DNA of 64,000 nt from Candidatus Kuenenia stuttgartensis (GTDB lineage Bacteria; Pseudomonadota; Alphaproteobacteria; SMXS01): the NCBI GenBank assembly GCA_943329845.2, contig CALQFM020000003.1, positions 1 to 64,000 on the forward strand. The letters are read 5' to 3'. Each line of letters starts with the position of its first letter. Within the stretch, counting starts at the first letter, position 1. The notes beneath the pieces are model-generated. The model was given only the letters and a program-made list of their open reading frames with translations, made no database searches and was not told where the DNA came from. Positions 1-64,000 of the stretch are shown one piece after another. The position numbers and the translations under genes are program-made.

Positions 1-40
1 ATAAAAGACCAAAAACCCGAAGAACTCAGGGAGACGACAG

Positions 41-766
41 ATGGCACGTGTTGCGCTGGTTACCGGCGGCACCCGCGGTATTGGCGAAGCGGTTTCGATC
101 GCGCTGAAGAACGCCGGCTACAAGGTCGCCGCGAACTACGCCGGCAACGATGAAGCCGCCGCGGAATTCAAGCAGCGGACCGGCATCTCGGTGTTCAAGT
201 GGAACGTGGGCGATTTCGACGCCTGCGCCGAAGGCATCAAGGCCGTCGAGGCCGAGCTGGGCCCGATCGACGTGCTGGTGAACAATGCCGGCGTCACCCG
301 CGACGCCATGCTGCACAAGATGTCTAAGCAGCAGTGGGACGATGTGCTCAACGTCGACCTGACCTCGGTGTTCAACATGTGCCGCCACCTGATCGACGGC
401 ATGCGCGAGCGCAATTTCGGCCGCATCATCAACATGACTTCGATCAACGGCCAGAAGGGCCAGATGGGCCAGACCAACTACTCCGCCGCCAAGGCCGGCA
501 TGATCGGGTTCACCAAGGCGCTGGCGCAGGAAACCGCCAAGAAGGGCATCACCGTCAACGTGATCGCGCCGGGCTACATCAACACCGAGATGGTCGCCGC
601 CGTGCCGGAGAAGGTGCTGGAAGGCATCATCGCGACGATCCCGGTCGGCCGCCTCGGCGAGCCCGAGGACATCGCCCGCGGCGTGGTCTACCTGGCGGCA
701 GACGACGCCGGCTTCATCACCGGCTCGACGCTCACCATCAACGGCGCCCAGTACATCGCCGGCTGA
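41..766 (+). CDS. phaB: Acetoacetyl-CoA reductase (PHB synthesis)
   Basis: Short-chain dehydrogenase of 241 residues that reduces acetoacetyl-CoA to 3-hydroxybutyryl-CoA with NADPH for polyhydroxybutyrate synthesis in the cytoplasm. The N-terminal Rossmann motif TGGTRGIG, the NNAG motif, the catalytic YSAAK and the C-terminal ITGSTLTINGAQYIAG tail are typical of PhaB rather than FabG, from which it differs mainly in the INGQKGQMGQTNYSAAK region. The start follows a purine-rich AGGGAGA. A strong hairpin terminator follows directly, so the transcript ends here; phaA is probably upstream, outside the window. Family assignment is secure, cofactor preference is inferred. Confidence 0.93.
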   Translation: MARVALVTGGTRGIGEAVSIALKNAGYKVAANYAGNDEAAAEFKQRTGISVFKWNVGDFDACAEGIKAVEAELGPIDVLVNNAGVTRDAMLHKMSKQQWDDVLNVDLTSVFNMCRHLIDGMRERNFGRIINMTSINGQKGQMGQTNYSAAKAGMIGFTKALAQETAKKGITVNVIAPGYINTEMVAAVPEKVLEGIIATIPVGRLGEPEDIARGVVYLAADDAGFITGSTLTINGAQYIAG

Positions 767-788
767 TCTGGCTTTGATAGAACTCGGG

Positions 789-816
789 AAAGGGCGGCTT
801 CGGCCGCCCTTTCTAT
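789..816 (+). terminator. Rho-independent terminator of phaB
   Basis: An AGGGCGGC / GCCGCCCT stem with a TTCG tetraloop, extended by AA/TT pairs and followed by a T-rich run, starts 22 bases after the phaB stop. The parE remnant on the other strand ends inside this hairpin, so the structure may serve both converging transcripts. Confidence 0.9.
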
Positions 817-1124
817 TTTCGCCGCCCGGCCACTCTCGAACCGTCTATCGACTGTCGCGGGTGCATCACTCGTTGAATCACGGCGACGGTGCCGCGCATT
901 CTGTAGAAGACGATATGCTGCTTGGCGGGTTTGCTTCGTATGCCGGGTCGGAGTTCGCGGCGGTCCCTGCCCAGTAGCGGATTTTCAGCGATAGCGGCGA
1001 AGTGTTGGGAGAGGGACTGAAGATATCGATTTGCCTGATCGTGTCCCCAAGTTTCAGCAGTTTATTCGTAGATGTCTTGCAGATCGGCGGCTGCCGCCCG
1101 TGTAAGCCGATAAGATCGGCTCAC
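813..1124 (-). pseudogene. parE: ParE-family toxin, interrupted by an in-frame stop
   Basis: Not in the ORF track. Reading the minus strand from a GTG that overlaps the parD stop (GTGA), the frame gives SRSYRLTRAAAADLQDIYE, then TAA, then TAETWGHDQANRYLQSL and on through NPLLGRDRRELRPG, KQHIVFYR and VIQRVMHPRQ to a TAG. This is a full-length ParE/RelE-superfamily toxin of about 103 codons with a single stop at codon 21, where relatives have Tyr (IYEYT). ParE toxins poison DNA gyrase. The rest of the frame is intact, so the lesion is recent or a base-call error. The product as written would be a 20-residue peptide, so the toxin is presumed inactive. Confidence 0.85.
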
Positions 1125-1384
1125 CTGCCTTCCATCTTTCTGCGGGTTTGCTCGGCAATCTGCATCACGGTGAGATCGCTATAACAACCAGCGTCATCGT
1201 CCGCGATACCGAGGTCAATTTCGCGCCGCAGCGCCTCAATATCCTCCTCGTAGGGCTCCTCCCGCTCTCGCATCTCGGGGAGCGCGGTAGCGACGACATC
1301 AAGTGCGCCGGCAAACTCGCCGGACTGGATTTTGACGTCGATGTAGCCCTGCAGATCGCGGGGCAGCTTGCTGAGATCGTTCAC
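1121..1384 (-). CDS. parD: ParD-like type II antitoxin
   Basis: An 87-residue protein resembling ParD antitoxins: an N-terminal ribbon-helix-helix-like segment (LPRDLQGYIDVKIQSGEFAGALDVVATAL) followed by a charged helix (EREEPYEEDIEALRREIDLGI) that normally wraps the toxin, and a SDLTVMQIAEQTRRKMEGR tail. ParD proteins bind their own promoter and neutralise ParE. It starts at GTG behind AGGAG and lies 43 bases downstream of gloB on the same strand, so it may be co-transcribed. Its partner parE follows with a 4-base overlap but carries a nonsense codon, so this antitoxin now looks orphaned. Confidence 0.8.
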   Translation of the reverse strand: MNDLSKLPRDLQGYIDVKIQSGEFAGALDVVATALPEMREREEPYEEDIEALRREIDLGIADDDAGCYSDLTVMQIAEQTRRKMEGR

Positions 1385-1427
1385 GGGGCGTCTCCTGTGC
1401 GTCTCACCTTACCACAGTCCTCAGGCC

Positions 1428-2192
1428 TCAGAAATTGTCCTTCCGCCGCCGTGTCTCGGCAAACACGTCGACCAGCGGCGCGCCGACCATGCCGAGCGTA
1501 CGCTGCAAATCCGGGCTGTCGGGGCGCAGGAACGGGTTGGTGGCGATCTCCTCGGCCAGGGTCGAGGGCACGGTGCGCTCGCCGCGGGCGCGCATGTCGT
1601 CGATCATCGACTTGCGGGCGGCCAGCGCGCCGTTGTCCGGCTCGACGGTGATGGCGAAGGCGGCGTTGGACTTGGTGTATTCGTGGGCGCAGTACACCTG
1701 GGTCGAGCCCGGCAGGGCGCGCAGCTTCGACAGCGACGTCCACATCTGCTGCGGCGTGCCCTCGAACAGCCGGCCGCAGCCCAGCGCGAACATGGTGTCG
1801 CCGCAGAACAGCGCGTCCGAGTCGCCGAACCAGTAGGCGATGTGGCCGCGCGTATGGCCCGGCACGTCGAACACTTTCGCGACGCTCTCGCCCAGCGCAT
1901 AGCTCTCGCCGTCGCCTACTTCCACGTCGATGCCGGGGATGCGGTCCCGGTCGGCGCGCGGGCCGACGATGGTGCAGCCGGTCGCCTGCTTCAGCGCCAT
2001 GTTGCCGCCGGTGTGATCGGTGTGGTGATGGGTGTTGAGGATGTGGGTCAGGGTCCAGCCCTTCTCCGCCAGCGCCTCCAGCACTTCCTCGTGGGTGGCC
2101 GGATCGACGACGGCCGTTTTCCCGGTCGCCACGTCGTGCGCCAGGTACACATAGTTGTCCGACAGGACGGGTATCTGATGTATTTCAAGCAT
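1428..2192 (-). CDS. gloB: Hydroxyacylglutathione hydrolase (glyoxalase II)
   Basis: A 254-residue metallo-beta-lactamase-fold enzyme that hydrolyses S-lactoylglutathione to lactate and glutathione, the second step of methylglyoxal detoxification. The metal-binding THHHTDHTGG signature sits near residue 55, followed by PGHTRGH, the CGDTMFALGCGRLFEG block and the AHEYTKSN glutathione-binding region, all in normal order and with normal family length. It is transcribed away from the adjacent methyltransferase, with only 20 bases between the start codons, an arrangement common in alphaproteobacteria. Confidence 0.95.
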   Translation of the reverse strand: MLEIHQIPVLSDNYVYLAHDVATGKTAVVDPATHEEVLEALAEKGWTLTHILNTHHHTDHTGGNMALKQATGCTIVGPRADRDRIPGIDVEVGDGESYALGESVAKVFDVPGHTRGHIAYWFGDSDALFCGDTMFALGCGRLFEGTPQQMWTSLSKLRALPGSTQVYCAHEYTKSNAAFAITVEPDNGALAARKSMIDDMRARGERTVPSTLAEEIATNPFLRPDSPDLQRTLGMVGAPLVDVFAETRRRKDNF

Positions 2193-2212
2193 GGGGCTAA
2201 CATAGCTCCGGC

Positions 2213-2932
2213 ATGGGGCATTTGGAAGGCGCGGCGGGCCACGTGTACCTCGACATCACCGAGCTTCAGGCGTTTTACACCAGTCCGCTGGGCCGCACGG
2301 CCCAGATGCTGATCCGCGCCCGGCTGGTCGAGGCATGGCCCGATCTCGGCGGCGGCGTCACTGTCGGCTTTGGCTACGCGGGTCCGCTGTTGCGCGGGCT
2401 GGAGGGAACACGGCCGCCGGTGCTGCTGATGCCGGCCGAGCAGGGCGTCGCCCGCTGGCCGCGCGGCCAGCCCAACCGGGCTGCGCTGGCCGACGGCGAC
2501 TACCTGCCGCTGGCCGATGCGTCGGTGGACCGTCTGGTGGTGTGCCACGCGCTCGAGCACGCCGAGAATACACGAAAGCTGCTGCGTGAATTCTGGCGGG
2601 TGCTCAGCCCGGAAGGCCGGATCATGGTGGTCGTGCCCCACCGGCGCAGCCCGTGGTCGTTCACCGAGCGCACGCCGTTCGGCCATGGCCGTCCCTATTC
2701 GGTGGGCCAGGTGGGCCGCCTGCTGAGCGACAGCCTGTTCGAGCCCGCCGGCTGGCGCGGCGCCCTCCACGCGCCGCCGGGACCCTTGAGCCTGCTTCGC
2801 TGGGCCGAGCGTCCGGGTGCTCAGCTGTGGCCGACGCTGGCCGGCGTGCTGCTGGTCGAGGCGGTGAAGGTGGTCGAGGCGCGCATCGACGGCGGCAAGC
2901 TTCGGCCTTCGTTGGCTTATGCCAGAGCTTAA
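2213..2932 (+). CDS. Class I SAM-dependent methyltransferase
   Basis: A 239-residue protein of the Methyltransf_11 type. The glycine-rich SAM loop is weak (GFGYAGPLLRGLEG), but LPLADASVDRLVVCHALEHAEN and LREFWRVLSPEGRIMVVVPH are clear motifs IV-VI. The substrate is unknown. It diverges from gloB, a neighbourhood seen in many alphaproteobacteria, which suggests but does not prove a link to aldehyde detoxification. The ATG at 2213 has no good ribosome site; a GTG at 2243 (VYLDITELQAFY) matches where relatives usually begin and is a plausible real start. The 3' end overlaps the end of the convergent HAD gene by four bases. Confidence 0.8.
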   Translation: MGHLEGAAGHVYLDITELQAFYTSPLGRTAQMLIRARLVEAWPDLGGGVTVGFGYAGPLLRGLEGTRPPVLLMPAEQGVARWPRGQPNRAALADGDYLPLADASVDRLVVCHALEHAENTRKLLREFWRVLSPEGRIMVVVPHRRSPWSFTERTPFGHGRPYSVGQVGRLLSDSLFEPAGWRGALHAPPGPLSLLRWAERPGAQLWPTLAGVLLVEAVKVVEARIDGGKLRPSLAYARA

Positions 2933-3573
2933 ATCTTAAGAATTTCCGACAGCTGAGCCGGCCGCTCCAGCAGCCGCGTCACCCCCGCCGCTTCCAGCTC
3001 TTTCCGGCTGCCATAGCCCCACAGCACGCCGATGGGGGTGAGGCCGTGGGCGCGGGCGCCGATGGCGTCGTGCTCGCGGTCGCCGACCATCAGGGCTTTC
3101 GCCGGGTTCTCGCCGGTCTCGGACAGGGCGAAGCGGAGCAGGTCGGTCTTGCGCATGTTGGTGCCGTCCAGCTCCGAGCCGAAGATGCGGTCGAAATAGC
3201 CGGCCAGGTTGAAGTGGTCGAGGATGCGCTCGGCATAGACCCGCGCCTTGCTGGTCGCCACGTAGAGGCGCGGCCCGGCAACGCGCAGCGCCTTCAGCGC
3301 TTCCGGAACGCCGGGATAGACGCTGTTTTCGAACAGGCCGACGCGTCCATAGCGTTCGCGGTAATGCACCAGCATCCGCGCGCCGGCTTCCTCGCTGCCG
3401 GCGATCTTGCACAGGCTTTCCTGCATCGGAGGACCTATGCACCACGTCAGCTCGTCGGCATGCGACACCGGCAGGCCGAGCTTTTCCTGGGCGTGGCGGA
3501 TGCAGCCGGTGATGCCGGGCTTGGGGTCGGTCAGGGTGCCGTCCAGGTCGATGAAGACGGCGTCGATGCTCAT
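2929..3573 (-). CDS. HAD-family phosphatase, phosphoglycolate phosphatase-like
   Basis: A 214-residue haloacid dehalogenase hydrolase. Motif I is FIDLDGTLTDPKPG (nucleophile Asp), motif II is YVATSK, and motif III/IV is the later K of the linker with MVGDREHDAIGA. An alpha-helical cap lies between residues 15 and 85. It is closest to Gph/PGP-like phosphatases acting on small phosphorylated metabolites; the true substrate is not set by sequence. The ORF track merges it with an out-of-frame shadow; the real start is the ATG overlapping the metW stop (ATGA), so it is translationally coupled as the third gene of the metX-metW operon. Confidence 0.85.
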   Translation of the reverse strand: MSIDAVFIDLDGTLTDPKPGITGCIRHAQEKLGLPVSHADELTWCIGPPMQESLCKIAGSEEAGARMLVHYRERYGRVGLFENSVYPGVPEALKALRVAGPRLYVATSKARVYAERILDHFNLAGYFDRIFGSELDGTNMRKTDLLRFALSETGENPAKALMVGDREHDAIGARAHGLTPIGVLWGYGSRKELEAAGVTRLLERPAQLSEILKI

Positions 3574-4241
3574 CGGTAGACCGGCGCGCCCGAGTCGTCG
3601 CGCTCGCCATTGAACGCCAGCAGGAACAGCGCCTGCTCGGCCATCAGGTTGGCGCGGCGGGTCGAATGCACCCGGCGCGACCGCTTGCCGCCCGCATCCA
3701 CCGCGAGGAACCGCTCGATGGTGATGCCCAGGTCGTCGCACAGCTCGATGAAGTCGCGGATCGTGCACAGATGGATGTTGGGCGTGTTGTACCAGGGATA
3801 TTCCAGTGTCTCGGTGTCCGGCATGCGGCCCTTGAACAGCAGCTGCATCCGCACCCGCCAATAGCCGAAATTCGGGAACGACACGATGGCGCGCTTGCCG
3901 ATGCGCAGCATCTGCTCCAGCCCGGCGCGGGTGTCGCGCATGGCCTGCAGCGTCTGGCTCAGCACCGCGTAGTCGAACGCGCCGGTCGGATAGTCGACCA
4001 GGTCCCGGTCGGCGTCGCCCTGCACCACCGAAAGGCCGCGCGCCACGCAGGCGTTCACGCCCTCGCGTGTCAGCTCCATGCCGCGCGCGTCCACCCGCCG
4101 GTCGTGCACCAGGTGATAGAGCAGGTCGCCGTCGCCGCAGCCGATATCGAGCACCCGGCTGCCCGGCTCGATCATCCGGCCGATTTCCAGCAGGTCGACG
4201 CGGACGTCCCGCGCGCGGATATCGGCCTCGCGCGTTGCCAT
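3570..4241 (-). CDS. metW: Methionine biosynthesis protein MetW
   Basis: A 223-residue SAM-methyltransferase-fold protein. VLDIGCGDGDLLYHL is the SAM motif I; VVQGDADRDL, FDYAVLSQTLQAM and the highly conserved SFPNFGYWRVRMQLLFKGRMP plus YPWYNTPNIHLCT are hallmarks of MetW. MetW partners with MetX in alpha-, beta- and gammaproteobacteria and is needed for full homoserine acyltransferase activity or methionine formation. It starts at an ATG sharing one base with the metX stop (TGATG) and overlaps the downstream HAD gene by four bases, indicating a tightly coupled three-gene operon. Confidence 0.93.
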   Translation of the reverse strand: MATREADIRARDVRVDLLEIGRMIEPGSRVLDIGCGDGDLLYHLVHDRRVDARGMELTREGVNACVARGLSVVQGDADRDLVDYPTGAFDYAVLSQTLQAMRDTRAGLEQMLRIGKRAIVSFPNFGYWRVRMQLLFKGRMPDTETLEYPWYNTPNIHLCTIRDFIELCDDLGITIERFLAVDAGGKRSRRVHSTRRANLMAEQALFLLAFNGERDDSGAPVYR

Positions 4242-5422
4242 CAGAGGCCCCGCTTCTCGGCCGCCGCGCCGATGAAGCCGCGCAGCACGTCGTAGAATTC
4301 GGGCACGTCGAGCAGGAAGGCGTCATGGCCCTTGTCGGTCTCGAACTCGACGAAGCTCACCGCGGCGGCAACGGCGTTGAGGGCGTGGACGATCGCCCGG
4401 CTCTCGGCCGTCGGATACAGCCAGTCGCTGGTGAACGAGGCGACGCAGAACCGGGCCTTGGTGCCCTTGAACGCGTTGGCCAGCAGCCCGCCATAGTCCG
4501 CCGCCAGGTCGAAATAATCCATGGCGCGGGTGATGTAGAGATACGAGTTGGCGTCGAACCGGTCGACGAAGGTGCTCCCTTGATGGCGCAGATAACTCTC
4601 TATCTGGAAATCCGCGTCAAAGCCGAAGGTGAGGGCTTCGCGGTTCTGCAGCTTGCGCCCGAACTTGGCGTGCAGCCCGGCCTCGGACAGATAGGTTATA
4701 TGCGCGGCCATGCGCGCCACCGACAGGCCGGCCTTGGGACCCGGCCCGCCGTAGTAGCTGCCGCCCCGCCATTCGGGGTCGGCCATGATCGCCTGGCGGC
4801 CGACCTCGTGGAACGCGATGTTCTGCGCCGAATGCCGTGCCGTCGTCGCGACCGGGATGGCCGAGAACACCCGCTCCGGATAGCGCGCCGCCCAGTCCAG
4901 CACCTGCATGCCGCCCATGGAGCCGCCGATGACGCAGAACAGGTCGGGAATGCCGAGCTGGTCGAGGAATGCGGCCTGCAGCCGCACCATGTCGCCAATG
5001 GTGATGACCGGGAAATCGATGCCCCATTCGCGGCCCGTCGACGGGTTGATCTCCTTCGGGCCGGTTGTGCCCAGGCAGCCGCCCAGCACGTTGGCGCAGA
5101 TCACGTAGAAGCGGTTGGTGTCGATAATCCTGCCGGGGCCGACGGCGCTTTCCCACCAGCCTTCCTTGCCGGTGATCGGGTGCGGATTGGCCACGTGCTG
5201 GTCCAGTGTCAGCGCGTGGCAGATCAGCACCGCGTTCGACTTGTTCGCGTTCAGCGTGCCGTAGGTCTGGTAGGCAACCGTCACCTCGGGCAGCTCGGCC
5301 CCGGAAACCAGCCGGAACGGCACAGCGTCGATCCGCATCACGCTGCCGCGCGGGTCGTCGTCCTGTCCGTGCTGTCGCCGCGCTTCCACATAGTTGGGGT
5401 GCGGCAGGGCAATCGAGTTCAT
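4241..5422 (-). CDS. metX: Homoserine O-acyltransferase MetX
   Basis: A 393-residue alpha/beta-hydrolase-fold enzyme that acylates homoserine using acetyl- or succinyl-CoA, the first committed step of methionine synthesis. Motifs: [22 protein letters not shown], the nucleophile elbow GGSMGGMQ near residue 165, and C-terminal Asp and His in SFTSDWLYP and [10 protein letters not shown]. Acetyl versus succinyl preference cannot be fixed by eye. A sigma70-like promoter lies about 55 bases upstream; the leader is short and shows no recognisable SAM-II riboswitch. First gene of metX-metW-HAD. Confidence 0.93.
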
Positions 5423-5477
5423 GGGTCTGGCGGCGCCTTGGTGTCTGGCCGGTTCACATAGGTCCGGACGGCGAACT

Positions 5478-5506
5478 AGCTAGGGTGCGGTGCTTCGGAG
5501 TGTCAA
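5478..5506 (-). promoter_or_regulatory. Predicted sigma70 promoter of metX
   Basis: On the minus strand TTGACA is followed after 17 bases by CTAGCT, resembling the alphaproteobacterial TTGAC-N17-CTATAT pattern. Transcription would start near 5471, leaving a leader of about 50 bases before the metX ATG. Confidence 0.55.
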
Positions 5507-5514
5507 TGTTTTCT

Positions 5515-5543
5515 TTGATTTTCGGGGGGGTGCCGACTAGTAA
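5515..5543 (+). promoter_or_regulatory. Predicted promoter of the aromatic operon
   Basis: TTGATT and TAGTAA separated by exactly 17 bases, ending 30 bases before the chorismate mutase start. It lies back to back with the metX promoter, making this a divergent amino-acid-biosynthesis control region. Confidence 0.5.
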
Positions 5544-5573
5544 TGGCGCTTCCGAAATCAGGGGCTCCCTGCC

Positions 5574-6344
5574 ATGTCCCAGCCGACGCTGGAACAGATA
5601 CGCGAGAAGATCGATGCGGTGGATGACCAGATCCACGCGCTGCTGATGGAACGCGCCAGGCTGGGCGAGCTGGTGGTCGCCGCCAAGAACGGCGCCGCGC
5701 CCGACGCGCCCCGGCTGCGGCCCGGCCGCGAGGCGCGCATCCTGCGCCGCCTGAAGGGCCAGCATCAGGGCAACATCCCGTTCCCGGTTGTCGCCCATAT
5801 GTGGCGCGAGATGATGACCGCGTTCCTCAACCGCCAGTCGCCCATCGAGGTCGCCGTCTGGGGCGGCCAGAACCGCATCGCGGTGTGGGATCTGGCGCGC
5901 GCCCATTTCGGCGTCAACACCCGCTTCACGCCGCAGCAGGACGCGGCCGGCGCGCTCGCGCACCTGGCGGCCACGCCCGGCGCCATCGGCGTCTTCGCGT
6001 TCGACCCCGAAGGGGAGTCGTGGTGGCGCAGCCTGACATCGTCCGAATGCATCGGGGCAGGCCTGCAGATCTTCGCGCGCCTGCCCTTTTTCGTTGAGAA
6101 CGGCATCACCGCCTTCGCCGTCGCCAACGCCCGCGAGGACAGCGGCGACGAAACCACCCTGGTGGTGCTGGATGGCGCCGGCGAGGGGATTCCGGGTGTG
6201 CTAGCGCGACATAGCGGCACGGCGCTGGTCGCCGTCCCGGGCTTTCTCCGGGCGGGCGATCCTGCGCTGGAAGCGGTCCGCGCCGCCTATGGCGCACGCA
6301 GCGCCGCCGTCATCGGCGGCTACGCCAACCCGATCAAAGGCTAA
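5574..6344 (+). CDS. Chorismate mutase (AroQ-type) with extra C-terminal domain
   Basis: A 256-residue protein. Residues 1-90 form an AroQ chorismate mutase domain (IREKIDAVDDQIHALLMERARLGELV ... PGREARILRRLKG ... HMWREMMTAFL), which converts chorismate to prephenate. The remaining part looks like a degenerate prephenate dehydratase-like or periplasmic-binding-like fold (IEVAVWGG ... DAAGALAHLAATPGAIGVFAF) but lacks a convincing dehydratase catalytic block, so dehydratase activity is doubtful. It is the first gene of a compact operon with hisC and tyrA, a standard alphaproteobacterial arrangement that supplies tyrosine and phenylalanine precursors. Confidence 0.85.
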   Translation: MSQPTLEQIREKIDAVDDQIHALLMERARLGELVVAAKNGAAPDAPRLRPGREARILRRLKGQHQGNIPFPVVAHMWREMMTAFLNRQSPIEVAVWGGQNRIAVWDLARAHFGVNTRFTPQQDAAGALAHLAATPGAIGVFAFDPEGESWWRSLTSSECIGAGLQIFARLPFFVENGITAFAVANAREDSGDETTLVVLDGAGEGIPGVLARHSGTALVAVPGFLRAGDPALEAVRAAYGARSAAVIGGYANPIKG

Positions 6345-6349
6345 ACATC

Positions 6350-7438
6350 ATGAACGGACCCGTTCCGCGCCCCGGCGTGCTCGCCATCGAGCCGTACCAG
6401 GGCGGCAAGTCCAAGGACACCAGCTACGTCGGCAAGATGTCGTCGAACGAGGCCGCGCTCGGCCCCAGCCCCAAGGCGCTGGAGGCTTACGCGAAGGCCG
6501 CCGCCGTCACCCACCGCTATCCCGACGGCGGCGCGCACCTGCTGCGCGAGGCCATCGCCCGCCGCCACGACGTCGAGATCGACCGCGTGGTCTGCGGCTG
6601 CGGCTCCGACGAGCTGCTCCAGCTGCTGTGCCGCGGCTATGCCGGCCCCGGCGACGAGGTGGTCTACAGCGAGCACGGCTTCCTGATCTATCCGATCGCC
6701 GCCACCGCCTGCGGCGCGACGCCGGTCGCGGCGAAGGACGATGGCTACACTGTCTCGGTCGACTCCATGCTGAAATGCATCGGCGACCGGACGAAGATCG
6801 TCTTCATCGCCAACCCGAACAATCCCACGGGCACCTACATCCCGCGCGCCGAGCTGGAGCGGCTGCATGCCGGCCTGCCCGAGCATGTGGTACTGGTGAT
6901 CGACGCCGCCTATGCCGAGTTCGTCACCGAGCTGGACTATGACAGCGGCCAGGAGCTGGCCTCCTGGGCGCCCAACGTGGTGATGACCCGCACCTTCTCG
7001 AAGATCTACGGCCTCGCCGCCCTGCGCGTCGGTTGGGCCTATGGCGCGCCCGCCATCATCGACGTGCTCAACCGGCTGCGCGGCCCGTTCAACGTGCCGA
7101 CCCCGGCGCAGGCCGCCGCCGTCGCCGCGCTCGAGGACCGCGAGTTCTTCGACAAGGCGCTCGCCCACAACACCCGCTGGCGCGACTGGCTGTTCCAGCG
7201 CCTCGGCGGTCTCGGCCTGCACGTGGTGCCCAGCGCCGGCAACTTCCTGCTGATCGATTTCGGCTCGGCGGCGGGCGCCCAGGCGGCCGATGAGTACCTG
7301 CGCGACAAGGGCTGGTACCTGCGCCGCATGGATTCCTATGGCTTCAAGGATCATCTGCGCCTGACCGTGGGCACCGAGAACGAGAACCGGGGCGTCACCG
7401 ACGTCCTCGCCGCGTTCATGGAGACCACGCGTGTTTGA
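6350..7438 (+). CDS. hisC: Histidinol-phosphate / aromatic aminotransferase
   Basis: A 362-residue fold-type I PLP aminotransferase. Visible motifs are KMSSNEAALGPSP, the substrate-side YPDGG, FIANPNNPTGTY, the DAAYAEF loop, and RTFSKIYGLAALRVGW holding the PLP lysine. HisC interconverts imidazole-acetol phosphate and histidinol phosphate, and enzymes of this group also transaminate prephenate or aromatic keto acids. Its position between chorismate mutase and prephenate dehydrogenase suggests an aromatic role in addition to, or instead of, histidine synthesis. It starts five bases after the mutase stop and overlaps tyrA by eight bases. Confidence 0.9.
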   Translation: MNGPVPRPGVLAIEPYQGGKSKDTSYVGKMSSNEAALGPSPKALEAYAKAAAVTHRYPDGGAHLLREAIARRHDVEIDRVVCGCGSDELLQLLCRGYAGPGDEVVYSEHGFLIYPIAATACGATPVAAKDDGYTVSVDSMLKCIGDRTKIVFIANPNNPTGTYIPRAELERLHAGLPEHVVLVIDAAYAEFVTELDYDSGQELASWAPNVVMTRTFSKIYGLAALRVGWAYGAPAIIDVLNRLRGPFNVPTPAQAAAVAALEDREFFDKALAHNTRWRDWLFQRLGGLGLHVVPSAGNFLLIDFGSAAGAQAADEYLRDKGWYLRRMDSYGFKDHLRLTVGTENENRGVTDVLAAFMETTRV

Positions 7439-8342
7439 CCGGCTCTGCCTGATCGGCGTCGGTCTCATCGGTTCGTCGATCGCCCATCGGGCGCGCAGGG
7501 ACGGGCTGGCGAAGGAGATCGTCGCCACTGCCCGCAGCCAGGCGACCCGCGACACCGTCGCCCGGCTGAAGATCGCGGACAAGGTGTACGCGACCGCCGC
7601 CGAGGCGGTCGCGGGCGCCGACCTAGTCATCCTGTGCACGCCGCCCGGCGCGTTCGGCGCGGTGGCGAAGGAAATCGCGCCGCATCTCGCCCCTGGCGCC
7701 ATCCTCACCGATGTGGGCTCGGTCAAGCAGGCGGTGGTCGACGACGTCGGCCCGCATGTGCCGCCAGGCGTGCATTTCGTGCCCGGTCATCCGGTGGCGG
7801 GCACCGAGAATTCCGGTCCGGAATCCGGCTTTGCCGAGCTGTTCGAGGGCCGCTGGAGCATCCTCACGCCGCCGCAGGCGACCGATCCGGCCGCCACGGA
7901 CAAGCTGGCGGCGTTCTGGAAGGCGCTCGGCAGCAAGGTCGAGGTGATGGACGCCCGCCACCACGACCTGGTGCTCGCCATCACCAGCCATGTGCCGCAC
8001 CTGATCGCCTACAACATCGTCGGCACCGCCGCCGACCTGGAGGAGGTGACCCAGTCGGAAGTGATCAAGTTCTCCGCCGGCGGCTTCCGCGACTTCACCC
8101 GCATCGCCGCCTCGGACCCGACCATGTGGCGCGACATCTTCCTCGGCAACAAGGAAGCCGTGCTGGAGATGCTGGGAAGGTTCACCGAGGACCTGACCGC
8201 CCTGCAACGCGCCATCCGCTGGGGCGACGGCGACACGCTGTTCAACCTGTTCACCCGCACCCGGGCGATCCGCCGCGAAGTGATCGACGCGGGGCAGGAG
8301 ACACCGGCGGCGGATTTCGGGCGGCCGCACGGCAAGGGGTGA
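7431..8342 (+). CDS. tyrA: Prephenate/arogenate dehydrogenase
   Basis: A 303-residue NAD(P)-dependent enzyme converting prephenate or arogenate to the tyrosine precursor. The N-terminal dinucleotide site is LIGVGLIGSSIAHRARR; ILTDVGSVKQ, VPGHPVAGTENSGPESG (with the catalytic His region) and ITSHVPHLIAY are classic TyrA blocks. No ACT domain follows, so feedback control is not evident. It begins at GTG, overlapping the hisC stop by eight bases, and ends the operon; the following toxin-antitoxin promoter starts three bases after its stop. Confidence 0.92.
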   Translation: MFDRLCLIGVGLIGSSIAHRARRDGLAKEIVATARSQATRDTVARLKIADKVYATAAEAVAGADLVILCTPPGAFGAVAKEIAPHLAPGAILTDVGSVKQAVVDDVGPHVPPGVHFVPGHPVAGTENSGPESGFAELFEGRWSILTPPQATDPAATDKLAAFWKALGSKVEVMDARHHDLVLAITSHVPHLIAYNIVGTAADLEEVTQSEVIKFSAGGFRDFTRIAASDPTMWRDIFLGNKEAVLEMLGRFTEDLTALQRAIRWGDGDTLFNLFTRTRAIRREVIDAGQETPAADFGRPHGKG

Positions 8343-8344
8343 GG

Positions 8345-8391
8345 TTGACAATTTTCTAATTCAGCCCCACATTAGGGGTTAAGTTAGGAGG
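8345..8391 (+). promoter_or_regulatory. Promoter, operator and ribosome site of the DUF433-PIN module
   Basis: TTGACA at 8345 is followed by an inverted repeat CTAAT-N10-ATTAG and an overlapping CCCC-N6-GGGG dyad where the -10 element should lie, then a strong AGGAGG five bases before the ATG. The dyads between the promoter elements suit autorepression by the antitoxin's N-terminal HTH. The exact -10 is unclear. Confidence 0.55.
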
Positions 8392-8395
8392 TTGC

Positions 8396-9016
8396 ATGAA
8401 CCAGATGACCCAGTTCACGGCGGCGGAAGCTGCTTTCGTGTTGCGTGAGCCGGTGCGTGCCGTGAAGAAGGCGCTGGACACTGGCCCGGTTCGGCCGGTC
8501 CTGCGCCGTAAGGCCGGCACGCCGATCCGCACCATCGGCTGGGCCGACCTGTTCTACCTGTTCGCCGTCAAGGCGCTGCGAGACGAACTGACGCCGAAGG
8601 CGCGGGCGGAATTCTATGAGGCGCTGCAACAGGGCGGCCTGGCACTCGACGGTGAGGTCCGGATCGGTCGAATCCGTATCGCGGTCGCTGATCTTGTCCG
8701 CGAAGTCGACGAACGCACCACCGAACTGTCCCAACTGGCCGGCAAGGTAACCTTCCGCGACGATGGCGAGGCTGTGCTGAAGGGCTCCGACATCGAGGTC
8801 CACCGCATTGCAGCTTTGCTCGATGGCGGCCTGTCGGTGGCGGACGTGCAGGCCGATTATCCGTCGCTGGATCGCGATGCCGTCGAGGCGGCCAGAGCCT
8901 ATGCGGGCGTTCACCCTAAGCCCGGCCGTCCCTACCCCAAGACTACCGCTAAGCGCGCGCTGCGGGGCGCCGGCCTTGAGGCATTGGACGAGGTGATTGG
9001 CGACGGAGTTGAATGA
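8396..9016 (+). CDS. Antitoxin with MerR-like HTH and DUF433 domain
   Basis: A 206-residue protein in two parts. Residues 1-75 (MTQFTAAEAAFVLREPVRAVKKALD ... WADLFYLFAVKALRDELTPKARAEFYEAL) look like a MerR-type winged helix. Residues 110-165 (VTFRDDGEAVLKGSDIEVHRIAALLDGGLSVADVQADYPSLDRDAVEAARAYA) match DUF433, itself an HTH-like antitoxin module known from VapB45-type antitoxins. The gene overlaps the PIN toxin by four bases (ATGA), giving translational coupling in antitoxin-first order. It should bind the dyads just upstream. A C-terminal basic, proline-rich tail probably docks the toxin. Confidence 0.8.
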   Translation: MNQMTQFTAAEAAFVLREPVRAVKKALDTGPVRPVLRRKAGTPIRTIGWADLFYLFAVKALRDELTPKARAEFYEALQQGGLALDGEVRIGRIRIAVADLVREVDERTTELSQLAGKVTFRDDGEAVLKGSDIEVHRIAALLDGGLSVADVQADYPSLDRDAVEAARAYAGVHPKPGRPYPKTTAKRALRGAGLEALDEVIGDGVE

Positions 9017-9441
9017 AGTACCTGCTCGACACCAACGTGTTTCGCGAGTTGGGAAAATCCGAGCCGCATCGCAACGTGGCGGCGGGGCTGGCGGGCGTGG
9101 ATGATGCCGACCTGGCGATCAGCGCCCTCACGGTCCGCGAGACGGCCAGAGGCATCGCCCGGCTGATGGCGACAAAGCCAGAGGTGGCCGGTCTGATCAG
9201 GGCGCGGACCGAAGTCGTGTTCGACGCCTTCGCGGGCCGCATTCTCCCGGTGGACCGCGCCGTCGCGACCCTGTGGGGCGAGGCGCTGGCGGAGAGCGAA
9301 AAGCATTCGGATGATGCCGGGTTCGCTGCAACGGCTCGGGCCCGCGGCCTCGTGCTGGTCACGCGCAACACCGAACATTTCGCCCGGCGGAATGTGCCGC
9401 TCCTCAATCCCTATAAATCGCCACCAGAACGATTGCCCTGA
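9013..9441 (+). CDS. vapC: PIN-domain ribonuclease toxin (VapC family)
   Basis: A 142-residue PIN protein. Acidic active-site residues are seen in LLDTNVFRE, LTVRETARGIARL, and the DDAGFAATARARGLVLVTRNTEHF block, the usual PIN C-terminal signature. VapC toxins cleave RNA, often initiator tRNA or rRNA, when released from antitoxin. Paired and overlapping with the DUF433 antitoxin. The terminal PLLNPYKSPPERLP resembles the usual VapC tail, so the gene appears intact. The target RNA cannot be predicted. Confidence 0.88.
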   Translation: MKYLLDTNVFRELGKSEPHRNVAAGLAGVDDADLAISALTVRETARGIARLMATKPEVAGLIRARTEVVFDAFAGRILPVDRAVATLWGEALAESEKHSDDAGFAATARARGLVLVTRNTEHFARRNVPLLNPYKSPPERLP

Positions 9442-9454
9442 GCGTCGCTCTCCT

Positions 9455-11452
9455 CTAACCGGTCGGCGACGCCTCAGCGATCGCCCGCGCCAACTCCTCC
9501 TGCGTGAACGGCTTGGCCAGTCTCGGCAGGCCCGCGCCGGTCCCCGGCGGCAACTCGGCGAATCCCGTGGCCAAAATGATCGGCATCGTCGGCCACCTGG
9601 CATTGACCATGGCGGCGAGCTGGGCGCCGGTCATCTTCGGCATGGCGTGGTCGGTCAGCACCAGGTCGACGCGCTTGTCGCGCAGGATATCGAGCGCCTC
9701 GGCGGCGGATTCGGCGGTCAGCACCGTGTGGCCCAGGTCGGTCAGCAGCGCGGCGGTGTTGTTGAGCACCAGCGGGTCGTCGTCGACGGCGAGGACCGAC
9801 AGGTGCCGCCGGTCGGCGACCGGCTCGGGCGCCGCTTCCCGCTCGGCGGCTGCTGCGCCGCGCTCGGCCACCGGGAACCACATCTCGGCGGTGGTGCCCT
9901 GGCCGATCCGGCTGTTCAGCAGCAGCCGCCCGCCCGACTGCTCGGCCAGGCCCTGCACCATCGACAGGCCCAGGCCGGTGCCCTTGCCGATGCCCTTGGT
10001 GGTGAAGAACGGGTCGGCGGCGCGGGCCAGCGTTTCGGCGTCCATGCCCTCGCCATTGTCGGCCACCGCGATCACCACGTAGCGGCCGGGTCTCAGTGGC
10101 CCGCCTGCCGTCACCACCTCCTCGTGGCCGGTGATGGTGATGGCGCCGCCCTGCGGCATGGCGTCGCGGGCGTTGACCGTCAGGTTGAGCAGCGCGGCCT
10201 CGAGCTGGTTGGCGTCGGTCAGCGCCAGGGAGAGCCGTTCGGGGAAACGGGTGTCGATGGTGAAGGTGGTGCCGAGCGAGCGCTGCAGCAGGTCGTTCAT
10301 GCCGGCGACCAGCGCCGCCACGTCGGTGGGCTGTGGGTCCAGGTCCTGGCGGCGGGCGAAGGCCAGCATGCGCTTGGTCAGCGAGGCGCCGCGCTGGGCG
10401 CCCTGCATGGCGTTGTCGAGCAGCGGCAGCAGCGCCGAATCCGCCGGCAGCCGTTTGCGCATCAGCTGCAGGCTTCCCAGCACCACCATCAGCAAATTGT
10501 TGAAGTCGTGGGCGATGCCGCCGGTGAGCTGGCCGATAGCCTCCAGCTTCTGCGCCTGGAACAGTTGCTCGCGCGCTTCCTCCAGCGCCCGCTGGGTCGC
10601 CTTGCGCTCGGTGACGTCGCGGGTGATCTTGGCGAAGCCGATCACCCGGCCGGTGGCGTCGCGGATCGGGTCGATCACCACGTTGGCCCAGAAGGTGGTG
10701 CCGTCCTTGCGCACCCGCAGCGCCTCCTTCTCGAACCGGCCCTCGCGTTCGGCGGTCTCGAGCGCCCGTTGCGGCATGCCGGCGGCGCGGTCCTCGTCGG
10801 TATAGAACCGTGAGAAATGGTGGCCGATGATCTCTTCGGGCCGGTACCCCTTGATGCGCTCGGCGCCGGCGTTCCAGTTGCTGACATGGCCGGTGGCGTC
10901 GAGCATGTAGATGGCGTAGTCGGACACGCCCTGCACCAGCAGCCGGAACTGCTGTTCGCTGGAGCGCAGGGTCTCCTCGGCCAGCTTGCGTTCGGTCAGG
11001 TCGCGGGTGATCTTGGCGAAGCCCAGCAGGTCGCCCGACGGCGCGCGGATCGGGTCGATCACCACATTGGCCCAGAACCGGCTGCCGTCCTTGCGGACGC
11101 GCCAGCCCTCGCCCTCGAACCGGCCTTCCCGCGCGGCGGTCTCCAGCGCGGCGGCCGGCTTGTCGGCCAGCCGGTCGGCATCGGTGTAGAAGCGGGAGAA
11201 GTGCTGGCCGATGATCTCGTCGGCCTCATACCCCTTGAAGCGCCGCGCGCCGGCGTTCCAGCTCGTCACGATGCCGTCGGGATCCAGCATATAGATGGCG
11301 TAGTCGGTGATCGCATCGACCATGAGCCGATAGCGGCTCTCGTCCGGCGACGGATCGGCGTGCGGTTCGGCACGTTTCATGAACGCCTCATTCCCGCCCG
11401 CATCTCCCCTGGCCCCTGTCTCCCAACCACCCAGAACGTTTCGACGGTCCAT
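9455..11452 (-). CDS. PAS-PAS hybrid sensor histidine kinase with receiver domain
   Basis: Soluble hybrid kinase of about 665 residues with no membrane segment. Two near-identical PAS domains with PAC motifs (about residues 38-160 and 165-285, each with YAIYMLD, SNWNAGA-type and HHFSRFYT segments) suggest internal duplication. Then comes a HisKA domain with GGIAHDFNNLL (phospho-His), N-, G1- and G2-boxes (NLTVNARDAMPQGG, ADNGEGM, GTGLGLSMV) and a C-terminal receiver (AVDDDPLV, phospho-acceptor Asp in LVLTDHAMP, switch Lys in RLAKPF). No partner regulator is adjacent. The ATG at 11380 (MKRAEP) is an equally good start. The signal is unknown. Confidence 0.9.
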   Translation of the reverse strand: MDRRNVLGGWETGARGDAGGNEAFMKRAEPHADPSPDESRYRLMVDAITDYAIYMLDPDGIVTSWNAGARRFKGYEADEIIGQHFSRFYTDADRLADKPAAALETAAREGRFEGEGWRVRKDGSRFWANVVIDPIRAPSGDLLGFAKITRDLTERKLAEETLRSSEQQFRLLVQGVSDYAIYMLDATGHVSNWNAGAERIKGYRPEEIIGHHFSRFYTDEDRAAGMPQRALETAEREGRFEKEALRVRKDGTTFWANVVIDPIRDATGRVIGFAKITRDVTERKATQRALEEAREQLFQAQKLEAIGQLTGGIAHDFNNLLMVVLGSLQLMRKRLPADSALLPLLDNAMQGAQRGASLTKRMLAFARRQDLDPQPTDVAALVAGMNDLLQRSLGTTFTIDTRFPERLSLALTDANQLEAALLNLTVNARDAMPQGGAITITGHEEVVTAGGPLRPGRYVVIAVADNGEGMDAETLARAADPFFTTKGIGKGTGLGLSMVQGLAEQSGGRLLLNSRIGQGTTAEMWFPVAERGAAAAEREAAPEPVADRRHLSVLAVDDDPLVLNNTAALLTDLGHTVLTAESAAEALDILRDKRVDLVLTDHAMPKMTGAQLAAMVNARWPTMPIILATGFAELPPGTGAGLPRLAKPFTQEELARAIAEASPTG

Positions 11453-11584
11453 CTGTTCCGCGACAGCCGTTGAAATCCTGTCAGACGGCGAGCCTGAGCG
11501 GGAGAACCCCGAGCGGATCGATGTGACCGCAACTTTCCCGCCACTGGAGCGTTACAGGGCGACAACAACAAGAAGGAGAGGCAA

Positions 11585-11863
11585 ATGTCTCGCAATGTAC
11601 TGATAGGCTTGGCGGTCGCGGTCGTGGTTATCGTCGGCGTCCTCTTCGCAACCGGGTTCTGGAGCGCCAACGTGAAGGATTCGGGCAAGATGCCCGAGGT
11701 GAACATCTCCACCGAGCCGGGCCGCGCGCCGGACGTCGACCTGGATTCCAAGAAGGTCGAGATCGGCACCGAGGAGCGGACCGTCGAGGTTCCCAAGGTC
11801 GAAACCGAAGAAAAGGTCATCGACGTCCCGGTCGTCGGCGTGAGCGACGGCAAGAAGGACTAG
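11585..11863 (+). CDS. Small single-pass membrane protein, unknown function
   Basis: A 92-residue protein with one N-terminal transmembrane helix (VLIGLAVAVVVIVGVLFATGF, residues 5-25) and an acidic, valine-rich periplasmic tail with loose repeats of the type VEIGTEERTVEVPKVETEEKVIDVPVV. Similar small proteins are widespread in alphaproteobacteria without known function. A strong AGAAGGAGA ribosome site precedes the ATG and a terminator follows, so it is a monocistronic, probably well-expressed gene. It diverges from the hybrid kinase, which hints at, but does not prove, co-regulation. Confidence 0.7.
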   Translation: MSRNVLIGLAVAVVVIVGVLFATGFWSANVKDSGKMPEVNISTEPGRAPDVDLDSKKVEIGTEERTVEVPKVETEEKVIDVPVVGVSDGKKD

Positions 11864-11886
11864 GCGCACCAGCGCATCAGCATAAA

Positions 11887-11919
11887 GGCGCCCGCGGGCC
11901 GATTGGCTCGCGGGCGTTT
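11887..11919. terminator. Hairpin terminator, probably bidirectional
   Basis: CGCCCGCG and CGCGGGCG arms, 12 bases apart, followed by TTTC on the plus strand and CCTTTAT on the minus strand. It lies between the small membrane gene and the convergent hydrolase gene. Confidence 0.75.
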
Positions 11920-11971
11920 CCATGTCCGCCGCCTGGCGTTAGCGCTGAAGCCGCCGCATCGCCCCGCGCGG

Positions 11972-13492
11972 TCAGCCCGCCAGCAATGGGAAACTGACGC
12001 CAATGGCCCAGGCGAACGCAACGGCGCTGGCGATGCCGCCCACCAGCGGATGGCCGGTTCGCCGCCCGGCCCAGCGGCTGAACAGGCCGTAGACGGTGAA
12101 GAACACCACGATCACCGGCACGATGATCGCCAGGAAGAACAGCCGCTCGAAATCCAGCGCCACCGCCAGCCCCAGCGACACCAGCAACGCGAGCTTCGAC
12201 ACCGCATAGGCGCCGCGCGCCGCGCCGGCGCCGCCGGTCATCCATTCGTCCGCGGTGAAATAGGCCAGCGTGCCAGCCAGCAGAGCCAGGAGCAGCGGCA
12301 GGCGCGCCGCTCCCGGCACGAACGACGCCGCATAGGTGTCGATCGGCCAGACCAGCGCGACGAAAACATAGAGGATGACCGCTGCCGCCGCCATGGCGAG
12401 CACGCGCCAGCGCACGGGCGGCGATGCCGAGGGCGGCGTGCGCCTGCGTATCCACGCCAGGCATGCGAATGTCAGGATGCCGTACAGCGCGAAGTGGCAT
12501 GCCAGATAGTCGGCCACCAGCACCGGCAGGAAATGCGTCGGCAGCACCCGCAGCAGCAATGGCGTGGCGATGGCGGGCAGCACCAGCGGCAGCCACAGGC
12601 GCCGCCAGCCCAGCGACGCACCAACGGGCGGGTCCGACACCACCGGCAGCAGCCGAAACAGCGGCCGCGCCAGCAGCACGCAGCCGGCCAGCAGCAGCAT
12701 GATCCATGGGCCGCGCCGGTCCAGCCACGGCGGGCCGGACCGCGTGGTGCCGAATGACGCGTCGAGCCAGGCGACGGCCTCGCGCAGGCTGTCGCGGCTG
12801 TACAGCACGCTGAGATGTTCGGTGCCGGGGCTGAAAGATGCCCGCCTGCCGGTTCCCGCGGCCGGATCGCCGTAGGTCACGCCTTCGCGCGGCGCCCGCA
12901 TCACCAGGCCCACCGCGCGCAACCCCTCGCGCCGCAGCGTTCCTTCCCAGCCGCCGGTGATCACCAGCAGGTTGCGGGGGCTGTCGCGCGTCACCGCCGG
13001 CGAGAACATGGACACGGCGATGGTGGCCGCCACGTCCGGCGTCTGGCGGGCGAAGCGCACGACGATGTCCGACGCCATGGAATGGCCCAGCACCGCAAGC
13101 CGACCGTCGCCCAGCCGGCGCGCGTATTCGGCGACGCGGGCCGTCTCGCCGACCAGCGTCCGCGTCGCGCCCGTCTCCTCGGTGATGCTGCCGGTCAGCG
13201 GCGCCGGGTTGCGGCCATGGCCCGCGAAGTCGAAGGTCACCGCGGTATAGCCGTTGCGGGCGACCGTCACCGCGAAGGCCTGCATCAGCTGCCGCGACCC
13301 GGCGAAACCATGCGCGATCACCACCACGGGCGTCTTCGGGCCGCCGGCGGCCCGGTAGACGGTGGCGGGGATGTGCCCGATCATCACCCGTTCGACTGCA
13401 AGTCCGTCGGTGGCCGCTCGAAGCTGCCAAAGCGATGCCGCGATGGCCGCCAGCGCCGCCACGGCCCAGATCCGGTTCAGGTATTTCGCCAT
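11972..13492 (-). CDS. Alpha/beta hydrolase fused to a multi-pass membrane domain
   Basis: A 506-residue protein. After an N-terminal signal-anchor (IWAVAALAAIAASLWQL) residues 30-250 form an alpha/beta hydrolase: VVVIAHGFAGSRQLM (oxyanion HG), TFDFAGHG, nucleophile elbow GHSMAS, and an acid/His region near FSPGTEHLSV. Residues 265-505 hold about eight hydrophobic helices, including PWIMLLLAGCVLLARP, LLLALLAGTLAYFTADEW and FFLAIIVPVIVVFFTVYGLF. Hydrolase and membrane parts occur separately in most proteins; the combination suggests a membrane-embedded esterase or lipase. The substrate is unknown. It stands alone and is convergent with the small membrane protein gene. Confidence 0.75.
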   Translation of the reverse strand: MAKYLNRIWAVAALAAIAASLWQLRAATDGLAVERVMIGHIPATVYRAAGGPKTPVVVIAHGFAGSRQLMQAFAVTVARNGYTAVTFDFAGHGRNPAPLTGSITEETGATRTLVGETARVAEYARRLGDGRLAVLGHSMASDIVVRFARQTPDVAATIAVSMFSPAVTRDSPRNLLVITGGWEGTLRREGLRAVGLVMRAPREGVTYGDPAAGTGRRASFSPGTEHLSVLYSRDSLREAVAWLDASFGTTRSGPPWLDRRGPWIMLLLAGCVLLARPLFRLLPVVSDPPVGASLGWRRLWLPLVLPAIATPLLLRVLPTHFLPVLVADYLACHFALYGILTFACLAWIRRRTPPSASPPVRWRVLAMAAAAVILYVFVALVWPIDTYAASFVPGAARLPLLLALLAGTLAYFTADEWMTGGAGAARGAYAVSKLALLVSLGLAVALDFERLFFLAIIVPVIVVFFTVYGLFSRWAGRRTGHPLVGGIASAVAFAWAIGVSFPLLAG

Positions 13493-13607
13493 TGCGCGTG
13501 CTCCCCTGCGCCGCTGTACTTTCTACGTCTGCCAGCGCGCCCGGACCAATGGCTTGACGCGGTACCGGCATGGCGCGACGCTCTCGGCCTCGGGCGCGGG
13601 AGGGTGA

Positions 13608-14045
13608 ATGTCCTGGATCACGGACGAAATGCGCGGGATCGTCGGCAAGGTGATGCGCGAGGCGGTGTCCCATCCCATCGCGCTGTCCGACATCCGCAAA
13701 TGGGCCATGGCGGTGTACTGGCCGGAACCGCTGCCGCGCCAGTATTGGGACGAGGATTACGCCGCGCAATTCGGTGGCATCGTCGCGCCCGAGGACTTCA
13801 ACCCGTTCGCCTGGATGGCGGCCAAGCCGACGCCCGACGATCCGCCGGTCTCGATGAGCGCGTTCCGCGAGTCCGAGCTGGGGGTCGAGACGCCGGACTA
13901 CAAGGCGATCCTGCTGACCGAGATCCGCGCCCGGCACGGCGCGCCCATGCGCCCCGGCGACGTGATCCGCTGCGTCTGGAAGATCAGCGACTACATGGAA
14001 CGTGAAGGACGCATGGGCCTGATGCTGTACACAACCCTGTCCTAG
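13608..14045 (+). CDS. FAS1-like/MaoC N-terminal dehydratase subunit, truncated by amber codon
   Basis: 145 residues of the FAS1-like dehydratase family (N-terminal MaoC, hot-dog fold), with AVYWPEPLPRQYWDEDYA, RPGDVIRCVWKISDYMEREGRMGLMLYTT. Reading past the TAG at 14043, the same frame continues for 20 codons as EFTNQRGEWVRTLASVFARY before a TGA that overlaps the next start (TGATG). That tail is the conserved FTNQRGE strand of the family, so the TAG most likely replaces a CAG and removes the last beta strand. Such proteins pair with a MaoC subunit to hydrate enoyl-CoAs. As written, activity is doubtful. GGGAGGG precedes the ATG. Confidence 0.75.
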   Translation: MSWITDEMRGIVGKVMREAVSHPIALSDIRKWAMAVYWPEPLPRQYWDEDYAAQFGGIVAPEDFNPFAWMAAKPTPDDPPVSMSAFRESELGVETPDYKAILLTEIRARHGAPMRPGDVIRCVWKISDYMEREGRMGLMLYTTLS

Positions 14046-14108
14046 GAGTTCACCAACCAGCGCGGTGAATGGGTGCGCACCCTCGCCTCCGTCTTCGCGA
14101 GGTACTGA
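14046..14108 (+). pseudogene. Stranded 3' end of the dehydratase subunit
   Basis: Twenty sense codons and a TGA continue in frame after the amber stop of the preceding gene. They encode the FTNQRGEW strand expected at the C-terminus of FAS1-like dehydratases. Without readthrough this piece has no start of its own. Its TGA shares one base with the downstream MaoC start. Confidence 0.7.
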
Positions 14109-14524
14109 TGGGCGATCCCCGCACCCTCGCCGTCGGCGACGAGATACCAGCCTTCTCCCGCGAGGGCACGGTGCATCACTGGAACCGCTTCGCTGCGGTG
14201 AACTACGAGTTCGCCGGCCATCATTGGGACGACGACGTTGCGCGGCACGAGGGCTTTCCCGCGCCGTTCGCCATGGCGCCGCTGCTGCACGCCTACCTGC
14301 ATGCCATGCTGCGCCAGTGGGCGGGACCGTCGGCTCGGATCGCCGCCGTCGGCATCCGGCTGCGCAGCCCGTTCCTCAAGGGGTGCAGCATGACGGCCGG
14401 CGGCAGGATCACCGCCGTCCGGACGAAAGCGGGCGAGACGGTCGCCGAGCTGGAGCTCTGGATGGACGACGACACCGGCGCGCGACTGTCCACCGGGACC
14501 GCGACAGTGGCGTTTCCGTCATAA
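14108..14524 (+). CDS. MaoC-like dehydratase subunit
   Basis: A 138-residue hot-dog protein with the MaoC hydratase signature: FAAVNYEFAGHHWDDDVARHEGFPAPFAMAPLLHAYL, where the N/D-x4-H active-site pair would be Asp and His. The C-terminal half (IRLRSPFLKGCSMTAGGRITAVRTKAGETVAELELWM) is the typical closing sheet. It should act as the catalytic half of a two-subunit enoyl-CoA hydratase with the preceding protein. The ORF track start at 14069 is too early; the ATG at 14108 overlaps the ancestral stop of the upstream gene and gives the right family length. Confidence 0.85.
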   Translation: MGDPRTLAVGDEIPAFSREGTVHHWNRFAAVNYEFAGHHWDDDVARHEGFPAPFAMAPLLHAYLHAMLRQWAGPSARIAAVGIRLRSPFLKGCSMTAGGRITAVRTKAGETVAELELWMDDDTGARLSTGTATVAFPS

Positions 14525-14640
14525 GGTTCTGTTTCCCGCAAGTACCGCACCGGTTTTCTGCGGGGTTGCCGAAAAATCCGGTTTACCGCCGCGTCGAACA
14601 ATCCGATGCTGTGGCGGGGAACGAAATCGGGGAAAACGGG

Positions 14641-15897
14641 ATGCGTTGGTACCACGGGTGGAACATCCTTGCCGCGGCGATCGTCTTTCAGGCGCTGATG
14701 GTGGGGATCGTCTTCTACGGCTTCACGGTGTGGGGGACGCCGTGGCTGGAGGAATTCCATTCCAGTCACTTCATGCTGATGACGGCGAATGCCGGCGCGA
14801 CGCTCGCGACCGGCGTGCTGATGCTGTTCGCCGGCCGGATGATGGACCGTTACTCCATGCGGTGGATCATCATCGGCGGCACTGTCCTGCTGGCGCTGGG
14901 CATGGTGCTGGTCGCCCACGCCACGGCCATGTGGCAGATCATCGTGCTTTACACCACGCTGGTCGCCAGCGGCTACGCGTTCTCGACCACGCTGGCCGGG
15001 CAGGTGCTGGCGGTAAAGTGGTTCCCCGACCGGGTCGGCTTCGCGGTCGGCATCGCGGCGCTTGGGTCGTCGTTCGGCGGCATCATCATGCCGCCGCTGC
15101 TCGCCTGGATGCTGGTGCACCATGGCTGGCGCGACGCCAACATGATGCTGGCGGGGCTGGTCGTCCTGATCGTGGTTCCCATGGTCTGGCTCGTCGTCCG
15201 GTTCCCACGCGAAGGGGAGGCCCGTGTGGCCAAGCCCAGCGCGGACGCCCAGGCTGCCGCCGCGGCCGGCGTGCAGGAGGAACCGTGGGGCTTCGTCGAG
15301 GTGCTGCGCGAGCCCACCTTCTGGGTCATCGGCCTGGCGTTCCTCGGCACCACCCTGGCGTCGTATTCATTCCTGACCAGTGTCGGTCCCTATTCGCACG
15401 ACCTGCACATCGATCCGCAGCGCATGTCGCTGCTGATCCCGGTGCTGGCCGTCGCCGGCATCGGCGGCCGCCTGGTGCTGGGTTTTCTCGCGGACAAGGT
15501 CGACACGCGTTACCTGTACTGGGCCGCCACGGCGATCATCTGGGGTACGTTGCTGCTGACCCTCGGCCAGCCCAGCTACGCCGTGCTGATCGTGATCAGC
15601 GGCCTGATCGGCCTTGGCGCCGGTGGCCTGCTGCCGGTCTGCTGCGTGATGGTCGAGCACAAGTTCGGCGCCCGCTCGTTCAGCCGGGTGATGGGCATGG
15701 CGACGCCGTTCTTTTCGGTTTCGGCCGCCGCCGGCCCGGTGATCTCGGCGATCATCCGCGACCATACGGGCAACTATGTCGTGGCGTTCGGCATCTACCT
15801 GGCGGTGCTGCCGGTCGCGGCGGTGATCATGTTCTTCCTGCATAAGCGGCCCATGCAGCGGCGGACGCCGATGGCGATGCCGCTCGCCGCCGAATAG
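14641..15897 (+). CDS. MFS transporter, monocarboxylate/oxalate-formate type
   Basis: A 418-residue major facilitator protein with about twelve membrane helices, beginning MRWYHGWNILAAAIVFQALMVG, a start typical of the OFA/monocarboxylate-type MFS group. Motif-A-like loops are GRMMDRYSMRW and GFLADKVDTRY. A cytoplasmic loop of basic and alanine-rich residues (REGEARVAKPSADAQAAAAAG) divides the two halves. It lies 116 bases behind the two dehydratase subunit genes, so it may import an organic acid whose CoA ester they process. The ORF-track start is far upstream in non-coding sequence and was rejected. Confidence 0.85.
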   Translation: MRWYHGWNILAAAIVFQALMVGIVFYGFTVWGTPWLEEFHSSHFMLMTANAGATLATGVLMLFAGRMMDRYSMRWIIIGGTVLLALGMVLVAHATAMWQIIVLYTTLVASGYAFSTTLAGQVLAVKWFPDRVGFAVGIAALGSSFGGIIMPPLLAWMLVHHGWRDANMMLAGLVVLIVVPMVWLVVRFPREGEARVAKPSADAQAAAAAGVQEEPWGFVEVLREPTFWVIGLAFLGTTLASYSFLTSVGPYSHDLHIDPQRMSLLIPVLAVAGIGGRLVLGFLADKVDTRYLYWAATAIIWGTLLLTLGQPSYAVLIVISGLIGLGAGGLLPVCCVMVEHKFGARSFSRVMGMATPFFSVSAAAGPVISAIIRDHTGNYVVAFGIYLAVLPVAAVIMFFLHKRPMQRRTPMAMPLAAE

Positions 15898-15898
15898 G

Positions 15899-17194
15899 TC
15901 AGGCCAGCTCGATCCCGTCCCGCTCCAGCTCCGCGCCGGTCGCCAGCCGCGACACGCTGCCGCGCGGCTGCGTGTACCAGCCGGGATCGTCACTGCCCAC
16001 GAGGTCGTCGCGTACCTTCAGGATGGCGAACATGCCGCCCATGGTGATCGCGTCGTGCGGTCCCACGACCGGCGCCATGGCGATGGTGTTTTCCGGCATC
16101 TCCATTCGCATGCCAGGCTCGCCCATGCCCGCCGTGCCCATGACCATGGCGTCAGGCACGGCCTTGCCGATGGCGGCCTGAAGCCTTTCCGCATCGGCGC
16201 CGATCATGTTGGGGAGGCCGTGGCCCATCTGGTTCATCAGATGGTGGGTCATGTGGCAGTGCAGCGCCCAGTCGCCGGGGTGGTCGGCGGTGAACTCGAT
16301 GGTGCGGGTGGAACCGGTCGGCACCAGCACGGTGGTCTCGGGCCATTGCCCGGCCGCCGGAATCGAACCGCCATCGGTCTCCGTCACCCTGAAGCTGTGG
16401 CCGTGCAGGTGGATCGGGTGATGGTCCATGGCGCTGAGATTGCCGATGCAGATGCGCACCCGGTCGCCGGTGCGCGCCAGCAGCGGCGGGGTGCCCGGAT
16501 AGCACAGCCCGTTCATGGTCAGCACGTTGAAGTCGGTCATCTCGTTCGGGTCGGGCCGCGTGGTGCCGGGCGTCACCTTCCAGGTGCTGAGCAGCAGGGC
16601 GTAGTCCCGGTCGACGGCTTTCGCCGCGCGCGGATGGACCACGATCAGACCCATCAGGCCCATGCCCATCTGGGTCATCTCGTCATGGTGCGGGTGGTAC
16701 ATGAAAGTGCCGTGCTGGCGGAACGTCCACTCATAGACAAATGTCTCGCCCGGCTTGATCGTGGGCTGGGTCAGGCCGCCGACGCCGTCCATGCCGTTGG
16801 GCAGGATGATGCCGTGCCAATGGATGGTGGTCGGCGCGGAGAGCCTGTTGGTGACGTAGACGCGAACCCGGTCGCCTTCTACCGCCTCGATGGTCGGTCC
16901 GTGCACCCGGCCGTTGTAGCCCCAGCACTGGCCGGTCAAACCGGGCGCGAAACTGTGGGTCACCGGCTCGGCGACGAGGTGAAAGATCTTTACGCCGCCC
17001 ACCGTGCGGAAGGCCAGCGTATCGCCGCCCGGCGTCGCCACCCGGCCGCGCACGGATTTCGCGGGCGTCGCGACCGGTGGCGCGGCGGGCGCGTGGTGCT
17101 CGTGCTGGGCCAGCGCTTCGCGCGACACCAGCACCCCGGCGGCCAGCGCCGCGCCGGAGAAGCCGAGAGCCTGCCTGCGGTTGATCCCGGACAT
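15899..17194 (-). CDS. Tat-exported multicopper oxidase
   Basis: A 431-residue periplasmic copper enzyme. The N-terminus NRRQALGFSGAALAAGVLVSREALA is a twin-arginine signal. Copper ligands are complete: HWHG, HPHHD, HPIHLHGH and HCHMTHHLMNQM, ordered as in CopA/CueO-like laccases. The tail is methionine- and glycine-rich (MVMGTAGMGEPGMRMEMPENTIAM), as seen in proteins that bind and oxidise cuprous ions. It starts at an ATG sharing one base with the tolC stop (TGATG), so both are made from one transcript that should be released from the CsoR-type operator by copper. Confidence 0.92.
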   Translation of the reverse strand: MSGINRRQALGFSGAALAAGVLVSREALAQHEHHAPAAPPVATPAKSVRGRVATPGGDTLAFRTVGGVKIFHLVAEPVTHSFAPGLTGQCWGYNGRVHGPTIEAVEGDRVRVYVTNRLSAPTTIHWHGIILPNGMDGVGGLTQPTIKPGETFVYEWTFRQHGTFMYHPHHDEMTQMGMGLMGLIVVHPRAAKAVDRDYALLLSTWKVTPGTTRPDPNEMTDFNVLTMNGLCYPGTPPLLARTGDRVRICIGNLSAMDHHPIHLHGHSFRVTETDGGSIPAAGQWPETTVLVPTGSTRTIEFTADHPGDWALHCHMTHHLMNQMGHGLPNMIGADAERLQAAIGKAVPDAMVMGTAGMGEPGMRMEMPENTIAMAPVVGPHDAITMGGMFAILKVRDDLVGSDDPGWYTQPRGSVSRLATGAELERDGIELA

Positions 17195-18570
17195 CAGCGA
17201 TCTCCCGCCGCTTCGGACACCACCGAAGACGGCGCGTCAGCCGTGCCGCCCTGTGCCAACAGCTCCGCGTTCGCGCGGGCCGTCCAGTAGGCGGCCAGCG
17301 CCGCCACATGCCGGCGCCCGGTTTCGAGGGATGCCGCGCGGGCGTCCAGCAGGTCGAAGATGCCGGTCTGCATGGCGTTGTAGTTCAGCGTCGCCTGCCT
17401 GAGCGCATCGCGGCCCGCCGGCAGCGCCTCGTCGCGGCTGGCGGCCGCGTCGGTGCGCGCCCGTTCCAGGTCGGCGCGTGCCGTCCGTGCCGCCGACAGG
17501 ACTCGTATCTGGGCGGCGGCGTGGCGGTCCTCGGCCTGGCGCACCAGCGCCCGCGCCCGGGCGGACCGGGCGCCGCCCAAGTCGAACAGCGGCAGCGGTA
17601 CGGCGATGCTGGGGCCGACTTCCCACGAGCCTTCGTTGCGTTCGGCCACGGCGCCAATCCCGCCATCGGCGATAGCCCGCCGGGCGAGGCCGTTGCGCTC
17701 GCCCAGGGCGACAAGGTCCTGTCGGGTTGCCGCGACGTCCAGGCTGGAGTCCAGCGCTCGGCGCTCCAGGTCGGCCAGCCCGTCATCCGCCGGCGGGTCG
17801 GGAATGGCATCATCCAGCCGCCAGCTGTCCTCGCGCACGCCCATGACGACGTTGAGCCGCTCCCGCGCGGCGATCCGGCCGCCTTCTGCCTTGGAGGCGG
17901 CGAGCCTTGCCCGCGCCAGCCGTTCGCCGGCCCTGGCGAGCCGTTCGCCGGTTATGTTGCCGGCGTCGTGCAGGATCTTCGCCACGTCCGCTTCGGCCCC
18001 GGCGACCGTCAGCGCCTCGCCGGCGAGCGCCGCGTCACGTGTCGCCGCCTGCACGGCGACGAACGCGTTGCGGGCCCGCGCCGCCAGCGCCAGTACCTCG
18101 CCGGTCACCCGCAGCCGCGTCGCCTCGGCCTCCGCGGCGGCGGCCCGGCCGCGTGCCGGCAGGAACAGCAGGTCGACAAACTCGAAGGCCACGCCAAAAT
18201 CCAGATTCACGCCGCCGCCTTCGGTCGGAAGCTTCATCGCCGCGTCGAGCACCGGATTGCGCGGCGTCGCCGCCCGCACCGCGTCGGCGGTGGCGATGCC
18301 AACCTGGGCGAAGGTGGCCTGCAGGTCGCGGTTGTTTAGAAGCGCGATTCTCGTCGCTGTCTCGGCGGTCAGCGTCTCCGCCAGCAGCGAGGCGGTCAGG
18401 TCGTCCGCCAACTGCCGCGACTCGCCGTCGCGCAGCCAGGCCACGTCATGGCCCGAGCGCGCCTTCACGTCTCGCGCCACCGGCCCGAAACCCTGGTCAG
18501 ACGGCATGGCGCAGCCCGCGAGCAGGCCGAGCAGGATGATGTGGAAAGGGGTGCGAATCATGGTGTTCAT
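17194..18570 (-). CDS. TolC-family outer membrane efflux lipoprotein
   Basis: A 458-residue outer membrane factor. MNTMIRTPFHIILLGLLAGC is a lipoprotein signal with lipobox LAGC. The rest is alpha-helical with the repeated OEP pattern (TATRIALLNNRDLQATFAQVGIATADAVRAATPRNP and LNYNAMQTGIFDLLDARAA). No inner membrane pump is adjacent, so it must pair with an RND or other pump elsewhere. The ORF track begins at a TTG inside the promoter; the ATG at 18570 is preceded by GGTGGA and gives a proper signal peptide. First gene of a two-gene copper operon with the multicopper oxidase. Confidence 0.88.
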   Translation of the reverse strand: MNTMIRTPFHIILLGLLAGCAMPSDQGFGPVARDVKARSGHDVAWLRDGESRQLADDLTASLLAETLTAETATRIALLNNRDLQATFAQVGIATADAVRAATPRNPVLDAAMKLPTEGGGVNLDFGVAFEFVDLLFLPARGRAAAAEAEATRLRVTGEVLALAARARNAFVAVQAATRDAALAGEALTVAGAEADVAKILHDAGNITGERLARAGERLARARLAASKAEGGRIAARERLNVVMGVREDSWRLDDAIPDPPADDGLADLERRALDSSLDVAATRQDLVALGERNGLARRAIADGGIGAVAERNEGSWEVGPSIAVPLPLFDLGGARSARARALVRQAEDRHAAAQIRVLSAARTARADLERARTDAAASRDEALPAGRDALRQATLNYNAMQTGIFDLLDARAASLETGRRHVAALAAYWTARANAELLAQGGTADAPSSVVSEAAGDR

Positions 18571-18592
18571 GGCGTCCACCATCACGGCGTTG

Positions 18593-18631
18593 ATTGACAA
18601 GTGGTACTATACCCCCGTAAGGTATGTCAAT
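18593..18631. promoter_or_regulatory. Divergent promoter region with CsoR-type operator
   Basis: ATTGACA and TGTCAAT lie as inverted repeats 25 bases apart, giving a TTGACA -35 box on each strand. Between them sits ATACCCCCGTAAGGTAT (18609-18625), an ATACC/GGTAT dyad with a C-run, the form of site used by CsoR/RcnR-family repressors. The -10 elements are weak. One repressor bound here would silence both the csoR gene and the tolC-oxidase operon. Confidence 0.65.
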
Positions 18632-18905
18632 GGCACACGCGACGCACCAGGACACCATCCCCCGGCTCAAGCGCATCGAAGGACAGGTGCGCGGCATCAT
18701 CCGCATGGTCGAGGAGGAGCGCTACTGCATGGACATCCTGGTCCAGTTGCAGGCAATCAAGGCGGCGCTCGGCAAGGTCGAGTCCGAGATGCTGAAGCAG
18801 CACGCCAGCCACTGCGTCGAGGACGCCATCCGCAGCGGCGACGCCGCCGAGCAGCGTCAGAAGTTCACCGAACTGGTGGACCTGATGGGCAAGTTCCGCG
18901 GCTGA
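18630..18905 (+). CDS. csoR: CsoR-type copper-sensing repressor
   Basis: A 91-residue metal-sensing repressor of the CsoR/RcnR family: RLKRIEGQVRGIIRMVEEERYCMDILVQLQAIKAAL. Counting from MAHATH, the ligands Cys33, His58 and Cys62 have the same spacing as the Cys-His-Cys copper site of CsoR, and differ from the His-rich RcnR set. It should bind the GC-centred dyad overlapping its own 5' end and release it on Cu(I) binding. The first ATG (18624) lies inside that operator, so I prefer the second ATG at 18630, which has AAGG at a suitable distance. It diverges from the copper oxidase operon. Confidence 0.88.
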   Translation: MAHATHQDTIPRLKRIEGQVRGIIRMVEEERYCMDILVQLQAIKAALGKVESEMLKQHASHCVEDAIRSGDAAEQRQKFTELVDLMGKFRG

Positions 18906-18921
18906 CTTCTGTCAGGCCGTC

Positions 18922-18941
18922 ATCCAGCCGCGGTGCTGGAT
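18922..18941. terminator. Hairpin between convergent csoR and arsC
   Basis: ATCCAGC and GCTGGAT arms with a six-base loop, in the 46-base gap between two converging genes. There is no T-run. The sequence GTCATCCAGCCGCGG also resembles dispersed REP-like repeats common in proteobacteria, so it could be either a terminator or a REP unit. Confidence 0.5.
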
Positions 18942-18951
18942 CCAGACCCGC

Positions 18952-19299
18952 TCAAAGGATTTCCAGCACCGATTCCGGCGGGCGGCCGATGCGGGCCTTG
19001 CCGCCCGCCAGCACGATGGGCCGCTCGATCAGCACTGGATTCTCCACCATGGCTTGGATGAGCTGCGCCCGGCTCAGCGCCGGGTTGTCGAGCGACAGCG
19101 CCTTGTAGGGCGGCTCCTGTCGGCGCATTGCCTCGCGGGGCTCCCTGCCGAGCTTCTCGAGGATGGCGTCCAGTTCGGCCGCCGAGGGCGGCGTCTTCAG
19201 ATACTCGATTACCTCGGGCTCGATGCCCTTCTCCTGCAACAGCGCGAGGGTTTCGCGCGACTTGGTGCAGCGCGGGTTGTGATAGATTGTGACTGTCAT
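18952..19299 (-). CDS. arsC: Arsenate reductase (glutaredoxin-type ArsC)
   Basis: A 115-residue ArsC/Spx-fold protein: IYHNPRCTKSRETLALL carries the catalytic Cys10-11 region, YLKTPPS the helix turn, and LIERPIV and ARIGRPPE the arsenate-binding arginines. It reduces arsenate to arsenite using glutathione and glutaredoxin. No arsB, acr3 or arsR is adjacent, so it is a stand-alone ArsC-like protein and could have a housekeeping role. The chosen start MTVTIYH follows GGAA at eight bases; the ORF-track extension is not supported. Confidence 0.88.
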   Translation of the reverse strand: MTVTIYHNPRCTKSRETLALLQEKGIEPEVIEYLKTPPSAAELDAILEKLGREPREAMRRQEPPYKALSLDNPALSRAQLIQAMVENPVLIERPIVLAGGKARIGRPPESVLEIL

Positions 19300-19388
19300 C
19301 GCCGTGTTCCTGTTGTCCATGGTTTCTAAGACCATGCCGCGAGGACGAGTGCAAGCCGCGGCGCAAGTGATATCCAGGCTCTCAGTTA

Positions 19389-19416
19389 TTGACACTCATT
19401 CGCAGGACGCTATATA
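19389..19416 (+). promoter_or_regulatory. Promoter of bfd with Fur-like sequence
   Basis: TTGACA and TATATA with a 16-base spacer. The -35 region TTGACACTCATTCGC resembles one half of a Fur box (ATGATAATCATTATC) at about ten of fifteen positions, which would fit iron repression of bfd, but the match is partial. Confidence 0.6.
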
Positions 19417-19441
19417 CAATCCCTACTGGAGTGCGAATCGA

Positions 19442-19642
19442 ATGTACGTTTGCATCTGCAACGCCTTGCGCGAGAGCCAGATCCGGGAAGTGGCCGTGGA
19501 ACGCCCGGCCGCGTCCGCGAAAGAGATTTACGCCGTGCTCGGCGTCGATCCCGACTGCGGCACCTGCCTGCATTACGCGCAGGACGTGATCGATGCGGAA
19601 CGCGCCAAGCTCGCCGCTCCCGTGGAGCTCGTCTCCCTCTGA
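19442..19642 (+). CDS. bfd: Bacterioferritin-associated ferredoxin
   Basis: A 66-residue [2Fe-2S] protein of the BFD/Fer2_BFD fold. The four cluster cysteines are in VCICNAL near the N-terminus and DPDCGTCL near residue 40, the usual C-x-C and C-x2-C arrangement. Bfd delivers electrons to bacterioferritin so stored ferric iron can be released. It sits 97 bases upstream of bfr but with its own promoter. The ATG at 19442 is chosen because it starts the fold and lies just behind the promoter; the longer ORF-track start is not credible. Confidence 0.93.
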   Translation: MYVCICNALRESQIREVAVERPAASAKEIYAVLGVDPDCGTCLHYAQDVIDAERAKLAAPVELVSL

Positions 19643-19663
19643 GCCGTCGTGCCGCGTTATTTT

Positions 19664-19692
19664 TTGACCGCGGCGAGCGACGGACCTATCCT
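19664..19692 (+). promoter_or_regulatory. Predicted promoter of bfr
   Basis: TTGACC and TATCCT separated by 17 bases, between bfd and bfr. It allows bfr to be made independently of bfd, which is sensible because storage and release are needed under opposite iron conditions. A consensus AGGAGG follows at 19730, five bases before the bfr ATG. Confidence 0.6.
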
Positions 19693-19739
19693 GATTGCTG
19701 AACGTTCATCGTCGCAGGCCGGCGATTACAGGAGGTGTC

Positions 19740-20225
19740 ATGAAGGGCGACAAGCAGGTAATCCAGTTCCTCAATCTGGCCCTCAAGAACGAACTCACCG
19801 CCGTCAACCAGTACTTCCTGCATGCGCGGATGCTGAAGAACTGGGGCTTGAACAAGCTCGGCGACTACGAGTACGAAGAATCCATCGACGAGATGAAGCA
19901 TGCGGACAAGCTGATCAACCGCATCCTGTTTCTCGAAGGCCTGCCCAACCTGCAGGATCTGAACCGGCTGCGTATCGGCGAGAACGTGGCCGAGATTCTC
20001 AAGGCCGATCTCGACACCGAAATGGAGGCCTGCCCGCTCCTGCGCGACGCCATCGCCCATTGCGAGACCGTGCGTGACTACATCTCGCGCGAGTTGTTCG
20101 AGGACATTCTGGAATCGGAGGAGGAGCACATCGACTTCCTCGAAACCCAGCTCGACCTGATCGAGAAGGTCGGCATCCAGAACTACCTTCAGTCCCAGAT
20201 GGGCGGCGGCGACGAAGAGAGCTGA
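19740..20225 (+). CDS. bfr: Bacterioferritin
   Basis: A 161-residue haem-containing ferritin that stores iron as a 24-mer. All di-iron ferroxidase ligands are at canonical positions (Glu18, Glu51, His54, Glu94, Glu127, His130) and Met52, the inter-subunit haem ligand, is present in [10 protein letters not shown]. Length is exactly typical. The start at 19740 directly follows AGGAGG and gives the standard [13 protein letters not shown]-terminus. It is paired with bfd. The C-terminus is acidic (GGGDEES). Confidence 0.96.
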
Positions 20226-20333
20226 GGGTTTTGTCTCACGCTCCCGCATCACCCCGGCGCGGAGCGCTCTCACTGACAATCAAGTCGCCAGGTCAGGAAC
20301 CTGCTCGCCGGCCCGTGACGGCTGAAGGTCGAG

Positions 20334-22316
20334 CTAAATCCCCCGTCCCTTGAACCAGTCTGGATCCTCTTCATCGGGGATTTCCGAACGGCCCCACAGG
20401 ATGCGGGCGACGATGTGCTCGGCGGCCTGGTCGGGGCTCATCGCGGTGGTGTCGATGACCACTTCCGGGTTCAGCGGCGGCTCATAGGGGCTGTCGATGC
20501 CGGTGAAGTTCTTGAGCTGGCCGGCGCGGGCCTTCTTGTAGAGGCCTTTCACGTCGCGCCTTTCAGCCTCGGCCAGCGGCGTGTCGACGAACACCTCGAT
20601 GAACTCGCCTGCCGGCAGCATGGAGCGCACCATGTCGCGCTCGGCGCGGAACGGGCTGATGAAGGCGGCGAGCACGATCAGGCCCGCGTCGGCCATCAGC
20701 TTGGCCACCTCGCCGACGCGGCGGACGTTCTCGACCCGGTCGGCGTCGGTGAAGCCCAGGTCCTTGTTGAGGCCGTGGCGGATGTTGTCGCCGTCGAGCA
20801 GGAAGGAGTGCTTGCCCAGCGCGAACAGCCGCTTCTCTACCAGGTTGGCGATGGTCGACTTGCCCGAACCCGACAGGCCGGTGAACCATAGCAGCCGCGG
20901 CCGCTGGCCCTTTTGTGCCGCGTGCGCCTCGCGGTCGATGTCGATCGCCTGCCAGTGCACGTTTTGCGCCCGGCGCAGCGAGAAGTTGACCAGCCCGGCG
21001 GCGACCGTGGCATTGGTCATCTTGTCGATCAGGATGAAGCCGCCCAGGTCGCGCGAGGTCTCGTAGGGCTCGAACACCAGCGGCCGGTCGGTCGACAGAT
21101 TGGCGATACCGATGGCATTGAGGCCCAGGGTCTTGGCCGCCAGGTGCTCCATGGTGTTGACGTTCACCTGGTACTTCGGCGGCTGGACCACGGCGGTGAC
21201 CATCTGGGTGCCCAGCTTCAGCCAGTAGGGCCGGCCGGGCAGCATCTCGTCGTCGGCCATCCAGATGATGGTGGTCTCGAACTGGTCGGCCACCTGCGGC
21301 GGCGCGCCGGCGGCGGCGATGACGTCGCCGCGCGAGCAATCGACCTCGTCGGCCAGGGTGATGGTGACCGACTGGCCGATGACGGCCAATGGCAGGTCGC
21401 CGTCGAAGGTGACGACCCGGGCGACGGTCGAGGAGCGGCCCGAGGGCAGGATGCGGACGGGATCGCCGGGCGACACGCTGCCCCCGGCGATGAGGCCCGA
21501 GAATCCGCGGAAATCCAGGTTGGGCCGGTTGACCCACTGCACCGGCATGCGGAAGGGGCCCGTCGATGCCGGATCGTCGCCGATCTCCACCGTTTCCAGG
21601 TGATCGAGCAGAACCGGGCCGGTGTACCAGGGCGTCGCATCGCTGCGGGTGGTGATGTTATCGCCCCGCAGGCCTGAGATCGGGATCGGGATGAAAGCGT
21701 CGATACCTATGCTCTCGGCGAAGGCGCGATAGTCGGCGACGATGCGGTCGAACGTCGCATGGTCGTAGTTCACCAGATCCATCTTGTTGATGGCCAGCAC
21801 CAGGTGACGGATGCCGATCAGCCGCGCGAGGTAGGAATGGCGACGCGTCTGGGTCAGCACGCCCTTGCGCGCGTCGATCAGGATGACGGCCAGGTCGGCG
21901 GTCGAGGCGCCGGTCACCATGTTGCGGGTGTATTGCTCATGGCCGGGCGTGTCGGCGACGATGAATTTCCTGCGGTCGGTCGAGAAGAACCGGTAGGCCA
22001 CGTCGATGGTGATGCCCTGTTCGCGCTCGGCGGCGAGCCCGTCGACCAGCAGTGCGAAGTCGATCTCGTCCCCCTGGGTGCCGACCCGCTTGCTGTCCGC
22101 CTCCAGCGCGGCGAGCTGGTCCTCGAAGATCATCTTCGAATCGTAGAGCAGCCGGCCGATCAGCGTCGACTTGCCGTCGTCGACGCTGCCGCAGGTGATG
22201 AAGCGAAGCAGGCTCTTGTGCTGGTGTTGCAGCAGGTAGGCGTCGATATCCTCGGCGATGAGGTCCTGCGCCTTGTAGGCGCTGGCCTTCGAGGCATCGG
22301 ACAGGGGCGTGGCCAT
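20334..22316 (-). CDS. cysNC: Bifunctional sulfate adenylyltransferase large subunit / APS kinase
   Basis: A 660-residue fusion. Residues 30-450 are the CysN GTPase (P-loop [27 protein letters not shown], then EF-Tu-like barrel domains), which with CysD adenylates sulfate. Residues 455-640 are CysC ([50 protein letters not shown]), which phosphorylates APS to PAPS. The ORF track runs too far upstream; the ATG at 22316 shares one base with the cysD stop (TGATG). The linker near residue 450 is intact, so both activities are expected. Confidence 0.95.
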
Positions 22317-23260
22317 CAGAAATAGCCCTCCTGCTTCTTCTTCTCCATGGAGGCCGACTGGTCGTGATCGATGGCACGGCCCTGGCGCTCCGACGTCGTC
22401 GTCAGCAGCATCTCCTGGATCACTTCCGGCAGGGTCGCGGCCTCGCTGACCACGGCGCCGGTGAGCGGATAGCAGCCGAGCGTACGGAAGCGGATCGGCC
22501 GCAGCACCGGCTCCTCGCCCGGCTTCAGCGGGAACCGCTCGTCGTCCACCATCAGCAGCAGGCCGTCGCGCTCGACGGTCGGACGCATTTCCGAGAAGTA
22601 CAGCGGCACGATGGGGATGTTTTCCAGGTGGATGTACTGCCAGATATCCAGCTCGGTCCAGTTGGAGATCGGGAACACGCGGATGCTCTCGCCCTTGGCC
22701 TTGCGGGCGTTGTAGAGCCGCCACAGCTCGGGCCTCTGGTTTTTCGGGTCCCAGCGGTGATTGGCCGAGCGGAACGAGAAGATGCGCTCCTTGGCGCGGC
22801 TCTTCTCCTCGTCGCGGCGGGCGCCGCCGAAGGCCACGTCGAAGCCGTACAGGTCCAGTGCCTGCTTCAGGCCCTCGGTCTTCCACATGTCGGTATGCAG
22901 CGGGCCGTGGTCGAAGGGGTTGATGCCCTTCTCCTTGGCCTCCGGGTTCTGATGAACGATCAGCTCCATGCCGCTTTCGCGCGCCATGCGTTCGCGCATC
23001 TCGTACATCGCCTTGAACTTCCAGGTCGTGTCGACATGGAGCATGGGGAACGGCGGCGCCGAGGGATAGAACGCCTTGCGCGCCAGGTGCAGCATGCAGG
23101 CGCTGTCCTTGCCGACGGAATACAGCATCACCGGGTTCTCGGCCTCGGCGACCACCTCGCGGAAGATGTGGATGGATTCAGCTTCCAGCCGCTGGAGATG
23201 GGTCAGCCGCGCTGTGGAAATCTGTGCTTCGCTGCTGGTCGCCTTTGCCGTCGTGCTCAC
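22316..23260 (-). CDS. cysD: Sulfate adenylyltransferase small subunit
   Basis: A 314-residue PP-loop ATP pyrophosphatase. [41 protein letters not shown] contains the SxGKDS PP motif, followed by [34 protein letters not shown] and the [15 protein letters not shown] block. Together with CysNC it activates sulfate. The GTG at 23260 is preferred: AAGG precedes it and the predicted promoter lies about 35-65 bases upstream, which excludes the longer ORF-track start. First gene of the cysD-cysNC operon. Confidence 0.93.
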
Positions 23261-23295
23261 GCCTTGAAATCCCGTCGGTGCCCCTGTGCACGCCG

Positions 23296-23324
23296 CATAT
23301 AGACACATCGGCGCCCTCCGACAA
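23296..23324 (-). promoter_or_regulatory. Predicted promoter of cysD-cysNC
   Basis: TTGTCG and TATATG with a 17-base spacer on the minus strand; transcription would begin near 23290, about 30 bases before the GTG start of cysD. Confidence 0.6.
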
Positions 23325-23350
23325 GCGAACGGAGCCGACGCGCGGCAAAA

Positions 23351-23364
23351 ATGGAGCGCTCCAT
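23351..23364. promoter_or_regulatory. Perfect palindrome upstream of the cysD promoter
   Basis: ATGGAGCGCTCCAT, 14 of 14 bases symmetric, centred about 67 bases upstream of the predicted start point. This is where an activator of the LysR or CRP type would sit. No regulator is assigned. Confidence 0.45.
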
Positions 23365-23414
23365 GACAGCCGCGCGACACGAGGTCGGAACAGAGTGTGG
23401 AGGCAAGTTCGGCT

Positions 23415-23426
23415 TATCGGCCGATA
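23415..23426. promoter_or_regulatory. Second perfect palindrome in the cysD upstream region
   Basis: TATCGGCCGATA, 12 of 12 bases symmetric, 24 bases beyond the 3' end of the acyl-CoA dehydrogenase gene and centred roughly 130 bases upstream of the predicted cysD start point. It has no T-run and so does not look like a terminator. Confidence 0.35.
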
Positions 23427-23449
23427 GGAGGCGGGCCTCCCCTCCAACC

Positions 23450-24688
23450 CTAAGCCGCCTTGCCGCCGGTCGGGATCTGGTTGAACGGCAGGTCCTTGTC
23501 GACGCGGATGTCGCCCGGCATGCCGAGGACGCGCTCGGCGATGATGTTGCGCATGATCTCGTCGGTGCCGCCGGCGATGCGGCCGGCCGGCGAGCCCAGC
23601 AGCGTCCATGGATAGGCGGCGCGTTGCACCGCGAGGTTGGGATCCGCAATGACGCCGGCCATGTCCGCCAGATCCATGCCGTAAGACGCCATGTTCTGCT
23701 TCTGCGGACCCTGGATCAGCTTGGCGATGGAGGATTCCGGACCGGGCGTGTCGCCGCGCGACAGCGCCGACAGGGTACGGGCATTGACGTTGCGCACGCC
23801 GGCCTCGCGCACATACCAGTCGGCCAGCTTCTCGCGCACCGCCTGGTTGTTGATCAGCGGGCCGTCGTCGTCCTCGAGCGAACGTGCCAGCTCGAACAGA
23901 CCGTCCCAGCTCACGCCGCCGCCGGCCGCGCCGCCCGAGGCGCCCACCGCGAGACGCTCGTTCATCAGCAGGGTCATCGCGACGTTCCAGCCGTTGCCGA
24001 CCTCGCTGATGCGGTTCGAGTCAGGGATGCGCACGTCGGTCAGGTAGACCTCGTTGAAATGCGCGGCGCCGGAAATCTGCTTGATCGGCCGCGGCTCGAT
24101 GCCCGGCGTCTTCATGTCGACGATGAAGAAGGTCAGGCCCTTGTGCTTGGGCACGGTCGGATCGGTGCGGGTGACCAGGATCGCCCAGTCGGACTGGTGC
24201 GCGCCCGACGACCAGATCTTCTGGCCGTTGACCACCCACTCGTCGCCATCCTTCACCGCGCGGGTGCGCAGCGCCGCAAGGTCCGAGCCGCCCGCCGGCT
24301 CGGAGAACAGCTGGCACCAGATGACGTCGGCGCGGGCCATCGGCGGCAGGTGCGTCTTCTTCTGCTCCTCGGTGCCATGGACCATCAGCATGGGGCCGGT
24401 CATGCCCAGGCCAACCACCAGCATGGCGGCGGACGGCGGCGCGACCTTGGATTCCTCCTGCGACCAGATCACTGACTTGATCGGCGGAAGGCCCTGCCCC
24501 CCATATTCCTTCGGCCAGTTCAGGCACGCCCAGCCGGCGTCGTACTTGGTGCGCTGCCATTCCTTGCAGACTTCCTGCACATGGCCGGCGGCCATCCGCT
24601 CGCGCCAGCCCACGGGCGCGTTCTTGGCCAGCCAGGCGCGCACTTCGGCGCGGAACTCGGCTTCCTCGGGCGTGTCGTTGAAATCCAT
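23450..24688 (-). CDS. Acyl-CoA dehydrogenase
   Basis: A 412-residue FAD-dependent acyl-CoA dehydrogenase. Domain order is standard: N-terminal helical (MDFNDTPEEAEFRAEVRAWL), middle beta domain (QLFSEPAGGSDLAALRTRA, WVVNGQKIWSSGAHQSDW) and C-terminal helical (AGVIADPNLAVQRAAYPWTLLGSPAGRIAGGTDEIMRNIIAERVLGMP). It resembles the medium-length dehydrogenases used in fatty-acid, steroid or aromatic-acid CoA degradation; the substrate is unknown. The catalytic base position near the C-terminal GTDEI stretch shows Gly-Gly-Thr-Asp-Glu, as in the group. Start ATG at 24688 begins the fold; the ORF-track extension is rejected. Transcribed alone. Confidence 0.9.
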   Translation of the reverse strand: MDFNDTPEEAEFRAEVRAWLAKNAPVGWRERMAAGHVQEVCKEWQRTKYDAGWACLNWPKEYGGQGLPPIKSVIWSQEESKVAPPSAAMLVVGLGMTGPMLMVHGTEEQKKTHLPPMARADVIWCQLFSEPAGGSDLAALRTRAVKDGDEWVVNGQKIWSSGAHQSDWAILVTRTDPTVPKHKGLTFFIVDMKTPGIEPRPIKQISGAAHFNEVYLTDVRIPDSNRISEVGNGWNVAMTLLMNERLAVGASGGAAGGGVSWDGLFELARSLEDDDGPLINNQAVREKLADWYVREAGVRNVNARTLSALSRGDTPGPESSIAKLIQGPQKQNMASYGMDLADMAGVIADPNLAVQRAAYPWTLLGSPAGRIAGGTDEIMRNIIAERVLGMPGDIRVDKDLPFNQIPTGGKAA

Positions 24689-24826
24689 GGTCCCGTTCCT
24701 TTTCGTCCATCGGCGAATGACAGCCAGCGTTATACGCGCTTGCTGGCGTCTGGTTCTGTCGGGGCGAAACGCTAGCACGCCCGGCGCGGAGGATGCAGTT
24801 GAAAAAAGCGTGCGTGAAGGCAGCCT

Positions 24827-25756
24827 TCAGCGGCCGTCGCGCACGGCGACGGCCGTATCGGCGAAATCGGTGAACAGGCCATCGATGCCGAGGGCGAGGA
24901 ATGCGCGCAGCTCGGCCCTGATATCGGCGAAACCCTCGCCGACCTTGTCGTCACGGAATGTGTAGGGATGCACCATCAGCCCCAGCATGTGGGCCTGCGT
25001 CACATAGCCGGTATCCTTCCCCTGCGCGTCGATCAGCATCGCCTTGTAGGGTCCGACGCCATCGGCGAAGGCGGCGGCGTCGCCGAGCATGACGGTCTCG
25101 CGGCCGTCCTCCACGCCAACCAGTACGATCAGCGGAATGCGGGTCTTGTTCCGCAGGCTCCGCAGGAAGTCGGGATCGAAGGACTGGATGAACACCGGCA
25201 AGCCGCCCGGCCCGAAACCATATTGCCCCAGCGCGTTGAGCAGAGGCGCGGTGAAATTGTGGTCCAGGGCGGCCAGCGCGGCCGGATCCTTGGCTTCCGG
25301 ATAGACGCCGACCTTGCCGTCGCGGGCCAGCTCCAGGATCTCCTCGAAGCGCGGGATCAGGAACTTGCCGTCGTCCGTCTTGCTGCGCCCCGGGAAGGCC
25401 TGGCGCGCCCGCAGGGTGCGCAATTCGGCGAAGGTGAAGTCCTCGGCGTACCAGTCGGGCTCGGCCTTGCCGGCCTTCACCGTCTTCCGGGCGGCGAACT
25501 CCGGGTGGTCGGCCACGTCGGTCGAATCGCTCAGCCAGCGATCGTGCCGCGCGACCAGGATCCCGTCCGACGTGAACACCAGGTCTGGCTCGATGAAGTC
25601 GGCGCCCATGTCGATGGCCTTCTCATAGGCCTCGATGGTGTGCTCGGGCAGGTAGCCGCTGGCGCCGCGATGGGCGATGACGACGGGCTTGGCGCCGGCC
25701 AAGGCGGGAAGCGGCGCCATCGAGAGACATAAGAGAAGGACGGCAAGCAGCTTCAT
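24827..25756 (-). CDS. glpQ: Exported glycerophosphodiester phosphodiesterase
   Basis: A 309-residue GDPD-family protein with a signal peptide (MKLLAVLLLCLSMAPLPALAGA). The TIM-barrel signature is clear: VIAHRGASGYLPEHTIEAYEKAIDMGADFIEPDLVFTSDGILVARHD, holding the catalytic histidines and the EPD metal site. Periplasmic GlpQ enzymes hydrolyse deacylated phospholipids to glycerol-3-phosphate and an alcohol. The ATG at 25756 follows GAGGAA. It lies immediately downstream of a closely related paralogue on the same strand that lacks a signal peptide. Confidence 0.92.
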   Translation of the reverse strand: MKLLAVLLLCLSMAPLPALAGAKPVVIAHRGASGYLPEHTIEAYEKAIDMGADFIEPDLVFTSDGILVARHDRWLSDSTDVADHPEFAARKTVKAGKAEPDWYAEDFTFAELRTLRARQAFPGRSKTDDGKFLIPRFEEILELARDGKVGVYPEAKDPAALAALDHNFTAPLLNALGQYGFGPGGLPVFIQSFDPDFLRSLRNKTRIPLIVLVGVEDGRETVMLGDAAAFADGVGPYKAMLIDAQGKDTGYVTQAHMLGLMVHPYTFRDDKVGEGFADIRAELRAFLALGIDGLFTDFADTAVAVRDGR

Positions 25757-25807
25757 CACGGTTTCCTCGGTTCGCGCGCACGGTAGGGCGCGATGATGTC
25801 CGTACCG

Positions 25808-26734
25808 TTACAGACTTCGGACGAACTCGTCGCGGACGGTGAGCGCCGTGTCGGCGAAATCCGAGAACCCGCCGTCGATGCCCGCGGCGAAATAGGCGAG
25901 CATCTCCTCCCGCACATTCTCGAAGCCGGGACCGACGGCATCGTCACGGAACGTCCAGGGATGCACCTGCATGCCAAGCGCGTGGGCCTGCTCGATGATC
26001 CCCGTCGACCGCCTGGTGACCGGATCGAGCAGCAGGGATTTCTGCGGGCCGATCGCCGCCGCCACGGTAGCGGCCTGCTCCAGCGCGACGTGAGGCACGC
26101 CGCTTCCGCCATCCACCAGAAGCTGGGTGAGCCGGATGCCGGTCAGCGGCCGGATGCGCCGCAGGAACGCGTGATCGAAGGACTGGATGTAGAGATTGTC
26201 GCGGTCCGGGCCGTAGCCGTGATTGGCCAGCGCCTTCAGCAGCGGCGGGATGAAGTCCAGGCCCATCGCCAGCAGGTCGTCCGGATGCTTGATCTCGGGG
26301 TGGAAGCCGATGGTCGCGCCCCGCCGCGCCTCGCCGTCGTACAGCAATTGCAACAGCTCCTCGAAGGTCAGGATGGGATAGCGGCCATCCATGTCCTTCG
26401 ACCGGCCGGGAAAGGGCTGACGTGCGCGCAGCGTCCGGATTTCGGCGAGGGTGAAGTCCTCCACGTACCAGTCCGGCTCGGCCTTGCCAGGCTTCACCAC
26501 GCGCCGGCTGGCGAATTCGGGATGGTCGGCCACGTCGGTCGTCGTGCCGAGGTATCGGTCGTGCCGCACCACCAGTCTTGCGTCGCTTGTCATGACCAGG
26601 TCGGGCTCGACGGCATCGGCGCCCATGTCGAGCGCCATGGTATAGGCAGCGCTGGTATGCTCGGGCGCATAGCCGCTGGCGCCGCGATGGGCGATGACGA
26701 TGGGCTTGCGCCCGGTCAGGGTCTTGAGCTTCAT
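25808..26734 (-). CDS. Glycerophosphodiester phosphodiesterase, no signal peptide
   Basis: A 308-residue GDPD protein with the same catalytic signature as its neighbour (VIAHRGASGYAPEHTSAAYTMALDMGADAVEPDLVMTSDARLVVRHD) and shared blocks such as TDVADHPEFA, KPGKAEPDWY and RARQPFPGRSK. It begins MKLKTLTGRKPIV and shows no signal sequence, so it should act in the cytoplasm. The pair looks like a tandem duplication that split one activity between periplasm and cytoplasm. The two genes are about 50 bases apart and probably co-transcribed, with this gene first. Confidence 0.9.
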   Translation of the reverse strand: MKLKTLTGRKPIVIAHRGASGYAPEHTSAAYTMALDMGADAVEPDLVMTSDARLVVRHDRYLGTTTDVADHPEFASRRVVKPGKAEPDWYVEDFTLAEIRTLRARQPFPGRSKDMDGRYPILTFEELLQLLYDGEARRGATIGFHPEIKHPDDLLAMGLDFIPPLLKALANHGYGPDRDNLYIQSFDHAFLRRIRPLTGIRLTQLLVDGGSGVPHVALEQAATVAAAIGPQKSLLLDPVTRRSTGIIEQAHALGMQVHPWTFRDDAVGPGFENVREEMLAYFAAGIDGGFSDFADTALTVRDEFVRSL

Positions 26735-26832
26735 GGGGTTCCCGTCACGGTTCGCCGGGAAAGGTAGCGGCGAACGGTGTTTATGCCCATATCCTTGTCC
26801 GTAACGATCGATTAGATGCCCGGGAGGCAGAT

Positions 26833-27474
26833 TTGAGAACCCTCGTCGCCGCTGGCGTAACCAACATCGCCCTGCTGTCCTGCGCGGTCCTGACCTCCAG
26901 TGTCTTGGCTGCCGAGCCGGTGAAGATGTATCCGTTCGAGAAGGCGACGCTCACCTATGCGGTCACCGGCGCCCAGCAGGGCACCCAGACCATCTACATC
27001 AAGGATTACGGCCGAATCACCGCCCAGCACTACGAGGCGACCGTGCCGGCGGAACAGGGTGCCCAGCAGATCAACGTGTCGACCTTCACCGACCCGCAAT
27101 GGATCTACACCTACGATTTCGCGGCCAAGCAGGGCACGCGGGCGCCCAACGAGCAGGCCGCCGCCGCGGCGAGCGCCAAGAGCGGCCTCGACTTCTTCGA
27201 GAAGATGACCCTTGCGCAGGGCGGAAAACGCGCCGGTAAGGACAATTTCAACGGCACGCCCTGCACCGTCTGGGACTTGGGCGGCAACACCGGCACCAAG
27301 CTGTGCATCGATGACCGCATGGTCATGCAGTACATGCGCACCAGCACCGACATGATGCAGGGAAACATCGAATTGCAGAGCGCGACTGTCGGTACGGTCG
27401 ACGAGGAGCGTTTCCAGCGCCCTGATGCCGCCTACCAGGACGTCGACATGTCGCAGGGGCCGCCACGGAAGTAG
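26833..27474 (+). CDS. Secreted protein of unknown function
   Basis: A 213-residue protein starting with TTG: the only ribosome site, GGGAGG, stands five bases before it and the nearby ATG is out of frame. The N-terminus (MRTLVAAGVTNIALLSCAVLTSSVLAAEP) is a signal peptide. The mature part has a beta-rich pattern (ATLTYAVTGAQQGTQTIYIKDYGR, TFTDPQWIYTYDF) and two cysteines (GTPCTVWDLGGNTGTKLCIDDRM) that could form a disulfide. I do not recognise the family; the fold reminds of DUF4412/LolA-like proteins but that is a guess. It is monocistronic, upstream of the suf operon. Confidence 0.75.
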   Translation: MRTLVAAGVTNIALLSCAVLTSSVLAAEPVKMYPFEKATLTYAVTGAQQGTQTIYIKDYGRITAQHYEATVPAEQGAQQINVSTFTDPQWIYTYDFAAKQGTRAPNEQAAAAASAKSGLDFFEKMTLAQGGKRAGKDNFNGTPCTVWDLGGNTGTKLCIDDRMVMQYMRTSTDMMQGNIELQSATVGTVDEERFQRPDAAYQDVDMSQGPPRK

Positions 27475-27611
27475 CGGTTGGGACTGGCGGAAACCCGCCG
27501 TTTTCGCGACTCATTCGCAGCTGGGTGGAAAATTCACCCGAATTCTTGACAAGATCGCTCCGATTTAGTCAAACGCCGTTGACTCATGGGGCGGCTTACC
27601 CCATCTGATGC

Positions 27612-27636
27612 ATACCGTACCAAATCGGTGCGGTAT
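27612..27636. promoter_or_regulatory. IscR type 1-like operator upstream of sufR
   Basis: A 25-base dyad with arms ATACCGTACC and GGTGCGGTAT around AAATC (nine of ten arm positions symmetric), 30 bases before the regulator ATG. Its length and its ATA...TAT ends match the IscR type 1 consensus ATAsyyGACTrwwwyAGTCrrsTAT as I recall it, at about 19 of 25 positions. It is the obvious site for autoregulation by the Rrf2 protein. Confidence 0.65.
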
Positions 27637-27666
27637 CTTCGGCGTTATCGAACGGGGACCTCATCC

Positions 27667-28140
27667 ATGATCCGCCTGACGCGGCTGGCAGATTACGCGG
27701 TGCTGCTGATGACCCATCTGGGTCATGAGTTCGCGCGCAATCCCGACCGCATCCACAACGCGGGCGGGCTGTCGGCCGAAACCCACATTCCCATGCCGAC
27801 GGTGAGCAAGCTGCTGGGCGTGATGTCGCGCGGCAGTCTGCTGACGTCCCATCGCGGACAGGCTGGCGGCTATACGCTGGCACGCTCGCCAGCGGCGATC
27901 TCGGTCGCCGATATCGTCGGCGCGGTCGACGGGCCCATCGCCCTCACCGACTGCCTGACCGACACCAGCGACTGCGGCATCGAATCGCTCTGCGGCGTGC
28001 GCACCAGCTGGCAGAAGATCAACAAGGCCGTCGCCGGCGCACTCGGCGGGATCAGCCTTGCCGAGTTGTGCGCCGACCAGCTCGCCATGTTCCCGCCGCG
28101 CGTCCCGGCGCCGCGCGGAACCATCGCAGACGTGCAGTAA
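27667..28140 (+). CDS. Rrf2-family SUF system regulator (IscR/SufR-like)
   Basis: A 157-residue Rrf2 transcription factor: MIRLTRLADYAVLLMTHLGHEF is the winged-helix start, PMPTVSKLLGVMSRGSLLTSHRGQAGGYTLAR the recognition helix and wing, and DCLTDTSDCGIESLCGVR carries three cysteines that can hold an Fe-S cluster. Such proteins repress the suf operon when clusters are plentiful. The ATG at 27667 begins the conserved fold; the longer ORF-track start covers the operator. It is the first gene of the suf operon, 15 bases upstream of sufB. Confidence 0.9.
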   Translation: MIRLTRLADYAVLLMTHLGHEFARNPDRIHNAGGLSAETHIPMPTVSKLLGVMSRGSLLTSHRGQAGGYTLARSPAAISVADIVGAVDGPIALTDCLTDTSDCGIESLCGVRTSWQKINKAVAGALGGISLAELCADQLAMFPPRVPAPRGTIADVQ

Positions 28141-28155
28141 GGAAGCCTGAACCCC

Positions 28156-29625
<1,470 letters not shown>

Positions 29626-29650
29626 GGCGCTGAAGGAAACGGAACAGACA

Positions 29651-30400
29651 ATGCTGGAAATCAAGAACCTGCACGCGGCCGTCGACGGCAAGGAAATCCT
29701 GAAGGGCATCGACCTGACGGTGAAGGCGGGCGAAGTGCACGCGATCATGGGGCCGAACGGCTCCGGCAAGTCGACGCTCGCCTATGTGCTGGCCGGCCGC
29801 GCCGGCTATGAGGTGACCGAGGGCTCCGTGTCCTATGACGGCAAGGACCTGCTGGCTATGTCGGCCGACGAGCGCGCCCGCGACGGCGTGTTCCTGGGCT
29901 TCCAGTATCCTGTCGAGCTGCCCGGGGTGAACGGCATGACGTTCCTGCGCACCGCCGCCAACGCCGTGCGTCGGCACCGCGGCCTGCCCGAGCTGGACGG
30001 CATCGATTTCCTCAAGCTGCTGCGCCAGAAGGCGTCGCTGCTGGAGATGGACGATTCGCTGCTGAAGCGCGCCGTGAACGTCGGCTTCTCCGGCGGCGAG
30101 AAGAAGCGCAACGAGATCGCCCAGATGGCCGTGCTCGACCCGCACCTGATGGTGCTGGACGAGACCGATTCCGGGCTCGACATCGACGCGCTGAAGATCG
30201 TCTCGAAGGGCATCAACGCCCTGCGCGGCCCGGACAAGGCGACCGTGCTGGTCACCCATTACCAGCGGCTGCTGTCCTATGTGGAGCCGGATGTCGTGCA
30301 CATCCTGGCGCGCGGCAGGATCGTCGCCTCGGGCGGCAAGGAGCTGGCGCTGGAGCTGGAGCGCGACGGCTACATCAACTACGTGCCGGAGGCGGCGTAG
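29651..30400 (+). CDS. sufC: SUF ATPase SufC
   Basis: A 249-residue ABC-type ATPase that powers the SufBC2D scaffold rather than transport. Walker A is GPNGSGKSTLAYVL, the signature is VGFSGGEKKRNEIAQM (SufC-type FSGGEKKR), Walker B is LMVLDETDSGLDIDAL, and the switch His is in LVTHYQRLL. The ATG at 29651 begins LEIKNLHAAVDGKEIL; the ORF-track extension overlaps sufB and is rejected. It stands 25 bases after sufB and 3 bases before sufD. Confidence 0.97.
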   Translation: MLEIKNLHAAVDGKEILKGIDLTVKAGEVHAIMGPNGSGKSTLAYVLAGRAGYEVTEGSVSYDGKDLLAMSADERARDGVFLGFQYPVELPGVNGMTFLRTAANAVRRHRGLPELDGIDFLKLLRQKASLLEMDDSLLKRAVNVGFSGGEKKRNEIAQMAVLDPHLMVLDETDSGLDIDALKIVSKGINALRGPDKATVLVTHYQRLLSYVEPDVVHILARGRIVASGGKELALELERDGYINYVPEAA

Positions 30401-30403
30401 GCC

Positions 30404-31677
30404 ATGACCGTGGTTCCCTACGCCGAACAGTTCGAGCGGCTGAAGCCGGCGCTTCCCGGCGCGACGATCCTGCGCGAGCAGGCGTTCGCCCGCTATGCGG
30501 CGCATGGGTTCCCGGGCGTGAAGCGCGAGGCGTGGCGCCACACGAAGCTGTCGCCGATCAGCGGCGTGGCGCTTGAGCCGGCCGCCGAATCGAGCGTGTC
30601 GCCCGCCGACATCGCCGCGCACCTGATCCCCGACGCGCTGACCCTGGTGTTCGTCAATGGCCGCATGGACCGTGCGCTGTCCAACATCGACCAGGCGCCC
30701 AAAGGCGTGACCATCGAGAGCCTGGCCGACGTGCTGGCGCGGGGCGACGACCTGTCGCCGTGGCTGGTACAGGCGGCGGGCGACAGCCCGGACGACGCGC
30801 TGGTGTCGCTGAACACGGCGCTGATGAATGACGGCGCGGTGATCCGCGTCGCCGACGGCGTCCATGTGGAAGCGCCGATCCATCTGCTGTTCTTCGCCAA
30901 GCGCGAAGGCATGAACCAGGTGCGCAACGTCATCGTCGCCGGCAAGGGCGCGACCGTCACCGTCGCCGAGGGCTATTTCGGCGGCAAGGACGCCTACTGG
31001 ACCAATGTGGTGAACCAGTTCTTCCTGGCCGAAGGCGCCAGCATCGAGCATGCGCGGCAGCAGAACGAGGGCCTCGCGGCCTATCACATCGGCTCGAACC
31101 GCGTGCGGCTCGCCGCCGACGCGCGCTTCAACAGCGTCGCCGTCATGCTGGGCGGCGCGGTCGCCCGCAACGAGACACAGGTGCTGGTCGCCGGCGAGCG
31201 CGCCGAGTGCCGGCTGGCCGGCGTGTCGCTGGGCCGCGGCAAGCAGCTTCAGGACAGCGTCACCCTGCTCGACCACGCGGTGCCGAACGGCATCAGCGAC
31301 CAGGTGTTCAAGGCGGTGCTCGACGACCAGTCCCACGCGGTCTACCAGGGCAAGGTGATCGTGCGCCCGAACGCGCAGAAGACCGATGCGCGGCAGGCCA
31401 ACCACAACATCCTGCTGGCCCGCTCGGCCGAGGCGAGCAGCAAGCCCGAGCTGGAAATCTTCGCCGACGACGTGAAGTGCGCCCACGGCGCCACGGTCGG
31501 CGAGCTGGACAAGAACATGCTGTTCTACATGCAGGCGCGCGGCCTCGATCCGAAGACGGCGCGGGCGCTGCTGGTCGAGGGCTTCGTGCTGGAGGTGCTG
31601 GAGCGCATCGCCTCGCCCGAGATCCGCGACATGTTCCGCACCGATATCGGCGGCTGGCTGCATGGAAGGGCGTTGTC

Positions 31678-31681
<4 letters not shown>
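30404..31681 (+). CDS. sufD: Fe-S cluster assembly protein SufD
   Basis: A 425-residue SufD, the SufB paralogue in the SufBC2D complex. The N-terminal domain is variable (FARYAAHGFPGVKREAWRHTKL) and the C-terminal beta-helix shows the conserved HAVPNGISDQVFKAVLDDQSHAVYQGKVIVRPNAQKTDARQANHNILLARSAEASSKPELEIFADDVKCAHGATVGELDKNMLFYMQARGL stretch in pieces, including the His in KCAHGAT implicated in iron entry. It overlaps the GTG start of sufS by four bases. Confidence 0.95.
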
Positions 31682-32927
<1,246 letters not shown>

Positions 32928-32928
<1 letters not shown>

Positions 32929-33383
32929 TGAACGACCTGCGCGAGCTCTATCAGGAAGTGATCCTGGACCACGGCCGCAAGCCGCGGAACTTCGGCGCGC
33001 TACCCGACGCCAACCGCGAGGCGCACGGCCACAACCCGCTGTGCGGCGACAAGCTGGACGTGCGGCTGCTGGTCAAGGACGGGATCGTCGAGGACGTGAA
33101 GTTCGAAGGCGCCGGCTGCGCCATCTCGGTGGCGAGCGCCTCGCTGATGACCGAGGCCCTGAAGGGCAGGACCGAGGCCGAGGCCAACGCCCTGTTCGAG
33201 AAATTTCACGCCCTGATCACGGGCGAGGCGGACGTGACCCTCGACCAACTCGAGGAACTGGACAAGCTGGCGGTATTCTCCGGCGTGCGTGACTATCCCT
33301 TGCGGGTGAAATGCGCGACGCTGGGTTGGCACACGATGCATGCCGCGCTCGAAAACAACGGCGAAACGGTGGTGACGGAATGA
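32928..33383 (+). CDS. sufU: SufU-type sulfur acceptor / scaffold
   Basis: A 151-residue IscU-fold protein of the SufU branch. The three conserved cysteines and Asp are in NPLCGDKLDV, GAGCAISVASASLM and VKCATLGWHTM, which in characterised SufU bind zinc and accept sulfur from SufS; the 18-20 residue insert after GCAIS (TEALKGRTEAEANALFEKFHALITGE) is SufU-specific. The LPPVK chaperone motif of IscU is absent. The ORF track merged it with the sufS shadow frame; the true ATG overlaps the sufS stop. It overlaps the next gene by four bases. Confidence 0.93.
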
Positions 33384-33739
33384 GCGAGACCTTCCTGAAC
33401 GAATTCCTCGACGGCCCGGCCGAGGCCGCCCCGGACAATGCGCTCCGCGACCAGATCGTCGACAAGCTGAAGACGATCTACGATCCGGAGATTCCTGTTA
33501 ACATTTACGAACTCGGGCTTATCTATGGTCTGGACGTATCGCCCGAGAACGACGTCAAGGTCACCATGACCCTGACGACGCCCATGTGCCCCGTCGCCGA
33601 ATCCATGCCCGGCGAGGTGGAGAGCAAGGTGCGCGAGGTCGACGGCGTGAACGAGGTCGAGGTCGAGCTGGTATGGGAACCTGCCTGGGACATGGGCAAG
33701 CTTTCCGAGGCAGCCAAGCTCGAACTGGGCATGTTGTAG
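33380..33739 (+). CDS. sufT: SUF system MIP18/DUF59 protein SufT
   Basis: A 119-residue DUF59 protein: LKTIYDPEIPVNIYELGLIYGLDVSPENDVKVTMTLTTPMCPVAESMPGEVESKVREVDGV is the family core, with the single conserved Cys in TPMCP. SufT-type proteins help Fe-S maturation under high demand. The start at 33380 overlaps the sufU stop (ATGA); earlier in-frame ATGs lie within sufU and are rejected. The tail VWEPAWDMGKLSEAAKLELGML is the expected C-terminus. Confidence 0.93.
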   Translation: MSETFLNEFLDGPAEAAPDNALRDQIVDKLKTIYDPEIPVNIYELGLIYGLDVSPENDVKVTMTLTTPMCPVAESMPGEVESKVREVDGVNEVEVELVWEPAWDMGKLSEAAKLELGML

Positions 33740-33749
33740 GAGACGGACG

Positions 33750-34082
33750 ATGGCAGCAGGTATCATCACCTTGACCGACCGCGCGGTGGACCGCGTGAAG
33801 ACGCTCATGTCCAAGCGCCCGGACGCGGCGGGCCTGCGCGTGTGGATCAAGGAAGCTGGCTGTTCGGGCTTGAGCTACAAGGTGGACTTCACCGACGAGG
33901 CCAAGCCTGGCGACGACGTGGTCGTGACCGAGGGTGGCAAGGTATACGTCGATCCCAAGGCGGTGATGTACATCCTCGGCTCGGAGATGGATTACCAGGA
34001 AGACAAGTTCTTCTCCGGCTTCCTGTTCATGAACCCCAACGAAAAAGGTCGCTGCGGCTGCGGCGAGAGTTTCACGGTCTGA
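33750..34082 (+). CDS. sufA: A-type Fe-S carrier SufA (HesB/IscA family)
   Basis: A 110-residue A-type carrier: ITLTDRAVDRVKTLMSKRPDAAGLRVWIKEAGCSGLSYKVDFTDE and the C-terminal RCGCGESF hold the three conserved cysteines that bind an Fe-S cluster or iron. It passes clusters from SufBCD to target proteins. It follows sufT by ten bases behind GGAGACGGA and appears to be the last gene of the operon, followed by the structured repeat element. Confidence 0.95.
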   Translation: MAAGIITLTDRAVDRVKTLMSKRPDAAGLRVWIKEAGCSGLSYKVDFTDEAKPGDDVVVTEGGKVYVDPKAVMYILGSEMDYQEDKFFSGFLFMNPNEKGRCGCGESFTV

Positions 34083-34116
34083 CGCAAGGTTCGGTTCGGC
34101 CTTCAATCCCCACTAT

Positions 34117-34266
34117 CGTCATTCCCGCGCACGCGGGAACCCAGTCGGGGCCGTCACGTGGCCCCTCAACCTGCTCGGTCACGAAGACGCCTCTTTCGTT
34201 GTAGAAGGCTGGCCGCAGTCAACCAGCCTTACGAAGAGCTGGGTTCCCGCGTGCGCGGGAATGACG
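34117..34266. repeat. 150-bp inverted-repeat element with internal hairpins
   Basis: Two perfectly complementary 28-base arms (34117-34144 and 34239-34266), each itself a hairpin built on TTCCCGCG...CGCGGGAA-type sequence, enclose three further stem-loops: GGGGCC/GGCCCC at 34147-34165, ACGAA/TTCGT at 34181-34199, and AAGGCTGG/CCAGCCTT at 34205-34230. The arm sequence resembles the CGTCATTCCCGCG... dispersed repeats of many proteobacteria. No coding potential or clear target duplication is seen. It follows sufA and may also end its transcript. Confidence 0.8.
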
Positions 34267-34293
34267 ACGATGGGGAACATTTGAGCAAATCTC

Positions 34294-34890
34294 ATGTCCC
34301 TCGACGTTTTTCTCGCGCTCCTCCTCTTCGCGTTTGTGTCCTCGATCACGCCCGGCCCCAACAACCTGATGCTGTTGGCTTCCGGGGTGAATTTCGGCTT
34401 CCTGCGGACCATCCCGCACATGCTGGGGATCGGCGTCGGCTTCCTGATCCTGCTGCTGGCGGTCGGCTTCGGGCTGGGCGCGCTGCTGACGGCCTATCCG
34501 CCGATTCACACCGTGCTGAAGGTGGCAGGCGGCGCCTACCTGTTGTACCTGGCGTGGAAGATCGCCACCTCGCGCACCATGGGCAAGGCCGGCGAGGCCG
34601 GCGCCAGGCCAATGACCTTCCTGCAGGCCGCCGCGTTCCAATGGGTCAGCGTCAAGGCGTGGGTCATGGCGGTCACCGCCATGTCGCTCTACACCAGCGC
34701 CGAGCGGCCGTTCCTGTCGGTCATCCTCGTCGCCACCGCCTTCGCGCTGGTCAACCTGCCGAGCGTGTCAACCTGGGCCGGCTTCGGCACCGCCATGCGC
34801 GGCTTCCTGTCCGATCCGGTGCGACTGAAATGGTTCAACATCGCAACGGGCGCGGCGCTGGCGCTGAGCGTGGTGCCGATGGTGACCTGA
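34294..34890 (+). CDS. LysE/RhtB-family amino acid exporter
   Basis: A 198-residue inner-membrane protein with about six helices. The N-terminal SSITPGPNNLMLLASGVNFGFLRTIPHMLGIGVGF is the LysE-family signature (TPGPN), followed by KVAGGAYLLYLAWKIA. These proteins export amino acids or homoserine lactones; the substrate cannot be told. The gene lies 27 bases after the inverted-repeat element and converges on an SDR gene 17 bases away. Confidence 0.9.
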   Translation: MSLDVFLALLLFAFVSSITPGPNNLMLLASGVNFGFLRTIPHMLGIGVGFLILLLAVGFGLGALLTAYPPIHTVLKVAGGAYLLYLAWKIATSRTMGKAGEAGARPMTFLQAAAFQWVSVKAWVMAVTAMSLYTSAERPFLSVILVATAFALVNLPSVSTWAGFGTAMRGFLSDPVRLKWFNIATGAALALSVVPMVT

Positions 34891-34907
34891 GTGACTGGGC
34901 CGCGATC

Positions 34908-35768
34908 CTATCCTTGCATCCGCGCGCGGATCTTCGCCATGAGAGACCGCGCGTCGAATTCCTCGTCGCCTTCGTAGCGCGGTGCGTATTTGGCGTAGGC
35001 CGCGCTGATTTCCTCATAGCGGTCGGTGATGCGCTTCATGTTGTAGGCGTGGGACACGACGTAGAACTCACCCGCCTGCAACTGTGGGAAGGCGATGCCG
35101 GTATAGCGGTCGGTGTCCATGGTGAGGCCCTTGCCGAACGGGTCGGTCATCTCCGAAGAGACAAACCCCGGCAGCACGAACGATACCTCGATGAAATCCG
35201 GCACTTCCTCGCGCATCGCATCGGTCATGGCATGGAGCGCATGCTTCGACGCCTCGTAGGTGCCGGCCATGAAGACGAAATTGGCGAGGCTGTTTTCCGA
35301 ACCGACGTTGTAGATGGCGGCCGGCGTGCCCTGTTCGATGAAACGCTTGCCGAAGACGTGGCAGCAATACCAGACGCCGAAATAGTTGGTCCGCATGACG
35401 CGTTCCACGTCTTCCGGCGCGGTGGCGATGATCGGCGTGGGCATCTGGGCAATGCCCGCATTGTTCATGATGACGTCGGCGCGGCCCCAGCTTTCCCAGG
35501 CGAAATCGGCGAGCGCCTCGACCTGGGACAGCTCCGACACGTCGCACGCCGTGCCGACCGCCTGGTAGCCCATGCCCCTGAGCGCCTCGACCGCCTCATC
35601 GACCTTGCTCTTGCGGCGGCCCGCGATCACCAGCTTCGCGCCATCGTCGCCGAAGCGCTTGGCGAAGGAGAAACCAATCCCGGTTGCACCGCCGGTGATG
35701 ACGACGACCTTGTCCCGATAGCTTTTCACCGCGCCTATTCTTTCTTGTTCGTGGTTAAATTTTGACAT
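34908..35768 (-). CDS. Short-chain dehydrogenase/reductase
   Basis: Classical SDR of about 286 residues: TGGATGIGFSFAKRF binds the nucleotide, IMNNAGIAQ is the NNAG motif, and YNVGSENS with YEASKHAL supplies the Ser-Tyr-Lys catalytic set. AGRRKSK after strand 2 suggests NADP. The C-terminus is long and charged. The start is uncertain: ATG at 35768 gives an unusual MSKFNHEQERIGA lead, while GTG at 35729 begins at VKSYRDKVVVITGG as relatives do. Substrate unknown. Confidence 0.82.
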   Translation of the reverse strand: MSKFNHEQERIGAVKSYRDKVVVITGGATGIGFSFAKRFGDDGAKLVIAGRRKSKVDEAVEALRGMGYQAVGTACDVSELSQVEALADFAWESWGRADVIMNNAGIAQMPTPIIATAPEDVERVMRTNYFGVWYCCHVFGKRFIEQGTPAAIYNVGSENSLANFVFMAGTYEASKHALHAMTDAMREEVPDFIEVSFVLPGFVSSEMTDPFGKGLTMDTDRYTGIAFPQLQAGEFYVVSHAYNMKRITDRYEEISAAYAKYAPRYEGDEEFDARSLMAKIRARMQG

Positions 35769-36113
35769 GCCCACTTTATGAACAACCACGCCTGAAACAA
35801 GCGGTTCCGGCGTGTGACCTCGCGATTCCGCCCTCCTGAGCATGAACCTGCCCAGCGTATCCAGCTGGGCCGTGTTGGCCTGTTGCGGCACAAAACGCCG
35901 GCGGGCAGTTGATCCAAATCACTGCGACCGGACGGCGCGGGCTTTAAAAGCAGACGAACAGCGATGGAGCCGCGCATGTCCGACAGTTGGCAGGTGCTCA
36001 AACCGGGCCGGGGGTATGTTCCGCTGAACTCCGGGCCTGGTCCGGATCTGTCTTCCGTAGTCGCCGTCGCCCTCGAACACGCCGCTGCGCTTGGCTTCTC
36101 CGAGGACGACAGG
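35769..36113 (+). other. Regulatory interval before the pstB-like gene
   Basis: About 345 bases without a confident gene. It holds an FNR-type box, a possible -10 element (TTTAAA at 35943) and an open frame from ATG 35964 or 35976 that runs into pstB in the same frame. That 50-residue lead ([18 protein letters not shown]...) is unlike any PstB N-terminus, so it is either an untranslated leader, a real extension or a small upstream ORF. I cannot decide between them. Confidence 0.5.
35909..35922. promoter_or_regulatory. FNR/FixK-type binding site
   Basis: TTGATCCAAATCAC matches TTGAT-N4-ATCAA at nine of ten defined bases. If transcription starts near 35957, as the TTTAAA at 35943-35948 suggests, the site is centred at about -41.5, the position of class II FNR-activated promoters. 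Confidence 0.6.
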
Positions 36114-36864
36114 ATGGAGAAGATCGCTATCCGCGGTCTCGATTTCTTCTATGGCGCCCAGCAGGCGTTGTTCGGCATCGACATGCCGATCTACGACCAT
36201 GCGGTCACCGCGCTGATGGGGCCCTCGGGCTGCGGCAAGTCGACACTGCTGCGCGTGCTCAACCGCATCTATCAGGTGTACCCGGGCCAGCGGGCCACGG
36301 GAGAAGTCATCATGGACGGGCGCAACATCCTCGACCGGGCGCTGGACGTGAACGTGCTCAGGATGCGGGTCGGCATGGTGTTCCAGAAGCCGTCGCCGCT
36401 GCCCATGTCGATCTACGAGAACGTTGCGTTCGGCCTCCGGCTCATGGGCGCGCTGTCGCAGGCTGAACAGGACGTGCAGGTCGAACGTGCGCTGCACCGC
36501 GCCGGTCTGTGGGAGGAAGTGAAGGACGTGCTGCGCAAGGACGGCAACTCGCTGTCGCGGCCAGCAGCAACGGCTGTGCATCGCCCGCGCCATCGCCGGC
36601 GATCCGGACGTGCTGCTCATGGACGAGCCGTGCTCCTCGCTCGATCCGCTGTCGACCATGCGGATCGAGAACCTGATGGACGAATTGCGGTACGACTACT
36701 GCATCGTCATCGTCACCCACAATCTGCAACAGGCCGCGCGGGTGTCCCACTACACGGGCTTCATGTACCTCGGCAAGCTGATCGAATTCGGCACCACCGC
36801 CGATCTGTTCACCCATCCGAAGGAGAAGCAGACCGACGCGTTCATAACCGGGCGGTTCGGCTGA
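36114..36864 (+). pseudogene. pstB: PstB-like phosphate ABC transporter ATPase, frameshifted
   Basis: The plus-strand frame starting [52 protein letters not shown] (Walker A) runs through the PstB-type [20 protein letters not shown] to GNSLS at 36557, then loses frame. The next frame resumes with [40 protein letters not shown], Walker B, LVTH-type [22 protein letters not shown] and a normal end. The text reads CTGTCGCGGCCAG where CTG-TCG-GGC-GGC-CAG is expected, so two bases are missing within the LSGGQ signature. As written no ATPase can be made. No pstSCA or phoU is nearby. Confidence 0.85.
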
Positions 36865-36889
36865 GCGGACGCCAGGGAGCCAGCCGTCG

Positions 36890-37468
36890 TCAATAGCCGG
36901 CCATCCAGTCCTTCTGCTTCTCGGCCACCTCCCGCACCGTGATCCAGCGCAGGCGCTCCTCCTCGGCGTCGTCCAGGGCGCGGTGGTGATGGGGACGGCG
37001 TTCCTGCATGGAGGCCATCACCATGACGGTCTCGACGGCGGTGGGCAGCTCCTCGCCCGGGTCGCGCGGCGCGGTGGCGAGGTCGATGCCCAGCGTTTCG
37101 GCGACCGCTTCGGCCTGGGCCACCTCGGTATCGCGCAGGCTGAGGAACTCGCGCGGGAAGCCGCCGGCCTCCAGTAGATCGGACAGCCATTTGCCGTCCC
37201 ACTCGGGCGAACTGGCATAGAGGTCGTTGCCGGAGAGCGCCGCGACCGCGCGCCTTGCGACGGCATCTACCGGCTCGCCCCTCGCCAGGAGCGTGGCGCG
37301 CTTGATGCCGTGGGCTTGCTCGGCGGACTCGGTCCAGGCGGTCCAGCCGGGCGCGGGCTGGATCAGATGGCTTTCCGCGCCGCTGCCGTCCTCGAACACC
37401 CAGGCGATCTCGATGGGGTAGCTGTCGCCGGTCAGGCCGGACGCCTCGATATCCATGAACACGCGCAT
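36890..37468 (-). CDS. DEDDh-type 3'-5' exonuclease-like protein
   Basis: A 192-residue RNase H-fold protein. Exo I motif is FMDIEASGL (D-x-E), and the Exo III motif is [11 protein letters not shown], matching HxAxxDA of DnaQ/oligoribonuclease-type DEDDh nucleases. The intervening region ([20 protein letters not shown]-like) carries Asp residues suited to Exo II. It could degrade short RNA or DNA or act in proofreading-like roles; no polymerase is adjacent. The C-terminal [15 protein letters not shown] is unassigned. Transcribed alone, converging on the broken pstB. Confidence 0.75.
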
Positions 37469-37540
37469 GCGGCCGGACCCCGATTGGATGCCAAATGGTA
37501 TGTAGTCTGAACATCAGGGTACCGGGACATTCCCGCCGGA

Positions 37541-40015
37541 TCAATCGCCGAGCGTCTCGATTTCGCGCTCCAGTTCCGCGATCAGGTCCGCGCTGGCGGC
37601 AAGGTGCGGCTTTTCCGCTGCCAGGATGATGCGGAACGCCCGCTGCTTCAGCGCCAGCGTGTCGATGTCGCCGCCGGTGCCGTCGACCCGCGCGGCGTCC
37701 ACGACGATGTCGATCAGCCGGTCGACGCCGTGCAGGCGGCCCCACAGATAGTCGTTCTCGCGGTGGGCGCGCTTGAAGAAGGCGCCGAAATTGCCCAGCT
37801 TCACGCCCTTCAGGAAATCCTCCGGGCTGCCCTGCCGGATGGCGTTGCAATCCTGCGGGCTGAGCCGGGCGACGCGGATCTCCTCGTAGCTCCCGGTCGC
37901 ATCCCAGACACCAGCTGAAAACGTCACCATGTCCCAGAACGAAAAGCCCAGATAGTGGATCAGCAGGTCGCGGCGGATCATGCCGGCCGCTCCCGTCTGC
38001 TCGATGCCCGACAGGATTTCGTCGGACCGCCGGTTCATCGATTCCAGGTCGATGTCGCGGGCGATGCCGCCGACGATGGCGTCGATCGCCGCTAGGTTGT
38101 CCCGCGCGAATGCCGCGCCGCCACCTCCAGCTGATTTCTGGCCGTCGAACCGGGCGGTGGACAACACCGGGCCGAACACGTCGCGCGTCCGGCCGGCCGC
38201 CTCCAGGCTGACCGCCGCGGTACCGTCACGGGCGCGGAGCGCGTCCAGCACCTCGTAGAAGCGGCCCTTCAGGTGGTCGAGCCGCTGGGAATTGAGGTCC
38301 GGCAGCCCGGGCTGGCCCAGCCGTCCGTAGAGCGCGTTCAGCGCCTGGATGACGAAGCGGATGCGGCGGCTGCGGAACTCCAGATCGAAGCTGCGCAGCA
38401 CCCTGATCCACGACGGCGCGCCGTGACCGATCACCGGAGCGTCCGGCGCAAGGTGGCCGGCCGGCAATACGCCGCGAGCGGCGGCCCAGGCGTCGAGCGC
38501 GTCCTTGATGAAGCCCGCCTGGGCGGTGCCGGGCTCGTCACCGCAGAGCAGGGTGACGATCTTGGCGGCCTGGTCGACGGCGGCCTGCAGCTTGAGGCGC
38601 AGATAGCCCTTGTAGGCGAAGCCGGCCTGCAGGGCGGCCTCGGTATTGCACAAGGCGCGCCATTGGGCGATCTGCTCGCCGGTCAGCCGGCGCCGGTCCA
38701 GACTGCCGCGCGTCACTTTCTCGACTGCGGCGGCGATATCGGGGCGCACCGCCTCGATGATCTCGCGGGTATACCGGGTGCGCCGGTTCAGCTCCTGCAC
38801 CCAGTCCAGGTCGTCGGCGATGGGCTCGTTGCGCGGGATGTCGGACAGCGCCGCCTTCAGGGTGCGCAGCACGCCGGGCGGCTTGCCGGTGGGCGGCGGC
38901 GGTTTGTCGGCCGGGCTGGGATTGATGTAGACCAGCCGCCGGTCGACCCGGCGATAGGCCGGCTGGCGGCCGATGGCGTCGATGGCGGGCGCGAACGGCT
39001 TGTTGTTGAGCACGCTGCCGTCGAGGAACGAGGTTTTCTCCGGGTCCGTGCCGGATTGCAGGTAGGGCCGGAAATTGCCGCGCAGGAACCGCTGCTTGGC
39101 GGTCCACTTCCGGCCGCGCTTTTCCAGCACCCGGTCGACCTCGCCGAGCTGGGCCGGCGGGAACGCGGCCGGAAAGCTGGCGGTGGCCCGCGCCGCGAAG
39201 GCGAGCGCCGGGATGCAGGCCAGGTCGAAATCGGTCTCCACCTGGCCGTCGGCCCAACGGCGGTAGCGGAAATGCAGCCGGTGGCGGTGCTCGCGCTCCT
39301 CGATCAGCGGCGGATCGTAGAGCGGGATCGACCGCGCGTAGCCGAAGAAGTCGGTGAGGGTGACGAACATGTCGAGCTTGAGGCCGGTCGGCATCAGCGA
39401 GTCGATAGCGCTTTTCGGCGTGCCCATGGACTCCATGGCGGTGATCAGGCTGTCGACCAGGCGCTCGCCGTCGAAGGGTGGACGCAGACGGACGAGCTGC
39501 ATCATGCGGCGCAGCTTGCCGGTGACCTCGTCGTCGAGTTCGATGTCCCTGAACCGGTCGCCGGCCACCCAGCGCACCAGCGGCCAGAACAGCCGGTCGC
39601 TCCAGGCGGTGGTCCTGCCTTCGGTGATCAGCGCCTCGACATCGGCGCCCGCCAGCCACATCTCGCGCAGCACGTCGAACGGCAGGTCGTGGGCGAGCGC
39701 GCGGGCAAGCAGCACGCTGTTGATGCCGCCCGCGCTGGCGCCGGCGATGACATCGACGATCACCCGCAGGTCGAGCCCGGCGCCGATCTCGCGCAGCAGG
39801 TCGAAATAGACCTCCTCGGTGTCGGTTTCCCGCTCGGGCGCCGGCGGCAGGTCGGAGAACCGCCGCCCGCGCTTCTGGTTGGCGTCATGGACCGAGTGAT
39901 AGAGCTTCGACGCCCGCGCCAGCTTGAGGATCTCCTTGGCGATGCCGTGCATGTACACGGCCAGCGAGATGCCGCCGCTGCACACGATCGCCAGCCGGAG
40001 CTCTTTCTCCTGCAT
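37541..40015 (-). CDS. Large patatin-related phospholipase-like protein
   Basis: An 824-residue protein of the patatin-related/DUF3376 type. The catalytic dyad is visible: the N-terminal SGGISLAVYMHGIAKEIL oxyanion region, the nucleophile elbow GASAGGINSV near residue 90, and the Asp in DGSVLNNKPF near residue 330. The C-terminal 400 residues are helical (GSLDRRRLTGEQIAQWRALCN, LRRDLLIHYLGFSFWDMVTFSAG) and specific to this family. Patatin proteins hydrolyse phospholipid or acyl esters. No signal peptide or membrane anchor is evident. The ATG at 40015 is chosen over the longer ORF-track start. Confidence 0.85.
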   Translation of the reverse strand: MQEKELRLAIVCSGGISLAVYMHGIAKEILKLARASKLYHSVHDANQKRGRRFSDLPPAPERETDTEEVYFDLLREIGAGLDLRVIVDVIAGASAGGINSVLLARALAHDLPFDVLREMWLAGADVEALITEGRTTAWSDRLFWPLVRWVAGDRFRDIELDDEVTGKLRRMMQLVRLRPPFDGERLVDSLITAMESMGTPKSAIDSLMPTGLKLDMFVTLTDFFGYARSIPLYDPPLIEEREHRHRLHFRYRRWADGQVETDFDLACIPALAFAARATASFPAAFPPAQLGEVDRVLEKRGRKWTAKQRFLRGNFRPYLQSGTDPEKTSFLDGSVLNNKPFAPAIDAIGRQPAYRRVDRRLVYINPSPADKPPPPTGKPPGVLRTLKAALSDIPRNEPIADDLDWVQELNRRTRYTREIIEAVRPDIAAAVEKVTRGSLDRRRLTGEQIAQWRALCNTEAALQAGFAYKGYLRLKLQAAVDQAAKIVTLLCGDEPGTAQAGFIKDALDAWAAARGVLPAGHLAPDAPVIGHGAPSWIRVLRSFDLEFRSRRIRFVIQALNALYGRLGQPGLPDLNSQRLDHLKGRFYEVLDALRARDGTAAVSLEAAGRTRDVFGPVLSTARFDGQKSAGGGGAAFARDNLAAIDAIVGGIARDIDLESMNRRSDEILSGIEQTGAAGMIRRDLLIHYLGFSFWDMVTFSAGVWDATGSYEEIRVARLSPQDCNAIRQGSPEDFLKGVKLGNFGAFFKRAHRENDYLWGRLHGVDRLIDIVVDAARVDGTGGDIDTLALKQRAFRIILAAEKPHLAASADLIAELEREIETLGD

Positions 40016-40180
40016 CAGCTTTGGTCCGCGAGATCGATGGTCGTCACGTCTCTCCCCTTCGGCGCGCGCGCATCTGGCCACGCCGGGTGCGGGAAATCAA
40101 CGCATGGGAGAGTGGAAGGTGCCTCGGTACCCGAAGGCGGCGCCCGACGCATCCCTGTTCGGGCGAGGCCGCGGCCTTGC

Positions 40181-40690
40181 TCAGACCAGCGCCTTGGGGC
40201 TGTCGAAGGCGACCAGGTCGCCGGCCTTCGCCTTGGCCCAGCTGGCAATATCGAACTCGATGACGGCCAGCGCCGCGGTGGGGAATTTGTCCTCGATCTC
40301 GTCGCGCCGGCCGGCCGGATCGCCGGCCGAGAGTTTGAGGGCCGCGAGCTGCATGCCGGGATTATGGCCGATCACCAGCAGGGTCGCGATCTCGTCAGGC
40401 GCGCCGCGCACCATTTCCATGATGGTCTTGGGGTCGGCGAGGTAGAGCTCGGCGCGAAACTCCAGCGGTACGTCGGCGTGCAACGCGGTCAGCACGCGCT
40501 GCGCCGTCTCGCGGGTGCGGACGGCGGGCGACGAGAGGATCAGGTCTGGCGTCAGGCCGCGCTGGCGCAGATAGGCGCCCATCAGGGCGGCGGCGCGCTG
40601 GCCGCGGTCGTTGAGCGGCCGTTCGTTGTCCGGCTGGTCAGGGTTGTTCCAGTCGGACTTGCCGTGACGAAGCAGCAACAGACGCTTCAA
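40181..40690 (-). CDS. sixA: SixA-type histidine phosphatase
   Basis: A 169-residue protein of the histidine phosphatase superfamily. The catalytic motif is LLLRHGKSDW, followed by RPLNDRGQRAA, ILSSPAVRTRETAQ and VIGHNPGMQ with the second catalytic His. SixA removes phosphate from histidine phosphotransfer domains, for example in ArcB or the nitrogen PTS. No phosphorelay gene is adjacent apart from the distant hybrid kinase at 9.5-11.5 kb. Confidence 0.88.
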   Translation of the reverse strand: MKRLLLLRHGKSDWNNPDQPDNERPLNDRGQRAAALMGAYLRQRGLTPDLILSSPAVRTRETAQRVLTALHADVPLEFRAELYLADPKTIMEMVRGAPDEIATLLVIGHNPGMQLAALKLSAGDPAGRRDEIEDKFPTAALAVIEFDIASWAKAKAGDLVAFDSPKALV

Positions 40691-40736
40691 GGGAGTTCTC
40701 CTCTCGATTCACGGCGCACCCTACAGCGTGACCGTG

Positions 40737-40760
40737 TCGTTCCCGTGAACGCGGGATCAA
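40737..40760. repeat. Degenerate copy of the TTCCCG...CGCGGGA repeat
   Basis: TCGTTCCCGTGAACGCGGGA in the gap between terB and sixA resembles one arm of the element after sufA with several changes. It forms a five-base stem only. It supports the idea that this sequence is dispersed in the genome. Confidence 0.45.
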
Positions 40761-40779
40761 CCGGACCTCGGGAAGGGCG

Positions 40780-41202
40780 TCAGGCGGGCAGGCTGCGGTT
40801 CAACGCAACGACGGCGCGGTCGATCGCCGCGGCGGTAAGCCGTTCGATACCCATGTCGTCCCGCATCATCTCGAGCAGCCGCGATTCCTCCTGGTCAACC
40901 TTGCCGTCGCTCGCGGCCGTGTTCGACGCAAGGGCATAGGCGGTATCGCGCACGCTGTGGGGCAATGCGGCATACACAAGCCCCAGCACGGTCTCGAGCC
41001 CGTCCTTTTCCCGCAGCATGGTGTTGCAGGCGCGTACCGTGGCCACCAGCCAGGATCGGTCATAGCCCTTGAACGCAGGCAGGTCGGCGACGCTGTGGGA
41101 CATGGCGCCGATCTCTTCATCCGCCATCCGGGAGTCAGCGGACGCGACGACGACCATCAGGTAGACAAGCGCCGCATGGGGCGTAAGAACAGATTCTTTC
41201 AA
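40780..41202 (-). CDS. TerB-family tellurite resistance-like protein
   Basis: About 140 residues, all helical, matching TerB: LTPHAALVYLMVVVASADSRMADEEIGAM, then YDRSWLVATVRACNTMLREKDGLETVLGLVYAALPHSVRDTAYALASNTAASDGKVDQEESRLLEMMRDDMGI, where the two acidic D-x-x-x-x-E-E stretches form the metal-binding site. Its role is unknown beyond the family link to stress responses. The ORF track includes upstream dinG antisense; a TTG at 41202 with AGGA upstream gives the right length, but the start is uncertain. Confidence 0.72.
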   Translation of the reverse strand: MKESVLTPHAALVYLMVVVASADSRMADEEIGAMSHSVADLPAFKGYDRSWLVATVRACNTMLREKDGLETVLGLVYAALPHSVRDTAYALASNTAASDGKVDQEESRLLEMMRDDMGIERLTAAAIDRAVVALNRSLPA

Positions 41203-41267
41203 GGTAACAAGTCCTAGAGTTGGCCTCAGACCATCCAAAATAGAAACCTGCGGCCTGCTCTTCAATG

Positions 41268-44042
41268 CTAATCGGACAATGCCTGGTTTGCGGTGACGCC
41301 CGCGCTCAGAAAGGCCGCAGTGATCCCGACCGCCTCGGCCAGGCCGACGCGGGCCACCTCCACGTCCTCGGGAAAGGCGCCGAGCAGGCGGCTCGGCATG
41401 GCGCTGTCGAGCATGACGAACACGCCCCGGTCGCCGGCGCGGCGGATCAGCCGGCCGAACGCCTGCTTCAGCCGCAGCCGGGTCAGCATGTCGTCGTAGC
41501 GGTTGCCGCCGAACGCGTCGCGCCGGGCGCGGTGCAGGATGGACGGGCGCGGCCACGGCACCCGGTCGAACACGATCAGGCGCAGCGCGTCGCCCGGCAC
41601 GTCGACGCCGTCGCGGATGGCGTCGGTCCCCAGCAGGCAGGAGTTTTCTTCGGCGCGGAAGATGTCGACCAGGGTGCCCGGATCGAATGCATCGACGTGC
41701 TGGGCGTAAAGGCCGATGCCCTGGCGGGCAAGCGGCGCGGCGATCCGGCCATGGACGTCGCGCAGCCGGTTGATGGCGGTGAACAGGCCTAGCCCGCCGC
41801 CGCCCGCCGCCTCGAACAGCGCCCGGTAGGCGCCCGCCACCTGCTGCGCGTCGGTGCGCTTGACGTCGCGGACCACCAGCACTTTCGACTGGGCACCGTA
41901 ATCGAACGGCGATTTGTGGCTCGAGCGTTTCGCCGGCAGCACCAGGTGGTTGAAGCCGGTACGCAGCTCGGCGTTGCGCCAGCCGTCCTGGTCGGCGCCG
42001 TCCGCGCCGGCGTCGTCACGCAAGGTGGCCGAGGTGACGACGACGCCGTGGGCGGGGGCCAGCACCACGTCGGCGAACGGCTTGGTCGGATCGATCCAGT
42101 GCCGGTGCAGGCCCACGTCGTATTCGCGCTGGCCGCCACGCTCGACAGAGAACCAGTCGACGAAGCCTTCGGCCGTGCCCTTCTCCAGGTCCCGCAGCAT
42201 GGCGCGCCAAGGCAGGATCATGGCGTCGACCCGCCGCGTGATGCCGCCGCGCGCCGCCTCCAGCCGCGTGCGCTCGGCGCTCTCCAGTTCCTCGGATTCG
42301 TCTGCCAGCCGGTTGCCGATGACACGGGCGAGCTGCTGCATGGGCACGGTCAGCTCGGCCAGCGCCTGCTCCAGCGCGCCCGCCGCGGCGCGCAGCCCGT
42401 CGGACAGCGTGTGCGTCGCCGCCTCCAGCGTATAGGGATCGTCCGGCCGTTGGGCGCGGGCATAGACATGGGTTCGGACGGCAGCGAGGAACTGCTCGGC
42501 GGCGCCTTGCGCGGCGGCGCTGGCGATGCGGCCGAGCCAGCCCTCGCCGGGCAACGCGGCTGCCGCGCGGATCGCCTCGCGCATCAGCGTCTCGGATTCC
42601 GGGTGCAGGGCCAGCAGGTCGCCGATGCGCGCCTCGATGCCGCGCGCCCGGCCGCGCCTGCCGCCTTCCGGGCCGCGCACCCAGCGCCGCAATTCCACCG
42701 CCTCCAGCCCCGAGAGATGGGCCGAGAACGCGCTGTCCGCGGCGTCGAACAAGTGATGGCCCTCGTCGAACACGTAGCGGGTCGGCTTGTCCTCCTCCGG
42801 GCCGTAGAGCGCGGCGCGGATCATCACCAGGGCGTGGTTGGCGATCACCAGGTCGGCGCCCTTGGCCTTGCGCGAGGAATGCTCGATGAAGCAGGTGCGC
42901 CAGTGCGGGCAGGCCGCATAGACGCATTCGCCGCGCCGGTCGGTGAGACCCGACGCCCGGCCCGCGCCGATCCGCTGCAGCAGCCAGGCGGGCAGGTCGC
43001 CGCCCACCATGTCGCCGTCGCGGCTGTAGCGCGCCCAGCGCACCACCAGCGCCAGCCGGACCAGGTTCTCCGGCGTCATCTGGGCGCGGCCGACCGCCTC
43101 CTCCAGGTTGAGCAGGCACAGATAGTTCTCGCGGCCCTTGCGCACCACGACCTTGCGCGCCTTGACGCGGCGGTCGGGGAACAGCCGGTCCAGCTCCTGG
43201 TCGAGCTGCCGCTGCAGGTTCTTGGTATAGGTCGACAGCCAGACCGCGCCGTGGTTGCGCTCGGCCCACAGGCTCGATGGCGCGATATATCCCAGCGTCT
43301 TGCCGATGCCGGTGCCCGCCTCGGCGATCACCGCGTTCGGCGCCGAGACGATCTCGCGTGGTTCGAAGGCGGCGGTGACCATGTCCGCATAGTCCCGCTG
43401 GCTGGCCCGGTCCTCGGCGCCCTGGCCCAGCAGCGCGGTCAGCCGGTCCTGCACCTCGCCCGAGCCCACTGGAAAATCGTCGGGCGGCGGGCGCGGCGCC
43501 ATGTCCTCCCATTGCGGCAGCCGGCGCCAGACGTCGAGGCCGCTGCCGGCGTCCTCGCCCGATGCAGGTGCGCCCAGCGCGGCGGTGACCCAGGCGCCCC
43601 ACGTCCAGCCTGCCTTCGCCATGGTGCGAGCGAGGCGCTGCGCCTCGGGCCGGTCCGGGTAACGCGGGTCGGCGAGCAGGGCCAGCAGCAGCTTGGCGGC
43701 CTGGTGGAGGATGGCCGCCTGGTCTTCCAGGCTGCCCGACGGCAGCGCCAGCCCCAGCGCGGCGGCGATCCCGCCCGGCGTCGGCAGACAGAACTTGGCG
43801 GGGCAGGCGAAGGCATAGAGGTCGAGCACGTCGAGCACCCGGGCGAGCGGCTCTGTCTCCAGCCGGGCGCTGACCGCCGGTTCGTGGCAGACCAGCATCA
43901 TGCCGCGCGCCGCCCGGACCGCGGCCTCGCCAAGGCCCAGCGTCTCCACCTCGCCATCGACCGTCACGATCACGGCGTCTCGGAAGCCGACCGCGAGGGC
44001 GGGCATATCGGGTAACGCGATTGTGGGTGCGGAAGTGGACAT
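41268..44042 (-). CDS. dinG: DinG-family ATP-dependent DNA helicase
   Basis: A 924-residue XPD/DinG superfamily 2 helicase. Walker A is AEAGTGIGKTLGYIAP; the DEAH-type box is DEGHHL; four cysteines (NYLCLL, GECVYAACPHWRTC) form the Fe-S cluster site between them; TSATL is motif III; and the C-terminal LLGTDAIRDGVDVPGDALRLIVFDRVPW and KQAFGRLIRR are motifs V-VI. The first 180 residues are a family-specific extension lacking a DnaQ nuclease signature. It likely resolves R-loops or other structures. The ATG at 44042 has no ribosome site and lies eight bases from a predicted -10, suggesting leaderless translation. Confidence 0.92.
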   Translation of the reverse strand: MSTSAPTIALPDMPALAVGFRDAVIVTVDGEVETLGLGEAAVRAARGMMLVCHEPAVSARLETEPLARVLDVLDLYAFACPAKFCLPTPGGIAAALGLALPSGSLEDQAAILHQAAKLLLALLADPRYPDRPEAQRLARTMAKAGWTWGAWVTAALGAPASGEDAGSGLDVWRRLPQWEDMAPRPPPDDFPVGSGEVQDRLTALLGQGAEDRASQRDYADMVTAAFEPREIVSAPNAVIAEAGTGIGKTLGYIAPSSLWAERNHGAVWLSTYTKNLQRQLDQELDRLFPDRRVKARKVVVRKGRENYLCLLNLEEAVGRAQMTPENLVRLALVVRWARYSRDGDMVGGDLPAWLLQRIGAGRASGLTDRRGECVYAACPHWRTCFIEHSSRKAKGADLVIANHALVMIRAALYGPEEDKPTRYVFDEGHHLFDAADSAFSAHLSGLEAVELRRWVRGPEGGRRGRARGIEARIGDLLALHPESETLMREAIRAAAALPGEGWLGRIASAAAQGAAEQFLAAVRTHVYARAQRPDDPYTLEAATHTLSDGLRAAAGALEQALAELTVPMQQLARVIGNRLADESEELESAERTRLEAARGGITRRVDAMILPWRAMLRDLEKGTAEGFVDWFSVERGGQREYDVGLHRHWIDPTKPFADVVLAPAHGVVVTSATLRDDAGADGADQDGWRNAELRTGFNHLVLPAKRSSHKSPFDYGAQSKVLVVRDVKRTDAQQVAGAYRALFEAAGGGGLGLFTAINRLRDVHGRIAAPLARQGIGLYAQHVDAFDPGTLVDIFRAEENSCLLGTDAIRDGVDVPGDALRLIVFDRVPWPRPSILHRARRDAFGGNRYDDMLTRLRLKQAFGRLIRRAGDRGVFVMLDSAMPSRLLGAFPEDVEVARVGLAEAVGITAAFLSAGVTANQALSD

Positions 44043-44050
44043 CGCGACCA

Positions 44051-44079
44051 ATATTAGGAGAGACCCGGCGGCCTGTCAT
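44051..44079 (-). promoter_or_regulatory. Predicted promoter of dinG, leaderless
   Basis: ATGACA and TAATAT, 17 bases apart, on the minus strand. The -10 element ends only eight bases before the dinG ATG, so transcription should begin at or next to the start codon. No LexA-type GTTC-N7-GTTC is seen. Confidence 0.55.
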
Positions 44080-44141
44080 GCGCCGCCCGAACAAAACAGG
44101 ACCGCATGTCGGCCATGACCCTGCCGGAAGCCGCAGAAACA

Positions 44142-44170
44142 TTGACGCTTCCCCGCCTTGGCCCTACTTT
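44142..44170 (+). promoter_or_regulatory. Predicted promoter of lysS
   Basis: TTGACG and TACTTT with a 17-base spacer; transcription would start near 44177, about 22 bases before the ATG at 44199. This excludes the longer start in the ORF track. Confidence 0.65.
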
Positions 44171-44198
44171 CCGCCGACTTCCAGTCCCGGGAACACCC

Positions 44199-45779
44199 AT
44201 GTCCGAGTTTCGAGAGATCGCCCTGAACAGCAACGCCTGGCCTTTCCAGGAAGCGCGCAAGCTGGTCGATCGGTTCGAGAAGACGGGCGTGAAGCCGGAC
44301 GCGGTGATCTTCGAGACCGGCTACGGCCCGTCGGGCCTGCCCCATATCGGCACCTTCGGCGAGGTGGCGCGCACGACCATGGTGCGCCACGCGTTCGAAA
44401 CCATGTCGGACATCCCGACGCGGCTGATCGCGTTCTCGGACGACATGGACGGTCTGCGCAAGGTGCCGGACAACATTCCCAACAGGGAAGCCATGGTGCC
44501 CCATCTGGGCAAGCCGCTGACCCAGGTGCCCGACCCGTTCGGCACCCATGACAGCTTCGGCGCCCACAACAACGCCCGGCTGCGCGCCTTCCTCGACGAA
44601 TTCGGCTTCGAGTACGAGTTCATGAGTTCGACCGCCTGCTACAAGTCCGGCCGGTTCGACGCGACCCTGCTCGACGTGCTGCGCCACTATGACGCGGTCA
44701 TCAACGTGATCCTGCCGACGCTCGGGCCGGAGCGCCGCGCCACCTACAGCCCTTTCCTGCCGGTGTGCCCGCGCAGCGGCCAGGTGCTGCAGGTGCCGAT
44801 CATCGACCGCGATGTCGCCGCCGGCACCATTACCTACGAGGACAATGGCGAGCGGGTCACCGTCCCGGTCACCGGCGGCCATTGCAAGCTGCAGTGGAAG
44901 GCCGACTGGGCCATGCGCTGGGTGGCGCTGGGCGTGCATTACGAGATGGCTGGCAAGGATCTGATCGATTCGGTCAAGCTGTCGAGCCGCATCTGTCAGG
45001 CGCTGGGCGGTACGCCGCCCGAGGGCTTCAACTACGAGCTGTTCCTCGACGAAAACGGCGAGAAGATCTCCAAGTCGCGCGGCAACGGCCTGACCATCGA
45101 GGAGTGGCTCCGCTATGCGCCGGCCGAGAGCCTGTCGCTCTACATGTTCCAGTCGCCGCGCAAGGCCAAGCGGCTGTATTTCGACGTGATACCCAAGGCG
45201 GTCGATGAATACATCACCTTCCTCGACGCCTATCACCGGCAGTCGGCGCCCGAGGAGAAGCTCGCCAACCCCGTCTGGCACATCCATGGCGGCAATCCGC
45301 CGGTAGAGGACGTGCCCGTGACCTTCGGGCTGCTGCTCAACCTGGTGAGCGCCAGCAATTCCGAGGATCCGGCGATCCTGTGGGGCTTCATCAGCGGCTA
45401 CGCGCCAGGTGCCAACCCCGCGACCCATAAGCTGCTCGACCGGCTGGTGCGTTTCGCGGTGGCCTACTACGACGACTTCGTGAAGCCCAACAAGCGGTTC
45501 CGCCAGCCCGATGACCGCGAGCGCGCGGCGCTGGCCGACATGGCGGCGGCGCTGAACGGACTGGCGGCCGACGCCACCGCCGAGGACATCCAGAACGAGG
45601 TCTATGCCGTGGGCAAGGCGCACGGCTTCGAGCCGCTGCGCGACTGGTTCAAGGCACTCTACGAGACGCTGCTGGGCCAGAGCCAGGGCCCGCGCATGGG
45701 ATCTTTCTTCGCGCTATACGGTTTGGACAACAGCCGGGCATTGCTGGCGGACGCGTTGGCAGGCAAGCTCGCCGCCTGA
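44199..45779 (+). CDS. lysS: Lysyl-tRNA synthetase, class I
   Basis: A 526-residue class I LysRS (LysK type), the form found in alphaproteobacteria and archaea in place of the class II enzyme. The HIGH-like motif is [12 protein letters not shown], the KMSKS motif [10 protein letters not shown], and [11 protein letters not shown] lies in the zinc-binding-like region. It charges tRNA-Lys. The ATG at 44199 follows GGGAA and fits the promoter; the C-terminal helical anticodon-binding domain ([24 protein letters not shown]) is complete. Divergent from dinG. Confidence 0.95.
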
Positions 45780-45827
45780 ATGGTCCAGATCAGGTCATCC
45801 GGTATACAAGGGTACGAGCCCCCATCG

Positions 45828-47129
45828 ATGGAGCAGGGATTGCTGAAAGCCTTTTTCGTTGCCGCCGCAGCCATCGGCCTGATGGCCCTGTCTCCCACCG
45901 GAGAATGGCGCAAGGGCGATCCCGCCGTCGACAAGTGCATGTCGGAGTACGCGGCCATCGACGCCGCCGTGCAGCAGGCCGGCACCACCGATACGGAATA
46001 TGCCCGCATCGATGGTTTCCCCTATTTCCGGCTGAACCGGTTCCTGGCCAGCTACGATTTCACCACCCTGAACCCCGCCCAGCGTACCGAATGGATCGAC
46101 CATCTGGTGCAGGCCGACAAGGACGAGCGCGCCATCGAGATCGGCAACCTGCCGGCCACCAAGCGCGGCGAACTGTATGGCAAGCTCGAGCGTGATCCGG
46201 TGACGATGACCAAGGCCTGCGCCGACGCCGTCCGCGCCTTCGACCACCAGAAGCCCGACGCCCACAAGGCGCTGCCGCCGCGCGCCGTGGTGGAAGGTTC
46301 CGACGCCGCGCCGGCCAGGTCGGCCACGCGTACCCCCGAGCAGCTTGCCGCGCTGACCGCCGCAGCGGCGCCGCCGTCCAAGGGCACCACGGTGTTCGAG
46401 CCCATGGGCACCAAGCCCATGTCCGCCTACACCGTGAAGCTGCTGGTCGACCAGTCGCGCTCCAAGGAGCTGAAGATCCCCGAGCCCAAGGAAGAAGCGG
46501 CCGAGCGCCTGATCGGCAGCTTCGCGCCCATGGTCCGTGTCACCGGCGAGCCGGACGAGTCCATGGTCATTCCGGTCTGGAAGGACGGCAAGATCGCCAG
46601 TGAGTACAACGCCGCCGTGGCCTACGCCCGGTTCTCGCAGGCCAGGTGGAAGGGCGAGCCGGTCCTGCAGATCAGCTATTTCATCTGGTTCAAGGCGCAG
46701 CCGCTCGACGGTCTGATCTGGCGTGTCACGCTGGGCGCCGACGGCAAGCCGCTGGCCTACGACACGGTCCACACCGACGGCAGCAACTACCTGCTGCTGC
46801 TGGACGGCGGCCTGAAGGCCGCGGGCGCCGCCATGCTGCCCGAGGTTCCGGACGGCAGCCGCCTGGTGCTGAGCATCGACGGCGCGACTCACGACATCAG
46901 GCATGTCGGCGCGTGGGATGGCGTGACCCGCGACAACTACCTGCTGGTTGAATACAACCGGCTGCGTCGGATGTACCACCACGATGGCGAAACCCGCAGC
47001 CTGTTCGACGCCAGCGGCACCAGCGGCACGGGTCCGAACGCGCCGCGCCAGTGGGCGCACCACAAGCTGGACAACGGCCTCTATTTCGATGCGCCGGACC
47101 TGCTGCAGAAGCTGACAGCGGCGAAGTAG
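45828..47129 (+). CDS. Exported protein of unknown function
   Basis: A 433-residue protein I do not recognise. The N-terminus MEQGLLKAFFVAAAAIGLMALSP is a signal peptide or anchor. Three parts can be seen: a helical region (KCMSEYAAIDAAVQQAG ... QADKDERAIEIGNLPATKRGELYGKL), an alanine-proline linker near residue 150-190, and a beta-rich C-terminal half (VLQISYFIWFKAQPLDGLIWRVTLGADGKPLAYDTVHTDGSNYLLLLDGG) with several His-Asp and His-His pairs that could bind metal. It lies 48 bases behind lysS, possibly with its own TATACA-type -10. Function open. Confidence 0.7.
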   Translation: MEQGLLKAFFVAAAAIGLMALSPTGEWRKGDPAVDKCMSEYAAIDAAVQQAGTTDTEYARIDGFPYFRLNRFLASYDFTTLNPAQRTEWIDHLVQADKDERAIEIGNLPATKRGELYGKLERDPVTMTKACADAVRAFDHQKPDAHKALPPRAVVEGSDAAPARSATRTPEQLAALTAAAAPPSKGTTVFEPMGTKPMSAYTVKLLVDQSRSKELKIPEPKEEAAERLIGSFAPMVRVTGEPDESMVIPVWKDGKIASEYNAAVAYARFSQARWKGEPVLQISYFIWFKAQPLDGLIWRVTLGADGKPLAYDTVHTDGSNYLLLLDGGLKAAGAAMLPEVPDGSRLVLSIDGATHDIRHVGAWDGVTRDNYLLVEYNRLRRMYHHDGETRSLFDASGTSGTGPNAPRQWAHHKLDNGLYFDAPDLLQKLTAAK

Positions 47130-47200
47130 GTCGGTTCCCCGGCAGGGCTTCGCAAAACGCACTACCGCCTCGCCCGTCATTCCGATAGCGTGCCCGCGAC

Positions 47201-47557
47201 ATGAACCGACTGGTTTACAAGATCTGTCCGGGTGCCGAATGGGCGCATGCCGTCGGCAGCGGAAGCTATGCCGGATCGGCCGTCGACAGGGCGGACGGGT
47301 TCATCCATTTCTCCACCGCGGGACAGACCCGGGAAACCGCCGCGAAGCATTTCGCCGGCCAGCGCGACCTGGTGCTGGTGCAGGTCGACACCGCGCGCCT
47401 GCCGCGGGAGGCGTTGAAATGGGAGCCGTCACGCGGCGGCGCCCTGTTCCCGCACCTCTACGCGCCGCTGCCCGTGTCCGCCGCGCTGCGCGTCGATCCG
47501 CTGCCGTGGCGCGACGGCGACGGCCACCTGTTCCCGGAAAGCCTGGAAGATGCGTGA
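47201..47557 (+). CDS. DUF952 family protein
   Basis: A 118-residue DUF952 protein: VYKICPGAEWAHAVGSGSYAGSAVDRADGFIHFSTAGQTRETAAKHFAGQRDLVLVQVDTARL is the family core with the conserved DGFIHFST and the C-terminal FPHLYAPLP. Its fold is related to ADP-ribosyl-handling or tRNA 2'-phosphotransferase-like proteins, but the activity is unknown. It overlaps the pyrD start by eight bases; this DUF952-pyrD order is common in alphaproteobacteria. Confidence 0.88.
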   Translation: MNRLVYKICPGAEWAHAVGSGSYAGSAVDRADGFIHFSTAGQTRETAAKHFAGQRDLVLVQVDTARLPREALKWEPSRGGALFPHLYAPLPVSAALRVDPLPWRDGDGHLFPESLEDA

Positions 47558-48617
47558 TCCCTACCGGCTGATCCGCCCGACCCTGATGGCGCTGGACGCC
47601 GAGAAGGCGCACCGGCTGACCCTGCGGCTGCTGAAGTCGCCGCTCGCCGGTCTGCTGGGCAAGGACACGGCCGAGACACCCGAGCTGGAAACCAGCTTCC
47701 TTGGCATCCGCCTGCCCAACCCGATCGGCCTCGCCGCGGGCTTCGACAAGAACGCCGAGGTGCCCGACGCCATGCTGAAGCTGGGTTTCGGCTTTGTCGA
47801 GGTGGGAACGGTGACGCCGCGCCCGCAGATGGGCAACCCGGAGCCGCGCATTTTCCGGCTGGTCCAGGACGAGGCAGTGATCAACCGCATCGGCTTCGCC
47901 AACGAGGGCGCCGACATGGTGACCCGCCGCCTGTCGGAGCGCCGGGCCGCGTCGCGCATGGGCAAGATCGGCATCAACATCGGCGCCAACAAGGACTCCG
48001 ACGACTGGATTGGCGACTACGTCAACGGGCTGCAGCGATTTTCCGGCCTGGGCGACTACTACACCATCAACATCTCGTCGCCCAACACGCCCGGCCTGCG
48101 GGCGCTGCAGACCCGCGATTCGCTAAAGCCCCTGCTCGACGCGCTGATCGCCACCCGCGAGCAGATGAGCCGGGTGCGCAAGCCACCGCTGCTGGTCAAG
48201 CTGGCGCCCGACCTGACCCTGCCGCAATGCGAGGACATCGCCGCGCTGGCGCTGGAGCACGACATCGACGGGCTGATCATCGGCAACACCACCATCGGCC
48301 GGCCCAACACCCTGCAAAGCCCGCTGAAAGGCGAGACCGGCGGCCTGTCCGGCGCGCCGCTGAGGGAGCTGGCGCTGGAGAACATGAAAACCATGTTCCG
48401 CCTGACCGGCGGCAGGATTCCGCTGGTCGGCGTCGGCGGCATCGCCTCGGGACAGGATGCCTACGACCGCATCCGCGCCGGCGCTTCCGTCGTGCAGCTG
48501 TACACCGCGCTGGTCTACGAAGGGCCAGGCCTGGTGAAGCGGATCAAGGAAGAGCTGAGCGCGCTGGTGAAGCGGGATGGGCTCGGCAATGTCAGCGAGG
48601 CGGTGGGGAAGGGTTAG
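47550..48617 (+). CDS. pyrD: Dihydroorotate dehydrogenase (quinone), class 2
   Basis: A 355-residue class 2 enzyme, attached to the inner membrane through its N-terminal helices (RLIRPTLMALDAEKAHRLTLRLLKS), that oxidises dihydroorotate to orotate with quinone. FMN and substrate motifs are PIGLAAGFDKNAEVP, FVEVGTVTPRPQMGNPEPRIFR, INISSPNTPGLRALQ with the catalytic Ser, and PLVGVGGIASGQDAYDRIRAGASVVQLYTALVYEG. It is translationally coupled to the DUF952 gene. Confidence 0.96.
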   Translation: MRDPYRLIRPTLMALDAEKAHRLTLRLLKSPLAGLLGKDTAETPELETSFLGIRLPNPIGLAAGFDKNAEVPDAMLKLGFGFVEVGTVTPRPQMGNPEPRIFRLVQDEAVINRIGFANEGADMVTRRLSERRAASRMGKIGINIGANKDSDDWIGDYVNGLQRFSGLGDYYTINISSPNTPGLRALQTRDSLKPLLDALIATREQMSRVRKPPLLVKLAPDLTLPQCEDIAALALEHDIDGLIIGNTTIGRPNTLQSPLKGETGGLSGAPLRELALENMKTMFRLTGGRIPLVGVGGIASGQDAYDRIRAGASVVQLYTALVYEGPGLVKRIKEELSALVKRDGLGNVSEAVGKG

Positions 48618-48680
48618 CCCCCGAATCCTGACTGCCATCTCCCATGGCCACGCAGCGTAGCCGCGACGGCTGGGCAGGTG

Positions 48681-49661
48681 CTAACCCCAAAGCGCCGGAT
48701 CGGGCGGATACATCATGCCGTTCCCGTAGTGGATCGCGTGCTCCCGGTCCTTCGCCAGCAGCCACGCCCCGTCGAGATCGGTCCAGGACGCGTCCTGCGC
48801 CACCAGCATGGCCGGGGCCATTGCGAGCGACGTCCCCAGCATGCATCCGACCATCAGCTTCAGGCCGCGCGCGCGGGCGGCGTCCGCCGTTGCCAGCGCC
48901 TCGGTCAGGCCGCCGGCCTTGTCGAGCTTGATGTTGACCGCCTGGTACTTGCCGACAAGGTCGTCGAGGCTGTCGCGGTCGTGCAGGCTTTCGTCGGCGC
49001 ACAGCGGCACCGGGCTGGAATACCCGCGCAGATCCTCGTCCCTGCCGGCGGGCAGCGGCTGCTCGATCAGGTCGACCCTTAGCAGGGCGAAACGCGGCGC
49101 CAGGTAGTCGAGCTTCTCGATGGTCAGCGCCTCGTTGGCATCGACGATCAGCCGCGCCCCCTGCGCGGCGGCGCTCACCGCGCGGATGCGCGTCAGGTCA
49201 TGCTCGTCGCCGGCCAGCTTGATTTTCAGCAACGGCCGGTCGGCGACCGCCTCGGCCGCGGTCAGCAGGTTCTCCGGCGTATCGATGCTGAGGGTGAAGG
49301 CAGTGACCAGCGGCGCTGGCTGGTTCTTTCCCGCAAGCTTCCAGACCGGTGTGTTCGTGCTTTTCGCTTCCAGATCCCACAGGGCGCAATCGAGGGCGTT
49401 GCGGGCGGCGCCATGGGGCAGCAGTGCCTGCGCCGCCGCGCGGCCGATGCCAGATTCCACGGCGCTGCGCACGGCTTCGAGTTGCGCCGTCACACTCCCG
49501 GCGCTCTCGCCGTAGCGCACGTTGGGGCCGCATTCGCCACGGCCAATCACCCCGTCCTGCTCCAGTTCGACGACGACCACGTCGGTCTCCGTCGCGGAGC
49601 GGCGCGAGATGCGGAAGACGCCGGCGACCGGCCATCGTTCGGTACGGATTCGGTAGATCAT
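48681..49661 (-). CDS. Dipeptide (L-Ala-D/L-Glu) epimerase
   Basis: A 326-residue enolase-superfamily enzyme of the muconate-lactonising subgroup. The catalytic K-x-K is in LLKIKLAG, metal ligands are in IVDANEAL, DLIEQPLP and LCADESL, and the second Lys is in VNIKLDKAGGL. L-Ala-D/L-Glu epimerases recycle murein peptides; related dipeptide specificities exist, so the exact substrate is open. The gene faces pyrD tail to tail and diverges from an enoyl-CoA hydratase. Confidence 0.85.
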   Translation of the reverse strand: MIYRIRTERWPVAGVFRISRRSATETDVVVVELEQDGVIGRGECGPNVRYGESAGSVTAQLEAVRSAVESGIGRAAAQALLPHGAARNALDCALWDLEAKSTNTPVWKLAGKNQPAPLVTAFTLSIDTPENLLTAAEAVADRPLLKIKLAGDEHDLTRIRAVSAAAQGARLIVDANEALTIEKLDYLAPRFALLRVDLIEQPLPAGRDEDLRGYSSPVPLCADESLHDRDSLDDLVGKYQAVNIKLDKAGGLTEALATADAARARGLKLMVGCMLGTSLAMAPAMLVAQDASWTDLDGAWLLAKDREHAIHYGNGMMYPPDPALWG

Positions 49662-49722
49662 TGCTGGAAGTTACCGGGTGGACACGACATGATACGCCCG
49701 ACCATAAACGGGAGTCCCTTGG

Positions 49723-50538
49723 ATGTCACAAGAAGCCACCGCAACCAAGACCGAACCGGAAGTCCTGCTGGATATCCGGGACCATATCGCGACCATCACG
49801 CTCAACGCGCCGCAGCGGATGAACACCATTTCCGGCCCCATGCTCGACCTGCTGGCCAGGACCCTGGTCGAGGTGGACGCCAACTCGGACGTGCGCGTGG
49901 TGGTGCTGACCGGCGCCGGCCGCGCGTTCTGCGCCGGCCTCGACCTGGGCGGCGCCAAGCAGGGCTCGACCGGCATGTCCGGTGCGTCCACGTCCAGCAC
50001 CATCAGCATCCGCGACACGCCGCCGACCGTGCTGCACAACATGGACACGCCGGTGATCTGCGCCCTCAACGGCGGCGCGGCCGGCTACGGCATGGACCTG
50101 GCCATGGGCTGCGACATCCGCGTCATGGGCGAGGGCGGCAAGCTGGCCGCCGCGTTCACCAAGCGCGGCCTGCTGCCGGAATCGGGCGGCACCTGGATCC
50201 TGCCGCGCCTGCTCGGCTGGGCCAAGGCCGCCGAGCTGGTGTTCACCGGCCGCACCCTGGGCGCCGCCGACTGCCTGGAGCTGGGCCTGGTCAACAAGGT
50301 GGTAGCCGACGCCGAGGTGCAGTCCGCCGCCCGAGCCCTCGCCGAGGAGATCGCCGCCAACGCCCCGCTCGCCGTGCGCGCCGCCAAGCGGATGATGCGC
50401 ATGGGCCTGAAGGAGCCGTTCGACGAGCACGTCCACCACGTCTTCCTGCAGCTCCTGCCGCTGCTGAAGACCGAGGATTTCGGCGAAGGCATCAAGGCCT
50501 TCCTGGAAAAGCGCGCGCCGGTTTTCAAGGGCAAGTAG
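49723..50538 (+). CDS. Enoyl-CoA hydratase/isomerase family protein
   Basis: A 271-residue crotonase. The CoA/oxyanion motifs are GAGRAFCAGLDLGGAK and ALNGGAAGYGMDLAMGCDIRVM; GLLPESGGTWILPRLLGWAKAAELVFTGRTLGAADCLELGLVNKVV is the catalytic region, with Glu in PESGG retained. It hydrates or isomerises an enoyl-CoA in a degradative pathway that cannot be named. It stands alone and is followed by a repeat that forms long hairpins. Confidence 0.9.
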   Translation: MSQEATATKTEPEVLLDIRDHIATITLNAPQRMNTISGPMLDLLARTLVEVDANSDVRVVVLTGAGRAFCAGLDLGGAKQGSTGMSGASTSSTISIRDTPPTVLHNMDTPVICALNGGAAGYGMDLAMGCDIRVMGEGGKLAAAFTKRGLLPESGGTWILPRLLGWAKAAELVFTGRTLGAADCLELGLVNKVVADAEVQSAARALAEEIAANAPLAVRAAKRMMRMGLKEPFDEHVHHVFLQLLPLLKTEDFGEGIKAFLEKRAPVFKGK

Positions 50539-50561
50539 GGGTGGTTTTTGGCTTCGGGCAA

Positions 50562-50656
50562 CGTCCCTCACCCTGCCCTCTCCCAATGGGAGAGGGTTCT
50601 CGGTGGAGCGCGCGGTCAGTTCCCTCTCCCACTGGGAGAGGGTTAGGGTGAGGGGC
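50562..50656. repeat. Paired CCCTCTCCC/GGGAGAGGG repeat
   Basis: Two hairpin units, each CCCTCTCCCA...TGGGAGAGGG, face each other and are flanked by CCCTCACCCT and AGGGTGAGGGG, giving a larger outer inverted repeat of about 95 bases. This is a well-known dispersed repeat type in proteobacteria. It fills the gap between two converging genes and could end both transcripts. Confidence 0.85.
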
Positions 50657-50675
50657 GTTCTTTCCGCCCCTCCAG

Positions 50676-51692
50676 CTAAACCGTGAACGGCAACCTCAGC
50701 CCCGGCCGCGGCCAGTCGATGGCGATCAGCTGCCCCAAACCCGACAGCGTCACATAGGCCGTCTTCATGTCCGGGCCGCCGAACGCCACGTTGGTGGCGA
50801 GGAAATCCGTGTTGATCGGCGTGTGCTCGATGGTCTGGCCGTCGGGCGTGATGCGGGTCAGGCCGCCCTTCACCGGCGTGGCGATGACGATGCTGCCGTC
50901 TTCCTCGATGGCCAGCGAATCCCAGTAAGTGTTGCCGCCGGGGGAGGCCACGGTGCGTCCCTGGAAAAGCCCCGCCGCCTTCGCCACCTCGCCTTCACCG
51001 ACGATATCGAAGGCGAGCAGGTGGGCGCTCATGGACTCGGCCGCGTAGACCGTCTTGCCGTCGGGCGAGATGCCGCAGCCGTTCGGCGTCAGCAGTCCGA
51101 ACACCGCCTCCTTGACCAGCGATCCGTCGGGCTTGCCGTAGTAGAGGCCGCCGCGGTCCTGGTCGCGCGACCGGCCCTGGCCCAGATCGGTGAACCAGAA
51201 GCCGCCATTGCGGTCGAACATCAGGTCGTTCGGTCCAGTCAGCTTGTGGCCGTTCACGGTATCGTAGAGCCGCGAGACCTTGCCGGTCTTCAGGTCGACC
51301 CGGTCGATGGAGCCGCCCCTGTAGTTGTTGGCCTGGTGGCCGGGCAGCACTAGGCCGCTGGGCAGGGTGTGGAACTCGAAGCCGCCATTGTTGGTGACGT
51401 AGCAGGCGCCGTCCGGGCCGATGGCCGCGCCATTGGGGCCGCCCGGCACCTCGGCCACCACCTCGACGGTGCCGTCCGGCCAGCACTTGGCCAGCGCCTG
51501 GCCCTGGATCTCGGTGACCAGCACGCTGCCATCATTCATCACCACCGGGCCTTCGGGGAAGCGCAGGCCTTCCGCGATCACCCGGTAGTTGACGGCGGGG
51601 ACGACTGTCGTCGGCGGCGTGTAGACCGGTGTCGCCCTGCAGGCGTCGATCAGGCTTTGCGCGGCAGGCGCGCGTTTTTCCCGGGTACCCAT
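50676..51692 (-). CDS. SMP-30/gluconolactonase-family protein
   Basis: A 338-residue six-bladed beta-propeller of the SGL/LRE family. The metal ligands Glu (GLRFPEGPVVMNDGSVLV), Asn (LTGPNDLMFDRNGGFWFTD) and Asp (GISPDGKTVYAAES) are in their usual places. These proteins hydrolyse sugar or other lactones; the substrate is unknown. The start at 51692 follows GAGAGGG; the ORF-track extension is an overlap with the upstream paralogue. It is the second gene of a tandem pair 20 bases apart. Confidence 0.88.
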   Translation of the reverse strand: MGTREKRAPAAQSLIDACRATPVYTPPTTVVPAVNYRVIAEGLRFPEGPVVMNDGSVLVTEIQGQALAKCWPDGTVEVVAEVPGGPNGAAIGPDGACYVTNNGGFEFHTLPSGLVLPGHQANNYRGGSIDRVDLKTGKVSRLYDTVNGHKLTGPNDLMFDRNGGFWFTDLGQGRSRDQDRGGLYYGKPDGSLVKEAVFGLLTPNGCGISPDGKTVYAAESMSAHLLAFDIVGEGEVAKAAGLFQGRTVASPGGNTYWDSLAIEEDGSIVIATPVKGGLTRITPDGQTIEHTPINTDFLATNVAFGGPDMKTAYVTLSGLGQLIAIDWPRPGLRLPFTV

Positions 51693-51712
51693 GGTGTTTC
51701 CCTCTCTGTGAA

Positions 51713-52723
51713 TCAGGCGGTGTAAGGCAGCTTCAGGCCGGGTCGCGGCCAGTCGATGGCGATCAGCCGGCCGGCGCCGGTCAGGGTGACGTAGGCGGTC
51801 TTCATGTCCGGTCCGCCGAAGGCCACGTTGGTGGTGAGGAAGTCGTCGAGCGGCGTGTGTTCGATGGTCCTGCCGTCCGGCGTGATCCGCATCAGGCCGC
51901 CGCGCTGCGGGCAGGCGATGACGACGCTGCCGTCGGCCTCGATGGCGAGTGAATCCCAGAAGGTGTTGCCGCCGGGCGCGGCGATCAGGTGGCCGGGCAG
52001 GAAGCCGCCCTGCTTGCTGACCGTGCCCTCGCCGGTGATGTCGAAACCGTAGAGCCGGCCGGTCGGGAACTCGGCGACGTAGACCCGCTTGCCGTCGGGC
52101 GACACCCCGCAGCCATTCGGCCCGATCAGCGGGAACACCGCCTCGGTCACGAACGAGCCGTCGGCCCGGCCGTAGCACAGCGAGCCACGGTCGGTATGCC
52201 GGCCCACGGTCTTGCCCAAGTCGGTGAACCAGAAGCCGCCGTTGCGGTCGAACATCAGGTCGTTGGGCGCGCTCAGCCTGTTGCCGCCGGCGCTGTCATA
52301 AAGGGTGGTCACCTTGCCGGTCTTCAGGTCGACCCGGTCGATCGATCCGCCGGTGTAGCCGTTCTTCGGCGAGGCGGGCATCGTCAGGCCCATGGGCGTC
52401 CTGACCCATTCGAAGCCGCCATTGTTGGCGACGTAGCAGGCGCCGTCCGGTCCGATGGCGGCGCCGTTCGGTCCGCCGGGGACTTCGGCCACCACTTCCA
52501 CCGTGCCGTCCATGTAGCAGCGGCTGAGCGTCTGGCGCTCCATCTCGACCAGGATGACGCTGCCGTCGTCCATGACCACCGGACCTTCGGGAAACCGCAG
52601 GCCTTCGGTGATGACGCGGATGTTGACGGGCGGCACCGTACGCACCGCCGGGGTGTCGACGGGGGTGGCGCCGACCTGGGCGATGGTGGACGCAGGCAGC
52701 GGCGTAGGCTTCGACCGGCTCAT
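51713..52723 (-). CDS. SMP-30/gluconolactonase-family protein, paralogue
   Basis: A 336-residue close relative of the next gene downstream: both share VNIRVITEGLRFPEGPVVMDDGSV, EVVAEVPGGPNGAAIGPDGACYVANNGGFE, GGSIDRVDLKTGKV, LMFDRNGGFWFTDLG and the same C-terminal TNVAFGGPDMKTAYVTL-type ending (with TGAGRLIAIDWPRPGLKLPYTA). Metal-binding Glu, Asn and Asp are present. The two form a recent tandem duplication, probably co-transcribed from upstream of this gene, and likely act on related lactones or esters. Confidence 0.88.
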   Translation of the reverse strand: MSRSKPTPLPASTIAQVGATPVDTPAVRTVPPVNIRVITEGLRFPEGPVVMDDGSVILVEMERQTLSRCYMDGTVEVVAEVPGGPNGAAIGPDGACYVANNGGFEWVRTPMGLTMPASPKNGYTGGSIDRVDLKTGKVTTLYDSAGGNRLSAPNDLMFDRNGGFWFTDLGKTVGRHTDRGSLCYGRADGSFVTEAVFPLIGPNGCGVSPDGKRVYVAEFPTGRLYGFDITGEGTVSKQGGFLPGHLIAAPGGNTFWDSLAIEADGSVVIACPQRGGLMRITPDGRTIEHTPLDDFLTTNVAFGGPDMKTAYVTLTGAGRLIAIDWPRPGLKLPYTA

Positions 52724-52960
52724 GACGGTTCCCCGTTTGCTTTCCCGGGGGGGAGCCTAGCAGAACGGAACGGGCGTTTCAGCAACCGTGACGAATTTCA
52801 GATCAACCTGGATGCCGGCGAATCCTCCTCGATGGAGCATGATCATTCCAACGCGCACGCGCACGCAGCAGACGTGGTCTGGCGCGCGGGTCACGGCTAG
52901 CCACCAGCGCTGGAGCGGCTTAATGATTGTTCCAAACCGATTTCTGGAAAGAGTTTCGGC

Positions 52961-53389
52961 ATGTTCGTGGGACAACTCGCTCTTGTGCTGGCCGCTGCTT
53001 TCGCGGGAGCCGCGTTCTATATCAACATCGCTGAACAACCCGCGCGATTGAGCCTCGATGACAGGAGCCTGTTGAAGGAATGGAAGCCGAGCTACGCTGC
53101 CGGCTTCGCCATGCAAGGCAGCCTCGCGGTCCTGTCGGGGGTGCTTGGGCTGGTCGAGGCCTGGATGACTCAGGATTGGTCCTGGGTCGTGGGAGCGGTG
53201 CTCATTGTCGCCAACTGGCCCTATACCGTTCTTCGCATGATGCCGACGAACAACAAGCTGAAGGCGATTGCCGAGACTGAAGCCGGACCAACGTCGCGTT
53301 CCATGATCGAGGCGTGGGGACGGCTCCATGCGGTCCGCACCTCACTCGGCATCACCGCCACGCTCGCCTACCTTTGGGCGCTGAACTGA
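52961..53389 (+). CDS. DUF1772 membrane protein
   Basis: A 142-residue membrane protein with about four helices ([95 protein letters not shown]). The E-Q-P-A-R and P-T-N-N-K-L motifs with the W-x-x-x-H (AWGRLHAVR) are DUF1772 hallmarks, a family that includes cofactorless anthrone oxygenase-like proteins. Its role is unknown. The 237-base gap before it holds nothing I can name. Confidence 0.82.
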
Positions 53390-53517
53390 ACGCTCCGTTT
53401 TCCCAAGCGTCGCCTTGGCATGCGCAATCGCCCGCGCAGGGCCGAACGCGGGAACAGAGCTGAATCAGAACCCGGCTCTGGGCAGCGGGACATCCGACGG
53501 AGCTTTTCAGCAGACCG

Positions 53518-54285
53518 CTAGAGCCCGCCGGCAACGGTGATTATCTCGCCGGTCACCCAGGCTGCGGCGGGCGAGGCCAGGAAGACCGCTGCGCCGCAGA
53601 TGTCCTGTTCCTTGCCCATGCGCTTCATCGGGATCTTGATCATGTCGACGAGGCCCGGAAGCTGCTCCTCGGTCAGCTTGAGCGCCTCCATGAACACCTC
53701 GGTCGGGATCGGGCCGGGCGAGATGGCGTTGACCCTGATCTTCGGCGCCAGCTCGGTCGCCAGCGTCTTGGTCAGGCTGTTCACGCCGGCCTTTGCCGCG
53801 CCGTAGGGACCGTTCATCGGCGCCGGCTTGGCCGCGGCGATGGACGAGATGTTGATGATCGCGCTGCCTTCCGGCATGCGCTTGGCCGCCGCGACGCTGC
53901 CAGCCCAGACCGCCTTGAGGTTCAGGCCCAGCTGGTAGTCCCACTGGTATTCCGGCAGGTCCATGAAGGTGCGCATGGTGCGGTCGTCGGCGCCGCCGGC
54001 GTTGTTGACCCAGATGGTCAATTTGCCGAGTTGCTTCACGGTTTCCTCGGCCAGATTGTCGATGGCCGCCATGTCCATCATGTCGGTGGTGATCGCCGCC
54101 GACCTGCGGCCAAGCGCCCTGATCTCGTCGGCCACCGCCTCGATCTCGGCCGTGCGCCGCGCCGCCACCGCCACGTCGGCGCCCGCCTCGGCCAGCGCCA
54201 GCGCGATCGCGCGGCCGATGCCGCGGCCCGCGCCGGTTACCACCGCCACCTGGCTGTCCAGGCGGAACTGATCCATGATGCTCAT
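53518..54285 (-). CDS. SDR-family oxidoreductase
   Basis: A 255-residue classical SDR: VTGAGRGIGRAIALALAEAGADVAVAAR binds NAD(P), WVNNAGGADD is the NNAG motif, and INISSIAAAKPAPMNGPYGAAKAGV carries the Ser-Tyr-Lys catalytic residues. The tail GAAVFLASPAAAWVTGEIITVAGGL is typical. It resembles 7-alpha-hydroxysteroid or glucose dehydrogenase-like enzymes but the substrate is unknown. The start at 54285 has GGGGAGAA upstream. Confidence 0.9.
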   Translation of the reverse strand: MSIMDQFRLDSQVAVVTGAGRGIGRAIALALAEAGADVAVAARRTAEIEAVADEIRALGRRSAAITTDMMDMAAIDNLAEETVKQLGKLTIWVNNAGGADDRTMRTFMDLPEYQWDYQLGLNLKAVWAGSVAAAKRMPEGSAIINISSIAAAKPAPMNGPYGAAKAGVNSLTKTLATELAPKIRVNAISPGPIPTEVFMEALKLTEEQLPGLVDMIKIPMKRMGKEQDICGAAVFLASPAAAWVTGEIITVAGGL

Positions 54286-54391
54286 CGAATTCTCCCCGTT
54301 GTCAAAGCAGGTCCGTTCATGGCCGATAAGGTGTGCCATGTCCAGATGCCAAAAGCGCGTGTGACTTTAAATCTCGAATTCAGCAAAATGT

Positions 54392-54419
54392 TTGGATTGC
54401 AGTTAGCCTTGTCTATCCT
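54392..54419 (+). promoter_or_regulatory. Predicted promoter of the AT-rich gene
   Basis: TTGGAT and TATCCT with a 16-base spacer, giving a start point near 54426 and a short leader. It lies at the left edge of the AT-rich segment and appears to have arrived with it. Confidence 0.5.
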
Positions 54420-54457
54420 TGCGACGAATGCGTTCGCTGAACTTGATGAGAGTTTCT

Positions 54458-55204
54458 ATGGTCGTAAAAGTAGCAATCGTTCAGTTCGAAAAGTCAGATT
54501 TTGAGAGTATGCCGCCTGTTGAGCGGGATTTCCTCATCATGTGTGGTCATATTTCCAACGAAATATTAATATTAGGTAAAACCATTATGGCATCTCAAAA
54601 TTTTCCAACTGAGAAGATTGCTCTTAGGATAGCTTTGGCCCAATCAGTATTTTTTGCACGCTTGCTTGCTGGAAAGCTTTATGAAGCGTGGGGTGCTCTA
54701 GATGCGCGATATTTTTCCACTCAGCTCTCTAAAAAATATGATGGCGTAATGGAGAAAGACGCTGAGATAGCTCTAGAAGGGTTGAGAAAGTATTTCGGAA
54801 AATCCACGAATGCAATTAAATTGATAAGAAATTCATACTCGTCTCACTATACAAAGGAGGATCTTCAGAGAGGTCTGGATGCGATATCCGAACCTGATGA
54901 GCTGTCTATGTATCTGTCGCAATGCAACGTTAACAGTTTTTATTACATGTCAGATATCATACTAAATCGCGTGATGTTCGATAAATTTTATAGAAGCGAT
55001 TTATCCACTGCTTTTAATAAAATGTACAAGGAAATAGTACAGGTGCAAGGCTGGATGATAGAATTTATGTCTCATGCTATAATGACAGTATCGGAAAAAT
55101 ACATCGATATATCCGAGGGCCGAGTCATGAAAGGCGAAAATAATTATTCGTCGTGTCCGAAGCCGGATGATCTTCGGATGCCAATTTTTATTGATATTTC
55201 CTAG
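54458..55204 (+). CDS. AT-rich helical protein with HEPN-like RN-x4-H motif
   Basis: A 248-residue protein of unknown function whose base composition (about 40% GC by eye) is far below its neighbours, and which uses codons such as ATA, TTA and AGA rarely seen elsewhere here. It is mostly helical: PPVERDFLIMCGHISNEILILGKTIMAS, RIALAQSVFFARLLAGKLYEAWGALD, then AEIALEGLRKYFGKSTNAIKLIRNSYSSHYTKED. The RNSYSSH sequence (Arg124, Asn125, His130) fits the R[N/D]-x4-H active site of HEPN ribonucleases found in toxin and defence systems. Similar unnamed proteins occur in scattered proteobacteria. Start 54458 has GAGAG upstream; 54446 is possible. Confidence 0.7.
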   Translation: MVVKVAIVQFEKSDFESMPPVERDFLIMCGHISNEILILGKTIMASQNFPTEKIALRIALAQSVFFARLLAGKLYEAWGALDARYFSTQLSKKYDGVMEKDAEIALEGLRKYFGKSTNAIKLIRNSYSSHYTKEDLQRGLDAISEPDELSMYLSQCNVNSFYYMSDIILNRVMFDKFYRSDLSTAFNKMYKEIVQVQGWMIEFMSHAIMTVSEKYIDISEGRVMKGENNYSSCPKPDDLRMPIFIDIS

Positions 55205-55239
55205 GTTTGCTTGCCTTTAACCGTGGCTAGAAATCTGTT

Positions 55240-55272
55240 GCCAACTCGATACCGGTTCCGTACCGAGTTGGC
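55240..55272. terminator. Long hairpin after the AT-rich gene
   Basis: GCCAACTCG and CGAGTTGGC arms with a 15-base loop that can pair further (TAC/GTA). There is no T-run. A 9-base direct repeat, TTAACCGTG, lies on both sides (55217 and 55284). It may be a terminator, or a mark of the insertion edge. Confidence 0.5.
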
Positions 55273-55303
55273 GCAGTCGCTGCTTAACCGTGAATGAAGG
55301 AGT

Positions 55304-56563
55304 CTACTTCTTCGGCGTGAACTCGATATGCAGTTCCTTCAGCGCGCGCAGCGCGAAGGTCGGCCCATGCTTGAAGTCGTTCTTGCCCTCGGCGAACTGG
55401 ATATGGTCGAACTTGTCGACCATGGCCTTGAAGCCCCAGTAAAGCTCGCGGCGGGCCAGCGGCGCGCCCAGGCAGTGGTGGACGCCCGAGCCGAACGCCA
55501 TGTGGCTGCCGGCGTTCTTGCGGTCCAGGTCCAGCTTCTCCGGATTGTCGAAATGCCGTTCGTCCCGGTTGGCCGAGGCGTAGCGGGTGTTGATCATGGC
55601 GCCCTTGGGGATGTGCACGCCGTGGATCTCGATGTCCCTGGCGGCGACCCGGAACAGGCTCTGCACCGGGCTTTCGAGCCGCAGCACCTCCTCGACGAAG
55701 GTGCGCAGGTCCTTCTCGACGCCCTGCTTCAGGCGCGCCCACACATCCGGGTTCTGGATCGCCAGCATCATGCCGGCCGACAGCGCGTTGGTGGAGGTCT
55801 CCGAGCCGCCGACGAAGGTGTCGGCCATCATCTCGGCATGCAGCTCGTTGTCATTGAGGGTGCGGCCCCATTCGGGGATCACGGTGTTGACCAGATCGGA
55901 CAGCAGCGTGTCGTTGGGCTCCTTGCGCAGCTTCTCGAAGATCGGCTGGAAATAGTGCTGGGCCTCGATCTCCATTTCGACCGACCAGCGTTCCTCTTCC
56001 TCGCTCAGCATCATGCCGAGGCGCTGCACCCAGGCGTCGGTCCAGGCCTTGATCCGCCAGATGTCCTCTTCCTTGGCGCCCATCTGCTTGCCGATGATGA
56101 TCAGCGGCAGCGGCACGGCGAACTGGTGGACCCACTCGCAGTGGCCGTCCTTGATGAAGGCGTCGATCAGCTTGTAGGCGGTTTGCTCGACCGCCGGATC
56201 GACTTCCTTGATCTTGCCGGCGCGGAAGGCGTTGTCGAACATGGCGCGCATCTGCTTGTGGTTCGGGTCGTCGCGGCCGGCCAGGGTCGGCTCGGGCACC
56301 CAGCCCTTCTCCTCGTAGAGCTTGCGCATGCGCTGGGTGCGCTCGGGGACGAGGGTCGCCTTGGGGCGCTGGTTGCTGAAGCTCTCGGTGTCGAGCAGCA
56401 CCTTGCGCAGGTCGTCATAGCGGGTGATGAAATAGAAACCGGTCACGCCATCCTTCCACACCGGCGCTTCGTCGCGCAGGGTACGATAGGCGTCATATGG
56501 GCATTCCTGCAGGTCCGGTTCGAAGAAGTTGAACTCGGGCGTCTTGGCGGCGGTGGTGCTCAT
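55304..56563 (-). CDS. Cytochrome P450
   Basis: A 419-residue bacterial class I P450. The haem-binding loop is FGSGVHHCLGAPLARRE with the thiolate Cys, the ExxR motif is in EEVLRLESP, and the I-helix oxygen-activation motif is VGGSETST, with Gly-Ser in place of the usual Ala-Gly before ET-S-T. It needs a ferredoxin and reductase encoded elsewhere. The substrate is unknown; relatives act on terpenes, steroids or fatty acids. It diverges from a MarR regulator and shares a dyad-covered promoter with it, so it is probably controlled by that regulator. Confidence 0.93.
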   Translation of the reverse strand: MSTTAAKTPEFNFFEPDLQECPYDAYRTLRDEAPVWKDGVTGFYFITRYDDLRKVLLDTESFSNQRPKATLVPERTQRMRKLYEEKGWVPEPTLAGRDDPNHKQMRAMFDNAFRAGKIKEVDPAVEQTAYKLIDAFIKDGHCEWVHQFAVPLPLIIIGKQMGAKEEDIWRIKAWTDAWVQRLGMMLSEEEERWSVEMEIEAQHYFQPIFEKLRKEPNDTLLSDLVNTVIPEWGRTLNDNELHAEMMADTFVGGSETSTNALSAGMMLAIQNPDVWARLKQGVEKDLRTFVEEVLRLESPVQSLFRVAARDIEIHGVHIPKGAMINTRYASANRDERHFDNPEKLDLDRKNAGSHMAFGSGVHHCLGAPLARRELYWGFKAMVDKFDHIQFAEGKNDFKHGPTFALRALKELHIEFTPKK

Positions 56564-56674
56564 CGGTGCTCCCCAAAGTCATCTGCGCTTGTTTGTACAA
56601 CCGCCAGGGCGCGGCGGTAAAGCGCCCTGAAGGATGAAGCGCGAATTCAGCGTTCATGATCGCTGCGTTATGCA

Positions 56675-56714
56675 TTAATATACGTAGTATACTAATTACG
56701 CAGGCTATATTTAA
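56675..56714. promoter_or_regulatory. MarR operator with overlapping divergent promoters
   Basis: A 21-base dyad TTAaTATAC-GTA-GTATAcTAA (56675-56695) covers a TATACT -10 element on each strand. On the minus strand TTAAAT at 56709-56714 is spaced 17 bases from its TATACT, giving a P450 promoter. On the plus strand the -35 is weak. MarR-family dimers bind such AT-rich palindromes, so one bound dimer would block both transcripts. Confidence 0.7.
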
Positions 56715-56720
56715 CGTCGT

Positions 56721-57191
56721 ATGGCAAATGAGGATCTCGACCGCACCTTCGGGTTTCTGGTGCACGACATCGGCAGGCTCATGCGGCGCGAGTTCGAGCG
56801 CCGCGTGCGCGACACGGGCTTTACCCGCAACCAGTGGCGCGTGCTCGCCCATCTCCGCCGGGTCGACGGCATCAACCAGAGCCAGCTCGCCGACCGCATG
56901 GACGTGGAGCCGATCGCGCTGGTGCGGCTGCTCGACAAGCTCGAGGCGGCGGGTTACGTGCAGCGCCGGCAGGATCCGCAGGACCGCCGCGCCTACCTCC
57001 TCTACCTCACCGAAGAGGCCGGACCGCTGATCGAGCGGCTCGAGGCCATTTCGGTCGAGTTGCGCCAGGTGATGCTCGGCGATCTGAGCGCCGCCGAGCG
57101 CGACACCCTCATCGACATGCTGATGCGGATCAAATCCAAGATGACCAACAAGACGACCAAGAAACTTATGGAGGTCGCGGCCCATGAATAA
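56721..57191 (+). CDS. MarR-family transcriptional regulator
   Basis: A 156-residue winged-helix regulator: FTRNQWRVLAHLRRVDGINQSQLADRMDVEPIALVRLLDKLEAAGYVQRRQDPQDRRAYLLYLTEEAG is the full MarR DNA-binding core, with the wing RRQDPQDRRAY. N- and C-terminal helices form the dimer interface. It leads an operon with emrA and emrB and diverges from a P450. It should repress both until a phenolic or lipophilic ligand binds. No clear ribosome site precedes the ATG. Stop overlaps emrA by eight bases. Confidence 0.92.
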   Translation: MANEDLDRTFGFLVHDIGRLMRREFERRVRDTGFTRNQWRVLAHLRRVDGINQSQLADRMDVEPIALVRLLDKLEAAGYVQRRQDPQDRRAYLLYLTEEAGPLIERLEAISVELRQVMLGDLSAAERDTLIDMLMRIKSKMTNKTTKKLMEVAAHE

Positions 57192-58299
57192 GGTGACGCG
57201 CATCGATGGGGCGGAAGCCTCGCCTGTCGACACAATCCGGCCCAGGCGGTCGTGGAAGGCGCGCGGCCGGGAATTTTTGCGCGTCGGCCTGCTGGTGCTG
57301 CTCGGCATCGCGGTGCTGATCGGCCTCGTCATCTACCTGATGTCCGGTCGCTACGAGAGTACCGACAACGCCTATGTGCAGGCCAACAAGGCCTATATCA
57401 GCGCCCAGGTGCAAGGGCGCGCCGTCGAGGTCATGGCACGCACCAACCAGACCGTAAAGGCCGGCGACGTGCTGTTCCGCCTCGACGACGCCTCCTACCG
57501 GATCGCGCTCGCCAAGGCCGAGGCCGACGTGGAAACCACCCGGAACGACCTGGGCTCGCTGAACGCCTCTGTCGGCGAGAAAAGCGCGGCGGTTGGCACC
57601 GCCCGCGCCAACCTGTCCTACGCCCAGAAGGAATATGACCGGCAGAAGGAGCTCGTCGCCCGCGGCGTCGTCTCCAAGGTCAAATTCGACCAGGCCGAGC
57701 ACGACCTGTCCGTCGCCCGCCAGAAGGTGGCAGAGGCACAGCAGGATCTGGCGGCGACCACGGCGAAGCTGGGCAAGGAGATCGGTCCGGCAGTCGACCA
57801 GAATCCGGAAGTGCGCCACGCCATGGCCGTGCGCGACCAGGCCAGGCTCGACCTGGACCACACGGTGGTGCGCGCGCCGGAGGACAGCATTGTCGCCTCG
57901 GTCGACGTGCAGCTCGGCGAGCAGGTGACGCCCGACAAGCCCGTGGTCAGCCTGGTGTCGAAGAAATCACTGTGGATCACCGCCAATTTCAAGGAAACCC
58001 AGCTCACCAACGTGCATCCGGGCCAGACGGCGACCATCACCGTCGACATCTATCCGGGCCGCGAGTGGCACGCGACGGTGGGCAGCCTCAGCCCCGCAAC
58101 GGGCGCCGAGTTCTCGCTGATCCCCCCGCAGAACGCCTCGGGCAACTGGGTGAAGGTGGTCCAGCGCGTGCCGGTCCGGCTCTATCTGCAGGATTACAAG
58201 GGCGATGTGCCGCTGCCGGCCGGGCTCAGCGCCCAGGTCAAGGTGGACACTGGCCACCGCAGCGGGCTGGCGCGGTTGATCGAGAGCGTGTTCGGCTAG
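57184..58299 (+). CDS. emrA: HlyD/EmrA-family membrane fusion protein
   Basis: A 371-residue periplasmic adaptor. One membrane helix (VGLLVLLGIAVLIGLVIYLM, residues 34-54) is followed by the biotinyl-lipoyl half (YESTDNAYVQANKAYISAQVQGRAVEV), a coiled-coil hairpin (residues 110-210), the second half (LDHTVVRAPEDSIVASVDVQLGEQV) and a beta-barrel domain. It links the EmrB pump to a TolC-type channel. It is translationally coupled to marR and four bases before emrB. Confidence 0.92.
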   Translation: MNKVTRIDGAEASPVDTIRPRRSWKARGREFLRVGLLVLLGIAVLIGLVIYLMSGRYESTDNAYVQANKAYISAQVQGRAVEVMARTNQTVKAGDVLFRLDDASYRIALAKAEADVETTRNDLGSLNASVGEKSAAVGTARANLSYAQKEYDRQKELVARGVVSKVKFDQAEHDLSVARQKVAEAQQDLAATTAKLGKEIGPAVDQNPEVRHAMAVRDQARLDLDHTVVRAPEDSIVASVDVQLGEQVTPDKPVVSLVSKKSLWITANFKETQLTNVHPGQTATITVDIYPGREWHATVGSLSPATGAEFSLIPPQNASGNWVKVVQRVPVRLYLQDYKGDVPLPAGLSAQVKVDTGHRSGLARLIESVFG

Positions 58300-58303
58300 G
58301 CCG

Positions 58304-59842
58304 GTGAGCACTCCAGCGCATACGCCGATGCCCTATCGCGGCATCGTCTCGGTGTCGGCCATGATGGCGACCACCATGCAGGCCATCGACGGCACCATCG
58401 CCAACGTGGCGCTGCCGCACATGCAGGCGAGCCTGTCGGCGACGCCGGACCAGATCGCCTGGGTGCTGACGTCCTACATCATCGCCTCGGCGGTGATGAT
58501 TCCACTGACCGGCGTGCTCACCTTCCGCTACGGCCGGAAGAAGCTCTACCTGCTGTCCATCGCCGGCTTCACCATCGCCTCGGCACTGTGCGGCATCGCC
58601 ACCTCGCTCGACGAGATGCTGGCGTTCCGGCTGCTGCAGGGCGTGATGGGCGCGGCGCTGGTGCCGCTGTCCCAGTCGCTGATGCTCGATTCCTATCCGG
58701 ACCACGAGCGCGGCAAGGCCATGGCGGTCTGGGGCGTCGGCGTCATGGTCGGACCGATCCTGGGCCCGACCCTCGGCGGCTGGCTGACCGAATCCTACAA
58801 CTGGCGCTGGATTTTCTACATCAACGTGCCGTTCGGCATCGCCGCCTTCCTGGGCCTGGCGCTGTTCTCGGGCGATACCGTCATTGACCGCAGCCGCAAG
58901 TTCGCCGGGTACGGCTACGCCATGCTGGCGCTCGCCATCCTGGCGTTCCAGCTGATGCTGGACCGCGGCGAGCGCGCCGACTGGTTCGAATCCGACGAGA
59001 TCGTCATGTGGGCGGCGCTGGCCTTCATCGGCCTGTTCCTGTTCATCCACCACATGGTGTTCTCCGAGCATCCGTTCATCAACCGGGAGGTGCTGAAGGA
59101 CCGGAATTTCGTTGCCGGTTCGGTGTTCTATTTCTCGGTCGCCATGGTGCTCTACACGTCGATGGCGATGGTGCCGGTGATGCTGCAGAACCTGATGCAT
59201 TATCCGGTGCTCACCACCGGCTTCCTGATCGCGCCGCGCGGCTTCGGCATGATGCTGGGCATGACGATGGTGGGGCGGCTGGCCCAGCGCGGCTACAGCG
59301 CGCGCACGTTCATCGTCATTGGCCTGCTGCTGATGGTCTATACGCTGTGGGAGATGTCCCGCTTCAATCTGTACACCAGCTCGGCCGAGTTCATCTGGAT
59401 CGGCATCGTGCAAGGCGTCGGCATCGGCATGACCTTCGTGTCGCTGAACCTGATCTCCTACGCGACGCTCGAAACGCGGCTGCGCACCGAAGCGGCGTCG
59501 TTCGCCAACACCATGCGCAGCTTCGGCTCGAGCATGGGCATCGCGGTGGTGTTCGCGTTCCAGACGCGCGCGGCCGAGATCAACCATGCGACGCTTGCCG
59601 AGCACTATACCCTGGCCAACAAGTCGTTCGAGATGATGCGGCCCGACATCTGGGACCTGGGCACAACAGCGGGCCGCGCGGCGCTGGACGCCGAGCTGGG
59701 CCGGCAGGCGGCGATGATGGCATTCACCACGGACTTCCAGCTGGTGATGGTCGCCACGATCTGCATCTTCCCGCTGCTGCTGCTGGTGAAGATGCCGAAG
59801 AACTTGATGAAGCCGCCAACCGAGGCCGCGGCCCACGAGTAG
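58304..59842 (+). CDS. emrB: EmrB-type DHA2 multidrug MFS transporter
   Basis: A 512-residue proton-driven exporter with 14 predicted helices. Typical motifs: ATTMQAIDGTIANVALPHMQASLSATPDQIAWVLTSYIIA (motif D1 region), GRKKLYLLSIAGF (motif A), and the MF-type motif C GVGVMVGPILGPTLGGWLTE. With EmrA it expels lipophilic compounds and uncouplers. It starts at GTG, four bases after emrA. As the neighbour is a P450 under the same operator, the pump may export the compound or product of the oxidation. Confidence 0.92.
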   Translation: MSTPAHTPMPYRGIVSVSAMMATTMQAIDGTIANVALPHMQASLSATPDQIAWVLTSYIIASAVMIPLTGVLTFRYGRKKLYLLSIAGFTIASALCGIATSLDEMLAFRLLQGVMGAALVPLSQSLMLDSYPDHERGKAMAVWGVGVMVGPILGPTLGGWLTESYNWRWIFYINVPFGIAAFLGLALFSGDTVIDRSRKFAGYGYAMLALAILAFQLMLDRGERADWFESDEIVMWAALAFIGLFLFIHHMVFSEHPFINREVLKDRNFVAGSVFYFSVAMVLYTSMAMVPVMLQNLMHYPVLTTGFLIAPRGFGMMLGMTMVGRLAQRGYSARTFIVIGLLLMVYTLWEMSRFNLYTSSAEFIWIGIVQGVGIGMTFVSLNLISYATLETRLRTEAASFANTMRSFGSSMGIAVVFAFQTRAAEINHATLAEHYTLANKSFEMMRPDIWDLGTTAGRAALDAELGRQAAMMAFTTDFQLVMVATICIFPLLLLVKMPKNLMKPPTEAAAHE

Positions 59843-59851
59843 GGTGCTCGG

Positions 59852-60931
59852 CTACTTCTTCTTTTTCTTCCCAGCCTTCTTCGGCACATGCACCGTGCCC
59901 TTGCCGATGATCCACGGCAGGTCGAGGAAGGTTTTTACCCCCGAGGGCGCGTCGCAGACATAGGGCACCGCGTTCACCGCGTGCATGGCGGTGCCCTGCA
60001 GGCCGTCGCCAATCCATTGAGCGCCAAAGTTGACATGCATGCGCGGCTCCCCCTCGATGGTCACCGAGTGGTCGCCGGTGGGCCATTCGGGCGCGACGCT
60101 CTCGTGGATGCGCCAGACCGTCTCGTGGACGATCACGTCGGTGCCGCCGGCGACGCCAGCCCAGGTCCAGTGCTGGCCGGCGACCGTGCCCTTCCTGACC
60201 GTGCCCGATGCGGTTTCCAGGTCGGCCCTGGCAAGCTCGCGCACGGTGTTCTCCCTGATGTCGTCCAGCTTCACACCGAGCGCGTCGGCGATCATCTGGA
60301 TGTTCTCGCGGAACAGGCCGGACAGCCAGAACGAATAGCGCTCGGCATCCTGCTTGAACTGGGCCGGGGTCTTGGAAAAGCCCATCATGTCGAACATGAT
60401 CTCGGGCGACGGATAGTGCTGGAAGTTCGATATCTCGCGCACATAGATCTGGTCGACCCGTTTCGACAGCGCCGTCATGGTCATCGGCAGAAGGTCGCCC
60501 AGCCAGCCGGGGTTCAGGCCGGTGGAATGAAAGGTCGAGCCGCCCTTGCGGCAGGCTTCCTCCAACCGCCTGTTCAGCTTCGTCCCGTAGATTTTCGGGT
60601 ACATGTAGCCGACGGTGGTGATGACGTTCTTGCCCGAGGCGAGCAGCCGGCAGAACAGGTCGATGTCGGCCATGGGATCGGCGCCATAGACCAGCGACGG
60701 CAGCGAGGTGTGCAGCACCACGTCGGCGTCCATGGCGACGATCTTCTCGATATCGTTGGTCGCCTTGACGCCCAGCTTGCCGATGCCGGCGATCTCGCCC
60801 GCGTCCTGCCCAGCCTTGGCGGCCGAGAACACGTACATGCCAGCCAGCTTCATGTCGGCCCGCTCGGCGACGGCGCGCACGGCGTGCTTGCCGACATTGC
60901 CGCTCGACCACTGGATGACTTTATAGGTCAT
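59852..60931 (-). CDS. Dihydrodipicolinate reductase-like oxidoreductase
   Basis: A 359-residue NAD(P)-binding protein: VIQWSSGNVGKHAVRAVAERADMKLAGMYVFS is an N-terminal Rossmann fold of the DapB/2,4-diaminopentanoate dehydrogenase type, with DADVVLHTSLPS, GKNVITTVGYMYP and STFHSTGLNPGWLGDLLPM in place. The C-terminal half is the diaminopentanoate dehydrogenase-like domain. Many such proteins in actinobacteria and proteobacteria sit with lipid or steroid genes; the true reaction is unknown. The protein ends in KKAGKKKKK, an unusually basic tail. It converges on emrB, nine bases away. Confidence 0.82.
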   Translation of the reverse strand: MTYKVIQWSSGNVGKHAVRAVAERADMKLAGMYVFSAAKAGQDAGEIAGIGKLGVKATNDIEKIVAMDADVVLHTSLPSLVYGADPMADIDLFCRLLASGKNVITTVGYMYPKIYGTKLNRRLEEACRKGGSTFHSTGLNPGWLGDLLPMTMTALSKRVDQIYVREISNFQHYPSPEIMFDMMGFSKTPAQFKQDAERYSFWLSGLFRENIQMIADALGVKLDDIRENTVRELARADLETASGTVRKGTVAGQHWTWAGVAGGTDVIVHETVWRIHESVAPEWPTGDHSVTIEGEPRMHVNFGAQWIGDGLQGTAMHAVNAVPYVCDAPSGVKTFLDLPWIIGKGTVHVPKKAGKKKKK

Positions 60932-61017
60932 GGAAGCCTCCCCGCTACGGTTCCGATGCGGCGACGATAGCCGCGGAGCAGGCGCATGCCTAGGTGGATG
61001 TTACCGGCCAGCAATGC

Positions 61018-62013
61018 TCAGGGGCGGTTCTGCGTTACCGCTTCTGCCAAGCTCCGGTTGACGGCGCGGACGCCGTCCATCACCGCCTGCTTGAAGATGT
61101 CCCGGTTGACCACGTACTGGTGCGCCGAAATCTCGTAGACCTTGCTCGGGATCGCCCAGGCCGGCGTGTTCGGGTTGGTCCACAGTGATCCGACGACGGC
61201 CTCGTACTCGGCCTTGTTGCCGTAGCGCGTGGTCTCGACGAATTCGCCGGCCTGGCCGATGCCCACCTTGTCCTTCAGCAGCATGTTGGCGCCCTCGCCG
61301 GCGATGCGGATCTTGGCGTGGAACATGTGGTGCTTGGTAAGCTGCGGCACCACGTAGAGTCCCGGCTTCATGCTGATGTTGGCGCTGCTCGAATAGACCT
61401 TGAAGCCGGACCCCGACATTTCCGAGAAGTCGATCACCACCGTGGGAATGACGATGACGGCCTTGGTGTCGACCGATATCTGGTTCAGCGCCCGCCAGTT
61501 ACCCAGCGCCATGGGCGACTGGTCGCTGATCGGCGCGTCGTAGTGGCCGTTGATCAGCGGCCGGTCGCGCGGCGTCACCACATAGAACAGCCGGGCGTCG
61601 GCGAACGGGCTCTTTTCGAAGGGAACGGGCGTGGTCTTCAGCTCGCTCCACCCCTTGCTGGCCTGGATTTCCGCCAGCGGCACGATCGGCCGGCCGGTCG
61701 CGGCGACCTGGGCGAGCACGTCGGCCAGCGCCTGGTCTGCGATGTCGCGCAGATCGTCCAGCGACACGCCCGCCAAGGTCGCGCTCATCTCCAGCGAGAC
61801 GTTGCCGCTGTCGCCCATGGCGCGCATGCCGTTGCGCACCACGAACACCATCCGGTAGGTCGGCACCGCGATGCGGTCGGTCCGGGTCAGCAGCTTGATG
61901 CCGCCCTTGTCAAAGGAATCGGACGTCAGCTGCTCCGGCGTGATCTCCTTCGCGGCCGCGCCCGTCGCGATCAGCGCCGCCAGCAGTAGCGCGCCCATAC
62001 CCATCAGTTTCAT
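61018..62013 (-). CDS. Exported protein of unknown function
   Basis: A 331-residue protein with a signal peptide (MKLMGMGALLLAALIATGAAAKE). I do not recognise it. The mature part alternates strand and helix (TYRMVFVVRNGMRAMG, LDDLRDIADQALADVLAQVAATG, FEKSPFADARLFYVVTPRDRPL, MSGSGFKVYSSSANISMKPGLYVVPQL), a pattern that could be a lipid- or peptidoglycan-related periplasmic domain. The start at 62013 follows GGGGG; the ORF-track start is 157 codons too early. It may be transcribed with nothing else. Confidence 0.75.
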   Translation of the reverse strand: MKLMGMGALLLAALIATGAAAKEITPEQLTSDSFDKGGIKLLTRTDRIAVPTYRMVFVVRNGMRAMGDSGNVSLEMSATLAGVSLDDLRDIADQALADVLAQVAATGRPIVPLAEIQASKGWSELKTTPVPFEKSPFADARLFYVVTPRDRPLINGHYDAPISDQSPMALGNWRALNQISVDTKAVIVIPTVVIDFSEMSGSGFKVYSSSANISMKPGLYVVPQLTKHHMFHAKIRIAGEGANMLLKDKVGIGQAGEFVETTRYGNKAEYEAVVGSLWTNPNTPAWAIPSKVYEISAHQYVVNRDIFKQAVMDGVRAVNRSLAEAVTQNRP

Positions 62014-62193
62014 GAATGCCCCCATCGAAACGACCGGATTAAAGCCTGCCCGTGCGATCGATAATTGTCCACACGGTTGGTATTTCGTTACCCGGTAGCC
62101 GATCGGGATCACCGGATCGTTTCTTGTCGTTGAACCGCGGACCGGAACATGCCATTCCGGGTGCCGGGAACACTGCATGCAAGGGGAAGATCG

Positions 62194-62619
62194 ATGGCCG
62201 ATACCGCGCAATATGTCGCCGACCGCATGGCGCTGATGGATGTGATGCTGAAATACGCCAAGGGCTGCGACAACCGCGACCTTGCGCTCTACCGTTCGTG
62301 CTTCGCCGACGACGCGGTGATCACCGGCTTCGGCGACGTCACCTACAACAGCGGCGATGCCTGGACCGCCTATGTGGTCGAGGCGCTGGGCCGCTTCGGG
62401 CCGACCCAGCACATGCTGGGCCCGCAGCTCGCCACCATCGACGGCGACACCGCCGAGTGCCGCACCGACGTGCAGGCCACCCATTATCTCAAGGACCAGG
62501 CCAGCACCACGCTAACGCTCTGGGCCACTTACGAGACCCAGATGAAGCGCATCAACGGGGAATGGAAGATCGCCCGTCACCACCTGGTGCCCCGTGGGAC
62601 GCGGGTTCAGTCGGATTGA
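62194..62619 (+). CDS. SnoaL/NTF2-like protein
   Basis: A 141-residue NTF2-fold protein: ADRMALMDVMLKYAKGCDNRDLALYRSCFADDAVITGFGDVTYNSGDAWTAYVVEALGRFGPTQHMLGPQLATIDGDTAECRTDVQATHYL is the nuclear transport factor 2-like core with the usual Y-x-x-x-x-D start. Family members are small isomerases, dehydratases or binding proteins, common in degradative clusters of alphaproteobacteria. The ATG at 62194 follows AAGGGGAAG. It converges on an acyl-CoA synthetase gene four bases away. Confidence 0.85.
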   Translation: MADTAQYVADRMALMDVMLKYAKGCDNRDLALYRSCFADDAVITGFGDVTYNSGDAWTAYVVEALGRFGPTQHMLGPQLATIDGDTAECRTDVQATHYLKDQASTTLTLWATYETQMKRINGEWKIARHHLVPRGTRVQSD

Positions 62620-62623
62620 GGAC

Positions 62624-64000
62624 TTACCCCACCCGCGTATCCATCCCCGCCCAGTAGGGCTCGCGCAGCTCGCGCTTGAGCAGCTTGCCGATGGTGCTGC
62701 GGGGCAGGTCGTCGCGCAGCTCGACCTTGTGGAGGCGCTGCAGCTTGCCAAGGCGCTGGTTGGCCCAGGCGCGGATTTCCTCGCCGGTGGCGGTCGAGCC
62801 CGGTTTCAGGACGACCATGCCGAGCGGGCTTTCGCCCCATTCCTCGCTGGGAATGGAGATGACGGCGGCGTCGTCCACCTCCGGATGCTTCAGCAGCTCG
62901 GCCTCAAGGTCGGCGGCGTAGATGTTGAAGCCGCCGGAGATGATCATGTCCTTGGCGCGGTCGAGCAGGATGATGAAGCCGTCCTCGTCCATCTTGCCCA
63001 TGTCGCCGCTGCGTTGCCACAGCCTGCCCTCGGGGTCGATCCAGCGGCTCTCCGTGGTCTTGTCCGGCTTGTTGTAGTAGCCGGTCATCATGTAGCCCGA
63101 CCAGCCGATCAGCTCGCCGATCTCGCCGCGCGGCACCTCGTTCATGTTTTCGTCGACGACGCGGATCTCGCTGCCCTCGCGCGCAAAGCCCACGGTGTGC
63201 ACCTTGTCGGGATGTTCATGGGCGTTGAGGAAGCAGCCGACGCCGCCCTCGGTCATGCCGTAAACCTCGGTGAAGCCGCCCGGCCAGGCGGTGATCAGCC
63301 AGGTCTTGAATTTGGGGCGGAGCGGGGCCGAGGTGCAGAACTTCCACACGAAGCTGGACAGGTCGTACTTGCCGAAGTCCGGGTGGTCGTGCAGCCGGTG
63401 ATACTGCACCGGCACCTGCATGGTGTGGGTCGCGCGCTCCTTCTCGGCGAGGCGGAGGTAGTTCTCGGTGTCCGAGCGCGGCAGCAGGATGGTCGTGCCG
63501 CCCCAGGCCAGCGCTGGCAGCAGCGCGAACAGCGTGGTGTTGGAATAGAGCGGCGTCGAGACGATCAGCCGCGTGTCCGGCCCGTAGCCGAACGCGTCGC
63601 GCGTCGCCCAGTAGGAAATACGGGTGCGGTGGTCGTGCAGGATGCCTTTCGGCACGCCCGTGGTGCCCGACGAATAGATGATGTTGAAGTCGTCCAGGTT
63701 GTCGATCGTCACGCCCGGGTTGGTCTCGGGATACTGGGCGATCCAGTCCTGGAAGCCGGTCCAGCGATCGTCGGCGAAGTCATAGGCGATGCGGCCGCCG
63801 GGCACGATGGTGGAAAGCCGCGCGTCGATCTGGCCGACCAGGTCCATGGTCTTCTTCGACACGAACAGCACCTTCGAGCCGCTGTCGGCGATCATCGCCT
63901 CGAGACTCTCGGCGCTCGCCATGCCGGACAGCGGTACGGCGCAGCCGCCGGCGCGGATGATGCCCCAGAAGGTGAAGAAGTACTCGGCCGAGGTGTCGGC
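62624..64000 (-). CDS. AMP-dependent acyl-CoA synthetase, 5' end outside window
   Basis: C-terminal 458 codons of an acyl-adenylate-forming enzyme; the frame stays open to the window edge, so the ORF-track start at 63922 is internal. P-loop motif IIYSSGTTGVPKGILHDH, YGMTEGGVG (A5), RSGDMGKMDEDGFIILLDRAKDMIISGGFNIYAADLEAELL (A7-A8) and the catalytic Lys in STIGKLLKRELRE are present. It activates a carboxylic acid to its CoA ester; the substrate is unknown but the acyl-CoA genes in the window fit. Complete 3' end. Confidence 0.93.
   Translation of the reverse strand, partial: ADTSAEYFFTFWGIIRAGGCAVPLSGMASAESLEAMIADSGSKVLFVSKKTMDLVGQIDARLSTIVPGGRIAYDFADDRWTGFQDWIAQYPETNPGVTIDNLDDFNIIYSSGTTGVPKGILHDHRTRISYWATRDAFGYGPDTRLIVSTPLYSNTTLFALLPALAWGGTTILLPRSDTENYLRLAEKERATHTMQVPVQYHRLHDHPDFGKYDLSSFVWKFCTSAPLRPKFKTWLITAWPGGFTEVYGMTEGGVGCFLNAHEHPDKVHTVGFAREGSEIRVVDENMNEVPRGEIGELIGWSGYMMTGYYNKPDKTTESRWIDPEGRLWQRSGDMGKMDEDGFIILLDRAKDMIISGGFNIYAADLEAELLKHPEVDDAAVISIPSEEWGESPLGMVVLKPGSTATGEEIRAWANQRLGKLQRLHKVELRDDLPRSTIGKLLKRELREPYWAGMDTRVG

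Follow-up and report, generated by a model that had tools for sequence, protein, structure and literature searches.

The locus raises the question of why the small-subunit gene of a putative two-subunit dehydratase ends at a TAG while its reading frame runs on, undisturbed, to the start of the large-subunit gene. A first, sequence-only reading had offered three answers, i.e., that the enzyme has been lost, that the amber codon is suppressed, or that the base is wrong. The locus was examined within the whole stretch of DNA analyzed (64,000 nucleotides, here referred to as the window) and against related genomes. The source assembly spans 3.68 Mb in 107 contigs and is rated 100% complete. It was compared with six congeners, and 16 relatives were aligned to the small subunit, giving 17 sequences including its own.

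An in-frame TAG private to the source genome

The small-subunit open reading frame (ORF), on the plus strand at 13608-14045, encodes 145 amino acids and stops at the TAG at 14043-14045, codon 146. Past the TAG, the frame continues with 20 further sense codons, EFTNQRGEWVRTLASVFARY, up to a TGA at 14106-14108, whose last base is also the first base of the start codon of the MaoC-like ORF (ATG at position 14108). The arrangement first described from the letters alone, with a TAG end and a frame open beyond it to a TGA overlapping the next start, is thus borne out by the sequence. The features of the locus are as follows.

13608..14045, plus strand: small subunit, truncated, 145 aa; PF13452 FAS1-like dehydratase region; HadA/ChsH2-like partner
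14043..14045, plus strand: TAG, codon 146; Gln codon CAG in G1, G4, and G5
14046..14108, plus strand: 3′ remnant of the frame, 20 sense codons and then TGA; encodes the invariant Asn150-Gln151 and the final beta strand
14097..14102, plus strand: GCGAGG, Shine-Dalgarno-like (putative function), before the large-subunit start; kept in congeners
14108..14524, plus strand: large subunit, MaoC-like, 138 aa; ChsH1/PhaJ/HadB-like fold; frame intact

With the TAG read through, the small subunit would be 166 aa long. Its score against the PF13452 profile rises accordingly from 52.5 to 67.4 bits (both above the curated cutoff of 22) and its coverage from profile position 114 to position 131 of 132, the C-terminal strand of the domain being incomplete in the truncated protein. 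This gain in both score and coverage indicates that the tail is real homologous sequence.

Three congeners (G1, G4, and G5) carry the small-subunit gene in the same syntenic place, with 93 to 95% identity, and all have CAG at codon 146, one base from TAG, as had been suspected for the orthologues. In G6 and G7, a fourth congener and another member of the family with ~70 to 75% identity, the codon is CAC (His); the more distant aligned relatives are drawn from several phyla. Orthologues that likewise stop here, named beforehand as the observation that would contradict a lesion, were not found: codon 146 is a sense codon and the frame is open in 16 of 16 aligned relatives. The in-frame TAG is therefore private to the source genome. 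The stretch beyond it, initially singled out as a conserved family strand, is conserved, and N150 and Q151, just past the stop, are invariant in 17/17 sequences. On sequence grounds, the gene shows the disrupted frame with intact orthologues expected of a young pseudogene. The type of event proposed, a nonsense mutation, is an ordinary one. Nonsense-mutation pseudogenes of bacteria likewise have a single premature stop in an otherwise intact frame, with the relatives intact, and the present case does not differ from them, being notable only in that the lesion would be young.

The small-subunit gene finds no match in G2 and G3, two congeners with complete genomes, whose homologues of the large subunit are only distant (~30% identity). 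Judging from the absence of the small-subunit gene in these two genomes, it is dispensable within the genus. No second intact copy of it was found in the source assembly, where further PF13452 and MaoC genes are present.

Folds of the two subunits and likeness to known hydratases

The read-through product was modeled with AlphaFold2 from the 17-sequence alignment (mean pLDDT, 88.6); the model has strands at residues 101-110, 120-134, 137-150, and 155-165. According to this model, the stop at codon 146 cuts the strand at 137-150 and deletes that at 155-165 entirely. The original description of the damage as removal of the last strand is thus close to correct: it holds for 155-165, but the stop lies inside the strand at 137-150 and takes the end of that strand as well. 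Searching the PDB by sequence yielded no useful match for the small subunit. By structure, the closest PDB entries in terms of E value were those of HadA from the HadAB dehydratase, and the highest TM-scores (up to 0.65) were obtained with chains of the ChsH1-ChsH2 complex.

The large subunit scores 13.7 bits against PF01575 (MaoC_dehydratas), below the curated cutoff of 27, and its model has the MaoC/R-hydratase hotdog fold as determined by Foldseek (1iq6, PhaJ, TM 0.86; 4w78, ChsH1-ChsH2, TM 0.81). In place of the known D-x4-H catalytic motif it carries E34-x4-H39. Glu is nearly invariant at the place of the catalytic Asp among relatives of the large subunit (E-x4-H), and the His of this motif is replaced by Ser in two of them, L018 and L019, which are second copies.

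Two mycobacterial enzymes resemble the pair. The (3R)-hydroxyacyl-ACP dehydratase HadA/HadB of Mycobacterium tuberculosis likewise places a small partner next to a catalytic subunit of the MaoC-like kind, with hotdog folds. Its Asp36/His41 dyad is found in HadB only, while HadA lines the substrate channel and binds the acyl chain (PMC4491049). The pair differs from HadAB in that the identity over the structural alignment is only ~20%, the NCBIfam scores are far under the cutoffs (HadA [NF040624], 13.7 versus 180 bits; HadB, 19.3 versus 203 bits), and a FAS-II context is not seen beside it. The steroid enoyl-CoA hydratase ChsH1-ChsH2, also from M. tuberculosis, pairs a catalytic MaoC-type subunit with an inert one (PMC11321319). 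This complex is the best PDB match of the large subunit (TM 0.81, 24% identity) and is also matched by the small subunit (TM 0.65). In this case too, identity is low, the D-x4-H of the known dyad is replaced by E-x4-H in the large subunit, and the small subunit, even at its read-through length, is too short for the additional DUF35 domain; an aldolase gene was not noticed next to it. By analogy with both systems, we infer that catalysis falls to the intact MaoC protein and substrate binding to its truncated, inert partner.

The enzyme affected would accordingly be an enoyl-CoA hydratase or hydroxyacyl dehydratase of the two-subunit MaoC type, hit in its noncatalytic, substrate-binding subunit. 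Lacking the Asn-Gln turn that is invariant in the alignment, as well as its final strand, the truncated hotdog subunit would most likely be unable to fold or pair properly. A 145-aa subunit that still functions, its termination having merely shifted upstream, appears quite improbable: most of the domain is left, with a PF13452 score well over the cutoff, and the dN/dS is low (see below), but the lost part holds residues invariant in all 17 sequences along with the last strand of the sheet, and no relative terminates at codon 146.

Decoding of the TAG and translation of the MaoC gene

No tRNA with the UAG-reading anticodon CUA was found among the 41 tRNA genes of this draft genome, a set that may miss genes. 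The release factor 1 gene, prfA, is present. TAG is the stop of 21 of the 55 called genes in the window, and for most of the TAG-ending genes that have an orthologue in G1, the orthologue terminates at the same place. Genome-wide amber reassignment was rejected on the basis of prfA, the routine use of TAG as a stop, and the lack of a CUA tRNA among the 41 genes. The same observations make amber suppression at codon 146 unlikely. Production of some full-length small subunit by suppression would fit with the open and conserved frame past the stop and with the strong purifying selection on the gene, but in addition to the decoding evidence, the expected sign of recoding, a stop conserved in relatives, is absent, the stop being confined to the source genome. 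We consider this reading very improbable, and fainter still is the likelihood of a cryptic or near-cognate suppressor that reads the TAG at some level and gives rise to two forms of the small subunit. Among the three answers initially proposed, the data thus favor loss and disfavor suppression.

It had also been anticipated that early termination would harm translational coupling to the MaoC gene, and such damage is possible. The MaoC start retains its overlap with the TGA as well as its own GCGAGG, identical in the congeners, so that the gene may be translatable even if uncoupled. Neither a scan for promoters and terminators nor a search against Rfam returned anything at the locus.

Age of the stop and state of the enzyme

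Compared to the congeners, the small-subunit gene has no indel and no sign of decay other than the stop. Its dN/dS is 0.046 versus G1 and 0.058 versus G5, among the lowest values in the window. Strong purifying selection together with the lack of any other lesion implies that the stop either is very recent or is a base error. The changes unique to the window sequence comprise three replacement and 17 silent substitutions upstream of the stop and zero and one, respectively, downstream, with no excess of replacements relative to the G5 branch (Fisher p 0.43). Relaxed selection was rejected as a dating tool, the changes being too few to date the event. One further change downstream of the stop, D160A, affects a position occupied by Asp in each of the five nearest relatives. 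As two different Asp codons occur among the relatives, it was left out of the count of unique changes; it provides at most a weak hint of relaxed selection.

Across the window, which was the extent of the premature-stop check, none of the other called genes is disrupted relative to the congeners, and the small-subunit gene is the only one in which congener homology runs past the gene's own stop. In four other genes, the codon aligned to the stop is a sense codon in G1 or G5, but none of them shows coding homology past the stop. Apparent internal stops in other ORFs of the window were dismissed as opposite-strand or start-site artifacts.

An error in the consensus or assembly at base 14043, in which case the gene would be intact, is the main rival explanation, with a small though appreciable probability. 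It is in keeping with the otherwise strongly purified, lesion-free gene and with the fragmented, draft state of the genome. Errors in draft assemblies, however, do not usually consist of a single substitution, which counts against this explanation; in addition, the sequence is single copy in the assembly, so that a collapsed paralogue does not explain the stop, and the other called genes of the window have no lesion with respect to the congeners.

We therefore regard as the likely explanation a recent CAG-to-TAG nonsense mutation in the noncatalytic subunit, which would make the gene a young pseudogene and the enzyme probably inactive. A C-to-T change would recently have turned Gln codon 146 into a stop; the MaoC subunit is still encoded, and with its partner probably lost, hydratase activity would probably be lost too.

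The surroundings of the locus also differ from the congeners in several respects. The segment directly upstream of the small subunit, 11940-13519, contains a minus-strand ORF of 506 aa (11972-13492), serine-hydrolase-like by eye, for which the stretches examined in G1, G4, and G5 gave no match; its flanks are directly joined in G1 and G4. A 28-kb segment (20338-48624), bordered on each side by collinear sequence, is inverted compared to both G1 and G5, and ~0.9 kb at 54369-55302 is present in the source genome but not at the corresponding syntenic position of either of these two congeners.

Overall, the pair belongs to a poorly characterized HadAB/ChsH1-ChsH2-like family spread over several phyla. 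The annotated 145-aa product should be regarded as a fragment, and the adjoining MaoC gene probably has no working partner in the source genome. The stop in this dispensable two-subunit hydratase would thus reflect either a recent inactivation or one erroneous base and would matter little beyond annotation.
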